64,000 nucleotides of DNA, from the NCBI GenBank assembly GCA_023014335.1, contig JAECYW010000018.1, forward strand, positions 558,001 through 622,000, written 5' to 3'. Below the pieces are notes generated by a model. It was given only the letters and a program-made list of their open reading frames with translations, was not told the DNA's origin and did not search any database. This stretch comes from Galerina marginata (taxonomy: Eukaryota; Basidiomycota; Agaricomycetes; Agaricales; Galerinaceae). Below, in pieces: positions 1 through 64,000 of the stretch; the stretch's first letter is position 1; each line of letters begins with the position of its first letter. Both the position numbers and the translations under genes were made by a program.

Positions 1-250
1 TAATGCAAATCCGGGGCTTCGACAGTGCTTGTGAGATATTCGCCAGAAATGAAGGGGAAACTGAACGTCAGAACATTGGTAGACGTTGAATGGATGATTA
101 AAAGAGGAAAAGTCAACGACGTCGGGCATTCCATTGAAAAAATACCTACCACGTGACCAATCACTTAAAAGTCTGGTTCGGATACCCCATCGTACCCTTG
201 ACAAAATACGGTTAGCCAGGCAACTCGAATTGCGAAAAGGTGCTACATCG

Positions 251-1401
251 ATGAACCTTCAGCCTGCTAAGCGGCCAAGGATCGATGACGGCGACATAGT
301 ACAGCATAAAAGAGATGGCAATCAGAGCGTCGTCGCTCAGCACCCCAAGTTTTGGTTTGAGGATGGCAACGTGATTCTCCAGGCGGGTTCGACGCAATTC
401 AAGGTGCATCGCTCGGTTTTGTCGAGTCAATCTCAAGTATTCAAGGACATGTTCTCCCTCCCACAACCCGTTTGTTCCTCCCGCACGGATGCTGACACGC
501 AAAGCTGCCCTACTGTCGTACTCCATGATACCCCTAGTGACATTGAGAACCTGATTTCTCTGCTTTATGAAACCTTTAGGTAAGTTTTAGAACTGTCGAA
601 TTGGCCTTGACGTTTTGAAGACTGACTGCATGATTCGATTGCTAGACTACACAGTTTTCGGGAAGGAATCCCTGTCGCTGTTCTTAACACAATGCTTCGC
701 TTGGGACGGAAATATCGCTTCCAGTACCTGCGCGCCGAGGCTCTTCATTGTTTGGAATCAGAATTCCCGGTGACACTTGCTGACTGGGACGCACGAGGAC
801 CCTACAAACTCATTAAGAATGAAAGCACGACTCTTTTTGACGCTCTGTACCTCGCCCATGAACATTCCATAAAATCAATTCTTCCGAGTATCTATTTATT
901 AATCGGCTGCAAACACACCAACGTACGTCATTACCATCTCCAGAGAAACAGTTAGTCAACCTTTCTAAATCACAGAACTACATCCGACAATGCCTTTCTC
1001 TACTGGACAAGAAATATATGTTAAAGACAAATGAGCCATTGGCTTTCTTCCTAGGACGAGACAGGTTATTCTCCGTAATTTCCGAGATTGTTCTGAAGTT
1101 CCAAGATGGAATTGCTAAGGCGAACTGTGACGACGACGATCAGACCTGCATTGCAGTAACCCACCGCTTAGTTGCAAGACTCTTGAAGAGCTGGAATAAT
1201 AGCGTGTTTCACTTCGTCTTTTCTGGAGATTTTACGGCCGACCTGAAGGTCGAGCTTTGTCCTGAATGCAATCGGGTGCGAGCTCACCATTTTGATGGCG
1301 CTCGAAGAAAACTATGGGATGCCCTCCCTCAATACTTTGGGCTTGATGATGTAGTCTGGGATCCACCTTCCGATGACGAGGGTAACGATGGAGAGGAGTA
1401 A
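251..1401 (+). CDS. BTB/POZ domain protein (BTB copy 1)
   Basis: Three exons: 251-579, 646-922 and 976-1401, giving 343 residues. Exon phases agree, and exons 2 and 3 (277 and 426 nt) match those of BTB copy 3 exactly. The start is chosen because all three copies begin with a short N-terminus carrying a KRPR basic patch. The BTB core begins near residue 35 (HPKFWFEDGNVILQ, then FKVHRSVLSSQS), the usual BTB fold opening in mushroom proteins. A second conserved block follows (MLRLGRKYRF), and the C-terminal part contains CPEC and a WDALPQYF motif shared by all copies. BTB proteins often act as substrate adaptors for Cullin-3 ubiquitin ligases or as dimerisation modules; the target here is unknown. 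First member of a tandem BTB/F-box cluster. Intact. Confidence 0.85.
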
Positions 1402-1708
1402 TTGAACATCCACTCCATTTCGGTCTGTTGTATATTTAAACAAATATGTTTTGTGCTCTGGCTTTGTGTTTGCATTGGCAGCTCTACCAGATTCGCTTAC
1501 ACCCTTACGAACGGATTTTATTCAATAGCTTGCTCTGGCTCCGAAACTTGTTATGGACTCGATCAATGATCGATCAGTGGCAGTTCAGTGGCTGCGCGAC
1601 CTGAATCAGAAATCAACCTCCTACCTTCGCTTAACAACTCCCTACAAAGGTTACGCTACTACATAAGTACTTGCGCCCAAAGGACTTCGAGCGAAACAGT
1701 TACATAAT
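1402..1708. other. Intergenic, BTB1 to BTB2
   Basis: About 300 bases holding the 3' untranslated region of BTB copy 1 and the promoter of copy 2. No other feature seen. Confidence 0.6.
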
Positions 1709-2851
1709 ATGGAAAACGAGAGGCGTCAGCACGTTAAACGACCGAGGACCGACGACGGAGACATAGAGCAACCTCAGGAAGCTACACCGAACGCGCTCTC
1801 TCAGCATCCCGAGTTCTGGTACGAAGATGGAAACGTTATCATTCAGGTGGAGTCTACGCAGTTCAAGGTCCACCGCTCGGTTCTCTCTAGCCGGTCTGAG
1901 ATATTCAAGGACATGTTTGCGATTCCACAACCTTCGAATGCATCAGCCGATTCGGAGTCAAGTCCTGTCATCATCCTTCATGACTCTCTTGAGGATGTGC
2001 AGAACATCATCTCGCTCCTCTATGATACCATGAGGTACAGTCTCTGATGCTTCTCCTTGTGTTTAAGGACATGACCGAATCACTGATTGTGGCTAGAATT
2101 TACAACCGGCAAGAGAAGACGCCTCTGTCTGTAATAGGATCCATGCTCCGTTTAGGGAGGAAATACCGCTTCAAAAATCTTGTGAAGGAGGCCCTTCATT
2201 GCCTAACCCAGGACTTTCCTTCGACCTTTGACCTGTGGGACGTTCGAGGTGGGACGAAATATATCCAATTCTCAGGTTCCACCTTGTTCGACGCCGTTTA
2301 TCTCGCGCACGAACATTCCATCAAGTCGGTTCTCCCTTGTCTCTACCTGATGATCTGTTCTCAATTCTCGTTAGTGAGTTCACTCCTGTTGTCAACTATC
2401 CTCTCGGTTCACTTTTCTCGGACCTACAAACTGCAGGTTCAAATTCGAAGTGGCTTTAACCGACCACAAAGTAAACATCTACTCAAAACCGATGAACCCT
2501 TAGCTTGCTTGTCCGGCCGCGAAAAGTTATTTCGATCGGTATCCCAAAGAACGATGGCATGGATCAAGCGGGACATCGTGCCTTGTGAAGAATGCACCCA
2601 GCGTGTCAAATGCGAGAGACGTAGAAGGGGATTGATGAATGTTGTCATGGACGAGGATATTCACTGTGGTCATCAACCTTGTCGCCAACTCATGGAACAA
2701 GAATGGCTTGAGTAAGAGTCTGTGTCCGGAATGCATTAAATTAGCCCAAATTCCTTATGAGGAGGAAAGGAGGAAGATTTGGGATGAACTTCCAGCATAT
2801 TTCGAGCTGAAGGAGGAGGACTTCGATGCACCTTGGCTTGTAGAACCCTAG
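1709..2851 (+). pseudogene. BTB/POZ domain protein (BTB copy 2), frameshifted
   Basis: Exons 1709-2034, 2097-2373 (277 nt, as in the other copies) and 2437-2851. The protein has the same basic start, BTB core (HPEFWYEDGNVIIQ, FKVHRSVLSSRS) and MLRLGRKYRF block. Exon 3 is one base too long: the frame is good to about 2664, an extra base lies near 2665 (context CAC-T-GTG), and the frame resumes with the conserved NSWNKNGLSKSLCPEC, WDELPAYF and an acidic tail. Without the shift the product would be about 345 residues; as read it stops at 2715 and loses the C-terminal quarter. The break may be real or an assembly error. Its 3' end together with the following F-box gene was duplicated downstream. 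Confidence 0.75.
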
Positions 2852-3242
2852 CTCGATCAAAGCTCATAGTTTTCCTGATAAATACCATTACCGTTTTGCC
2901 AATGCGCTCTTCCGTTCACAAGCCCTTTTTTTTTTTTAATTGAGAACAACGCCACTGACTTTATATGGGGTTGAGACGAGGGCTACCTGGAGAAAGAGTG
3001 CAATAAAAGCTGATTCAGTAGTCGACTATTCAATCTTAAACAATTCATCCAGCATACAGGACACACATGTACGTCTAGATTGATCACTGGCACAGAGGAA
3101 CCCGCTGCGAATATAGTCAGTCTCTCCTAGCCAGACCTCGAGAGTCGAGAAATGTGATCCGCCCTACGGAATCGTCATTTAGTCAATCAGATTCGGGTAT
3201 TTTTACCACCTACTTATTGAAACGTACCTAACACCTGTTTCG
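2852..3242. other. Intergenic spacer between convergent genes
   Basis: 3' flanks of BTB copy 2 and the minus-strand F-box gene. Contains a 13-T run near 2926. Nearly the whole stretch recurs at about 4969-5347 as part of the tandem duplication. Confidence 0.6.
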
Positions 3243-4676
3243 CTAATACGTAGGACAGGAAAAGTATTCTGTTTTCCCGTTTTCGTCCACCATTTGCCAT
3301 GTTACTGTAGTCGTTTTTGCATTTCGCAAAAACCATGCCTTGCTGTGGTCAGGAAGTGCCGGGACCCTTCCCATAACTTCCAACGTGGTGAGTGGGTGCT
3401 CGCAAAGTCGTGATGACACTGCACCGTTGTTCCTTGCTTCAACGAAAGCGCAGAGGACGGAGGGGGTAAAGTTTAAGCAGTCCTCGACACTGACGGACAT
3501 TAACCTCCTAAGACGGAAAACCTTGATTGGAAGTTCACTCCACTCGACTTTATAGTCTATTTCAGCACCCAGCCAGGTAATGAAGGTGTCTTTGAAGGAA
3601 GGACAGGAGCAGATGCGAAGCTCTAATCCATCCCATTCCTTCAGAACGTTGCGTAAGCTGCGTCTATCTATATTTGTGAGGACGAGGGTTAGATGGGCAA
3701 GAAACCGCGGTATCCTAGGAATTTGACATGTCGTGAATGAGATAGTACTTTCTTCGAGTTCTGGCAGCGACGAAGCGGCGTAAAAGTGGGATATAAAGCC
3801 AGGGGAGACGGACTGGAAATGGATGCTGTTTTCTATCTCGGGTGCTTCTTCCCTATAGTCTACATTAGTATTGTTGAAGGCATAGGAAAGGGATAAGTCG
3901 CGAAGATGGTAAGATGTGGATGTGCGCCAGGTAGTGATTTTAGAGAGGTACAACACGAAATTCTCTATCGTGTAATGTCCGGTTTCAAGGAAGGCAAACT
4001 GGGAGACGTAGAGTGACCTGAGCTGCGCAACACTGTGGCTAAACCAGTCTGGGGATTGTGCGCTAAGTATGAGATACATAAACCAAAAGCCTGTCAACGA
4101 CAAAGTCTTCAGTTTCGGAAAAGACTCTGCCAAAGGTGGGTCCATGTTCTCTATGACCGTCCATGGATGGTTGCCAGCGGCGATATCATCAGCGCGGGAA
4201 GTAAGGTAGAGCTTTTCGATGTTTGGAAGATCTTGGCGGAAAAAAATTATGGGGGACGGAAGGCAAGAAGAGTAGGTAATGTCGATTGTGACAGATTTGC
4301 ATCTGTGAATATGGGGAACCAGGGCTTGAACGACCCGAGACACTCGGTCGTATTCCAAACTTCTGTCATTTTCATGAGCAATATCCGGGATCTCTGAGCT
4401 GTTGAATACCAGAACTTCAATGCCAGTACGCGCGTTCGACCATAGAAAGACGTCGATGAACGGTGTCGGGTCCTTCGTAACGTCAAAAACGACTTGCGTC
4501 CAACATTCATGGAATTCCGATAGTATATCGCGCCATAGTCTGCATACAAATGCAGCATTATATGGGAAAAGCGTGGGTGAACGGAGGTCCCCTTCGATCC
4601 ACTTCAAGAAGTGTAGAGACCTATGAAACTGCAGGATCAAGGCATGAAGTTCAAAGGGCAAAGTCGATGGAGGCAT
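3243..4676 (-). CDS. F-box-like protein (copy A)
   Basis: Single-exon gene of 477 residues, ATG at 4674-4676. The N-terminus (LPFELHALIL...) followed by FPYNAAFVCRLWRDIL and CWTQVVFDV fits the degenerate F-box common in Agaricomycetes, where the F-box helices precede a leucine-rich-repeat-like region with irregular strand/helix pattern (SFPKLKTLSLTGF, LRDLSLSYAF, HLTLVLTNI). F-box proteins recruit substrates to SCF ubiquitin ligases. It lacks about 33 residues present near the N-terminus of copy B (between the F-box start and WIEEDLRS), so one copy has gained or lost that block. Otherwise the two copies are very similar along their full length. It is convergent with BTB copy 2. Confidence 0.8.
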   Translation of the reverse strand: MPPSTLPFELHALILQFHRSLHFLKWIEGDLRSPTLFPYNAAFVCRLWRDILSEFHECWTQVVFDVTKDPTPFIDVFLWSNARTGIEVLVFNSSEIPDIAHENDRSLEYDRVSRVVQALVPHIHRCKSVTIDITYSSCLPSPIIFFRQDLPNIEKLYLTSRADDIAAGNHPWTVIENMDPPLAESFPKLKTLSLTGFWFMYLILSAQSPDWFSHSVAQLRSLYVSQFAFLETGHYTIENFVLYLSKITTWRTSTSYHLRDLSLSYAFNNTNVDYREEAPEIENSIHFQSVSPGFISHFYAASSLPELEESTISFTTCQIPRIPRFLAHLTLVLTNIDRRSLRNVLKEWDGLELRICSCPSFKDTFITWLGAEIDYKVEWSELPIKVFRLRRLMSVSVEDCLNFTPSVLCAFVEARNNGAVSSRLCEHPLTTLEVMGRVPALPDHSKAWFLRNAKTTTVTWQMVDENGKTEYFSCPTY

Positions 4677-4811
4677 AGTTTTGTTAGATTTAAGGCTCAG
4701 CGACGAGCGGCGAGTCTGCGACGATGGGAGCTCTTGATAAGGCTATCTAAAATCAAAAACTTATGATCAAACATCAACGCGACTCGGCCGAGTCGGCCCG
4801 TAAGGGGATGG

Positions 4812-4968
4812 GCAAGAATAACCTGGGCAAAACCTGGGCAAGGATTTGTGTCCGATGCAATAAATTAGCCCAAGGTCTCTTCGAGGAGGAAAGATCTGGG
4901 ATGAACTCCCAGAATATTTCGAGCTGAAGGACGAGGACTTCGATGCGCCTTGGCTCGTAGAACCCTAG
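4812..4968 (+). pseudogene. BTB gene 3' remnant
   Basis: Matches the last exon of BTB copy 2 (about 2700-2851), including the codons for a WDELPEYFELK-like end and the same terminal WLVEP before the stop. It has no upstream exons, BTB core or start, and carries a small deletion after GAGGAAAG. It is the passenger end of the tandem duplication that also created F-box copy B, and is not expected to be expressed as a protein. Confidence 0.8.
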
Positions 4969-5347
4969 CTCGATTAAGGCTCATAGTTTTCCTAACCATT
5001 GAACCAATATCATTGCCGTTTTGCCACTGCGCTCTTCCGCCCACAAGTTTTAATCGAGAACAACGCCACTGACATTATATGGGGTTGAAATGAGGGCTTC
5101 CTGGAGAAAGAGTGCAATAAAGGCCGATTTAATCAGATTCAGTAGTTCAGTATCCTATCTTAAACAATTTAAATCGATTCACCGTACAGGCCATACACGT
5201 CTAGATTATAGTACAGAGGAACCCGCTGGGAATCTAGTCTCACCTAGCGAGACCACGAGAAATGAGATGCGCCCTACGGAATCGCCACTTGTCAATCAGA
5301 TTTGGGTATTTTGCTGTCTAGTTATTGGAACGTACCTAACACCTGTT
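4969..5347. other. Intergenic spacer, duplicated copy
   Basis: Second copy of the 2852-3242 spacer, with small indels. No gene. Confidence 0.6.
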
Positions 5348-6892
5348 TCACCCATGTGAGGTAAAGTTTTCTGTGTTCCCGTTTTCGTCCACTGTTTGCC
5401 ATGTCACTGTCGTCGTTCTTGCATTTCGTAAAAACCATGTCTTAATTTGGTCAGGAAGAGCGGGGCCCCTCCCGATCACTCTCAACCGGTCGATTGGCTC
5501 TTCGCAAGTTTGTGAACTTTGTGATGTCAATTTTGCACCATTGTTCCTTGCTTCGACGAAAGCGCAGAGGGCGGTAGGGGTAAAGTCTGAGCAGTCCTCG
5601 ATATTGAGGGAGTCTAACCTCCCATGACGGAACCCCTTGATTGGAAGTTCACTCCACTCGACTTTATAGTCTATTTCAGCACCCAGCCAGGTAATGAGGG
5701 TGTCATTAAAGGAAGGACAGGAGCAGATGTAAAGGTTATACCCATCCCATGCCTGCAGAACGTTGCGTAAGCTGCGTCCATCTATATTTGTGAGGACGAG
5801 GGTTAGATGGGCAAGAAACCGTGGTATCCTAGGAATTTGACATGTTGTAAATGAGATGCAACTTTCTTCGAGTTCTGGCAGCGACGAAGCAGCGTAAAAG
5901 TGGGATATAAAGCCAGGGGAGACGGACTGGAAATCGATGTCGCCTTCTATCTCGGGGGCTTCTTCCCTATAGTCTCCGTCAATATTGTTGAAGGCATAGG
6001 AAAGGGATAAGTCGCGAAGATGGTGAGATGTGCGCCCGGTAAATTTGGAGAGGCACAACACAAAATTCTCTATCGTGTAATGTCCGGTTTCAAGGAATGC
6101 GAACTGGGAGACGTGGAGTGACACGAGCTTGGCAACACTGTGGCTAAACCAGTCTGGGGATTGGGCGCTAAGTACGAGATACATAAACCAAAAACCTGTC
6201 AACGACAAAGCCTTCAGTTTCGGGAAAGACTTTGTTAAAGGTGGGTCCGTGTTCCCTACGACCGTCCACAGGGGATTCCCAACGATAATATCGTCAATGC
6301 AGGAAATGAGGGAGAGTTTTTCGATGTTTGAAATATCTTGGCGGAAAAAAATGGTGGGGGGCGGAAGACAAGAAGAGTAGGTAATGTCGATGGTGACAGA
6401 CTTGCATCTGTGGATATGGAGAACGAGGGCTTGAACGATCCGAGAGACTCGGTCAGATTCCAAATCTCTATGACTTTCTTGAACAATATCCGGGGCCTCT
6501 GAGCTGTTGAACACGAAAACTTCGATGTCAGTCAGTGCTTTCGACCATAGAAAGACGTCGATGAACGGTGCCGGGTCCTTCGCCACGTCAAAAACGACTC
6601 GAGTCCAACATTCAGGGATTCCTGCGAGTATATCGCGCCAGAGCTTGCATACTGAGGCAATGTTATACGGGAACAGCGAAGTTGAGCGGAGGTCCTCTTC
6701 AATCCAGTTGAAGAGTAAAGGTTCATCTGAGTCCCAAGGGTCCTCCTCGATCCGCTTGTAGCGTTGTGGTCCATCGGCGACGTATCGAAGAAGAGACTTG
6801 AGTCGACGAGATAAGGCAAATTCAAACTTCAGGATCAAGGCTTGAAGTTCAACGGGTAGGGTATGCAAGGCCGCTGAAGCCATGGTGGGCAT
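5348..6892 (-). CDS. F-box-like protein (copy B)
   Basis: Single-exon gene of 514 residues, ATG at 6890-6892; a second in-frame Met lies three codons in and aligns better with copy A. F-box-like N-terminus (LPVELQALILKF), then an inserted 33-residue block rich in R, D and E that copy A lacks, then FNWIEEDLRS and SVCKLWRDIL. The rest is an LRR-like region as in copy A. Probable SCF ubiquitin-ligase adaptor; substrate unknown. Divergent from BTB copy 3, with about 230 bp between starts, so the two may share a promoter region. Confidence 0.8.
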   Translation of the reverse strand: MPTMASAALHTLPVELQALILKFEFALSRRLKSLLRYVADGPQRYKRIEEDPWDSDEPLLFNWIEEDLRSTSLFPYNIASVCKLWRDILAGIPECWTRVVFDVAKDPAPFIDVFLWSKALTDIEVFVFNSSEAPDIVQESHRDLESDRVSRIVQALVLHIHRCKSVTIDITYSSCLPPPTIFFRQDISNIEKLSLISCIDDIIVGNPLWTVVGNTDPPLTKSFPKLKALSLTGFWFMYLVLSAQSPDWFSHSVAKLVSLHVSQFAFLETGHYTIENFVLCLSKFTGRTSHHLRDLSLSYAFNNIDGDYREEAPEIEGDIDFQSVSPGFISHFYAASSLPELEESCISFTTCQIPRIPRFLAHLTLVLTNIDGRSLRNVLQAWDGYNLYICSCPSFNDTLITWLGAEIDYKVEWSELPIKGFRHGRLDSLNIEDCSDFTPTALCAFVEARNNGAKLTSQSSQTCEEPIDRLRVIGRGPALPDQIKTWFLRNARTTTVTWQTVDENGNTENFTSHG

Positions 6893-7125
6893 GGTGTGGT
6901 TGGATTTAAGGCTCGGCGCTCAACAACGCATAAGACTGGCATGAGGTTCGGACATCACCGATTCGGCCCCCAAAGAGGCCATACAATCATGTCGTTTGGT
7001 GGTTATAAAACGGACTTACGTCGTCATCCATCCGTCTACAGCTCAGCCAGCTCTTGTACTCCTGTGCAGAAAAAAAGATTAGGGGGATTACTTTTGCCAA
7101 GCGAGGAGTGTAAACGCGCTATCCT

Positions 7126-8250
7126 ATGGAAAACGAGAACCCTCACCCGGCGAAACGACCTAGGACCGCCGACGGAGAAATGGAACAGCCTGAGATCGAG
7201 AACGCACTCTCTCAACATCCCGAATTATGGTTTGAAGATGGAAATATTATCCTTCAAGTCCAAGCTACGCAGTTCAAGGTCCATCGCTTTGTCCTCTCTA
7301 ATCAGTCTGAAATATTCAAGGAAATGTTCGCGGTCCCACAACCTCCAAGTCTGGCTGAATGCCCAGTTGTTGTTCTGCACGATTTGTCCTTGGACGTGGA
7401 AAATGTCTTATTGCTCTTATATGATACAATGAGGTACAGTCACAAGCTATTTTATTTCCTCGCAAAGACTAGACACCGCTTTGGCACGCAGGCTTTACAA
7501 CTTTCGGGAAAAGATGTCTCTTTCCGTTCTGGGTTCGATGCTGCGGCTAGGAAGAAAATACCAGTTTAAACATTTCATCACAGAGGCTCTTCACTGTCTC
7601 AACTTGGAATTTCCGTCGGATTTTGATCTATGGGATGTACGGGAAGGCGGGAGACATGTCCAGGATACTGGCAATGTCCTCTTCGACGCCCTCTACATTG
7701 CGCATGAAAATTCCATCAAGTCGATCCTTCCCAGTCTTTACGTGATAATTTGCTGTCGGTGCCGTCTTGTGAGTCCAACTTCATCATTAAATCCTCTGGA
7801 AACTTAAGTCTATTTGAATTATAGCCTCACATTATTGCCGGTTTGGATCGCCCGGAGAAAAGGCACTATCTCAAGACTCGCGAACCTCAGGCATTTCTCC
7901 AAGGACGTGAAAAATTGTTCCGCTCGGTATCCAAAAACACTATGGCCTGGGTAAGTCAAGGTCTTGTCCCCAGCAGCAACTGCACCCAAAAAGCGACATG
8001 CACGAAAAATAACGCCCAGCTGATGAAGTCCATCTTTAATGCCGAAATAATGGAGGTCATATGGCTTGTCGCTTATTCTTGGGAAAAGAATAATCTACAC
8101 CGTGCCTTTTGCGGCCCCTGTGATAAGGTTGCCAAAGAAGCTCACGATGCTTCACGAAAAGTGATCTGGGACATGGTTCCTCAATATTTCGGAATAAAGA
8201 TGAGGATTTTGATGCTGCTTGACAAGGTCTGTGGCTTTGTAGAGCGTTAA
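7126..8250 (+). CDS. BTB/POZ domain protein (BTB copy 3)
   Basis: Exons 7126-7433, 7492-7768 (277 nt) and 7825-8250 (426 nt), 336 residues. All phases agree with copy 1. BTB core HPELWFEDGNIILQ and FKVHRFVLSNQS, then MLRLGRKYQF, and the C-terminal CGPC and WDMVPQYF motifs. The last 20 residues look altered: after QYFGIK the frame appears to have lost one base near 8202, because the next frame reads DEDFDAA, matching the acidic end of copy 2. The protein may therefore end in a non-homologous tail. Likely dimerising adaptor, as for the other copies. Confidence 0.85.
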
Positions 8251-8553
8251 ATTGCAGCTCTGAACTGACTCTTTGCTCAGTTTTTATTGCGCGCCGGCTG
8301 CCACCAGTGTAGACTTTGTGGCAACCAATTTCCACTGAGAGAACACTGGCTCAAGACAGTTCCATTTTATACCTGGGGAGCGAGTAGCGACGGAAATCTT
8401 TGAGTTTGCTATTTTTCTTTTACCTGACTGCCTGTGTGAGCTGAAATCGGAGAAGGTTTTTATGGCGTTGACCACCTGGAAATACTTCGTTATAAATAAT
8501 GTGAGGCCCCTGCACTCTATACGAAGTAGGCTAAGTATGTACAGTATGTAGAT
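8251..8553. other. Convergent intergenic region
   Basis: About 300 bases between the stop codons of BTB copy 3 and the minus-strand membrane protein. Nothing recognised. Confidence 0.5.
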
Positions 8554-9828
8554 CTAAACATGGTTTCTCGAGTACTCATCGCTCCCACTAGTGCTATACG
8601 TAGTCGTCCGCCCAACGTCTATGACAGTGGAGGTATTTGCACTCTCCCCAGCGTGTATATCAATTGTCTTCATTGTAGCATTCGGCCCTCCAGACCTCAT
8701 GGAATGATGGAAGACTAATGCCGACGCAGGCGCTTTCTCTTCATCACTGCTTCCCATCTCCTCGTCCACGCGCTTTTTGTTAGTGCGCATTAGGATGAGG
8801 TTGAAAGCGATTCCGATGATTGGCAAATTCTGGCGGTTAGTTAAAGTGCGCATGAGACAATAGAATTGATCCTATACAGAAAATATGAACTCACAATAGA
8901 AGACAGAACCGAAATAGCAAACTCGCTCGGCGTAAACCAGACCAAAAAGTGGATGGTTGCTATTGCGAGATACAGGCCACCAGATTCGACGAGCACCCTC
9001 ATTACGAAGCGGAGATGGCCCGTGGAGATGCCGGATTTTGACGAGCTTTTAGCGACACCCCATATTCTGTGTGCAATGAAGCCTGCAGAGATGGCGACGG
9101 TTATCAAAATTCCCGGTTGCTTGGGGTTAAATTAACGATTACCTGTTGAGTATGCATTAAGAACGACTGTAGATCCCCAGAATGGAGTTAGGATCGTCCC
9201 CGGACCAACTTTGGTGTTCACAGGCTGCCAAGCATGCAGGATCTTTTGGCTTTGAACGACCTGCCAGTATGCCTCGAGGCCAGTTAATCCGACGCCCCCA
9301 ACCCATAGGATTATGGGAAATATCATGATACGCATGGATTTGTTATAAACAAGCCAGCATCGATACATCTTTTAACAAAAATTTAGTTAACATGGGAAAC
9401 CCGTCGGCGCCTTTTAACATTACCAATGTTGCGTCTGCGATGAGAGCCGATAGGTTAGCATTTGTACACTGGAAGGTAAGAATTAGCGCCCGTTCCCCAT
9501 TTGAAAGAATTTCACACACCATCACGAGGGTAACCCAAGTTGGGCCAGGTACACCTGCGACCTTGTTCATTATGGCGACGGTCTGGATCACTATTACGTC
9601 GTGCATAGTGGCTCTCAACGCCAGTGCAAGGTTTGTGAGGGAGAATGAAAACAAGAGCAGGGTGATGATAAGCATGGGCCACTGGATTTCACGTCTCGTG
9701 CGGGGCTTCCACCCCTCGTCAGTGAAAAGGAGCCAACGGAGACAGTGCAGCAGGGTTGCAAAATAAAGTCCATAAAGCAAGGCTCCGATGAAGAGAGTCG
9801 CGACGTTCTTGTCTGGTGATAAAGCCAT
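8554..9828 (-). CDS. Multi-helix integral membrane protein
   Basis: Four exons on the minus strand: 9424-9828, 9143-9368, 8895-9082 and 8554-8829, giving 364 residues with consistent phases. The first exon holds hydrophobic segments (about residues 10-30, 50-70 and 85-105) and ends at IADATL. The second opens RCWLVYNKSMRI, a junction typical of the seven-helix proteins that are abundant in Agaricomycetes (DUF6533/6534-like). Two further helices follow, then a polar cytoplasmic tail rich in S, T and G from about residue 285. These proteins are often compared with receptors, but ligand and role are unknown. No signal peptide is needed. Confidence 0.75.
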
Positions 9829-12800
9829 TAGAAAAAAGTACTACGGACAATGACTTTGAGACGAGGGGTTCAGCCTGAGCTTTGGTATTCAAGCAAGGTA
9901 CCCTTTTATACTTATCTTGCCTGTCAATAGGTGTGAATGCACCAACAGGCTTCGGTCTATGAGGATGCGCCAACTGCAAATCATTGAAAGATCTATGATC
10001 CTTGATGCAGGAGTTAGCAAGCCACTTTGGAGCTCCAAATTCTCACCATCCCGTTAGCCGAATGGAAGGCGATGATGTAGATAGCTAAGAACGACAGATT
10101 GGCATTTAGACAGGCGACCAACAGGCGACAAAATCGAACTCCCATTTTTTCGCACAGCTGCTTGTTCTCAGAATAACTAATACTTCCACGAGAGAGCACC
10201 TAGTTTTCTCAATCTCTCGACTAATTTTGTGCTGATTCTTGAGCTATATATCCTCCCAGGTAACGCATCTCCAAGCAAAGAAATAAATCGATAGACTTAG
10301 GGATTCTTTTAGAAAGGCTTAATCGTGCTATTAAAGATGTGCTCCGTTCTGTTCGTTTTCAGGATAAGTGGGCGCGGCGCTCGGGTCACAAAGCACATTC
10401 CTGTCTTCTATTTACACGGCAACTCCAACATCATCTGTAACTGTTGATTTTAAAATGTTCTGGGCGTTGTTGGATCACTTAACCCAAGGGTTTGTCCCCT
10501 CAGGTTCAACCAGAAGACAATCTAGCGGTACTGCGGAGGCATTTCTCTAACGTATCAGCAATAAATCATCGCCATCACCTGCGATCATTTATTCCAAGTA
10601 AGTAGTTATCTGGGCAGAGTGGCCTAATCAACAAAAGCGACGTGCGCAACACCGCACACTAGCTAATCGCGATCAATGGTTGGACTTGGTACAGCCTCCC
10701 GGGCCCTGAGAGTCGATTGGGTCTGAAATTCGACTTCGGTATGATGCTGCAATATTTCTCCCAAGCTGGCAATAAACCCAAAAACGACGGTGAGGACAGT
10801 GTGTATTTCCTGCTTCCGTATTTCGCTGAAGATTTGACTTTTCAAAAAATTCTATGAGACATAATAAAGGTCACCTAGCGGATATTGCTGAGAATGCCAC
10901 AAGTCAAACGTTAGAACTCAGGGGCGGATCGCTTATCGGGCAGCGGGCAGCGGAATGCCGGCATATCCACGTCCGGAACGGGAAGCGTGGCCGCCACAAA
11001 CCTTTTTGACCTCTACCATCATGAACGAAATGCCGACTGTTCCTGCTAAACGTCCAAGGACAAGTCAAGAATTCGAAGAAAATGTCAAGATTTATAAAAG
11101 ATCCGAATTATTAACGAGGTTTACATAATCTGGTTTACTTAATGATGGAAATATTTCCCCGTGAACGTCCCGATCACGTGCCCTGGTTCAATTCTCAGAT
11201 CTCAGACTGCACACCTGTCCTCTCTTTTCCACAGATCCACGCAAGTAATCAAAGGAATAAGTAGTATGTTCCACAGTTGCACACTCTATCACCGTCAACG
11301 GTTCTTTAGCGCCTCTCTCTCGCACCCGTCCGGCTGAAAACAAGACAGTGCCAGCAGTGCCAGCACCTGCGACACACATAGGGTTCCTGTACCTACTGAA
11401 GTACAGTGACTGCGGACATAGCTGTCGGCTTTCAAGTTTTTCGGTGCTCCTTTCTTCTGGATGGTTTGGTAAAATGGCCTTGGACAAGGCTTGAAATCTA
11501 CTGTTCCCGACAAAGAAATGCTGGCAGATTGGTAGCCGATCCTCCGTGCTCCTGATTGACCTCCACTATTATCACTATTCCCGCTCACAGAGACGCGTAC
11601 TCGCTGGAGATGACATTCTGCAAGGCAAAAGCTTCGTCTCACCTGTTGCTACTGTTTACATCTTACCTTGGAAACAGTGCCATAAATCCAAGTCCCGTTC
11701 CTTCGTGGCAGAGCAACCAACCGTCAGTATTGCTTCTCTCCTCAAGCTCTTCAGTTATCCAACCCGCCTGCGTAAAGATGCAAAACTCTAAATTATGGTT
11801 GGCGTGGAGCCATGCAGGACAATGGCTAGCAAAGACGACCAACAGCTTGGACAGGAGCAAACCGGGTTGGGAAGAACCGCGGTGTCGGAACAAAGGAAGG
11901 ATCTCGTCATGCTCTATACGGAGATTAAGGATCTGTAAAACCATGGTATCAAGCTTAAGGTAACCACGAGGATATCTTAGAATGCCGTCGATATGGGGCT
12001 GGTGTTGTCAGTTTGCAAGAGAGATCGAACGAGATTCGAGAGGCAGTCGTCCTTCCTTGGGTGGGTTATGCACGGACGGCCACGAGTTTTACTTGCATTC
12101 AAAGCGCTGCAATCAAGGCGGCAGGTCTGCCGTTGCTGCGCACGGGTCCTAGGCCTGGTACGCACGTTCTCGGTTCTTCTTGTTCTTGATGCTTTCTTAA
12201 CTGGTGCTGTGATCGCCTGCGAGCTTTTTACTGTCTGCTCCGAGTCCCTCTTTGTGCTGGAGAAATGTTCTACGGCCTTCGGCATCCTGCATAGGACACA
12301 TTACTAACTCGACAATTAACCTCTACCTTGGCTGTCGCTCTAATTCGATTAAATTACCAGAGCCGGTTCACCCTAAGTATCGGAGCTGATCAGTTCGGGC
12401 GTTAACACCAAATCCTCCAGTCACCGGCTGCTGCAATCTCAAGACCACGAGCGACCACAAGCAACACTGGTCGTGTGGTCAAGAGCGTAACGGGTCGCTA
12501 AACCGATTCTCAATGGAACTTTGGAAACGATGGTCTGAACCACAGAGGACATTTTTTCTTTCATTTCTGTAAGTGATCGTTGTGGATCCGGATGTTCTCT
12601 CTTCCAATAGCAACTGCGCCTCCGATGCCCGTCTCTCCTCTATCTTTTTGAGAAGGTTTCAAGTACTGTGTATTCTATCAACTACAAGGCGTAGGAGGAT
12701 GCAAGTACGCGTTCTTCATTTTCGGCTGTGCGATAGAGCATCTGTTCCGCATGTTGAGGTAATTATTGACCGAGCTAATTTTGCTGATGTTGGAGTCCAT

Positions 12801-13098
12801 CAACCTCTCCCATTTCGATCCTGCGCTGACAGGCGCCGGCACCTGAATCGGCAGTAGAGCAAAATGCCGCACTGACGTTAGAACGTCCTCTTCGGTGTAC
12901 GGGTTGGCCTTCCTTTCATCTGGCGTGCGACAAACTATTACTCGCGGTTAACTGGCAAATTCCTATAAAGCTCGTCTCTAACTCGGGAGAAAGGTTTTTA
13001 TATTCATCTCGATTTTGGGGTTCGAGCGAGGTCAAGCTCACCCTTTGCTTCCCTGTTTTGAGCATTTCCCACATATTACGACACCATTACGACCAATT
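9829..13098. other. Long intergenic region, no gene recognised
   Basis: About 3.3 kb without a convincing gene. Short open frames occur on both strands. The minus strand between 11977 and 12870 has several short basic or helix-like pieces that might be the remains of a gene, but I could not join them with correct splice phases or match them to a family. The 3' part must hold the promoter of the MFS gene. Confidence 0.5.
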
Positions 13099-15456
13099 AT
13101 GGCGATAACGAAACCCACCGCTATTGAACGACCGGCCCCTGTTATCAGCGTACCTGAACCCGCAAGACCAACTCTCTTGAAGTCGAGAACGGAGACATCT
13201 GAAGCATTCAGTACGACATCGACCATCGTCCCAGAACCGTGCTACGACATTGAGCATGCACCCGTCAAAAATGACCCTCGGGAGTGGTCAAGCTTTCGGA
13301 AGGTAAATCCAGTCGAGATTGTTCGTTGATGTGTTATGACTTATCATTTATTTAGAATTCTATTCTTGCGCTCATCGCATTCGCCTCCTTGATTGCTTCA
13401 CTGTCATCTAATATCCAGAATCGTGAGTGAGGCCAAAGTGTTGCTCATCCATCGCTTCTCATTTTTCTTCCATTTAGCTGCCGTCGAAGCAATGGAAGCG
13501 GATCTACCTGCTACCAGTTCACAATTTAGCTTGAGCATTTCGATGTTTTCCCTCGTGCAAGGCCTCATGCCTTTATTGTGGAGTGCTATCAGCGAAGTCA
13601 AAGGACGCAAGGTAAGATTTGATGTTCTTGATGTCGACTTTCCCTGATTCATTGTAGCTTGTGTACCTTACGTCAATAGCGTTGTTCAGCCTTGGAAGTA
13701 TTATCGTTGCTCTCAGTCGTCATATTGGACCGTGAGCTGGTTTAACCTTTCATCCTTCTGTACATTGACCATGACTACGCCATATTCCAGAGTCATCGGG
13801 TTCCGAGTTCTTCAGGCTGCTGGGTAATAAATTTAACAACCTACTGTAATTCCCATTGCTTATTTTGACCCCCAGGTCGAGTGCCGTGATGGCTATCGGT
13901 GCAGCCTCCCTAGCCGATATTTTCGACCCGGAGGAACGTGGTCGGAAGGTTCGCTAAAATCAACTCACCAATTTTCAGATTGCTTATTCGTCGTCGCAGA
14001 TGGGTATTTATTACGCCGCGCCTCTCCTCGGACCGGTAAATATACTTTTCTACTCTCTCGTACAGCCTCTCTAAGCCGACACTCGTCAATCAGGCTCTTG
14101 GCCCTGTCTTCGGTGGCATCCTCACCTCTGTGTGGGGCTGGCGGGCCATTTTCTGGTTTCTTGCTCTCGTCTCCGGCACGATCTTCATCGCGTTTGCGTT
14201 CTTCTTTCAAGATACCTATAGGCGCGAACGGAGCCTGGTGTATCAAAAAGTTCTAAAGCAGCGGCTAACTAACGTCCCCGTTCCGAAAACCAACGGCTCG
14301 TCCATGATTGGCAGAGGTTGCCTCCAAGCCAATAAATCAGATGCGAACATAGCCATAGAAATCACCAAATCCAAGGAAATGGCAAGAGATGCAATCTTTC
14401 CAGTGCCGACCCCGAGGTTATCTATCACCGATGTCAACCCCTTCAAACCTTTATTTCTGGTTGTTCGGAGGAAGAATAATTTCCTTGTTCTCCTAAGCTC
14501 CGGTACTTCCGCATATCATTTGTGACATTAGCCTGAGTTCACATCTTCTGCAGGACTCTTCTTCGCGTTCAACTTGCTGGTTGTTTATGCGACTTCAAGA
14601 ACACTTGCGACATCTTATCATTATAGCCCTCTCAAAATCGGTCTTGTCACCCTTTCGTTTGGTGCTGGTACGTTCTTTTCCCGCATATTACCATCCTTTT
14701 AACCTGATGCGCCTTCAGGATGCATCTCCGGTAGTATTTTAGGAGGACACTGGTCCGACCGTCAACTAGCAGCGCTCAAGACGGCCAATGGCGGCAACAG
14801 CTACCCCGAGGTTAGCACACTCCATGAATATTCGTTCAGTCAGTCTTTATGGACTACCTTCTCCTGTCACTAGATGCGGTTGAAGAGCACCTTAATTGGG
14901 GTATGCCTCCTTCCTCCCTTTGTCTTGGGCTTTGGATGGCTCTGTCAGGCGACAATACACATCTCGGCAATATGCATCTTCCTCTTCCTAGAAGGGTTCT
15001 TTTCGATGTAAATTCATTCGTTCCCTTGCCTTCACTGCGCAATTGCTGATAAAGCAGGTCAATAGCTGGATTTACTGCATAACACTCGCGTACATCGTAG
15101 ACGCAAATGTGGGCATGTCCTCGACTGCTGTGGCTGCGAATAGCGCTTTCCGTGGAGTGGCCTGCATTTATAGGAACAGAAGTAGCAGTGCCGCTGCAGG
15201 TACGGTTATCATTTCCCTTCTTGTGGTCTACTCTGATCATTTTCCATGGTTCAGGATGGTCTTGGAGACGGTACGCCAATATTTGGTGTTATCTGGACGA
15301 GGGTCCATTGGCTGAACAATGTTTACAGGCTGGCTTTACACTGTTTGGGCTGGTGTACTAGCCCTTAGCGGTGTCTGCATGCTTCTTGTGTGGTGGAAAG
15401 GAGCGCAGTGGCGCATTGAAGCGCAAGCGCGCGAGACTGAAAACGAAACGAGGTAA
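13099..15456 (+). CDS. MFS transporter, 14 exons, one frameshift
   Basis: Exons: 13099-13302, 13356-13422, 13478-13611, 13658-13731, 13791-13823, 13876-13948, 13979-14035, 14094-14502, 14554-14667, 14719-14810, 14874-15007, 15066-15199, 15255-15270 and 15329-15456. About 555 residues of a 12-helix major facilitator. Motif A-like WSAISEVKGRK follows helix 2; helix 4-5 and central-loop motifs (FDPEERGRK, GWRAIFWFLA, FQDTYRRER) fit the fungal multidrug/polyamine-type (DHA1) exporters. The late segment YIVDANVGMSSTAVAANSAFRG is also characteristic. Exon 12 has one extra base near 15163 (GCC-T-GCA), which breaks the frame before IGTEVAVPLQ. All other junctions are in phase. It is an exporter of small molecules by family; the substrate is unknown. 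Confidence 0.8.
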
Positions 15457-16239
15457 CTACGACACTCCGGCCGACGATAATGGGTGAGTTGATTTTTTAA
15501 TTTCTCGTCGACTGGCTATATCCTATTTTGACCGAAGGCGAACCTTTGGTTTTACAGAACTTTTTTATGTTGAGATCTTTCTCGCCTTCAATATTAGCAG
15601 CAATTGCTCTCCAGAGCTCCAGCACTAGATCTGACGGGAGCGCCGAAGAATACCCTTGTCCTTCACGACAGACGACTTATTTTGTAAACTACTTTAATTT
15701 ACTCCGCTTATATCAATGCATTATTTCCCCATATCAAAATGGCGTTGGGCTCGCTCTACAGAGTTTTACCGAGCGTTAACTTCGTTCGTTCTGTACACCG
15801 TTTTACGAAGTGGTCCATTCCAATGGAAGCCCTTTGAACCAGCAAGACCGAGGTCTAGAATCAACACAGACGATCAGAGTCTTGTCGCCCCATTGAAGGG
15901 GAATGATCCCTCGTTTGTGGCTTAGTCCGCTGGGTCGAGCCGGTTTGTGTATTATGTATTGGCATTCCGAAGACAAGATGAATAAATAGAGGAGGCTCCT
16001 AAACAACGAGGACCTAGTAATGCTGTCCATAGAGGTCGATAAGTTTGGCCTCAGTTAAGAGCAACTACGGCTCCACGATCTGCTAATGTTGAGCCATTGA
16101 TTATCGTAAAATGCTAGGTAATCCAATCGATTAAATCCAAGCGATGTAATCGCGATTGTTCATGTCGCCTGAGGCTCACCTAGAAAACCGCAATCAGCCA
16201 ACCGGAATCGCTGAAATTGCGTACATGTACACAAAACAC
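15457..16239. other. Convergent intergenic region
   Basis: 3' flanks of the MFS and SEC14-like genes. The SEC14-like coding end might extend a little into this stretch through another intron (a good GTGAGT donor lies at its stop). Nothing else seen. Confidence 0.5.
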
Positions 16240-17411
16240 TCACTTCGCTTGATTCCACGGGCCAGCATCACTCATCGAACATCCCCCAGAGCACTCACAC
16301 GCGCCTCCGAATTCCTTCGGCAGATTTCTCTACCGGGATCTGCTTCATCAGTTCGTCCTTATACCCGCCGCCCAGGATATTGATCTTCTTCACCGTCACC
16401 TCGTCCAACCACGGCTTGATAATCGCCCACACAGCGCTGAACGCCCACGGCGCAGTTGATAATATAAAATTTGCCCATCGTCTCGGGGTAGCGGTCCTGG
16501 CCGATCGATGAGGCGGCGGAGACGTAGTCTTTGACGCGGTAAAAATTTGAGAGGGAGACGCCGCCGAGGTCGAGGATGGTGCACGAGGTCTCGACGGGGT
16601 GTCCGCAGGCAGCTGCGCATGCGGGTAGGCGGTCGGTCAGGAATTTCTCGTATTCAAAGACGAGGCGTTGGAGTTGCCTCTCTTGTGTGGTGCAAGCGTA
16701 GAGAGCTTTAATGTCGAGCTGGCCGAGGCGTTCAACATAGATGGGGCGGCCATCCTGGTTTAGTTTGGTCTGGGTGAGTAATCCAGCGAGTAAATGAGTA
16801 GAAGACGCACCTTGTCGTTTTTGTGGTAATATTGGGGGTAAAACTTATCTACCTCGGCTTTCTCTTTAAAATCGAAATTCCTAGACGGTAAGTCAGTCGC
16901 ACGGTAAACATGAAAGAACGAGAGCGACGGACTGAACAATATCGTCTACACCAAAGTCTTTTCTCCACTTCTCAGCGGCAAGAAGCATCTCCTTGGTCTT
17001 TGCGAGGTCAAATTTACGGGCGCGGAGAAATCTGGGCGTAAAGTCAGCCTTCTGGGAACCGAGGAGAGACAGAAATAGTTGTGATGGATAGATGATAACA
17101 CGACCACTGTCTTGTGCACTGCACGATGGTCTGGGATCCGGAAATCAGAGCGCTCAACTTCGACACATCGACGGAAGTCCAGCGCTCTAATGAATAACAG
17201 CAAATACTACGCACCTCAGAAGCATGGCATCGTGCATCCTATCCTCCACAAACGCCCCTTCCTCATTGAGCTCCTTTTTGAGCTTTTCGAGGGTGTGGAG
17301 CTGGACGACGGTGAGATTCCCGAGACGACCTGGTTCGGGGTGATAATTGGGATCAGTGACGCCTTCCGGCATGGGTGAAGCGCTGGCTGCTGCTGGGAGT
17401 TGGGTGCTCAT
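16240..17411 (-). CDS. SEC14: Sec14-like CRAL-TRIO lipid-transfer protein, two frameshifts
   Basis: Minus-strand exons 17215-17411, 16933-17031, 16811-16880 and 16240-16754, about 292 residues after allowing for two extra bases. N-terminal CRAL-TRIO-N helices ([17 protein letters not shown], then [15 protein letters not shown]) are followed by the Sec14 lipid-binding domain ([79 protein letters not shown]). Sec14 proteins exchange phosphatidylinositol and phosphatidylcholine and support Golgi secretion. Single extra bases near 16454 (AAC-T-GCG) and 16325 break the frame of an otherwise perfectly conserved domain; the last exon is 515 nt where 513 would be in frame. In such a conserved gene, assembly error is likelier than decay. 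The exact C-terminus is uncertain. Confidence 0.8.
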
Positions 17412-18052
17412 CGTCGTCGCCGATGGAGAGATACTTCGTGACGTGAGGTGACTCCTGTTGCAGCCGTCACAATCAAGGGCCGGCCCGGCAGTTAGAGGTT
17501 CGTTCAAACTTCATGCAAATGGCGATGCGGACACTTAGCATTAGACTCGAAATGACTGGTAGTAGTACGAGGTCACCGTTGTCAATCGTTTATCGGTGCT
17601 TTGCAAAAAAAATTAACCAAGGTGAAATTTTGTTCTAATTCATTCTAGGTGAAGAAACAGTGTCTGGGCGCCATTTGCCTCTAATTTCGGGTACTACTGC
17701 TGCTCTGCATGACCCCTCGGAATCCTTTCATAGGATCTTAGCCTATAGTATCAGTTAGTTACTTCAATATATAATCTCATTCCCTCCCGCTTACGGCACG
17801 GTACAAAGGGTATGTATCGGCAATACAGCCTAAGTGAGGAGGATTAAAATGGAAATGGGGCCAACTTGGACGACCTTTACCGTCTTTTCTGGTTCAAATC
17901 GGCCGGGAAAGAAGCAAGCACAAAAGCATAGTAAAGCTCTGCTTTAAGGCTCATCTCCAGAGTTTGACGAAAAGTATCGCATAATGTTTAAATCTATTGC
18001 GCGGACGAACTCCTGGGCACCGTTCACCACCATGGTACCAGTCACCACCAAT
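17412..18052. other. Intergenic, upstream of the SEC14-like gene
   Basis: 5' flank of the SEC14-like gene. No other feature recognised. Confidence 0.45.
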
Positions 18053-18599
18053 TTATCTTCGAAGAGCATTCGGGCTTCGGTTCAGCAACAGGCAGCCTGG
18101 TCGCAAAATGGGCTCGTCGTCAAAAGTAGGAGTAAGGTTCAGTACAGTGGGAAGATAGGGAACCGATGCTGATTTACCTTCACTTTGTTCATAATGAACA
18201 CGATCAATAGCATCTATTAACAATTGAGCTTCAGTGTTCACGATATCATTTACTATGTTGAGAGGACTTGCCACGGATTTTCGTTTGATCTTGCCTTGGT
18301 GGGACATACGACATACGGCCGCGATCGCTTGGGCATGTAAATTTCTAAGATTTAGTGGATAGTTTTTTTGAGGCATCCGGTGCTAAAACGTTATTCAGCT
18401 CAACATCAAGTACTTAGTACATTGCGACGACCTCAATATCCTCCTCTCGTGCGGCGATGGCAGTGATTGCTGATTTTATTTCACTGATGGGGAGAGGGAG
18501 GTCAAGCACTTTGCAGATAGAAGAATTACATTTTGTGCAGTTGCTTAAAATCTTCACGCCATCCGGTCCTCTGTCCCCAAAACCCATGCTGTTATCCAT
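18053..18599 (-). CDS. Possible small hypothetical gene
   Basis: Two adjacent minus-strand open stretches look coding. The first runs from an ATG at 18597-18599 for about 60 codons (GFGDRGPDGVKIL, CTKCNSSICKVLDLPLPI). The second, about 18100-18390, reads NLHAQAIAAVCRMSHQGK and NIVNDIVNTEAQLLIDAIDR. A GT..AG pair could join them, but the best donor leaves the phase wrong, so the model is not secure. No family recognised. It may be a fragment of a larger gene. Confidence 0.3.
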
Positions 18600-18945
18600 A
18601 CTAACAGCACATCAACTTCGACTGAAGATTTAAAACAAGAAAACATCTGCTGACCTGTACGCCATTAATGCGAAAAGCGAAAAGGGCCAGAATTTTCTAC
18701 CTCGCTGGCTTTTGTTGTCCGGTTCTCGCCCATGAATCCCTTGTTAGAGTATAGGGTAAGAATTTAGCAGGGGATATCAAATTAGAAGTTGCCCGGAATC
18801 TTAACGAAGACAATGATTTGTGAAATCATAGGGCGAGTAAGGCTGGCCTAGTGAGAAACGGGTGGTGGTCTGTGCGTAACAGGAGGGCGCGGGCGCGGGA
18901 GTCCCAACACTCGTACATTGAATGCCGTTTTCACGACAGTTGGGC

Positions 18946-19500
18946 GTGGGGGAGGCGATTCCTATGAAGCCGACGTCGACAAAGGCCGCGGGAGGTGTCA
19001 AACCGCATCCGCCGGCAGCTGGAGCCCCTCACATGAGGGCTCCAGCACAACACGAGCCTCATATGAGCTCGTGCTGCTTGCCAGCGCGCCGCCAGGGCTG
19101 CGAGAAGCATCAGAACGCACCGGCTGGCAGTGTGAACCCCTCATATGAGGGCTCCGACACAAAACAAGCCTCATATGAGCCTGTGTTGTTCGCCCGCTGG
19201 TGCGTTGATGGCGCGGATGCAAGCGCACATGCCATAAGTCGCGTTGAGACGCGTCCGCTGGCAGCTAGAGCCCTTCATATGAGAGCTCCAGCACAACACG
19301 AGCCTCATATGAGCTTGTGGTGCTTGCCAGCGCGACGCAGACATGGCCGCGGGAAGCGTCAAACCCCACCCACTGGCAGCCAAACCCCCATATGAGAGCT
19401 CCAGCACAACACGAGCCTCATATGAGCTCATGCTGCTTGCAAGCGGGTGTATCGACGCCGACAGTGCCGCGGGAAGCGTCAAAACGGACCTCTCTCTGGC
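18946..19500. repeat. Palindrome-pair / hairpin repeat array (four units)
   Basis: GC-rich array of four imperfect units. Each has two copies of the 10-bp palindrome CTCATATGAG (or a one- or two-base variant) exactly 30 bp apart: 19028/19058, 19140/19170, 19274/19304 and 19387/19417. Unit spacing is 112, 134 and 113 bp. The two palindromes and their inner flanks pair (CATATGAGxGCTC with GAGCCTCATATG) to make a stem of about 12 bp with one bulged base and a loop CAGCACAACAC in three of four units. Conserved flanks include CCGCGGGAAGCGTC and GCTTGCCAGCG. Several frames stay open across the array, including one from ATG 18922, probably only because the repeat lacks stops. Confidence 0.85.
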
Positions 19501-20101
19501 AGCCGAAGCATCTTACGCCTAGCAGGTGCATTCGGAGTGTATTCGACGGCGGCGGGTCGGAAACAAATGGCGCGTTGTTGGCGGGGGCGGCGGTAAGTGA
19601 TGACCGATGATAAAATTGTACCTAGAGAAATGAGAGAAAAGTCAGTGTTAAAGGCAGGAAATATTGAAGGATTTAACGCATGTGTATTCGACGTACGTAG
19701 TGCGTCCTCCACTGCGTCGATTTCCCTCAAATCCTCCCTTTCTCCCCACCATATTCTGGCAACTTCTGCTGTCAGCCGGTGTGACAACATCTTGACGGTA
19801 TATCTTGGGGACGCATGGAGGGTGGGGGTAACTCATTGAGCAGTGCGTACGACGATGCCATTTGAACATGGGGTCACATGACATCAATCAATGATGGAAA
19901 TCAATTTATACATGAATATTTCTTGAATCTTCTGTCTATAAAACGTCTATACTGAGTTTGGTATACTATTGGTCCCCAGGGCACGCGCTGCAGGATGAAT
20001 TAGCAGGGCAAATGATGTTGAGTGGCTGCTGAACGTGATTGTAAAGCGAAGCTTACGGCTCGCATACTCTAGTAACTCTACAAGTACAGGTGAATCTCCC
20101 A
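19501..20101. other. Intergenic region
   Basis: Between the hairpin array and the P450 3' end. No feature recognised. Confidence 0.45.
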
Positions 20102-22127
20102 CTAATTCTGAGATTCCAACTGATTCGTCCACTCTCTTCTGATAGTCTTCGAATGGGCTTCAGATCGAGGTGTTATCTCGACAGGAAATGGTTCCGGTTC
20201 CCTGTAAAGTGTAAGCCGTACATCTTTTTCAAACATAAACTGGCTAAACGAACGATGTGATTCCCGAAGTGACTCGATCAAGGTCGATAGGTAGAGGGTT
20301 TCCCGCTGTGTCGTAAATGGGACCAATATGGAACGCCCATAACAACCGTGCGATTCCTATCCAAACAGAACGCGAGCCTAGGTACCGACCTGGGCAAATT
20401 CTAGGAGGCAATCCGTCAGCAGGACTGTCGGTTTGATGTGAAAAGGTATGCTCCTAACCGCCTACCGAACCCAAATGCACAATGCCCTTCCGTGAAACTA
20501 TCTATCCTTCCGCCGACCTTTTCCTCCAGGAACCTGTCGGGGTTAAATTCCAGAGGGTCGGGAAAGATAGACGGGTTATGCTGTGAGTCTATCAGCTATC
20601 GAATGAAACGCGCTCAAGGAAAAACTGACATGCATGGACCATATGCAAGGAATCACCATCGTATGCGCCTTAATCTGGAAATCTTGTTCAGGTCACTCTG
20701 TGCCGCTAACGAATATAAATCACATACCTTGAAACCTTTGTACTCGTCTTCCTGGTCCGAGTAATGGGGAAACCCGCCTGGAGCCACTGGCATCCATCGG
20801 AAAACCTCCTTTGTCAGTGCAGCGGTATATGGAAGCAAATTCATATGCTGGTATGAGGGCATAGTTTCTCCGTCGGATCCCAGTACACCATCAATCTCTG
20901 CTTGGGCTTTCCGCAATGTCTCTGGGTATTGGATCATTGCCACAAGAAACCAAAGTAAGGAAGCCGCAACAGTCCCGGTACCGGCTTCAAAGGCTGATCC
21001 AGCAACTAACTGTTCTATTAGACTAATCCTTTCTGGTGTGGCAAGGGCTTACGGTATCCAATGGTTGTGACATCAAGCCCAAGCTGCGTTTGTTGTTCCC
21101 AAAGTCGTGCAGCGAAACATTCAAGATCTGGTTCCCCGGATTCCATTCTTTGTTTGACGTCGAGGGCAAGTCGAGTGTAGAGCTTATTTTTCATTAGTTA
21201 CAGCCACACGCGGAGCCAAATAGAACTTACCGTCCTTTCTTTTTCATGTTTTTTGATCGCCTCTGATCGCCAAGGAGCGAGAAAGGATGGGAGAATCCTA
21301 TCAAAGATAGGAAATGTATCGACGAGATGGGCTCCGGGGTAACAATCTGCAATGAGATTGTCGAGAACTGCTAGCACCTCCATGAGGTCTTGATCATCGT
21401 CAGCGAGGCGTCTGCCATAGCTGAGTGTAAATACAAGAGATGCGCCGTAACGATTCATATTCAAGTTCGACTCCTCTGGATGATTCAGCACATTGAGAAG
21501 CAATTTTGTAGACTCAATCTCCTGCATATCGTCATATGAACCGATCACTAATGAAAATGTGATGAGTTATCTTTTTGTTGTAAATGAAGACAGCGTACTT
21601 CTGGGTTGCAGCATCTGATGATATGCGGCACGCTGCGTCTTGAGTTCTTGGCCATAAGGAAGGAGGAGGAGTCGTTTGTTCTGGGATAGATACTTTCCGG
21701 CGTAAACCAGCTGTTTTCTGGACGAATAATTATGGGATCTTTTTCCAAGCTGGAAGGATCCACGGGAAAGTTAATTGCTTGTGGATTGCGAAATTTTTAA
21801 TAGGCTTACGAGTTCTTCTGCATCAGCAGGGTGATTAAGGACAAGTATGTCGTCACCTGCGAGGGTTAATCGGACCAAAGGCCCTAAAATATAAGATAGT
21901 CAACAACGCAATTTCTATCGAAGTAGGACGTCTCTCTTACCATACGTTAAGCCAAGTTTTTCGAAGTATTTCCATACTTTAGTGGTTGGTACTTGGAATG
22001 TGTGTCCCACCAAAGGATGTGACGGAGGACCGGGAGCAAACACTCCTCTTTTAGAAGGAGTCCGATAGCAAACATAGGCGACAAAGCAGCAAATTAAGGG
22101 TACAATACTAATCGCTGTCGTGAACAT
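20102..22127 (-). CDS. Cytochrome P450 monooxygenase
   Basis: Ten minus-strand exons: 21941-22127, 21810-21883, 21599-21749, 21231-21547, 21053-21182, 20728-21014, 20630-20674, 20459-20580, 20254-20400 and 20102-20201. Total 519 residues, all phases consistent, no frameshift. N-terminal membrane anchor (about residues 3-20), then the proline-rich hinge APGPPSHPLVGHTF. I-helix region AGSAFEAGTGT near residue 292, K-helix ExxR as KEVFR (Glu356, Arg359), PERF-like FNPDRF, and the heme loop FGFGRRICPGR with ligand Cys440, the loop split by an intron after FGFGR. Microsomal monooxygenase, working with NADPH-P450 reductase. It lies next to a dehydrogenase and a prenyltransferase in the same orientation, which suggests oxidation of a prenylated product. 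Substrate unknown. Confidence 0.92.
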
Positions 22128-22462
22128 CTGAAATATCAGGAGAGGTTACACTAAAATACTGTGCAGATGATATATATTCTCCTGATATTAGTCACGGTGA
22201 AGGATATTGGGAAAGAAGCTGAGAAAATATCGAACTAAGACCTTTATTCTGATGAACTCTGAGACAGGAAGAGCATTTTTGGAATGTCGCCGTTGCCGTG
22301 TATCTGGAAGTTAACCATTTCGGCTTTCTGTGCCTGAGTGCGTGAAAAACAGAGATTGGCGAGGACCAAGATATGAATCGGACGAGATGGAAGGTCACGA
22401 TGTACAAAGAAGAGCCAATTGCAAGGGCATCTCAATTCCGAGGGTTATAAATAAGACGGTTA

Positions 22463-23707
22463 CTAAGCTATCTTGATCACTACCTTATCCCCACTGAGCT
22501 TGTTTTGTCTATGTAAATCCAGAGCAGCGGCTACACGTTCCTTGAGGCTGCCTTCATCTAACATTCGAACCTTGTTTCCTCGGATATAACCCTGCTCCAG
22601 AAGGTGCGGAAGGATTTTAGGCATTAGGTTGGTTTTCAGGTATTCGTCCTCGAGACGACAATACTATTAGTACTCTGGCATCCCGTCCAATGTCCACATC
22701 GTAAAGCTCACCTGGATATACAAATGCGATTGAACACGCACAATTTCCACGCCTTCCGGAAAATGAACTTTATCTTTAGGGACTTCCAAGTACAACGCTT
22801 CTTCGATAGCCCCAGTAACCTTCGATCCTTCCTTTACCGGAAGCAGGATAGCAAGTCTGCTTGGCTCGCTCATTATCTTCGTAAGTATCTCCAGCGTTGA
22901 GATGGCAGCTATACAGTCTAACGCAAGAGTAATCTTCCCATCGCCGCCAACAATATTTGCAATGTCATCCACGAGTGTGGAACTGTGATAATCGAAGACA
23001 TGAGTGGCACCCAGGGAGCGGAGGTAATCATGATGATGCGGGGATGCAGTAGCAATGACATTTTTATATCCGGCTAAGCGCAGATGTTGAACAGCATACT
23101 GGCCCGTTGCAGAACCAGCTCCGTAGATGAGTATGGGGGTCATCGAGAGAGGAGGCTCTGTGTCGGGGAACCCCGAGGGGACAGGTAGTCCGAGCCGGAA
23201 AAACAATGCATAAAACGTTGTAACAAAGTTTTCGGGAATAGTTACGGCCTGCTCCAAAGGGAGCGAATTTGGAATCTTTGGGATAAAGCATTGGGTAGGA
23301 CATGAAGTAGATTATCGAACCCTTACTTTAGCGACAGCTGCTCTTGGTTGAATGCAATACTCTTGCAAAGACCTATTTCTGGATTTTCCCATTCCGAACG
23401 CGGCCACCTGTTGATTTGACATGAATCGAGGGCATTATTGAATGATAAACAAGCGTACCCTGTCACCAACTTGCAGATCGGATACCAGGTCTCCAACGCT
23501 TTCGACAGTTCCGGCAGCGTTGAACCCCAATACCCAAGGATAATCTTGAACGTAAAATGCCCGGTCCACAACATACGCATCGAAGGAAATTACACAGGCA
23601 TACGCAACTTTGATGAGAATTTCACCTGCACCAGGGACCTCGGTGGGTACTTGAATGACATCGAATTGGCCCTTCGAGGTTGTAGCAATTGCGGTATGAG
23701 TATTCAT
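22463..23707 (-). CDS. Zinc-type alcohol dehydrogenase-like / enoyl reductase (MDR family)
   Basis: Four exons: 23459-23707, 23327-23407, 22712-23275 and 22463-22648; 359 residues, all in phase. N-terminal GroES-like domain with EVPGAGEILIKV and PWVLGFNAAGTVESVGDLVSDLQVGDR. The Rossmann NAD(P) domain begins near residue 155 and carries ILIYGAGSATGQYAVQHL, the usual nucleotide loop of this family. The fungal trans-acting enoyl-reductase-like subgroup lacks the catalytic zinc ligands, and I see none of the classic structural-zinc cysteines here. It probably reduces a C=C or carbonyl group using NADPH. It sits between P450 and prenyltransferase genes on the same strand, with about 340 bp to the P450 start, so shared regulation is plausible. 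Confidence 0.9.
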
Positions 23708-25028
23708 ACTAGGAATCGTCCTTCGAAATGTGTATGAGTTGAGGATACGAAGGATAAACGTGGCCCTAATTTATAGTACTACATGGAGAGAGATTATTTT
23801 TCGCAGGTCAAAAAACAGTTTTTCCAATGAAATAATGGCTATTCTGCAAGTAAGGTTTGTTTTAGGGAGGACCAGAGGTACTCCATAGGGTAATGGAATT
23901 TGAGCCCATTATTTTAAACGGATGAGAAAGGCATTTTACTGCCCAAAAAGGGTTTATTGCGCCCATTCGAAAATTGGTTTAGAATGAACCCATTCCATTC
24001 CCACCAACTGACAGACACAAATCACCAGCTACGCCACGGTACATCCAATGATCGGTTTGATCGGATTGGCGCATCAAAAATGCACACATTTGAGGCGACG
24101 GTGTGACTAATAATAGGACATGTTTTCGGAACTTGAAGCGCGTATTGCAAGCTATCTTGCCTCTGGAATTTGCTTATTCACGTCGCTTTCAGACAGTGAG
24201 AGGGATCAACGTGGTACTACACGAGTATCATATGGTGTCAGAATCACCGGTGACAGGCCGTTGCTTGCATGGTAATCAACACGATCAACCTATTATAATT
24301 TCATTAAGAATACCGGATCCGAGTTGAGGACTTTACAGGAAAGGAAATTCCTTTGCCACGCATGGGAATCTTACGCCGATTTGCATCCGCTTTATTTTCT
24401 TACTAATTAATTTAACTCCATTTGTCGAAAGCTTCCGTCAAATTTCAATTGAAGCAGGAATTCTTTTCTGGCGCTCCAAGATGAGAAATTATTATTAGTC
24501 GAGTAATCCCATGCAGGTAGCAGAGACTCCATTCCGTGAGCTCAACCCTAAAACCCCTCTTCAAGTTCAGAGGTGTCAAAAACATCGTGAACGAAGCCAG
24601 AGGTTATTTCATGGGGCATGGGTGGAATACCTCGATAGGCCCAACCCACACTCCTTCATGTTGTGGGTCGATATTGTAAGCCCAGTCTGTACTTGCGTCG
24701 TCAGGGCGCGGTATGCATACCTAACGACCAGCGTGTGTAGAGATACAATGCTATCTCCACGGAATGCCTCAGTAATTTGATGGGGGCACAGTGAATCACT
24801 TTGGCCACCTTGCTTTCAGCTCGATATGGGCGACGCACTATCAATATGCGGAACTTATAAGAACTCTGAAACTGCTGGGGGAAGCTGGAGGAACAAATTC
24901 TCATCAACCAAACACCATGCATGGACGGTTTTTCTGGGAGGTGATCGATTCTTCCGACTTCGAAGACAAATAGGTCAAAATCCTTTAGGTTCATAATAGC
25001 AGTCCTATTGCCAAGACAAAGCAGCAAA
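23708..25028. other. Intergenic region within the putative biosynthetic cluster
   Basis: About 1.3 kb between the dehydrogenase start and the prenyltransferase stop. No coding sequence recognised. Confidence 0.5.
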
Positions 25029-26423
25029 TTAAAGTACGACTGTGAGGTAATCGGCCAGCATTCCAGCGAAGGTAATGTACCCCAGGTTACCATTCGACTG
25101 AACTGCGGTGATCAGCATAAATCTAGAATATAGAAAATGTCACTGACTTGGAATTTCTTCCAACAATCATTGGGATCGTTCTCTCGCAATGTGATGAGCT
25201 GCCATGTCAGGTGTATGGAAGTTCCTCCGACAGATATAATATAATAGGGAACTCCTTGATGGTTTAGATATCCAGCTCCAGCAATTGCGGCAATAAATCC
25301 AATGGCAAATCCAGCCAAAATTGGCCGGACGTAATTTCCGAATAACAATGAAGTCGATTTAATTCCAGCTTTGACGTCGTCCACTCGATCCTGAAAAAAT
25401 TTGCCGAGTAAATATATGGATTTTGTAAAAGAATTCACTTACTTGACAACCGTAGATTGTATCATAGACAATCGTCCAGCTATTTTGAGGGTCAGGACCA
25501 GAAAGGTGACTACAACGGGTCGATAAATACCAGATGGTCCCTGCAAAAAATACGGCTGGGGTATAATAATCTTGGTCCTTTGCTCGGAGAACCCAGACAA
25601 CAACAAATCCCCAATTCATCACAAGACCTGATGGGAAAGCGTTAATGTCAGGGAAAACCATAGCTGAGGCGTGAATCATCGAACCTAGCCAGGCTTGAGG
25701 CCAGTAGGTCATGCGTTTCATGAGTGGATATAAACCATGAAGGGGGAAAATTCCGAAGAACCCAACTGAAAAGCTAGCAAAAAAAGGGTCAGACCTAAGT
25801 CGGACAAGAAATGGAAACTGACACAAAAATATCCTTGGTGTACGCAAGAATACCGACGCAGATGCCAACTTCGACAAAAAGGCATGTGACCGCCCCCGTT
25901 ACGGAAATTGCACCTGAAGCAAGTGGCCTATTTTTTGTCCTTTCTGTTTATTATTCGACAGTATGTCGGTGTTGGTCCTCTTAAGAGTCAATAGAACCCA
26001 TACCAACTGACATCGTAATTAATGAGAATCAGTAACAACATCTCACTGTTAGAAATGAGTTGGTCACCTTGACGGTCCAAGTCACGATCGCATATATCGT
26101 TTATGACGCAAGCGGCACTATGTACCAGAGTGCTCAGCACAGCAAACAGCATAAGCTCCCAAAGATAGTTAGGGAGATCTTGTTTTGACCGGTAAGCGGT
26201 CATAGTTAGCGCCCAAGCTGAAAAGCAAAACGAGTCAATACGTAACGAAATTGAGGAAGGTTGCCTTACCACATGGCCAGAAGACAAGGATAGATCCAAC
26301 CGGAAACTTGTGCAGTCGATTAAGCTCGTAATAGAGCGCGAAGCGGGACACCTTATCTGTGATGGGTGGTTTGGAAGTTGCAGAGGATTGAGTAAGGGTG
26401 TTTTTTGGGTGGCTGTTAGACAT
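25029..26423 (-). CDS. UbiA-family aromatic prenyltransferase
   Basis: Seven exons: 26270-26423, 26068-26217, 25823-25943, 25685-25773, 25443-25627, 25148-25390 and 25029-25097; 336 residues, all phases consistent. Multi-helix membrane protein with the two Asp-rich prenyl-diphosphate/Mg2+ motifs of UbiA enzymes: NDICDRDLDRQ (Asn91, Asp95, Asp99) followed by ERTKNRPLASGAIS, and DRVDDVKAGIKS (Asp234, Asp238). The family joins isoprenoid chains to aromatic acceptors; the housekeeping member is COQ2 and specialised members build meroterpenoids and prenylated benzoates in mushrooms. One residue usually present after DRQ (Val) is missing at the intron 2 junction. Clustering with a P450 and a reductase favours a specialised role, but COQ2 function cannot be excluded from sequence alone. 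Confidence 0.9.
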
Positions 26424-28857
26424 TCCTAAGAGCTTTCGTTAAGAGATTCGACACCTTAGTTTCTGCACCTTTTGTAGGTACTCAACTATATTCATTATAA
26501 AGTCAGGTGGTTGAACTACTGAAAATGGGTATGATCTGAAGGCGAAAGGGTAGACAGAGCTCGGTACTTCCCCAGATAGGTGATAATCCTAGACCTTCTT
26601 TGATCGTTTCTCATGAATTAGCTATCAGTCCTTGGCTAACGATCGGAATCCTGAAAAAGCTGATGCAAGGGTGAGTGATACCTTGATTGCAGAAAACAAC
26701 CCCTAACTTGTGGGAGCAGCCTGGTTCCCGGGGTCATGTAAAACGCGGGAAAGCAGCCTTGTTATAAGGTTTTTCCTACTTCCTCAAGTGGTGTATATTT
26801 GTCTATTCTCCAAGGCAATCTTCGAGCAAGGGTCGAGTCGCCTCCAAGACTGTGATCGAGCGTCCTACAAATAGACGCTAGCCGTGAGATTTTATTAAAA
26901 AAAGCCTCTTGGAATCAAGCATCAGTGATATTTTCCGAGCCTGTTCGGGTTCCAAGACGGTCCAGCGGACAGAAATTCCAGTGTACCGGTTTTGTCCCAC
27001 GTCGCATTTCCATCTTCATTAATTATAATTAATAGGACTGACCTGCTCGACTTGCAAGCAAAGTCTCCATGCAATTAAAAGGTATCCATTCAAGAGAATC
27101 TTCCCATTGGGGTCAATGACTTCCAATTCGCAGCTTCGTCATCAGAAACTTAAGAAATAAAGTGATTACTTTCAGATCTTCCTTGGACAAGCCATGGGAA
27201 GGTCCGCTGGAACCTACATCTGCGTGAACTTCGGTAAGCGTGCTGCTGTAATAATTGCAATGAGGCTTCCCGCCTTCCATATTTTCGTGATTCTCATTCG
27301 TGCCCGCCCTCATTACAGAACTCACAGGCGGTAAACCGTTTGGTCACAAAGGTGGAATGTAATATCGGAAGAGCGTGGTCCAAGAATCTGAGGGACAAGA
27401 AATAGAGAGACTTGCAAATGTCGGTCACACCAATGTTGAGATAAATGATCAGGAGAAGAGCAGGTGACTGGAAGGAACTCCAGTAAGTCGAAAAATTTCC
27501 AGCATTTAACGTCGGTGTTCGCACGTGAAATTCTGATTGTCGTGGCCATGTTGAAGTTGGAAGTAAAAGGCCACGGCGTAGAGGCTTTTTGACTTTTGCT
27601 ATCAGAAGCTGAGCAACTCGTAATTTTAGGTACTTAGAAGCCAATTAGAAGCTTTACCAGGACTCTCCATTCCTGCGATTGCTGAGCATGAAAGACAGAG
27701 TTCCTCATGATCAGTCTACTTTCAATCCATATGGTGTAGACGGCCTTAAGGTTATAATTTGTACATACTTCGATGGCATGTCACTGAAGTTACTGAATAC
27801 AACAGCATCTTACAGCGGTTTCAGACTGAAATGGTTGGGGACGTAAGCCAGACGTACAAGCGCGGCCCAAAAAATCCTGCGTCAATCCAATTACAGTGAG
27901 AATAATAGCCATTAAATTTCTTTGCGAGTAGCGCGTATCATTCTCGATGACAGGTTCTCTGCGATAATGGGATTGAAATATGATGTAAAATGAAACCGGA
28001 ATAAGGAATTGGGTGTACCTGGTGTCGAAAGATATTTTAAGAACAAATAACTCACCTAGTACGTAATCAAGCACACGTTAATATGACATCATCCAACAAT
28101 CGGCAGTGATTAAATTGATTTGGCGTGAGGCGTTTGCCTCCAGTTCTGGCTCTTGCGTGCTTAAAATAGAAGGAGAAGAACATTGATCAGTAATGTGCAG
28201 CAAACATCTTGTATTTCAGACCTAAATGGAATACGACTCTCGCACCATTCTCCGGTTTCCTGACTCTCATCACGGTTCTATATTTAAGTGGAACATTGGC
28301 CGTCAGGCCTTCTAAATACCGTTCACGCGCTAGCGCCATGGAACTGGAATATCAAAGTAACTCGGGACTATCACTGATAGTGATTAGATCCCACGAGGCT
28401 TATTTCAAGACGGTCTCAGGCTCGGTCCAGTAAGGCCAATGTGTTCGCGGATATTAGCAGATAATTTTAACAGAATTCTGGTTTTCTTGAGGTTTAAGTT
28501 CCTGAGCCAAATCTCAAATTCTACCATGTTTAGGAATTTGAGGTACTCTCCAAAATTAACCAGATAAATCGAATCTCTCTCATCGCCGTTTCGTTCCACC
28601 AACTTTTGCTGACATTTCTCAGACCGGCCAGAGTTTCGGATCCAGCTACTTACAAACTGCTGATCATCAGCGCAGCGGTGGCTAACTAATGATTACACGC
28701 CACTTCTAATGAAGTTTCAGTACCCCAAATGGGAGTTCAATACCACACATTTTCTTTCGTTTTGTTTATAAAACGTGTAGAAGCACCATGATTTTCGTCC
28801 CTTAGGGCTTACCTAGAGACCACTCGACTCTGCAAGCGACACAAGGCACTGTAAAGC
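26424..28857. other. Long intergenic region with a possible membrane-gene relic
   Basis: About 2.4 kb. On the minus strand, pieces at 27790-28074 (FYIIFQ, then RNLMAIILTVIGLTQ) and 27113-27644 (SPALLLIIYLNIG, and a polar Asn/His-rich end) resemble fragments of the multi-helix membrane protein family found at 28858-30657. I could not assemble a gene. The right end holds the promoter of that downstream gene. Confidence 0.35.
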
Positions 28858-30657
28858 ATGTCGAGCTCGATGGAACTTCCTCCTATCCCTCCTGATATCG
28901 CACAAATGTAAGTGGTTCATGCAACTGGCTTAAATTTCTTACGAGAGGTGCTTCTAGTGCTGGACCCCAGGTTGGTATGAGTCGCGGCCGAATACCACTC
29001 ATTACTCAATTATTTCCAGTTAATTGGAACATTATTCAACTGGGCACTCTTTGGTGTATTAACCGTCCAAACCTGTGAGTCACATAATCTATAAGCTTTC
29101 TTTCTTTTTTTTGCCAGAGAACTTATAGTCGGATGTAAAAAGATGTTTATTACCTCAACTTTCCCGACGACAAGTTGTGGAATAAAGTACTCGGTGAGAG
29201 TCCCGTTATTGATATTTATTCAACCTTATCTTATCGAGCCACCCTCATCCACAGTTTATGGAACGTTTATTTTTGAGATAGTCCAGACCGCTATGAGTGC
29301 CTCAGTGTTATATTTCTGGTACTCTTCCCCCCTTCTGTTAATCTCTTCTGCGTTGACACCGGTTTAGGTTTGCCACCGGATTTGGTAACCTGATTGACTT
29401 GGGCCATGTGAACCTCTCACCAGCAGAGACGCCGATTTTCTGTGGGATCATAGCCGGCGTTGTGCAATGTTTCTTTACGTATCGAATATTCACTCTGGAC
29501 CGATCATATTGGTGGATGTGCATTTTGATTGCCTTGGTAGGGAGGCATTAGCTTAAATCCGTGACTCCATCATTAAATCCCTGTTTATCTAGACATCTAT
29601 CTTGCAGACTGTTGGAGCGATCGGATCGGGTTGGCGAGTGAGTGTCCTTCAATCCATTCCGTTCATACGATGTGCTTAACCTCGGTATGGTCTCTCAAAG
29701 TCCTTCAAGCTCCAAGAGTATGCTCTCTTCCACGAAAACCTGTTTTTCCCTCAGTCAGCAAATGTATGCTTACAACCACTTTGATAAGCTTGGTTGAATC
29801 TAACCACGGTAAAATAGCTCTGGCTGATCGCTGATCCGGTGTGTGATGTCCTCATTTCGGGCACAATGTTATGGCTCGTAAGTGCACGGCGTTCAAAAAT
29901 CACGTAGACTGATCCCATAATCAATTTCCCAGTACTACAGAAAACGGAAAGAAGGACTTCAACATGGGACCCGGATTCTCGGCAGGCTGGTTCGCTTAAT
30001 CGTGGAGACAAACACGCTTACAGGTGAATATTGAATACTGGTTCACTGTAATTGTCAGGTTTGATCAATAATAATGACCCCAGCTGCCATGGCGGTGGCC
30101 TCTCTCATCTTATACATCACACTTCCAGTAAGTATTGGTTCTCATCGAATGTCCACATCATTGAGCACTAAATTTTCCTTAGAACGGCACCCCCTTCATT
30201 GCTACGTACGTACCTATCAATAACTCATAGCGTTGATTTGCCAGACGTGCTTAATATTGTGAACAGGACCCTTGTATTGGGAAAACTGTAAGAACTTACT
30301 CTTCCTACTTTATTTATTTTTAAATTTACATTCATCCAAGGTACTCTAATACCCTTCTTGTGACATTCAACAATCGAATTGCTCTGCGAAAGGCGCCTTT
30401 CAACGAGTATGTATACGGAAGTGGAGGAAGCAGTCAGCCCCCACTCCGCGGGCCATCTAATATCGTTAGTGGTGTCAGCACCTTCCACGCCGCCTCCCAA
30501 GATTTTGGTGGGAAGGCTGCAGAGCTCAACAGTTATGAAATCCAGGTCCGTTCATTTTAATCAAAACAGCGAGCAACAGCTCATACTATGAATCCTCTCC
30601 GACAAATAACAGACTCTGACGGATAACAAAGTGCACGATTTAACTTCCAGGGTCTGA
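28858..30657 (+). CDS. Multi-helix membrane protein, DUF6534-like, 15 exons
   Basis: Exons 28858-28907, 28958-28970 (13 nt micro-exon), 29020-29074, 29143-29193, 29255-29318, 29368-29536, 29593-29637, 29701-29763, 29818-29877, 29933-30023, 30084-30127, 30183-30205, 30267-30287, 30341-30545 and 30613-30657; 332 residues with every phase consistent. The sequence follows the standard plan of this mushroom family: GPQLIGTLFNWALFGVLTVQTYVYYL, VYGTFIFEIVQTAMSASVLYFW, CGIIAGVVQCFFTYRIFTLDRS, LWLIADPVCDVLISGTMLWL, RLVRLIVETNTLTAAMAVASLILYI and FIATTLVLGKLYSNTLLVTFNNR, about seven helices and a Ser/Gly-rich tail. If intron 14 is retained, the protein ends at 30560 instead. Function of the family is unknown. 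Confidence 0.85.
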
Positions 30658-32820
30658 GGAGTTCGAGCATCAAATTCTGGTACCGATACCCCGGCGGTAT
30701 CGCATTTGAGGCCTTTTTCGAAGGAACTGAACATTACAACGAGCCAAACTACGTCAAGTCTTTGGCACCCATATTCGTAAATCACCTGCATTGACACTGT
30801 GACTTTCACCGGTAATTCATATTTATCAAACATATTCGTGCATAGCGGAAATAAAACTCCTACTTTCGTTACTGCCTCGTTCCTGCAAGTGACTCAAGGC
30901 CTTTCATTGGCCTAATCAACCAAGAATCATACCACCTCATATCTTTCCGTCTGTACGGAGATCGATGGTCTTAGGAATAATATGCCATGTAGTGGGGTCG
31001 AAGTTCTTCATCTACGGCACACTGTCGTCGCAATGTAACGGGACGACGGGAAGATAAGCCACAGATGTCTTTGGTAGGGATTAGGACAAACATACTGGCC
31101 GGCTGTTGAAGCGTTTGGGATGCGCCGCTTTCGGCATATTAGCACAAGGGCAGCTGAAGTGAGGAAGGGCTGAAAGAGGTTCGCCGTGCTCAAAGACGAT
31201 TCGCGACCTGGGACTGATAGCTTAAGATTTGTTATGTTTTATTAAGTGCGGCAGTTCCACCTCTCCAGAAGTCCCAGACCGCTTCCCCGTTTGGATTTGC
31301 GTACAGGCATTCAAGTATCCTACCGATTTGGCTATCACGAACCTGGGGCAAACGCCTCCAATTTGACAGGGGCAGAAGTGCGACTTACCCGTTTAGGGGC
31401 TTTACAACGTCGTATTCACAAATTAGATGAAGGAGACTTGTATGGGATGATATAAAATGGGTAGATGGTGGCGAGAGGATGTAGCTAAGGCATTTTGCGC
31501 GGTTAGTTGGCGCGGGTTGCGAGTGGCAGCGTGTCTGCCCACGCCAGGAAACATATGAAGAGCCGTAAAGCACCCCTCCTCCAGGAAAAAGAAAAGGAAT
31601 GACTCACCATAGCCCTCGCACAGCGAGAGTATCCAGAATTGGGTGCTTCGACGTACCTTCGCTCCGTGGATGTCTTCGGCGCAGGTACCGCAGACAGAAC
31701 CAAAGAGAACGCGGAGAACGTTAAAGCTGGCGAGGCCGCGGCTGTCAGATGCATCGAAACTTATTATTTTATTTAGCCCCCAGTCGCTTTGACTTGTACT
31801 GGGGCATAGACGACGTCAGTGAGCTTCCCGGGGCCTGTGTTTATGGTAAGCTAGATTAACCGGAAGAAAATGAAGTGAAGTCGATTGTCGATCCGTGACC
31901 GTCGATGACTCTAGAAAATTGAGTACCACAAGAAAGGACGAATGGAATATATAAGACGGCATACAATTCGGTGAAACTCAATCGTTGGTGTCGGCGTTGT
32001 TGAGGGCTGGCTAAGAACGCCAAGACGAGAAGTAACCGAGAGGAAATGAGAGACTGAAGAGGGTAGCGAGCGTACAGGGCGAGTTGCGAGCATCCCCACC
32101 AATGGTGCTAAAGGGTGAGGACAGGCAGAATATAGTGCACTAGATGATGGTCGGCGTCAAGAAAGCGAGCTGTGACAGATGTCAGAACGAACGGCGAAGG
32201 GATTGGATATAGCGATAAGGCCCTACAGGATATCGACCCTAGGAGTGTATCGCCTAACGGTGGTTAATCCAAGGACGGGAAGAAGCGACGTGGTGGGTGT
32301 TTGAGAGAAAGGAAGGACCAAAAACTGTCGTGGGCGGCATCTGAATTCTAATGGAGATGACCGGACATGTGCACTGACCGCTTTCGTCAAGACTCCCGCT
32401 GGCTCTACAGCGCCTTCGCCCAGGTGCAAACGATAGATATCAGTTACCCAGTATACTGATTTATGATCCGTGCCTAACCAGTGCATGAACATGCACAATC
32501 ATATGTAATGGCAAATTGTGATGGTGGCTCGGAACATGAAAAAAGGCGCCTTCCGAACTACTAAGTGACGTTCTACTTTGGTTCTACTCTAATGTTCATA
32601 AAGGTCTACCGGGATGCAGAGATTCATAGACACGAAGTATGGGTAGAGACTAGGACAGATCTACCAGCCAACCTTGAGTTTCTGAGAATCCTTCCGGATT
32701 AGCCCTGGTATCTGGCAGCCAAATGCAAATGCTGGTCCACGTCGACCATCTTTATTGTAGCACAGAAACAATTGGTCGCTCGTATACTTCGATTTTTTTC
32801 CTTTTCGTCGCATCAAATTG
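30658..32820. other. Long intergenic region
   Basis: About 2.2 kb. The only coding-like piece is on the plus strand at about 31598-31775, listed separately. The rest shows nothing I recognise. Confidence 0.45.
31598..31785 (+). other. Coding-like fragment, unknown
   Basis: Plus-strand open stretch just after a CCATAG splice-acceptor-like site. It reads LAQREYPELGASTYLRS, then VDVFGAGTADRTKENAENV, then a short alanine-rich end and a stop at about 31783. Composition looks coding (charged, no low complexity), but I found no start exon in phase and recognise no family. It could be the last exon of a small gene or a relic. Confidence 0.25.
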
Positions 32821-34637
32821 TCAATCACGCAAACTATCTGTTCCATCTGAATCCGAAGACTGTACCCCAGTTCCTCGTTCATATCCAAACCATGTCTTCC
32901 GTCGGCAATTCGGGCCTCTCAATAATAAGACACCCAATTGCATGGCGTATAAGGCCATTGCAAATAACCCTGATGCCCTCCACCCGTACTGCACAAAGAT
33001 TCTGGTTCCGGCTGATGTGCCAATCAGTTGTCCGACATAATACTGGGACAGGGATAGTTAGTGTCAAGTGATTTAAAGCAAGGCGCTGCTTCTGCGACCT
33101 ACAGGATATCATGTATAAAGCGTTCAACCGGGATATTGCAGCTTGAGATATGCTATACGGCATGAGACGACGACCTTTTGTAACCTATCTCTGGGATTAT
33201 GAAGAAGGAAAAATATATACCTGAAAATGTAACTTGGGAGAGCGACATTTTGGATTTGCTGGGAGAAATCCAGTCCAAAGCAGGAAACCACGACCGCGGA
33301 AATGTGGATGCCACCTGCAGCCGTCTGAACGGCCTGAAAGGCCAGCAGAAAGAAGATCGAAATGAGTAGTGAATGCCACGGCAAGATTCGGTCAACAAAG
33401 CGTCCACTAAGGGGCCCAGCGGCTACACCAGCCATTCCAATGAGACCAAATAACCCTATTTCAAGACTTCATCTTATGAGACGGAAGTCAAGATGGATGG
33501 AAGGGTTAACTCACGTCGAGTAATTATACTGGAGGCCCTCCCAGAAGAAAGGTTAAAGTAACCCAATAATATGCAAAGCCGGCACTGGCTCCAAGTGTGA
33601 TGATAATAACTTGGACTGCAATGGGTTCCGTTACCGCTAGGACAGCCATTGTCCAGTGTATCTTCCAGTAGGGGATCCGTTCCCCGTTGGATTGGTGATC
33701 GGGAAGGGTGAAATATAGCCCTCCGAGTACGAGGGATTGAAGCCCTACAGCAGGTATAGTAGACCGTGCGCCACACAACGAATTCACCGATAATCCCGGC
33801 GATAACTCTAGCCAACAGGATGCCGAACATCAACCCGGTGAGGACGATTGAAAAGGCAAAGGAACGCAGCTCAAGCGGAGCCGTTTCTGCGACCAGGGGC
33901 ATAAGGATCTGGGGTGCGACGTTGGCCACTCCCACGATAAATGAAAAGATCTCGAAAACGACGACGTTCCTTGTCACGGCGAGCCCGATGGTGAGGAGTG
34001 TGGTAATGAATACAATGGCCAAGACAAGTTGACGCCGCCGGACGATATCTCCAAGGGGGCAGAGCAGAAATAGACCGACGGCATATCTGAATGGGATTCA
34101 GTAATAAGTCAGGCGACGATAATCTGATAAGACTGGCCCTGCTTGACGCATGTCGGAATTCTGTCGTTGGTATGATTAGGAACGTCCATCGAAATGCTAG
34201 CCATAACCGCGAAAGAAGGAGACCCACCTGGAAACTCGCTCGTATGAGACGTCGAAAGTTTTCGCCATTTCAACTACGAGGATGTTAAAGGTTGGACTCA
34301 AAAAGAGGTAGTGAAGTATAGATACTCAAGAGTGGTTGGCAGTAGTACAAATTTCCGGTTACTACACATCGGAAAATTAGGACCAGTTATTTTCGGAACG
34401 AAGGAATGACCTACAAATGGTTGTGGCGATGGCGTACACCGTAGTCACCGACCAGCTGAACTTGAACGGTTTCTGTGGGTAATACCTGAGGCGCTTGGGA
34501 ATTGGAAAGAAATAGAATTCTGTGGTCGAGGAGGGTACGTCTTCCGAAGGTGTAATGGAAGAAACAGTGCTACCACCTTTTTCTTTGTCGATAGATTTCA
34601 GCGATGCGCTGTATACCTCTTCTATTTTGCTGGACAT
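32821..34637 (-). CDS. MFS transporter, 8 exons, three frameshifts
   Basis: Minus-strand exons 34415-34637, 34326-34361, 34228-34273, 34134-34160, 33515-34086, 33221-33466, 33103-33152 and 32821-33042; about 472 residues after allowing for three extra bases. Cytosolic N-terminus rich in S, T and E, then helix 1 ending GNLYYCQPLL. Motif A-like LCPLGDIVRRRQL follows helix 2. Later segments VTLTFLLGGPPYNYST, GLFGLIGMAGVAAGPLSGR and the ending RGPNCRRKTWFGYE are typical of this fungal MFS group. Single extra bases near 33752 (ACC-T-GCT), 33529 and about 33040 disrupt the frame; exon lengths exceed the in-frame values by exactly these counts. Small-molecule transporter; substrate unknown. Sequence errors are as likely as real loss. 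Confidence 0.75.
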
Positions 34638-35210
34638 TTTCCGTTGTAGTTACTGGTGCTGGACTGAGGTTGGAAAAAAAAAGGTGCTCGATCGGTTAAT
34701 GCGTAGGACCCATTTTATACTAGAGGTCATACCTGACGTATAGCTTAGCTCCTCTAAGCCATGTCCTCGAGCTTGTACCCAATCCACTAATTCCGATTTT
34801 TTTTTGCCATGCCACCATTAGACCGTACCTAGATGAGGAGATAATCGACATGTCCAACGCCTTAAAATTTGCGGTCAGGAGGCCATATGTCGTCTTCAAA
34901 TTAAACTGTAACTGGAGGGACTGGAGAAGCCGCCGGCAGAAAGGTCAAGTGGTTTTGACAACTCGCAATTGTTAGGGGATATCGTCTCCAGTCAACGGGC
35001 TCACGGACCGATCGACGAATGTCAACGCTCTTGGGACTTACGTCTCTGGGTCATTTCCGTCAGGTCCCTCAGATGTCGCTTGCAAATGACGCGAACACTT
35101 CAGATGTCACTTCAGATATTTTATTAAACTTCCTGAAGTGATACCTACAGTACATGATGCAAGCAGTCAGAGAACATCACGGTAACTTGGAATTCGCACT
35201 CACAAAAAGG
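34638..35210. other. Intergenic region
   Basis: Promoter side of the MFS gene and 3' flank of the lysozyme gene. Nothing else recognised. Confidence 0.5.
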
Positions 35211-36056
35211 CTAACACTGCGGCGGATGCGCGATAACGCTCGAAGGAGTTTGGAACAACTTCACCTCGGCCGCTCGCCGATTTACCAGGCCTTGCAATAC
35301 CATCCCACCCGCTATATCCCACTTGGGCAGCTCCTGCGCTGCGACCGTGTTCGGATTATCGCCCGCGTTGAGCCGCGCGATCAAGGTCGAGCTTCCAACG
35401 TTTCCACAACCCTCGTTGAACGCCCACGAGCTTAGGGCGCCGTACTGGTTATCGTTTAGCTTGATCTTGCTGCTGATATCCTTGGTGATGCACGCAGTGA
35501 ACGTCTTCAAATCAGTCTTAAGGAGAGTGGTGGCTTCCGCTTCGGTAAGTGGGAAGGAAAAGGGAACCTCCGCACAGCCTGTAGTTTTGCAAAGGTGTCC
35601 GTAGCCGACGGTGGGTAGACCTATTGGGTCGGGTGCTGGTTTGGAGACGAAACCTTCAAATTTCTTGATAAGGCTGATCGTGGCAGCATTTACTACGGGC
35701 GGAGCACAAGTCGTCGCCGCTGGGAGGCAACAGAGGAAGTTACTCGGTCCTGGACAAAGCCCTGAAAGATAATGAGCAATGAACACCCCAGATTCCATAT
35801 TGACCTACCAGTCTGTGTTTTGCCGCTGCTACAAGAGCTGGAGAATCGACAAGTACCTCCACTTCCGCAAGTCTTCGTGCAGCATTGAACATTAGTGGGG
35901 TCACTGGGACAGAAACCCCGAGTGGGATGTACCACCCGCAGAGGAGCAAGAGCTGGTGGTAAGACAGACGCCAGGGGTGCTTCCTGCGGTACACGCAGAA
36001 TTTATGGCGGCTTGTGCGACTGAAAAAGAGATGGCTAGGAGGATTATTCGATACAT
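35211..36056 (-). CDS. Secreted GH24-type lysozyme with two Cys-rich modules, one frameshift
   Basis: Exons 35809-36056 and 35211-35761; about 265 residues after allowing for one extra base near 35912. Signal peptide (RIILLAISFSVAQA), then two similar cysteine-rich modules of about 37 residues (GVCLTTSSCSSAG...GFCPSDPTNVQCC and GTCRFSSSCSSGK...GLCPGPSNFLCC). The catalytic domain begins near residue 127 with ISLIKKFEGFVSKPAPDPIG and PTVGYGHLC, matching the phage-type (T4-like, GH24) lysozyme signature with Glu, Asp and Thr in register. The extra base falls inside the first module, in the run GGGTTTCTGTCC; without it GFCPSD reads correctly. Expected to cleave bacterial peptidoglycan outside the cell; fungal GH24 genes are thought to derive from bacteria or phage. 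Confidence 0.85.
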
Positions 36057-37043
36057 CCTGAGCGTCGTCAATTAAGCTTGAGGGGAATCGATGAGATGTG
36101 AGTCGGGTTTATATACTGTTCAGGTAGGATCGGAGAAATTTCGTCAAAAATACTATCCTGAGGCGCTTCAGAGAAACGTCGGGTAGAGTTCCAGGGCGTA
36201 GCCATGCGGATTTCCTTGAAACGTGGGTTAAGTAACCTCGACGCACCCGAGCCGTTGCGAGGTTGTTGACAGAACTTCTTCGTAGCAGGTGAATGATTGA
36301 CAATAATCAGGAAGCCAAGCACAAAAGAATACTTGTAGGACGCTCACGTATATGTCAACAAATTTGTATAGGTGGCAATATCAAATCATCTACGAAAATG
36401 TTCCACGTGTGTGCGAGGTAGATCAATCAAAAATACCCTGAAAATATTCAGAAATTCATCTCACCGTAGATAGAGAGAAGTCATTCGCAGCGCATGCATA
36501 GGGGTTCCACAAAACAAGCTGGACCGAAATTCCCGGGATCACATATAAAGATCATGTCGGGGACATTTAAAGTGGACCAGAGCAAGAGCAAAGTGTGGTT
36601 AGGGATCCCAGGAGCTCCGCTTCTCCAAGCAGAGGGTCGGGAGACTAGTAGTTCATTCAATAGCCTGGGTTCTTAGACTGAATTTAGGCAGAATCTGGGA
36701 TAGTTGGTTACACAAGACCGGACAGGAACACACCAAGCGGAGAGTTGAGCGATGGAAAGTGAGTTTAGTAGGCAGATTGCACGCATTCTAGACCTCATTT
36801 TCGACAACTAAAGAGATTTTGGCGGGTATATGTCCACTAGTTGTTATTCTAGGACGATTATTGGGGCGTATTTCAGCTCGCAGTGCAGCAGCGCCGAACA
36901 TGGTTAGAAGGAAGAGAAGGGTTTCAAGTTCAACCGGCGCCGCCTAAAAAAGGTATGATCAGTGATCACGTTATCATGCTAAAAAGCCGCATTAGGGGTT
37001 TGGCCACGACATCATCTCTTCCCGACGACGACCTACTATTCCA
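36057..37043. other. Intergenic region between divergent genes
   Basis: About 1 kb between the starts of the lysozyme and GLO3-type genes; holds both promoters. Nothing specific recognised. Confidence 0.5.
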
Positions 37044-38818
37044 ATGGTTGAACCCACGAAACAAGAAACGGAACAGGCTTTCAAGGTCCTGAAAGCACAA
37101 AAGGCGAACAAGGTATTTCTTGAGTTTCTCTATTCAAGTAGTCAGCTGAAACGGATTTCAACAGTCATGTTTTGACTGCAATGCCAGGAATCCGACGTGG
37201 TCAAGCGTCACTTTTGGGGTCTACATCTGCCTGGAATGCTCCAGTGTACACAGAAACATGGGCGTACACATCAGCTTTGTTAGGTGTTTTGCAATCGTCG
37301 TTCAGCATCATCTCCGATGACTGACTCGTATGACAGATCTACTAATCTCGATAGCTGGCAGTTGGCGCAACTGCGCACGATGAAAGTCGGAGGGAACGCA
37401 TCTGCTAAGGAATTTTTTACGAAACACGGTGGCTCTGCGCTGCTCAGTGATTCTGATACGAAGAAGAAGTATTCTAGCCGGGTGGCAGAGCTGTACAAGG
37501 AAGAGCTGGCCCGTCGTGTTAAGGACGACGTTGCACGGTGAGTATTGGCCGCTTTGTTAAGTCTTAATCAGAGAATTAATTTGGGAAAAGATTCCCTAAT
37601 GGAATATTCGTCGAGGGCATGGATGCAGCTGCCACCGCACCTGCGAAAGAAGAAACCGAAGACGACTTCTTTGACTCCTGGTCGAAACCGTCCACCCCTA
37701 AATCCTCCAACCCTGGCACTCCGCGGATGTCCACCCCGCCTATCATTGGGCGAACACCATCTGCTGCCAGCTCAACGACGAGCAGCGTTGCTAGTCCTCA
37801 ACCAACAACATCCGCGCCTCGTACTCTTACCTCCTCTGCGGCTGCTCGCCCTGCCCGCCTAGGAGCTGGCACTTCCCGTCTGAACTCCGCATCCTCAGGA
37901 GGATCTACTACCAGCCTTTCCGGCACCACAGCGCCCAAGAAATCCAAACTCGGGCTCGGTGCGTCTAAGGCCAAACCAGTCGATTTCGCTGAGGCGGAAC
38001 GGAAAGCCCTGGAGGAGGCGGAGAGAATCAAGCAGCTGGGCTACGATCGCGAGCGCGAGGAAGCTGAGGAGAAAGCAAGGAAGGAAGCTGAGGCCCTCAG
38101 GAAGAAGACGGTGGAGGCGGCGGGGGCCAGAGCGGCGGCTGCTACTGCTTCATCCACAACGCCAACGAATGGCGCGAAGACATTCGGGGCTGCACCACAG
38201 AAATCCGCGGCTTTCCCCAGACTTGGATTTGGTGCTATTCCCGGTGCAGGTGCCGCTGCCGCTGTAGCCGCAGCAGCTACTACTTCCACAAGAAGGTATT
38301 TCTCTTTTTCCACTACTTTCCAACATCAGTCAACTAATGCGACTGCTCATCGTCCAAAAGTACACCAGTCGCAGACGACGCCCCAACGACCGCTCGGGAG
38401 AAATTCGGAAACCAAAAAGGCATCTCGTCCGACATGTACTTCGGACGAAACGACTACGATGCCGACAATGTCCGCGAGGCGCAGACCAGACTGCAGACCT
38501 TCCAAGGGGCGACTTCCATTTCCTCGAATCAGTACTTTGGGCGGGAGGAAGAGGACGAGCAAGGATACGAACGCGGTGGAGGCGGAGATGGCAGCTTGTT
38601 AGGGGACGGCAGCTTGGCCGGCCTAGAAAGCGCGGCCAAGGACGCGATTTCGAGGGTATTGGCAAATCCCGATGTACAGAATGTCGGCGAGAGCATCCGG
38701 AGCGGGGCACTCAAGGTCGGTCATGGTCTTTTCGTGCTATTGTGGGTGTAAATCTGACTTCCGTTTTTCTATTTGTCTTTAGCTCTCAGATTATTTGGCT
38801 TCGATGTCAGAGCGTTGA
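37044..38818 (+). CDS. GLO3: ADP-ribosylation factor GTPase-activating protein, GLO3/ArfGAP2-3 type
   Basis: Six exons: 37044-37112, 37165-37283, 37337-37537, 37591-38295, 38361-38715 and 38783-38818; 494 residues, intact. ArfGAP zinc finger C25-x2-C28-x16-C45-x2-C48 ([14 protein letters not shown]...GVYICLEC), followed by the arginine finger in [16 protein letters not shown] (Arg53). The middle is low complexity (S, T, P, A) with an acidic/basic helical stretch ([20 protein letters not shown]). The C-terminal part carries the Glo3 regulatory motif with two ISSxxxFG repeats ([20 protein letters not shown]). Glo3 activates GTP hydrolysis on Arf1 and acts with COPI coat in retrograde Golgi-to-ER traffic. 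Housekeeping gene; its clean frame contrasts with the broken neighbours. Confidence 0.95.
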
Positions 38819-40398
38819 GTTGAGTCGAGTAACGCACATCTTAAATTTTTCTCGGCTTTCTTCTTTTTCTTTCTCACTTCTGTGTTCCTTTTCTCCACAT
38901 TTACTTTCTAATCCCAGCCTAGGATACAGCCGTTCCATGTTGCTCCCCTTAGAATATGTTCTCGGTCTTCATATATCATCTGTTCGAGTGTTTATCCTGG
39001 CTTATTTAATTCACTTTAAACCCACATTCGCGTTCGAGTCTGACGCTTGAGACTTCCCAAGTACTGTTCATAATCCTTCGATCTTCGGGCGTTGCCTACT
39101 TACTCGAGGCCCATGATTGGGCACATTTACCCACTCACTGGCAGGACCTAAGAAGATCCAAAGCCATCAACAGCCTCGAGGCTCGTCCCCGTCGGCAAAC
39201 TCTCCTCAACACGACCAAGGTGAGCACAATGAAATGGATGACGTCGTTTGACCTGATTCAATTTCTTCAAAGGAATCCAGTGAGTTATTCCAGATTGCTA
39301 AACACCCCGATGCTGACGGTGAACTGCCACAGCTCTAGTCTCAAGTTCACCTGCAGGTGGCTGTCAAATCATCCATAACTTTGGACGACATCCGCCACTC
39401 GAAGGTTCTCTGATGTAAGATCCTTCAAGTGCGTTTTACCTCTTTCGCTGAAGGATGCAAAGGTTGCAAGCTTAAGAGCTCGATATGAGTGAACACTTGG
39501 CAACGACTTGGACGATGAAAACGATAATGCCATAATCGCTGGGATCAACCTTCAATCTATTTGTATTTTCCGAATCAACGCCGCGACCGTGGTTCAAATA
39601 TGACTGCAATAGTAAAAGATGGGTCGTACGATAATCAGATGTTTGAAATTCAAGGCCATCACGACGGCTTTTACCAGAGTATTTGCGGATCGCGCTGGCA
39701 GCGGGAATCTACGACTGCTGCACCTGCTCAACTGCACGACAAACACACGGAAACGGAAAGATTGAGGGATCGACGGTTCCATTGCATTTTTAGAGACGCC
39801 GAATAGGAATTGTGGCGCTGCTAGAGGGCAGAGTGAAAGCTTCTGTCAAGACCCGACTTGCAGGTTTGAGTTCGCCGTTGAGCAATTTGAAATCGGGGAA
39901 ACTTACCGCGATGCCCACTATCATATCGATATTCCTTGATAACGGAACGACACGAGGTGCACATATCGATAAACTGGGCTGTCCTTTTTTGAGGTAAACT
40001 TGAGATGTTGGACCTGGAGCTCGTTTGGGTCTTGACGCCTCGTAGGTGATAACATCATATTAACATGTAAGTTCGCTTTCCACAAATTTGGTCACTCTTG
40101 AGGGCGCAGGTAGCGTAGGACCTAGCACTTTGACTGATAATTAAACAAGTTCCATTGGCTGGAGGTTGAAGAAGGAGAAGATAACTTCGGCAGAGGACTG
40201 AATAACAGAACTTAGGCCTCGATGATCGATCCATCGAAGGATGCCGCCGAGAAATGCGGCAGCAACTTGGCAGCAACCACGTGGTTCAGGGCGGGCCAGA
40301 ATACACGGACTTGGATTCTCCTGCAGCAAGCCATGGGCAAGCCCTCTTCAAAGTCTTACTGCCAGTCCCCAAAGTGAATCGAAGCGCTATAGACGAGC
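38819..40398. other. Intergenic region
   Basis: About 1.6 kb after GLO3. The first 250 bases are T-rich and likely 3' untranslated sequence. Open frames here are short and unconvincing. Confidence 0.5.
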
Positions 40399-40993
40399 AT
40401 GGCAAGTCATCTCATAGACGGTAGCGTGTAGAAATGTCATTTCACTTTATTTCTCAAACTTACAAGTATTATTATCACCAGGTCAGACGGTCCGCATTGA
40501 TAGAATATCAGTGGAACAAACGTTGCCTCTTCGTCATTCAGTTCTGTGGCCAGACATGCCTATATCGCAAGTGTGTCTTCCCGAAGACCAGTTAGGAAGA
40601 CACTTTGGTGCCTTTCTGCCTGACCAAGATGATCCTATAGCCGTGATTTCTCTCTTCCAAGAGGACCTCCCGATCGATAAGGACAGGATCTCCAAAGGAA
40701 ACGACAATTCTCCATATGACAATGCGCATGAAAAAGCGGTACGCTTCCGAAAATTCGCCTGCGCCCCGCAATACCAGGGAAAAGGCCTTGGAACGCAACT
40801 GCTCGCCTACGCGTTATCGTTCGCCCGATCCGAACAAGGCGCCGCAGTTGCGTGGTGTGATGCAAGGACAACAAGTATGGACTGGTACATGAAGAGGGGA
40901 CTCCTTTCTTTCGGAGCAACCTTTTTCAAAGGACCTGTGGAGTACATTCGAATGAGAATTGACCTGCGGAATATCGAAAACGCAGAAAGCTAG
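40399..40993 (+). CDS. GNAT-family N-acetyltransferase
   Basis: Proposed two-exon model: a 7-nt first exon 40399-40405 (codons M, A and one base) spliced to 40482-40993, 172 residues. The second exon is certain; the start is inferred because the exon opens in phase directly after a CACCAG acceptor and the only nearby ATG with a usable donor is 40399. The protein shows LPLRHSVLWPDMP, a beta-strand pair, and the acetyl-CoA pyrophosphate loop QYQGKGLGTQLL near residues 99-110, followed by AWCDARTTSMDWYMKRGL, the typical final GNAT motif. It would transfer acetyl from acetyl-CoA to an amine; the substrate is unknown. Confidence 0.8.
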
Positions 40994-43557
40994 GGCTCGG
41001 ACTCGTGACTGTAGCTATATTTTTTATGGTGCCTCAGGTGAGCAACTAGTAGATAAGGGTTTTGGGACCTTTTACCCGTTGATTCAGTTTTCTCAAAGTC
41101 TTTTTCCAGTTTCTGCCTTGCAATACTCCCGTCGGTAACGTTCTAATGCCTCTGTTAAGATTTTCAAGTACCGGCAAGTAAAATGGAGAAACCAACTACC
41201 ATTTTCGAAATTTCTGGAATGAAAATGTAACCATTTCTATGCCAAGTGTCAAAAAAGGTGAAATAGGGTTTATATCCCCATGTTTTGACCGTTTCGAGAT
41301 CGTCTGAGATTCAGATCCGTGGAGGACTACAGTGAGGCTGACGGAAGCGGTTTCTAGCCTTAATATCTCGTTCCGATGGGCCGTCCCTTGTTTTAGCCAA
41401 ATCTGCAAACCCAGCTCAAGCTTAAATCCTTCCAAGATTTTTTCGCTGGTAGTTTCTGGCGATAAGTGATAACTATAGATTGGGTCATTCGGTAGAGCGT
41501 CTGTATCTTGAAACGATAGCCACTCGTAAATTTTTCTTACCTTACAAGGCGTCATAATTTATCCAACTTGGTCGTAGTCATACCACGTTCCCACCTCGTG
41601 TTTCCCCAGTTCCCCGCAGTTGAATTGTTTTTAACAGCCCACTTTCTACGATCGCCAGATACGCAAGTAGACACGATCTAGAATTTTGCCCAAATGCTGG
41701 TGCAATACAGGTCATCGTCAAACTTTAAGCGTCCTAATTGACTAACGAAACACAAAATAAGCTGTCTCTGCCATGTACAGCCCCGCCCGGTATCTCGAAA
41801 AAAAGAGAAGATCTTCTTCGGATGTATTCAGCTCGGTACAACTCGGCGACTTGATAAATAATCTAAGGCGCAAAATGGAGATACTATATTTTTTCAGTCC
41901 CACCGAGGCTCTCGCCCACATCGGCCTCGTCAAATACTTGTTTCTAATCTCTATATTGAGTCACAGAGCCACTGGCACTGCCCTGCATCGCGCAAGCAGC
42001 ATGTTCCGGCCGTCTGTACGGTGCAACAAATGGTAAATCAGCTCTAGAAAATGGCATCGCACATGATGCTCTCAATGGTTATGTCCTTTCCATTTCCGGT
42101 CAGTTGGTAACGGAAACACAAAATAAATGCTATTGAAAGGACGCTTTTCGGGCCTTGACTTTTCAACGTCGGAAGGATAAGGTATGGTTGAAATACCATA
42201 AATACGCCGGATATTTGAGACGGAGTAGACATTACGGTTTTTCTATCCTCCCATATTTACAACTCTATCCGTCACCGTACACTGAGGGCCACTGATGGTT
42301 TGTTGTTGTCTCTCGCTTCTGCCAATATCTATGCTCCCAGAGGCGGGTGCTTCATTCGTGCTGTATTCAGCTTTAATGGCACAACCTCTGTTCATAGCCG
42401 ATATAGCAGAAGAGAGCGTCGACGCATCCGTTTTTCAGGTTGCCTCTTCGTATACGGGGTACGCTCCGCTCCTATCCTCGACGCTGAAGCCTGACGTCGT
42501 TTATCACATCATTCTATGACTATCACGATCGTGCGCCGAACTCAATTGTTGATGGATAGCAGCTTTATCTCCTCACAAAGAATTCCCGGTCAGCGATCAT
42601 CCAAATATCAGCCTGATTGAGTTGCGGATTGATATAAATAGCATGGCTTTGCTCTACTGCCCTTTTTTGATCCGGAGCTATCATTCGCACTAAAATTCGA
42701 TGACGAGGGCCTGTCCAGTTATCGCATAAACCATCCCAGCTTCGGCTCGGTCAACGCGAACGACGAAATAGTGGGGCAAGGTTGGGAGTGCCGCTACTAC
42801 TGATTTATTGGAACATGTTGACCATTAGGTCAATGCTACTCGAGTAATTTGGGATAAGAGATAAACCACGCGCTTGTAAAACACTAAAGAAACCACATAT
42901 TATTTCTCAGTCTTTCACTTCGCGTAGATATGCACAACTATGTAGAGTATGTGTGACACGGTAACATGAACATGTCTTTAATTTGAGTCCCAGGTGTAAG
43001 GCCTCAGGCGTACTGTCAGGCGAATAACTCGAGCGCCAATTTCTGGGAGGATGGACTCACGCCATGGGCATTCAAGAGGGAAAAGGTGACTTTTTGGAGT
43101 GTATTACTTGATTTACGCCAGATTTCCAGCTGGCTATGGTATACTAGGTTGCCTATATACAAGCGTCACGGAAAAAAGGGGCACCTTTATTTGGTTCTTT
43201 GAATTTCTATCGCGGACAGACTTTCCGCCCAGGAAAAGCGGATGTAAGCTAATTATAAGTACAAAGGTCAGAATAATAGAGATATGTTCCTACGTCCAAG
43301 TGCCATACCATTACCACGTTTTCTACATGCAGAGAACTCGACGTGGTAGAAGCAAAGACTAAGCGAGGTTGCCCCGAACTTCGCCCACCTGAAATGCTCT
43401 TCTTAATAGTTAGGGTGTCGTCTAGATTAGATTAGATCCAAAATCACGTGCCATACATTACATAATGCTGCAGTATAATATCCGATGAGCCTCCTCCTCT
43501 TTCCTCTCGCTCACGTTCTGTGGCATAAACTTGCACTTTCTATCGCACTACATCATT
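40994..43557. other. Long intergenic region
   Basis: About 2.6 kb. Apart from one 119-codon minus-strand frame (separate entry), nothing coding is recognised. The last 150 bases form the promoter of the UBC1-like gene. Confidence 0.5.
41196..41555 (-). CDS. Hypothetical protein, 119 residues
   Basis: Single open frame with a true ATG at 41553-41555. Composition is protein-like (YEWLSFQDTDALPNDPIYSY, LEGFKLELGLQIWL, ASVSLTVVLHGSE) with mixed strands and helices, no signal peptide, no membrane segment. No family recognised, no paralogue in the window, and no supporting splice pattern. It could be real, a gene fragment or chance. Confidence 0.3.
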   Translation of the reverse strand: MTPCKVRKIYEWLSFQDTDALPNDPIYSYHLSPETTSEKILEGFKLELGLQIWLKQGTAHRNEILRLETASVSLTVVLHGSESQTISKRSKHGDINPISPFLTLGIEMVTFSFQKFRKW

Positions 43558-44396
43558 ATGGACGCTCGTCTTCGTAGGGTAAATAAAGAAATTACTGGTA
43601 TGTTCTGTTCTCCACCTCTTTGTGCAACTGCTGTTCACACTTGCTTCAAGATTGCAAGAATGACAAAACTTCCCAGATCAAGATTGACCTGATTGACGAA
43701 TCCCCATTCCATCTGAAAGGATCTTTTCCAGGCCCTGAAGGTACTCCATATGAAGGTGGCCACTTTGAAGTGGTGAGAAAGGATCCTGGTCTCTTGTGTC
43801 ATCGGTACTGAAACATTTCGGCTGTGTGGCGTGTTTCCTAGGATATCGTGATCCCAGAATCCTACCCATTCCAGCCTGTGAAGATGAAGTTTATTACCAA
43901 GGTTTACCACCCCAATGTATCTTCTGCATCCGGCGCGATCTGTCTTGATATCCTCAAAGACGCATGGTCACCCGTTCTGACGCTGAAGTCAACTTTAATC
44001 TCTCTTCAAAGTCTCCTTTGCTCTCCAGAACCCAACGATCCCCAAGATGCCGAGGTAGCGAAACATTACATGACAAGTAAATCAAGCTTCGAAGACACTG
44101 CAACGTATTGGACCCAGATCTACGCCGGCGGTCCCGGACCCAAGGAGAAGAAAGGGAAAGCGCCAGGCAAGGAGCAAGACGAAGTGGCAATTGCGGGACT
44201 CGAAAAGGCTCATGTAGATCGATTCGAGGCTTTAGGTTTCCAAAGAAGCAAAGTGGTACGTTTTTTATTCATCTTGTTGAGTCAGTTTTGATCTGGTTCG
44301 GCCAAATAGATCGATGTCCTACGGCGCCTAAACTATCGTGGTCCGAATGTCTCTCAGATATCAGATGATAGGGTGGTCGAGGAACTCTTGAAGTAG
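43558..44396 (+). CDS. UBC1: Ubiquitin-conjugating enzyme E2, UBC1 type (class II with UBA)
   Basis: Exons 43558-43597, 43651-43772, 43842-44255 and 44310-44396; 220 residues, intact. E2 core contains FPGPEGTPYEGGHFEV, PFQPVKMKFITKVYHPNV, and the catalytic SGAICLDILKDAWSPVLTL with Cys88, the same position as in yeast Ubc1, preceded by the HPN motif. After a lysine-rich linker (GPKEKKGKAPGKEQD), a C-terminal UBA domain (VDRFEALGF...VIDVLRRLNY...VVEELL) follows, the hallmark of Ubc1/UBE2K. It extends Lys48-linked ubiquitin chains for proteasomal degradation. A housekeeping gene that shares its pathway, but not necessarily function, with the BTB and F-box genes at the left. Confidence 0.96.
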
Positions 44397-45611
44397 CACC
44401 ACAGTTCGTTTCAGCTTTCTTTTGTGTATAAACTCCCCCGAATCCTAGCCGGTTGTTGAACGATCTCTTGGTACCACGATGAAGAAGTGGCTTTTCCATT
44501 TCGATTTCACCCTCGCATATTTCAACGTCAACTTGAAACTATGTCAGGTTATCGCGGCAGCTTCGTTGTTGGATATGAAGTCCAGCAACCCTTCCTCCAA
44601 TGACGAGATATGCCAAATGTCACTCAGCTGCCACTCTTAGCCATTCGTCCTAGTGCCGCTGAGTTTTCCCAGCCACCTGTTCGTTTTATTGATCTGAAAC
44701 AGCAATCAAGTTCCGTAGCGTCGTATTTTTATGCTGATAACAGCCCTAATGAACTGGTAATTGCAGTGACTGGGAAACTTTTTCCCAGAATCCTTCACGC
44801 AGGGCGGAATAACCGCTAAGCGGTCGGAGTGTCCACAACATGGTTCAAGCGTACAAGAATGTTCTGAACGACTATCGATATCTCTTATTCACGGCGTGCG
44901 TGATGGGCAGGTAAAGACCGATCAACTTGCATCGAGGCGTCTTCTTGGCGTTTATAATTCCTACATCACCCGTGGACGACTAAGACTTAACCAAAGCCGT
45001 TTCCAACTCGGGTATTGCTTCGGTTTTCAAAGTTTCATAGAATTGCTGACGGCCTTGTCAGGTCGACGAAGGGTTTCGTCAACTCAGGATCTTACTCGGG
45101 TTCGGCAATTGGTGACTCTGAATATAGCGTCCAAAACTTGATTGATCCCTCGACGCGTCTCGTAAGTCTATTCGATCATGCTGTTCCAATCATGTTAATT
45201 GGTTGAGATCTATCGTCTGATTGTGCAACAACAGCAGCTTTATAATATGCTAACGAATCTATCAAGAAAGATCGATTCTGCTTTTTGAGAGCTGTTGTGT
45301 CGTACGTTTCCAGTTCTTAGCTTACACTTACCTTTGTCGACGGAAGGGACCAAAACGAGGTCTCCTTCAAAGATTCTATTCTACCGGATGGAGATTCATG
45401 TGGCTGCTATTAATAGCACCTAAAAATAGACCTCGCTAACATCGCCCATTTGCACAAATCAGAGCCGTCCATTGTAATTGGTGTAAAATGGCCTCATTCA
45501 AGTCAAACGTTAGGAAAAAACGTGTTTTCTACACTGAGCTGGCTTCACATTTATTCATCAAGTTTTTGACCTCCGTTCGCCACGGCGCCTTACAACCATA
45601 CATTTTACTGG
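44397..45611. other. Intergenic region
   Basis: About 1.2 kb between the UBC1-like gene and the convergent hydrophobin. No coding sequence recognised. Confidence 0.5.
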
Positions 45612-46152
45612 TCAGGAGTGCTCGGTAATTGGGTAGCAATCGATAGCGACAAGGTATTGCTGAAAATAAAGGCACGTCAACGCCATTCTTTAGGAGGCAG
45701 CAAGAACACGAACGTATTGTGCACCCCATGTACAGCATACTGGCTGAGCGGTGCAGTCATTGTAATTAAAAGGGTTGATTGGGGTGCAACTAATTCCAAC
45801 GGTATATCCTGGAGAGAGCGGTATCCCAAGCAGCGCAAGCAATTGTGCGGTAGCGGGATTCCCGGACTGGTTTGAGTCGAGTAAGAGTTGGAGTGTCATG
45901 GAGTGATTTTTGGTACGGACTCACATCCGTAACAGAGTTGCAGCAAAGGTCAGTTCCAGCGCATGTATCTACAAACTGGCGCTTTTGAGCAACAACAAGT
46001 CCGGAATCACGCTGAATAATTAATTATGAGTGCTGAAGGTGCTCTACCCTTTGTTTAAGACTTACAGAATCAAGATTTGTAGCCGGTATAGTGGTGGCAG
46101 CAGCAAGGATAACCAGGCAATGAGCCACAAAAGCAGTTGTGATTGGGTGCAT
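45612..46152 (-). CDS. Class I hydrophobin (hydrophobin 1)
   Basis: Exons 46066-46152, 45925-46011, 45714-45866 and 45612-45659; 124 residues, phases consistent. Signal peptide in exon 1 (TAFVAHCLVILAAATTIPA). The mature part has eight cysteines in class I order: C-x5-CC (CAGTDLCC), C (GISC), C-x5-CC (CTAQPVCC) and a final C in the short last exon (LVAIDC). Hydrophobins are secreted, self-assemble at air-water interfaces and coat aerial hyphae and spores. The last cysteine is only reached through a 54-bp intron with a GTTCGT donor; reading through would remove it. Co-oriented with hydrophobin 2 upstream, identical exon plan. Confidence 0.9.
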
Positions 46153-46543
46153 TTTGGGGGGTGAGAGTAGAAGAAGCAATGTCATCTTCTACGTTTCCCC
46201 TAGCTTATATAGAGTACTTGCGAATGTCGATTCCCGCTCAAGGACCTCACATTCTCACAGAACCCGGAGAAAGGAAAATGATAGGCTTTATTCCACTAGG
46301 TTCAGATATCGCGCACGAAAATCTTTGACCTGTCGAACAGGTTGACAGGCCTCCCAACCCATAACCCCGACTTGGTTCGGCATGTTGTCACCAATGTCGG
46401 AAGGGCGGAACCTCGCTCTCTAGATGCAAAATGACGACAGTGACTGTTGAAGTGTTTTCAAACGGTTTCCGAAAAACCCCGGTTTTACGGACATAGTTTC
46501 AGTGAAATCGGGGTACGCCAAGGTCTACAGTCCAGGTCGCCCT
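46153..46543. other. Intergenic, between the two hydrophobins
   Basis: About 390 bases: promoter of hydrophobin 1 and 3' end of hydrophobin 2. Nothing else seen. Confidence 0.5.
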
Positions 46544-47127
46544 CTAGATATTCAAATCAACTGGCACACAATCAATTGCCACAAGTCCACCCTGGATGAA
46601 CACATTTTTCAGTTACACGTTGCTCTGAAAGAAGAAGGGCAGGAGACGAACATATCCAGCTGCCCAGGTGCAGCACACTGGTTGGGCAGAGCAACTCGCC
46701 CCGACGCCAAGTCCAAAAATTGGTGAACACGTTAAACCGACCATGTATCCTCCTGCGATATTGACGCCTAAAAGTGCAAGAATTTGGGCAGCCGCAGGAT
46801 CACTAGCCTGAAGTTTTACCAAGATTGAGCTCTGGTTATCTCGTACTCTAGTCATTAGAGGACATACATGCGTCACGGAATTGCAACAAAGCAGGTTTGT
46901 TGCGCACAAGTTGGCTGGCATTCCGAACTGACGACCGCTGAGGGATACATCGCTGGTTCCGCTCTGCTTGTCGAGAATGAGAAAAGAGAGAGAGATGGAT
47001 CAACGCATTGCGAAATGTGCACTGAAAAAAATCAACCAACGAACCATCGAAAGAGCATGTGGGGGTGGCAAGCAGCAAGGATACCAAAATGTACAGCAGC
47101 AACCAGAGCTGAGAGTTCGAGGATCAT
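46544..47127 (-). CDS. Class I hydrophobin (hydrophobin 2)
   Basis: Exons 47041-47127, 46868-46963, 46652-46807 and 46544-46591; 128 residues. The first and last exons (87 and 48 nt) have exactly the same lengths as in hydrophobin 1, which supports the chosen boundaries. Hydrophobic leader (ILELSALVAAVHFGILAA), then eight cysteines: CATNLLCC, GLTC, CSAQPVCC and the last in LVAIDC. The central LGVNIAGGYMVGLTCSPI block is typical of class I. Coats cell surfaces as above. Intron 1 uses a weak GTTGGT donor, so the leader-to-mature junction is the least certain point. Confidence 0.87.
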
Positions 47128-48430
47128 CTTCGAGATTGGTGAATAGCGCAAGAGCTTGGAGACCTATTCCACGAATCGTTTAAAGCCTGCAAACTCCGAG
47201 AAGTTTTACGCCGCTCATGCTTGTCTGGGGATGGCAAGGCAATGAACCTCGTTGGGGTACTCATTAATCCCAAAGGTAACTTGAGAAACGAAAATTCGGC
47301 TTGATAGACAGCGTGTAGTTATCCACAACATGCAGCAGATGACTTACTATAAAGGAAAGTGGAGAAAAGAGGATCGCGACCCTCCAGGTTCCCCCTTCCT
47401 GAAGGCGTACAAACTGACCACTTGACCTGCTACCCACATTCATTGCCGACTCACCTCACACTGGAGTCCGATGGGAGGTGTTTGGGAGGTGTTAAGAGGG
47501 GTCGAAGAGGGTACAAACAAGTTCAGGCACATGATTGGCTTGCAGACGGAGTCAAGTTGGAACGATTCTTGTCTATCTCTCGTGGAAAACTTGGATAGGA
47601 ACCAGATTAAGCACCACCATTGAAGCAGGAACTCCGAGACACGCATCCTTTTATGGCCTAGTGGTAAATTGGAGGTGATCATCAGGGTAAAGGGAGTCAA
47701 TTCACAGAGTTTAGAAGCCACGGAAGGGGGCCAACAAAGGACGTGAAGGTTCATGATCAGCCGTCGTCTCGGTCCTGCTTACTACTGTTCACCTAGGTTG
47801 TGAAAGGCAAGGGTCGAGGACTGTCTAGTGGACTCGGATCAGCAGAGTTACACGCCAATGTTTCAGTACAATCCATGAAATCCAGAGGTCTCTTTATCCT
47901 AGACTGCGGTCTTCAACAATCCCGGTTTCTGTCAGGAGGCAAACATATATAAGCATGAATGACTGCAGGATATTCTCGCCTGAAATTGTTCAAGCGATTC
48001 AAAACTTTACCCATACAAAACGTACATTTGCCTCCTCATTTCCGGATTAAGCCTCTTTCCAGACCGACCATATAAACAGATGACGACTGATTGAGTGATT
48101 GCGAGAGAACAGGAATTCACTAGTGACCTAGGTCGTTGAAAATGGCTCTGCGGGTGTCCAGCGCGGTCATAGTGGAGGCCATGATGAGAAGTGTAGTCCA
48201 TGCGTATGTCATGGGAGGCTTCTTGATTTCAAGACCATTATCAAAGCAAAATTCTGGACAGTCTCCAGTGTCTCCAGAAGAAAGCTACTTCAGAAAAATT
48301 CTTTCTAGCGTCCAGAGCGGTTAGCATGATCGCGTACATGGTTGAAAGACCAGATCCAGCAGCGCAGGGATTAAACGATATCACAGACAAGAAATACAAT
48401 CGGCCAAAAGAAGTACAATTTTCAGAATCT
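47128..48430. other. Intergenic region
   Basis: About 1.3 kb between the start of hydrophobin 2 and the stop of the oxygenase-like gene. No coding sequence recognised. Confidence 0.5.
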
Positions 48431-49786
48431 CTATGCAACAATACGGTCCTCGGGAGGTCCAATTTCGGTAACAAGACAAACCTCGCCGTAAGTATAAGCA
48501 AGGGTGGCTTCATTGCCATACCTAACGTATGGCTGCCGGAAGCTGTTGGTCACTCCCTGCGGTTTCAGCCAGACGATAGGAACGGCGTCTTCTTTATTCA
48601 AGTCCTCTCCGAGAGTCTCGTACACAATCGTGGCAGCTTCTTCAGTGCGCAGGTACTCCATTACGCCGTCCTCGATTTGAAATCCCCCTAGATCTGCGAA
48701 ACTGTCGAGCAAGCACGACCCGTCGCATTCCTCATTATCGCTAGGGTATATCGCTTTGAGGGAGACATCAAGGGAGAGGGCCTCGCAGATGCGCCGGATG
48801 GAGGCGTCATTTCCCTTCAGATGTTTTTCCAACGTAGCCAGTGACGTTGTGGCGGGGTTGAAAGGATACTTGTGGGAGAGGTAAAATCCGAGCAGGCCGC
48901 CTTTTGGAAGGAATGTAGGCGAGGCAAGAAGCTTCAAGAGAGCGGGCTTCAGTTTATTGACAGGGTCAGACGGGACAGCAAGCGGCGCTTTCGGGGCTAC
49001 AGACCGATCGACGAAGTAGAGATTATACGTGAGAGTGACGCGATAACCAGAGGTGACCTTGGAGACTTCGTGTTCGACGTCGCTGAAGAACGCAACGAAT
49101 GCAATTTGCGGCGAGTTTTCAGACATCACCGCCTTGGCGGTGTCGAACTCGCACTCCTCTCCTCGATGACGGCAAATGAGAGATCCCTCCTTCGTGAGTG
49201 ATAGGCAAGACAACTACCAATGAGCCAAACATAGTATCGCTCCGAGGTGTATCGACGTGGGATTTGAAGAAAGACCCAGGCCCTAATAGTCAAGGTTCAA
49301 CAAGGCAACCTTGATCCATTAAGGAGCGCTGACGTACCATAGACATTGAGTTTGTAGATCTCGGCCTTGATAGATTTCTCCGAATGCTCTCCGTGAAGGA
49401 GCGACTCGCGTACAGTATCGATGATGCCCGGGAATGGCGAGAACTGGGTCGCGAACTGAGTGGCGTCCAGCTTCCCAGCCTTGCGGTATGACTCATCGAG
49501 GACGTCCTTTTGGTCGACACCGAACGTCGCCTGCTGGCAAGCTGCAGCGAGCGAGGCCAACTGATCCTCTGACGCGTGGGCAAAGTTGAGCAACCTGGGG
49601 CGTAATCCAGTGTTATGATGATGAGGGAAGAAGAAGGAATTTATCGTACTCTGTTTTGTTCTCCGTGTTATAGAAGAGCGTAGCAGTACTTGCATCGAGG
49701 GTGGCAGTCCCAGAGCAGTATGGAGGCTCGCTTATCTCCCCAAAGACAGATTTGAACGCGTCGAGAGAGTTGGTAGTCGAAGACAT
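48431..49786 (-). CDS. 2-oxoglutarate/Fe(II) oxygenase-like protein, one frameshift
   Basis: Exons 49650-49786, 49338-49594 and 48431-49282; about 414 residues after allowing for one extra base near 49184. The core matches the prolyl-hydroxylase-like 2OG family of mushrooms: KAEIYKLNVYGPGSFFKSHVDTPRS provides the HxD iron ligands (His140, Asp142), LVVVLPITHEGG and LICRHRGEECEFD follow, and DVEHEVSKVTSGYRVTLTYNLYF provides the distal His and the Arg that binds 2-oxoglutarate. A C-terminal half of about 200 residues has no clear assignment. The extra base lies between HEGG and SLICRHRG; the third exon is one base over the in-frame length. Function unknown; the family hydroxylates proteins or small molecules. 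Confidence 0.82.
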
Positions 49787-50188
49787 GGCGTGAGTTTGTA
49801 AGGGGGACGAAATCACTGTCACACTTTTATACTCTAAGGTGAAACCTTTGACGCAAGTCAAACTACCATGGCTCACCTCAGAAATCAGGGAATAACTTCC
49901 TGCTTAGCCCCCGCGAGAGCCCCAGAAGCCATCTCGAACTTGAAATTTTGGCAAGGCAGACAATGAGGGTGGCGTTGGGGTTGAAGTTGAACTTTGAATT
50001 TGAACTTTGATGCGGAACCGGCTTCCCTGTCATGATCAGCAGAAGTGACGGCGGTGGGAATCAGACTTGGGTCGTAGGTTGCATATTGCGGTCCAAATTC
50101 TTTATTGAACCTTCAGCTTCAGGCCTCAGATGGTTGTCTTACTCATTGTACCAGAATAAATTATAGTTATGCATTACAATAAATAGTC
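49787..50188. other. Intergenic region
   Basis: About 400 bases between the oxygenase-like start and the stop of the next minus-strand gene. Contains GAACTTTGAATTTGAACTTTGA, a short direct repeat near 49990. No gene. Confidence 0.5.
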
Positions 50189-51369
50189 TCAAAAAATACC
50201 AAAGTTGTTGTCAAACCATCGCTCGAGGACCTTGATTCCGACGCCATGGTAGCCTCTCGACGACCTCGACTCCGAATACAAATAGAAAATGGGAGACACC
50301 AAGGAAAATGCAACGGCAAAGACTATATAAAGCAGGCCTATTGTTGCAGCGGCGAGAATAATCGAGAGGACGGCTAACCAGGTGCGTAAGAAAGAGTCTG
50401 CGGTTTCTTGCACCATGACGGATGTCCCGAAGGTGAGAGCGAAGGCGGACATAGCTAACGCGAGAGATCCAGAGATTATGAGGATATGTAGTCCGAAGTA
50501 GAGTAGAACTCGAAAGACGAGATGCGGTGGGTTATCTGCAGCTGCAGTTTCAATAATTGGGCTTATGAAAAAGGGTAGCAATAACGGAACACGTACTTGG
50601 TAGGCCGAACTCTTTATTATCGCTCAAATAGTTCCGCAACTTCGAACACTTTCCGAGGGCCCATGGTGCAATCATCGCCGCAGTCCTGCACCACTGGGTT
50701 ACAAGCATTGTATAAAAACCGACCTAAAGGATCCCTTCTCTGCCCCAGAGCCTTGAAAGACTGGCGCAGGACTAAAAATAAGCTCCATATTCCTCCAAGG
50801 ATCGCCATAGCAAGGCAAGTCTGGAAGAAAAGCAACCCAGGAAAAATCGCCCCGTCTTCAATGCGCATCCTGAATGTTGGCTTGTCACCTCGGGGACGTT
50901 GAGCCGCGCGCCAGCTTGGATCGTATGAGATATACCAGAGGGCGTGTCCGAAGGCTAACATCCACTTAGTGGAAAGAAAAGCGCCGAGAGTGCACAGCAG
51001 GCCGCCGCAGACTGGGATGGCGATGATATGAATAACACGAGAAAGAATATTTAATATGTGCTGCTTACCGGTATATAAACTCTGAGACTGGTCCACAACG
51101 AAGAAGGACCGCCACAGGTTGAACGAGTTATACTCGTACAAACCGAGAACATACAGGCTTTAGTCGGCCAATTCAGAACCAATAATACTAAAGCAACCAG
51201 AACTTTTACTTACATCGTTGTTACAGGAACAGCCACGTGCCCAATCAACCCACGTCACAGTAGTCGATAGACCATAATACCCCAGGACGGCTTTAGAAAC
51301 TCCGAAGGACATTACAGCAGAACAAACGAGAATCCGGTATGGCGTTATCGGTGGATACTCTTGATCCAT
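50189..51369 (-). CDS. Multi-helix membrane protein of a mushroom-specific type, two frameshifts
   Basis: Exons 51214-51369, 51069-51132 and 50189-51011; about 346 residues after allowing for two extra bases. N-terminal helix after ITPYRILVCSAVMSF; the middle carries FGHALWYISYDPSWRAAQRPRGDKP and FRMRIEDGAIFPGLLFF, then KDPLGRF-like RRDPLGRFLYN and DDCTMGP. The C-terminal part has helices (VLLYFGLHILIISGSLALAM, AVLSIILAAATIGLLYIVFAV) and ends LERWFDNNFGIF. I recognise the pattern from uncharacterised Agaricomycete proteins. An extra base after TMGP (near 50655) and another near 50595 shift the frame; exon 3 is 823 nt where 821 would be in phase. Role unknown. Confidence 0.65.
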
Positions 51370-51599
51370 AGCAGTAGTAGCTTTCCTCTCTTCGGAAATA
51401 TAACGAGGACGCAGATCTAGAGAACTGTTCAAGAAGCTTTCCAAACGAAGGTTCATGCAGTCAGGGTTCGAAGAGCCAAGATATAGATCCCTGGCGCATC
51501 TGGCTGGGAATCGTAAGCGCTGACGCTAAATATTCTGTATTCGCATTAGATCAAACATCGCTCGAATCGTTGAGCCAGGAGCGATGACTCACAATAAGA

Positions 51600-51880
51600 A
51601 TATCAAAGTCCCAGTCACCCATTCAATCGTGACAGGAAGCAATCGAGCTCCCTCTCAATGTCAATACTGCCTTGGTAGTACCCAGAAAAATGGTGGTGGC
51701 CAACACGAAAAGTCCGATACGGAGTGATTTTAGGATGCCAGCGAAGCGTGCGCGGGCCCCAATACCTAAGGTGAAAGGGAACTTGCTCATCGTGGTCGTC
51801 GAGATCACGCAACACGAATGCTGGGTGGACCATGAGAAGAGAAAGCTGACAAAAGGCATGAGGGATAAACTTCGCAGCAA
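51600..51880 (-). pseudogene. Possible 5' fragment of a paralogue of the 50189-51369 membrane protein
   Basis: Minus-strand sequence reads KITPYR in one frame and continues in the next as IGLFVLATTIFLGTTKAVLTLRG, which parallels ITPYRILVCSAVMSFGVSKAVLGYYG at the start of the neighbouring gene. No downstream exons are visible. It looks like a truncated, frameshifted copy. The similarity is short, so this is tentative. Confidence 0.35.
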
Positions 51881-52232
51881 AAACAGTAGAACTTACATGT
51901 TATCATTCAGTGAGCATGATAGTCAGCGTCAGTTAACCTGCGTTGATGGTGGTTGAGGTGACAGATAGTTGGAGTGGCTGTGTTTGAACCGGCCACACAC
52001 CAAAATACGGAAATAGAAGGTGACGGGCCGAGATCGGCAGAGTTTGGCGCCAACCTATAGTTCAGTGTAGACAACAAAATAATAATCTGGTAGCGGATTG
52101 CAGGTGTCCATGTTTCAACGAGAGCCGCGTTGCATAGAGGAGTACACAATTTAAAGTAAACTAGGACCAAACGAGTTGGGAAAACAGATTTAAATTGCAA
52201 CTATTGTTTCCTCAACGACGTTCTTACAACAT
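51881..52232. other. Intergenic region
   Basis: No feature recognised between the membrane-gene fragment and kinase copy 1. Confidence 0.4.
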
Positions 52233-53537
52233 CTATAACTCCTCTTGCTCGATGACGACCTCCTGAGCGCGGGCATCGATGACATATTGTGGGAGCGGAC
52301 ACGGGATATGCAGGGTTGAGGGCGGTACAGATTGGACGTATTCGGCGAGCTTCTGCAATGCTTGGGCGGCTGTAGGTCTGTTCTCTGCCTTCGGTGCAAT
52401 AAGTTCAGACCATAACTGATCTACCTCAATTATTCCCGTCTATGTATTTAATTAGATGAGTCCGAGACGTTTTTCCAACCAGGAAACAGAAACGCACCGG
52501 GTGTGCCTTGTGAAGATCAGATCCAAACTGCCACATATCAAGCATAAAAGGCGAGTATAGGTCTCCGCCTTTCGAGCTCTGGCGGCATTGGGCGTCCATA
52601 CACTTCCCGCTTGAAAGGGCAATCCGAGCAAACTCGATCAGATTCCTTTGAGGTTTCAGGGAACTCTACAGCCGTTTCGAAATCTATGATATAAAGTCTG
52701 GGTCGAGTGATCGAGCGACCATGGATTAAGGAAGCAGGACACCATTCTACCATGAAGTTATTTGAAAAGAGATCCTAGGCCAAGGCTTTAGTACAATGTG
52801 CACGACGAGATCAGATTTGAACCCTACTCGGTGGGCGATTAAATTGTCATGAAGGAAGGTTATCCCCTGTTTCCAATCAATAAGAACTAAGCCAGAAGGA
52901 TACATGATCAAACACACACCTCCAATGCTTGGAGCACCATGTACAATAGGTCTTCCACAGAAGAGAACTCATGCATGCCTGCGGCCCAGGGGAAGTCGTA
53001 GCTGCATCTCGGAAAAATACCAATTACTATATCCTCGAAAAGCAATTTCGTCTAGCATTGGCAGTATGTGGTTTTGGCCGCGCAAGGCACCTGGTGGGCT
53101 GGATATGCGTCGCATGATATCAAGGTGGTTGTGGCCTTGACCGCCTGCCGTCATGACTCGGAGGATAAAGTCCCTCCCATCACGACGACGGGCAGCATGA
53201 GAAAGCCCATTATAAGACAAGTACTGTTTTACTCTGAGGAGAGAACGCTCTGTGTTAGGCCCTAGGAAGAAATAGTTATCCGCCGGTGGAAGTTCTTTGG
53301 TCTCCCTGTTCTGCGATCCGAAGCCGACCGCCCAGCGCTGCAGTCCATGCTTCGCTAGAAGTGGTTCTAGAGCCTTCCAAACCTCCATATAGTCGTCATC
53401 GGGACCGTAGAGATTTCTCCACACTTCCAAATCCTTAGGGAACTAAATCATAAGTCCACATGTCAGTTTACGGAGTCACGTTAGATCAGGAAATGATTCA
53501 CCGCATCACGAATGGGCATATCGATACCGGAATCCAT
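52233..53537 (-). pseudogene. Protein kinase-like protein, copy 1, two frameshifts
   Basis: Minus-strand exons 53502-53537, 52920-53442, 52828-52866, 52498-52774 and 52233-52439, the same plan as copy 2. Relative to copy 2, exon 2 is 523 nt instead of 522 and exon 4 is 277 instead of 276: single extra bases lie in an A run near 53038 and at about 52568. Everything else aligns. Shared features are FPKDLEVWRN, the catalytic loop HRDLFSNN (split by an intron between HR and D), YIIDFETAVEFPE in place of the usual DFG, and YGRPMPPELE. As read, the C-terminal lobe is lost. Whether the breaks are real or assembly errors is open. Confidence 0.8.
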
Positions 53538-54678
53538 CGCGGAGGGAAAGGAAAGCCGTGAAGACGAAGCTAAAAGTCGACGATTAAGTAAGTACAATGG
53601 CCAATTTATCCGGCGTCAATAAGAAGGATAAGGTAATCGGTTGGGCGCCGGGTATGCCAGTGCCTCGTGGCTCATTTAATCTCCAGTCCGTCCCCAACTT
53701 GTGTGCGTGCTGTGGGATTCAAAACCCTGAAGAGTCTTTATCGATGGAAAATAAAGTGCTCTGACCACTGTAAGTCCACTCGTGCCAAGGAAATCCATAT
53801 CATGAAGCGACCGAAACCCTTGATTGATAATTAATCGATAATTGGTTCACAGCCAAAGGCTTCTTTGCAACTCAATTCCATATATTTTTTTGCAGACGGA
53901 GAGAGTTCCTGAACTGGGCACAAAGGGTAAGGGTTTGCAAACATTCCTCCACCCCTTCCTTGTAAAATCAGTAAACTTCTCCAAGCCTACAAATGACGCC
54001 CGGAAAAGACTGCGACCGAGGGGACTCGGAGAATACAAGTAATGGAAGCCTCCATAAAGAATGAGATATTCTCTAGAGAAATACCACATGACTAGCAGGA
54101 TTTGAGTTATAATATAAGATCGAATCGGAAACATCTTATCACGGCGGCCCTTGTGGTGGGTTTTGGTTTGACAATCGTCAGTCATTAAGTGTCAGCTCCA
54201 AGGCGGGGCATTCCTCAAAAGGTTATTCGAGCTCGTTTAGGCCATGCTTCGTGAGATAACACAGCACCATGGTTGCCCGAGATGAACGTTGGCTTGTTTT
54301 CTGTCCACGTACCCAGAAAATAAGTTTTGCCACGACTGAATGACGGGTAAATGTCGGTCTGGTGGTCCTATCGTGCTGTGCAATGTTGCTACAACTTCCT
54401 TATTTGCCTAGGTGGACAACTCATGTTCTTAGGTTTGGGTTTGATTATGAATGAATAATATCGGTGACAGTGGAGTTTGTACTAGTTTCAGCGCTCGTAC
54501 TTGGGAGTATCTTCAGATCCTGTGAACAACGGTCCCATCCATGAGTCAATAAAATGCAAACAAGTCATGAGAGATACACGCCAGTCGCCTCGAGGCCGGG
54601 AGTGAATAAGATTATTCGAGTTGAGCAAATGTGGAATGTACGCCATGTATCAAGTGTATCAGCGCTCCTCGCTTTCAC
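53538..54678. other. Shared upstream region between divergent kinase 1 and small gene A
   Basis: About 1.2 kb between divergent starts. Similar to 59132-60454, including the GTCAATAAGAAGG and AGCGCTC..ATCTTCAGATCCTGTG segments, so the regulatory region was duplicated with the genes. Confidence 0.6.
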
Positions 54679-54686
54679 ATAAATAG
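54679..54686 (+). promoter_or_regulatory. TATA-like box of small gene A
   Basis: ATAAATAG, 81 bp upstream of the small gene A start. The same octamer lies 84 bp upstream of small gene B, with CTCAAAC and CTTC motifs shared in the leader. Confidence 0.6.
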
Positions 54687-54759
54687 TGGACTAACCACCA
54701 ACCAACTTCCAAGGACCTTCTCCCCTCTCTAACTCAAACCACTTCAACGACCAATCAAC

Positions 54760-55202
54760 ATGAACCAAGTAAGTAGAGTTGTCACTCTGCCCACCGTCCA
54801 CAAAGTTTCTAATCTACTTTATCACACCGGAAAGACAACCACTCTGACGCCTGATGTACGACGTTGCACTTTCTTCTGTCTCCAACAGACTTCTAACGTA
54901 GTACGGTACTCTAGTCCACTCGTTTGACTTTCAAGGTCAATGGCATCCGCTACGTCGGCGTCTACCAGTCATACACCGAGTCTACTAGGGGGGTAAGCGT
55001 CAGAACTTTGAAATCTGTTTCTTCATAAGCTCAAATTTATCTGGCTAGGTGTGTTACACCGTCAGTTTTGTAGACGGTACTACCTTCCGCCTCCGAGGGG
55101 GAAAAATCACTACGTGAGTGCCATTAATTGTTAAACTTGGCAACAGCTCATCACTCTTATAATTAACGTAGCAATCCTGTCTCGGCCACGCGCCCTCCTT
55201 GA
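54760..55202 (+). CDS. Small five-exon gene A, 67-residue protein of unknown function
   Basis: Exons 54760-54768 (9 nt), 54835-54855 (21 nt), 54915-54992 (78 nt), 55049-55113 (65 nt) and 55172-55202 (31 nt), all with GT..AG and agreeing phases; 67 residues. I found it by comparing the two duplicated copies: the frame survives in both only when introns are removed at these sites. The protein begins MNQTTTLTPD, then LTFKVNGIRYVGVYQSY, a VSFVDGTTFRLRGGKITT strand-like block and NPVSATRPP. It has no signal peptide, no membrane segment and only one cysteine. Alternating hydrophobic residues suggest a small beta-rich fold. No family recognised. Divergent from kinase copy 1. Confidence 0.65.
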
Positions 55203-57835
55203 GTTATTATTCCCGCTTTCTGTAGGCTATTCGTGTAAGAATCCTGTTGATTGAAAGACTGTGAGACTCGGAAACTCGAGCAATAGTAAATGTATTGCTC
55301 AGCTTCGAATATATGATATAATATGGTGTTTTATGTTAAGTGGAACGTGACGCGCAGCATAGTGAGTGAGCTTTATATTTACGATTGCATTGGATTATAT
55401 TGAGTAGACCGCGCCCGTTTATCTTTGATTTCTGAGTTTTCACGTACTCTTGCACCAAACGATGGTAGATGGCTCTTAATGAGCGATGGCGCTGACGTAC
55501 TCTTAAGGAATGCTTAGCACGAAAGAGGAATTCTTGAAATTATGTAAAAGGATGTCATGATTAGCGCGCTGATTTAAAGCGCCGAGTCAGTGAGTTCTAT
55601 TTTTATAATCGCTAGCCACGTGACGGGCTCATCGCTACACGTGCCTTCAATTTTCTGGTTCTCTTTCAGTGCTTGCAAACGACCGTTACGACCCTCAATA
55701 ATCAGTACTGTCTCCACCGCCATCTTGTTTTGTACGCCCTCAATGAATGTATTGTATGTACCTTTCATGTTTCTTCTACTTGTACAGAGCTTATACCTGT
55801 CTACAATGCTTCGCGGCGAATATAAACGTGAATGCCACCGCGTAGTACCCCCTCCGGCTTGACGGGTGGGCAGACATCTTGACCCTCGAATGGATGGTAC
55901 GAGGCAGAACGTCGGTGTGTGGCAGTAGGTTGGGCTGATGGATGTGGAAGATGTAGGGGCGGTGGTTGTGATGTCAACTCATTCCGCGTCACTACGACCT
56001 GGAGCTCTTGAATCGCTCGCGTTCTTTGTTTGCCTCTTGTCAAGGTCTTATTCTTTTTCCTGTTTCATAGCTTCCATTCACGTGGGATACACTCCTTGTT
56101 TGCTGGCCTGGTTGCTTTGACTTCAGTCAGCATGTTCGACGTTCCAACACGTTCCAACACTCCTTCCCCAGCTGTGCCCTTCAAATGTCCAACTTTGACT
56201 TCCCGATATGAAACACAACCTCAACCGATGCACTCCCAGTGACTTCCCGTACCGCTTTTCAACCCTGTCGAGCACACGATGCCCATATTCGCCTGCCGAC
56301 TTCGACATTACTGACACATCACACTTGATGTTGGGTCTTTCTAATGCTTACGACCAATCCTGCTTTCTTAGGTCTATGAAGACGCATAGCATGTGATTTT
56401 TGTGCATGGGCAGCCTTATTTATTGCCTGAAGCTTGATGTCGGGAAATCGATTCGACGACGTGGCTTCCAATCTCGACCCAGTTCAGCGTGTCATCGTCG
56501 TCAATGGTCTTTGTTGCCTGGGTTCCTTCCCCCGCGTCCTCCTATCTTTGAGCCACTAACGGTCCGCAGATTAAGCGCGAAATAGACCAGACTGCTCAAA
56601 TACGGTTAGTACTCCTTCCATATTGTTGTATCTAACCATGCTGACTGGCCGTCAGCGAAGCTGCATCACTCATTGTATATCTCTACCTCTCGCCACCCAG
56701 CCCACGCGTCGCACTCACCCCCTGCTAATCTAAGGAGGAGAGAAAATTGGTGACCACCGGCGTGCCCGACGACGACCTCTCCGAGAAACCTAAAATCGTA
56801 CGTCTCTTTCCTTGTTGCCTTCTCTCCACCACAATTCCGACCAACCCTTCCTCCATCGCCTCTTCGTATATATAAGCTTTTGCGACGACTGGCGTCATGC
56901 ACACCTGCTTCCACTCCACCCAGCCGCTCTTCATCCAAGGCTTCGAGCTCAGGCGCCCCTTCATGGCTGCCAGCCTGTTCGGTTGCACGTCCCTGACCCC
57001 TCCTCTTACCCCTTATTTTTTGGGGGCTAACTTCATCATTATCCAGCTGCTAACAGTCCTCAAACAGACTCAGTCGCTAGTACAGAGGCCAAGATGGATC
57101 TTGAGAAGGACGAGGAGTGATCGCGTTGTTGAGACGCTTGCTATCTATCAATATACCGGAGTAGAAGTACGAATAATGCAGGTTGCTAATTAATAGGTTT
57201 CTCAGTCCGCATCTTGTAGTGGTTTCACATGAACCCAAGCCACGCCGCTTTTGCAGTCGCACAAAAGGCATCTCCACAGGACACGAACTTTGTAACTACA
57301 AACTTCAGGTATGCCTGAAAGGCAATGTTTTCTCTGAATTCTCACTTTAGTCGACCTAGCTCGCAGCAGCAGCAGGGTTTTGGATACCCGACTCCCCCAA
57401 GTCACAAAGCTCGAGTTTGACCATTTCACAGATAAACCGTAGGCGATCCCACTTCAAGTACGTCCTGCATCGGTCTCAGTCCGCCTTTTTGTTCCTGATT
57501 GATAGTCCGACGATCCAGGCAAACCAATCCGAAATGCGCTCATTGGAGGCGTTTCCGGTAAGCTGGTTTAGGGAGAGTGGCCGGAACGAAATCTGGGCGT
57601 AAATGGGCCCCGTTTTTGCCACACAACGTGATGGCCCTCTAAGCGAGTAAGCTGGTTGCAGGAGACTGGCGGCTGCAAGGCTGTTTGTGTTTCTAGTCTT
57701 AATTCTCCGATTGACTTCTGCATGACACAGGTAACATTGGCCTGGAGTGCAAGTTTTATGGTAATTCCTAAGTACATCACATAATCTCGACATCTATGCT
57801 TACAGAGGGTTCCGAGTCAGAACCAACAATTATAA
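55203..57835. other. Long intergenic region between duplicated units
   Basis: About 2.6 kb. The first 200 bases are the 3' flank of small gene A and match 61754-61840 beyond the solo LTR. A minus-strand frame of 105 codons (57476-57793) has an ATG but no recognisable features. Otherwise nothing coding is seen. Confidence 0.5.
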
Positions 57836-59131
57836 TCACTCTTGTTCGACAACGGCCTGTTGAGCGCGGGCATCTAGGACATATTGTGGGACCGGACACG
57901 GAATATGCAGGACAGAGGGAGGTACAGATTGGACGTATTCGGCAAGTTTCTGCAATGCTTGAGAGGCCGTAGGTCTACTCTCTGCCTTCGGTGCAATAAG
58001 TTTAGACCATAATTGATCTACCTCAATTATGCCTGTCTAGGTATCGAGAAAGTTGAGCTTAAGGCGCTGTCCAATCAGGCAAAAGAAACGCACCGGGTGG
58101 TCCTTGTGGAGGTCAGATCCAAACTGCCACATATCCAGCGGAAAAGGCGAGTATGGGTCTCCGCTTTCGAGTTCTGGTGGCATCGGGCGGCCATATGTTT
58201 CCCGTTCGAAAGGGCATTCCAAGCAAAGTCGATCAGATTCGCTTGAGGTTTCAGGGAACTCGACCGCCGTTTCGAAATCTATGATATAGACTCTGGGTCG
58301 AGTGATAGAGCGGCCGTGGCTTATGGAAGCAGGACACCATTCAACCATGAAGTTGTTTAAAAAGAGATCCTAGGCCAAGCTGTTAGTACAATGTGGACCG
58401 CAGAAATAAATCTGAACCGTACTCGGTGGGCGATTGAGTTGCCATGAAGGAAGGTTATCCCCTGTTTGCAATTGATAAGAACTAAGCCAGAAGAGTACGT
58501 GATGAGGCGCACACCTCCAATGCTTGGAGCACCATGTACAAAAGGTCTTCCACAGAAGCGAATTCATCCATTTCCGCAGCTTCAGTGAAGTTGTAACTGC
58601 ATCTCGGAAAAATACCAATTACGATATCCTCGAACACGATTTCATCTAGCATTGGCAGTACGTGGTTTTGACTGCGCAAGATATCTGGTGGGCGAGATAG
58701 GCGTCGCATGATAGTAAGGTGGTTGTGGCCTTGGCTGCCAGCCGTCATAACTCGAAGGATGAAGTCCCTCCCATTATGACCGCATGCAGCATGGGAAAGC
58801 CCGTTCCAAGACAGGTACTGTTTTATTCTGACGAGAGAACGCTGTGTGTTTGGCCCTATGAAGATATAATTATCTGGCGGTGGCAGTTCTTTCGTCTCCC
58901 TTCGCTGCGATCCGAAGTCGACCGCCCAGCGCCCTAGTCCGTGCTTCGCTAGAAGTGGTTCTAGGGCCTTCCAAACCTCGATATAGTCGTCATCGGGACC
59001 GTAGCGATTTCTCCACACCTCCAAATCCTTAGGGAACTAAGTTATAAGCCCACATGTCAGTTTACGAAGTTTCGCAGGATCAGAAAAGAATTCACCCCAT
59101 CACGAACAGGCATATCGACACTGGAACCCAT
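57836..59131 (-). CDS. Protein kinase-like protein, copy 2
   Basis: Exons 59096-59131, 58515-59036, 58423-58461, 58094-58369 and 57836-58036; 357 residues, intact. Kinase fold inferred from the catalytic loop HRDLFLNN (His198, Asp200, Asn205), with the intron falling between HR and D, and from YIIDFETAVEFPE, where Asp230 takes the Mg-binding position but Gly of DFG is replaced by Glu232. C-lobe signals are YGRPMPPELESG, LDMWQFGSDL and KAESRPTASQALQKL. The N-lobe (FGSQRRETKELPPPDN and on) lacks an obvious glycine-rich loop, so activity is uncertain. Similar kinase-like proteins are expanded in mushrooms. Divergent from small gene B. Confidence 0.85.
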
Positions 59132-60454
59132 TGCAAGGCCAAAGGGAAGCTATGAAGACGCAGGAATCTAAAAGCAGAAGATTAAGTACAATGACCGATT
59201 TATTCGGAGTCAATAAGAAGGGTAAGGTAATCAATCATTTTTTCTGACTTGTGGAAATACATGGGATTTCCTCTTACGCCACGCCTTTTTTTTGACTACA
59301 TACAAGCAGCCAGTGTTTCCTGTGCCGTCATTGGATCGGAGAAAATGTGAGCGTTTGTTCGCTCAAGTATATACTGAGCAACCAGAATATCCGGAGAAAT
59401 CTACAAATATTTGTGGGTGCAGGGTATGGTGCCTCGTGGCTCATTTAATCTCAGTCTGCTGCCTCCTCGTGTGCGTTCTGTGAGATTTGAAATTCGAAAC
59501 CCTGAAAATTTTTCTTAACTGCGTATAAAGTGCTTTTACCACTGTAAGTCCATCCGAAGGAAAACTACCGATCCCTTGCATCCATATTTTCATCAAATAA
59601 AGCGGCGGTGGTTAGATCGTGACTCGACTCTGATATTAGTGACTCAATCTCTCGGTTAAAGACCAATTAATTCCATATTTTCTGCAGACGATAGACAGAT
59701 CCCGCCGATTCGATTGACGCCAACAAAGAATGCGACAGGGACGGGAGGAGGAGGAGGAACGATGGGTGCTTCCATAAAGCATGAGTCATTCAATTCTTTA
59801 GAACAGGATGGCCGGGTTTCGATTTATAAGATCAATTCGGCAAATGTTATCATGGTGCGATTCTTGTGGTATCAGTCATAAATTTGTCACCTCCAAGACG
59901 AACAATTCCTCAAAAGGCAATTCAGCCTCGATTCAGGTTATGATTCGTGAGATAACACAGCATCCTGATTGCCTGAGATGGACTTTGGCTTGTTCTCTGT
60001 CCACGTACCCAGGATGGCTAATTTTAGTCATGGCGCAGGGTAAAAATCGGTCGGATGGTTCTATCGTGCTGTGAAATATGATTATGACTTCCTTATTTGC
60101 CTCCGTGGACAGCTCATGTACTTTGGTTGAGATTAAGGGGTAATGTCGGGCTGTGGAGTTTGTGCAGCGGGAGATAAGACAGTCTGGAGTTCCCAAGGAC
60201 GACTACCATCGCCGGGTGGAAAAAGTAGGTCCTTGAAATTACCCAATAAGTAACTTGATCTTCAGCGCTCATATCTTCAGATCCTGTGGATGACCTTGGT
60301 TTGGTCCAATTTAGGAATCAATAAAATACAAAACAAGTCATACGATGTACATGTAACCTGCCTCGAGGCCTGGAGCGAAACAGATTGATGCCCTTGAGTC
60401 AAGCACCCAAAGACAACAAATGTGGAATATACGCTGATTCCTGCTCGTTTTCGC
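59132..60454. other. Shared upstream region between divergent kinase 2 and small gene B
   Basis: About 1.3 kb, duplicated counterpart of 53538-54678 with indels. No separate gene seen. Confidence 0.6.
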
Positions 60455-60462
60455 ATAAATAG
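60455..60462 (+). promoter_or_regulatory. TATA-like box of small gene B
   Basis: ATAAATAG, 84 bp upstream of the ATG; conserved in position and sequence with small gene A. Confidence 0.6.
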
Positions 60463-60538
60463 AGGAGTAACCAATAGCTAGTTAACATCCTCGCACCTTC
60501 TCCCTAATTCACTCAAACAACTTCATTTCGCTACCAAC

Positions 60539-60976
60539 ATGAACCAAGTATGTATCCCATCGTCGCTCTGCTCTCCGTACACCAAGTCTCTAATCTATGT
60601 TGTCACGCTCGGCAGACAACCACTCGGACGCCCGACGTACGAAGTTGTACCTTCTTCTTCCTCTTCTGGACTTCTAACGTCCTCTAGGTAACTCGTCTTG
60701 CTTTTTGGCATAATGGCGTTCGATATGTCGGACTTTACAAGTCCTTTACCGAGTCCAAAAGAAGGGTAAGCTTCCTAACTTTCAGATAAGATTTTTCATC
60801 AACTCAATTCTTATCTGGTTAGGGGCCGCTGTACAGGGTAGTTTGCGCAGACGGTACCAGCTGCCAAATTCGAGGTGGGACGATCACCACGTAAGTGCTA
60901 GTAGTTGTTAAACTTGGCAATAGCTCATTAAAGTTATATTCAACGAAGCGATCCTGTCTCGGCTACATTCCCATGA
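60539..60976 (+). CDS. Small five-exon gene B, 67-residue protein of unknown function
   Basis: Exons 60539-60547, 60616-60636, 60688-60765, 60823-60890 and 60949-60976 (9, 21, 78, 68 and 28 nt); 67 residues, the same length as gene A even though exon 4 is three bases longer and exon 5 three shorter. Begins MNQTTTRTPD, then FWHNGVRYVGLYKSFTES, DGTSCQIRGGTITT and DPVSATFP. Roughly 60 percent identical to gene A by my count. The frame, phases and the GGxITT core are kept. The exon 3 acceptor used here, CTCTAG, is present in both copies; another acceptor closer to the conserved NG pair exists only in A. Function unknown. Confidence 0.65.
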
Positions 60977-61028
60977 GTTATTATTTCCGCTTCCTGGATG
61001 TAGTATCTGTGTTGCCTGAAATACTGTG

Positions 61029-61753
61029 TGTGAGGGTACAAGTACGATCTAACCTTTTCCGAGACGTATCTAACAATCCTCTCGCTTCTCCCTAGCTCAT
61101 CTTTGAACGTTCAACCGTTGTACTACCAATTCAGAATACCTTCTCGCAGACGCCCGACCGTCTCCACCTAGTTCAGCTTATGTAAAAACATGTCTAAGTT
61201 TCGAATCCATCAAATCGTTATCTTTAGCGCGCGCTTAACGATTTGTCCCTTACTTAAGTAAGCGTGAGACGGATAATTCCGAGAAAGTCCGGAATAACCG
61301 TTCAGTCGAAGACTTACCTCGAGAGACCTCAAGAATATTCCAGATTTCGAAGATTTCTGCCTGAATCTTCCTGAAGACTGTAGATTAGTTGCAACATTCC
61401 TTATACATATTTCTTAGGTATTTAAACACGAGTGCTTAGTGCTTTCGAATATCATACTTACTTTTACCCACTTTCAACTGCGTGAACACCGCGAGTCTTC
61501 GCCGTCTAATTAGCAACGCTCCAGAGCTGCTATTATACGAAGAATCAAGATCTAAACGTTAAGGTCTCGAACTAACGTTTATCTCTCTCGGAACTATTTC
61601 GCTTTCCGCGTCTCGACGAACCTCAAGACACTGAACCTTTCAACTCACTTTCATCCTCGTAAATACCTGTAAAATCGGTATTTATTCATATTGAACCAAT
61701 TCTTTTATATTCACAGGAATATACCAAAGTCTAACTACATACGTACTCTAACA
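61029..61753. mobile_element. Solo LTR with 5-bp target-site duplication
   Basis: A 725-bp insertion present downstream of small gene B but absent at the matching place near gene A. It starts TGTGAGGG and ends TCTAACA, so it has the TG..CA ends of LTRs, and is bounded by CTGTG at 61024-61028 and 61754-61758. The empty site near gene A (about 55260) carries CTGTG once, in ACTGTGAGACTCGG. It has no coding capacity, which fits an LTR left after recombination between the two ends of a retrotransposon. No second copy in the window. Confidence 0.8.
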
Positions 61754-61862
61754 CTGTGTGACTCGGAGACTCGGGAAATAGCAGGCGTATTATTGAGCTT
61801 CAAATCTACGATTTATTATATTGTTGTCTGTTAAGTACAAGATCCACCTAGTGCTGTCACCA

Positions 61863-61930
61863 TTGTGCATAATTTAACTCTAATGAGAGTCAAATCATTA
61901 TGCACACTGGGCTCTAGGTCAGAGGTCTGC
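61863..61930. repeat. Imperfect palindrome, inverted-repeat arm 1
   Basis: TTGTGCATAATTTAACTC then AATGAGAGTCAAATCATTATGCACA forms an imperfect palindrome of about 42 bp. The same segment plus about 20 further bases (GCTCTAGGTCAGA) recurs inverted at 63460-63545. Possible terminal repeats of a decayed DNA element. Confidence 0.5.
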
Positions 61931-63459
61931 TTTTAGTGGACGCTGCTGATTTGAAATATATGTCGTCCTGCTACTCCACATGGCCATGTGAGCAAATCTA
62001 TTATTATCGTGCATGGTTAACTTTCGATGGCTCTGGCTTTTCCGAATTGGGCCTATGAGAGGCGGCGCTTCCCGCCTAGCTGTCCCGATCTAGTTCAGTT
62101 GCTTGCTCGCTGGTGTCCCTACGAAGCATTCCTGCCATAAAAAGGAAAAAAATTGAGCTGCCGCATACCAAGGGGCTGAGGTGCGATTCGGGCTCGGAAG
62201 CTCAAACAGAAAACAAGGTTGGCTGGGGTCAAGGTACTGAGTACTGAGCAGGAGAGTTTAAATATCGTAAAAATCAAAATTGAATAAAATTTCAAATGGG
62301 AAAGGTGATTACTGAAAATATAATGGCGACAATACGAACAATGGAGTGTGGTGCATGGGGGAACCGACAAAAGCCGTCGTTGCTTAGCAGAGGCCTTTTG
62401 AAATCGCCCCCGGGAAGACGACGACGGGCAATGTGGCTGTGTCCGGCACGGAAGTAAGCGGTCGAGCGCCTATTGCGAGCGATTGCGCAGAATCAATGAA
62501 ATCCAGCGTTGGAACGTGAAGAGCGCGACGACGCCTATTACAAAGGATGATTTTATTTTTTATTTGACCCCCCCCCCCCCCCCCCTTGTGGGAATCACAG
62601 TGAGATAGTACGTTAGTCTGCCAGGCTTCGACTACTGTAGGGCACTTAGCAGGTGATCCTTCTACTTCGGCACTTGAGATGATTGTTTCATAAGATCTAA
62701 ACTGATTGATTGCAACGCCTTTGAAGTCAACAACAATTACTGGGTTGGTTATACATTCAGGACGAGCCTCACATCAATGAGACGGTTAGATAGGTTGACT
62801 GATCTCTCAGGATTGTTGTCGCTATCTCGACGCGCATTATCGTGCTTGTCAGAACAATCTTGCCTTTCTTTCAATGCAAAATTGAGGTCTGATTTATTCA
62901 ATACCGCCATACATTACTTTCAAGGCTTGAGCTCAGTTATTGAAGTATTGTTGTCGGATGAGTTTTAAACTATCTGTAAGGCTGGGTAAGTGCAAGTTAC
63001 GACTGGTATATGATCGGGTGACCATTCACTTTTCTACAAGAACTGTCATATCTGTCACGTCCGAGTCCACAGTATTTAATCTCAATGCGGATAAAGCAAC
63101 CTTAGAGCAAGTATTTATACTCGGGTAAAGGTGCATGAGCAGCCATCTGAGTTGTAGTCTGAGAACCGTGTGAGACGATGGTCGGGACAGTCGCATACAG
63201 GTCACATACCCCGGGATGAGGTGCGGCCCGAGTGGCCAAGCCAATTGTCGCCGTCGTCACGAACGATGACGGTGCGAATTGATCGCTGCTCCTCACGACA
63301 TCTCGAAAGTTTGATCTCCTATGTCCATTTGGACATGTTCCACACTTTTGGGAGCGGTTTCCGAAATGTTCTTCTCCATAAGGTCTTCTTGTAAATTTAT
63401 GCATAATTTATGCGACGCCTCCCATCTGAGCAGACTGCACAGCCTCCAACTCTCGCATT
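61931..63459. other. Region between inverted repeats, no gene recognised
   Basis: About 1.5 kb with only short open frames on both strands. Contains an 18-C homopolymer at 62568-62585. Could be the body of a decayed non-autonomous element, but no transposase-like sequence is visible. Confidence 0.4.
62568..62585 (+). repeat. Homopolymer tract of 18 C
   Basis: Uninterrupted run of 18 C following TATTTGA. Its length is unlikely to be exact in an assembly. Confidence 0.9.
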
Positions 63460-63545
63460 TTGCTTCGTCATGCATAATTCTGGCTTAGAGCATATTGTGT
63501 ATAATGGATTTACTCTCATTAGAATCAAATTATTCACAATAATAG
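63460..63545. repeat. Imperfect palindrome, inverted-repeat arm 2
   Basis: Reverse complement resembles arm 1: TTGTGAATAATTTGATTC then AATGAGAGTAAATCCATTAT, followed by GCTCTAAGCCAGA (arm 1: GCTCTAGGTCAGA). Confidence 0.5.
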
Positions 63546-63964
63546 GGACATTGCCTGCAAGATCACACGCAATGTTGTAAATGAACTGTCTGTTGACGAT
63601 TAGGTCAGAGTATATTAAAACCATGGCCGTTTATTTTTCGTAGTCTTGCGCCAGGCGGTCGTAAATGGTTCTTGATGCATATCTTTCTCCTGAAAATCGA
63701 GTCGAGACATACAGGAGGTATAACAGGCTGGAAAAATTTATTACCCATATGTTTGCGAGAGAATAGGCTAACGGAGAGCTCAATATTAAAGTCCATTGCA
63801 AGTTTTGAGCTCCGCAGCCTAGATAGTTTGAAGATCGTTAAATATCCCGCGACAGAACTGTAGACACAGAACTGTAGACAGCAATACAGTCAGAAGGATA
63901 TGCCGATTTGAGAGGAAAATTTACCAGACCGAAGCGAGGGATTTATTCATGAGTAAATTACAAG
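63546..63964. other. Intergenic region
   Basis: No gene recognised. Contains a short direct repeat CAGAACTGTAGACA, twice in tandem near 63855-63882. Confidence 0.4.
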
Positions 63965-64000
63965 AGTTCTTGGAGTTCCAAACCTCCATATAGTCGTCAT
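63965..64000 (-). pseudogene. Third kinase-like copy, partial, runs off the window
   Basis: The last bases (TTCCAAACCTCCATATAGTC and on) match the minus-strand kinase exon 2 at 53380-53400 and 58970-58992, which encodes DDDYMEVWKALE. Sequence to the left is unrelated to the rest of the kinase, so this copy lacks the C-terminal part. More of it should lie beyond the window. Confidence 0.7.

What the first reader, a model, noticed from the sequence alone, without database searches (positions are those of the whole stretch)
54760..60976. A tiny, finely split gene (67 codons, five exons) conserved in two diverged copies
Seen directly: both copies join five short exons (9/21/78/65-68/28-31 nt) with GT..AG borders and identical phases to give exactly 67 residues. 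They differ at roughly 40 percent of residues but keep length, the RYVG and RGGxITT blocks and a PVSAT end. Exon 4 is three bases longer in B and exon 5 three shorter, so the frame is kept. Both have ATAAATAG 81-84 bp upstream. Keeping the frame while diverging suggests selection on a protein. Inference: an undescribed small protein, possibly intracellular, since there is no signal peptide.
Basis: partly seen in the sequence, partly recalled or inferred. Interest (0 to 1): 0.78.

Follow-up and report, generated by a model that had tools for sequence, protein, structure and literature searches.

The report
Unannotated duplicated mini-gene in a mushroom
Two neighbouring copies of a 67-codon reading frame in five pieces, in the genome of what is apparently a Galerina-like mushroom, differ less in their protein than the same number of random changes would make them, so they likely encode a small, so far unlisted protein that is predicted to be a basic, beta-rich binding module inside the cell.

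Summary
Copies A (54760-55202) and B (60539-60976) each join five exons, 8 of 8 GT..AG borders, to 67 residues. They differ at 23 of 66 aligned residues (35%, not 40%). Differences fall 14/17/30 on codon positions 1/2/3; dN/dS is 0.31 (bootstrap 0.15-0.57); 0 of 20,000 substitution-only simulations from each copy changed so few residues. A translated protein is likely, but no RNA was seen.

The copies lie in a tandem duplication with a divergently oriented kinase-like gene whose closest listed relative is Galerina marginata GALMADRAFT_95203. The kinase beside A has frame breaks; A's mini-gene has none.

Against a simple story: exons 3+4 differ more than the introns (52/143 vs 55/231, p=0.01), and frame keeping alone is weak evidence (1 to 74 of 400 neutral runs do as well). 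No homologue was found among 5.8 billion proteins, in Pfam, Rfam or elsewhere in its genome (10-12, 44, 45). Many short introns are usual in mushrooms (recalled). Verdict: a likely real, probably ordinary lineage-restricted small gene; function inferred only.

The parts
54679..54686 (+). TATA-like ATAAATAG, copy A, 81 bp before the ATG
54760..55202 (+). Mini-gene copy A; exons 54760-54768, 54835-54855, 54915-54992, 55049-55113, 55172-55202; 67 aa
60455..60462 (+). TATA-like ATAAATAG, copy B, 84 bp before the ATG
60539..60976 (+). Mini-gene copy B; exons 60539-60547, 60616-60636, 60688-60765, 60823-60890, 60949-60976; 67 aa
52227..53638 (-). Protein-kinase-like gene (with 5' flank) upstream of copy A, same duplicated block; frame breaks relative to copy B at about 53.04 kb and 52.57 kb
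   Evidence: 84% identical DNA to 57824-59232; tblastn with P0001/P0003; gap positions
57824..59232 (-). Protein-kinase-like gene (with 5' flank) upstream of copy B; 93% identical to Galerina marginata GALMADRAFT_95203
61029..61753 (.). Solo-LTR-like insertion (TG..CA ends, 5-bp direct repeat CTGTG on both sides), 52 bp beyond the stop of copy B; absent from copy A

Best explanation
It is likely a real, unannotated protein-coding gene of what is apparently a Galerina-like mushroom, present as two tandem copies, each predicted to be spliced from five exons into a 67-residue, basic, beta-rich protein that would work inside the cell as a small binding module. Shown: the two reading frames, their splice borders, the tandem duplication with the kinase-like gene, and the excess of third-position differences. 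Inferred: that the gene is transcribed from the TATA-like promoter, spliced by the four short introns and translated. Predicted from composition and alternation only: four short beta strands with NG and DG turns (TRLxFxxNG / xRYVGxYxS / xxYxVxxxDG / xxxxRGGxITT), carried by exons 3 and 4, with the N-terminus (MNQTTTxTPD) and PVSAT tail as ends. After duplication both copies were kept; the core exons diverged fastest, as would be expected if the copies came to bind different partners.
For: Same-length frames with 8 of 8 GT..AG borders; best pair among all enumerated chains; codon positions 14/17/30, dN/dS 0.31; 0 of 20,000 neutral simulations from each copy with so few residue changes, third-position excess p about 0.002; exon GC 0.53/0.52 against intron GC 0.41/0.41, and branch-site-like CTRAY 10-22 nt before the 3' border in introns 1 and 2 of both copies. 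pI about 10, beta propensity above helix propensity, no hydrophobic stretch. Weak, non-significant profile similarity to KDM4B Tudor (SH3-like beta barrel, recalled) chains, E 1 and 1.7. Mini-gene A stays open although its kinase neighbour is broken.
Against: No transcript evidence. No homologue to confirm the model. dS of the mini-gene (0.89) is about three times the kinase dS (0.27) and the intron distance (0.24-0.36) of the same duplicated block: unexplained. Hydrophobic alternation is significant in A (P 0.03) but not in B (P 0.46). Frame keeping under a neutral model is not rare when A is taken as ancestor. CTRAY was not found near the 3' border of introns 3 and 4.
Confidence: 0.55

Rival explanations
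1. A real gene, but with a shorter product: intron 4 stays in the message, the stop codons that overlap its 5' border (TGA in A, TAA in B) end the protein after RGGxITT, giving 58 and 59 residues from four exons.
For: The three-intron chains are among the enumerated solutions, score 177; intron 4 is the best conserved intron (12 of 58 sites differ, next 11 of 51), as if it were untranslated exon.
Against: The five-exon pair scores higher (204); 5' borders GTGAGT/GTAAGT are good consensus (recalled) and exon 5 keeps PVSAT in both.
Confidence: 0.15
2. Not a protein gene: the frame is an accident, kept because the duplication is not very old; what is conserved is a promoter or a non-coding transcript.
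For: Neutral runs match the score in up to 74 of 400 cases; introns are better conserved than exons 3 and 4; no homologue.
Against: Third-position bias and dN/dS; exon-intron GC step; no Rfam match in 52000-62000.
Confidence: 0.15
3. A protein gene under diversifying selection (arms-race type): the core exons 3 and 4 change faster than introns because change is favoured, the ends are constrained.
For: Exons 3+4 differ at 52 of 143 sites, introns at 55 of 231, p=0.01; dN is about equal to intron distance.
Against: Synonymous sites are faster still (fourfold sites 13 of 29 differ), which selection on the protein does not explain; multi-hit codons are not in excess (17 of 66 seen, 14.9 expected, P 0.21).
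Confidence: 0.15

Closest known systems
Taxonomically restricted (orphan) small protein genes of Agaricomycetes
   Same: Short, intron-split, no known domain, no hit outside; unannotated genes are described as widespread in fungal genomes (PMC10949477, passages seen).
   Different: Here two diverged tandem copies allow a codon-level test; conservation in other mushrooms could not be shown.
Tudor domains of KDM4 demethylases (SH3-like beta barrels, recalled)
   Same: Weak profile alignment over 34 positions, with the run Y-x-V-x-F-x-DG and a following strand.
   Different: E 1 and 1.7, not significant; no Pfam match; stand-alone 67 residues.
Peptidase inhibitor family I78 (PF11720)
   Same: Similar length and a similar-looking centre (my first guess, from memory).
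   Different: No Pfam match at E<=10.
Small secreted proteins, hydrophobins, pheromone precursors and MSDIN-type peptide precursors of mushrooms (features recalled)
   Same: Short mushroom genes with introns.
   Different: No hydrophobic leader, one or two cysteines, no CaaX end, no MSDIN-like start, 67 residues.

Membership tests
Orphan small protein gene | Open frame kept by selection | tested here: met
   dN/dS 0.31, bootstrap 0.15-0.57; 0 of 20,000 simulations from each copy; but frame keeping alone inconclusive and dN about equal to intron distance
Orphan small protein gene | No detectable homologue outside the lineage | tested here: inconclusive
   none among 5.8 billion predicted proteins, which do hold Galerina and Agrocybe proteins; no other fungal DNA could be searched, and unannotated copies would be missed
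Orphan small protein gene | Transcribed and translated | not testable with these tools
   no RNA or peptide data
Tudor / SH3-like domain | Significant match to a family profile | tested here: not met
   0 Pfam families at E<=10 for A and B; PDB profile E 1 and 1.7
Tudor / SH3-like domain | Five-stranded barrel fold (recalled) | not tested
   structure prediction did not take the spliced proteins
Inhibitor I78 | Match to PF11720 | tested here: not met
   the own-genome search with PF11720 also found none but its control rang nowhere
Small secreted protein / hydrophobin | Hydrophobic leader; for hydrophobins eight cysteines (recalled) | tested here: not met
   best 19-residue hydropathy 0.33 and 0.38, 1 and 2 cysteines; no signal-peptide program was run
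Known RNA family | Rfam match at gathering score | tested here: not met
   0 matches in window 52000-62000

The most novel reading that the evidence does not exclude
The two genes found a new family of very small stand-alone beta-barrel (SH3/Tudor-like) binders that arose in the Galerina lineage, in which the core exons, but not the introns between them, change at an elevated rate in both silent and replacement sites, a pattern that would need a mechanism acting on exons alone (for example conversion by spliced copies).
Probability: 0.12. Interest if true: 0.6.

Novelty: new member of a known kind. Interest (0 to 1): 0.3.

Why it matters
It shows that a tandem duplication lets one test from a single genome whether a tiny, intron-split frame is a gene that annotation missed; such frames are probably many in mushrooms (inference). 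The exon-faster-than-intron pattern, if it holds with more copies, would be unusual. On present evidence the gene itself is an ordinary lineage-restricted small gene of unproven function.

Tried and rejected
Inhibitor I78: my first guess, rejected by Pfam; the genome search with that family is uninformative because its control rang nowhere. Homologues: protein A, alignment of A and B (15 candidates, none at E<=1), viral contigs (10 pattern matches, none confirmed): none. Further copies in the same genome: protein A, DNA of A, protein B, exon-3 pattern with one mismatch, DNA of B: only A and B each time (the tool scores only its best candidates). Link to the kinase family: of the kinase matches (7 listed), the places on contigs C40, C42 and C2, and 18 kb to the right of the window, carry no mini-gene beyond tblastn matches of E 0.85 or worse; a third kinase start at C10:621966-622028 (first 21 residues) has only two pieces of the block, 0.27 kb and 46 bp, and no mini-gene. 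RNA family: none at gathering score. PDB by sequence: A none at E<=10, profile only E 0.8-1.7. Literature: five answered full-text searches (listings seen only, 20 of 83, 6 of 6, 12 of 22, 10 of 31 and 3 of 3 papers) listed no title or abstract start about this gene or about a 69-Mb Galerina assembly; of two papers (PMC10949477, PMC8480192) I saw search passages only.

The excess of silent change in the exons was tested against trimming of splice signals (introns trimmed by 6 and 20 bases still 12.5-30% different) and against multi-hit codons; neither removes it. It stays unexplained.

Full report
WHAT IS THERE. The window lies in a 69.3-Mb genome of 43 contigs, contig C10:558001-622000. Introns are 51-68 nt long, exon GC is 0.53 and 0.52, intron GC 0.41 in both. 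ATAAATAG starts 81 and 84 bp before the ATG.

THE SURROUNDINGS. The two mini-genes are parts of one tandem duplication. DNA 52227-53638 matches 57824-59232 at 84%, with further pieces of 75-77% (53642-53778 / 59414-59552; 54178-54435 / 59872-60128) and 69% over 54508-55222 / 60272-60996 that holds the mini-gene. The left gene of the block, on the minus strand, is protein-kinase-like: its best relative among predicted proteins is Galerina marginata GALMADRAFT_95203, 93% identical over 94% of the query and marked PF00069; a second one, GALMADRAFT_39225, has 81% and is listed on a contig of the same length, 1,443,087. Pfam did not mark the two kinase fragments that I gave it. Kinase B is closest to P0001 (GALMADRAFT_95203; 163 of 174 residues, against 79 of 97 with P0003), kinase A is closer to P0003 (GALMADRAFT_39225; 52 of 58 and 39 of 43 residues, against 114 of 135 and 34 of 43 with P0001), so the duplication is likely older than the split of the two genomes (inferred). 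The organism is taken as a Galerina or near relative (inferred from one gene). The kinase beside A has frame breaks relative to B and to the G. marginata proteins at about 53.04 and 52.57 kb, while the mini-gene A is open; I cannot exclude assembly error. A third piece of the block, 0.27 kb plus 46 bp around a kinase start, lies at the right edge of the window (63976 onward) without a mini-gene. Copy B has a 725-bp insertion 52 bp beyond its stop, with TG..CA ends and a 5-bp repeat CTGTG on both sides, like a solo LTR; a partial relative (80-82% in three pieces) lies on contig C23.

IS IT A PROTEIN GENE? Of 66 aligned codons 43 encode the same residue; 61 of 198 sites differ, 14/17/30 at positions 1/2/3; dS 0.89, dN 0.27, ratio 0.31, bootstrap 0.15-0.57. 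In 20,000 simulations from each copy with the same number and kind of substitutions none had 23 or fewer residue changes; 0.17% had 30 or more third-position changes; 19-23% had no stop. This simulation takes frame, splicing and gaps as given. A wider null that lets whole regions drift and then looks for the best pair of spliced frames gave a score of 204 or more in 10, 51 and 74 of 400 runs from A and in 1, 1 and 2 of 400 runs from B (three settings each). So frame keeping is weak evidence when A is the start and the codon-position pattern carries the case.

WHAT DOES NOT FIT. Against the four introns (55 of 231 sites differ, 24%), one search gives: exons 3+4 52 of 143, p=0.0098; all exon sites 61 of 198, p=0.13; all third positions 30 of 66, p=0.0011; fourfold sites 13 of 29, p=0.023; third positions in unchanged codons 18 of 43, p=0.023; in changed codons 12 of 23, p=0.0057 (six comparisons, uncorrected and overlapping). 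The kinase of the same block has dS 0.27 over 130 codons, with 11 of 52 fourfold sites different. So the mini-gene's core exons are faster than the introns, flanks and kinase measured around them, at silent sites too. Relative to silent sites the protein is constrained; relative to introns it is not. I have no tested explanation.

WHAT THE PROTEIN LOOKS LIKE. Both are basic (pI 10.0 and 9.9), 7.4-7.5 kDa, with one and two cysteines and no hydrophobic stretch; beta propensity exceeds helix propensity in both; alternation of hydrophobic residues in the core is above shuffles in A (P 0.03) but not in B (P 0.46). No Pfam family at E<=10, no PDB sequence for A at E<=10; the two-row profile gives five chains at E 0.8-1.7, two of them KDM4B over profile positions 26-59. 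That is no evidence of membership, only a lead to a small SH3-like barrel. Structure prediction was not possible for a spliced protein.

HOMOLOGUES. None among 5.8 billion predicted proteins; one search shows that this collection holds proteins of Galerina and Agrocybe, so the G. marginata gene set probably lacks the mini-gene or models it very differently (inferred). In its own genome only A and B are found.

VERDICT. Observation confirmed; interpretation partly supported. Most likely a real, unannotated, lineage-restricted small protein gene, duplicated with its neighbour. Five short exons in 67 codons look striking but dense short introns are usual in mushroom-forming fungi (recalled). Its function is inferred only: a small intracellular beta-rich binding module.

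Noticed in passing
52227-53638: The kinase-like gene next to copy A has frame breaks relative to copy B and to Galerina marginata proteins, so it looks like a decaying duplicate (or assembly error).
   Followed up: partly
61029-61753: Solo-LTR-like insertion with TG..CA ends and CTGTG repeats just beyond the stop of copy B; partial relative on contig C23.
   Followed up: partly
61862-61923 and 63479-63540: Two copies (81%, opposite orientation) of a short element whose ends look palindromic by eye (gtgcataattt..), MITE-like.
   Followed up: no
63976-64000 and L016:1976-2242: Third, truncated piece of the duplicated block around a kinase start (85%).
   Followed up: partly
3243-4742 and 5348-6919 (minus): Two long, similar open frames (499 and 523 aa), another tandem pair, F-box-like by eye (recalled, not searched).
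   Followed up: no
35211-35804 (minus): Open frame with a lysozyme-like stretch (IKKFEG..GYGH), GH24-like by eye (recalled, not searched).
   Followed up: no
54760-60976: Core exons of the mini-gene differ more than its introns, at silent sites too; unexplained.
   Followed up: partly
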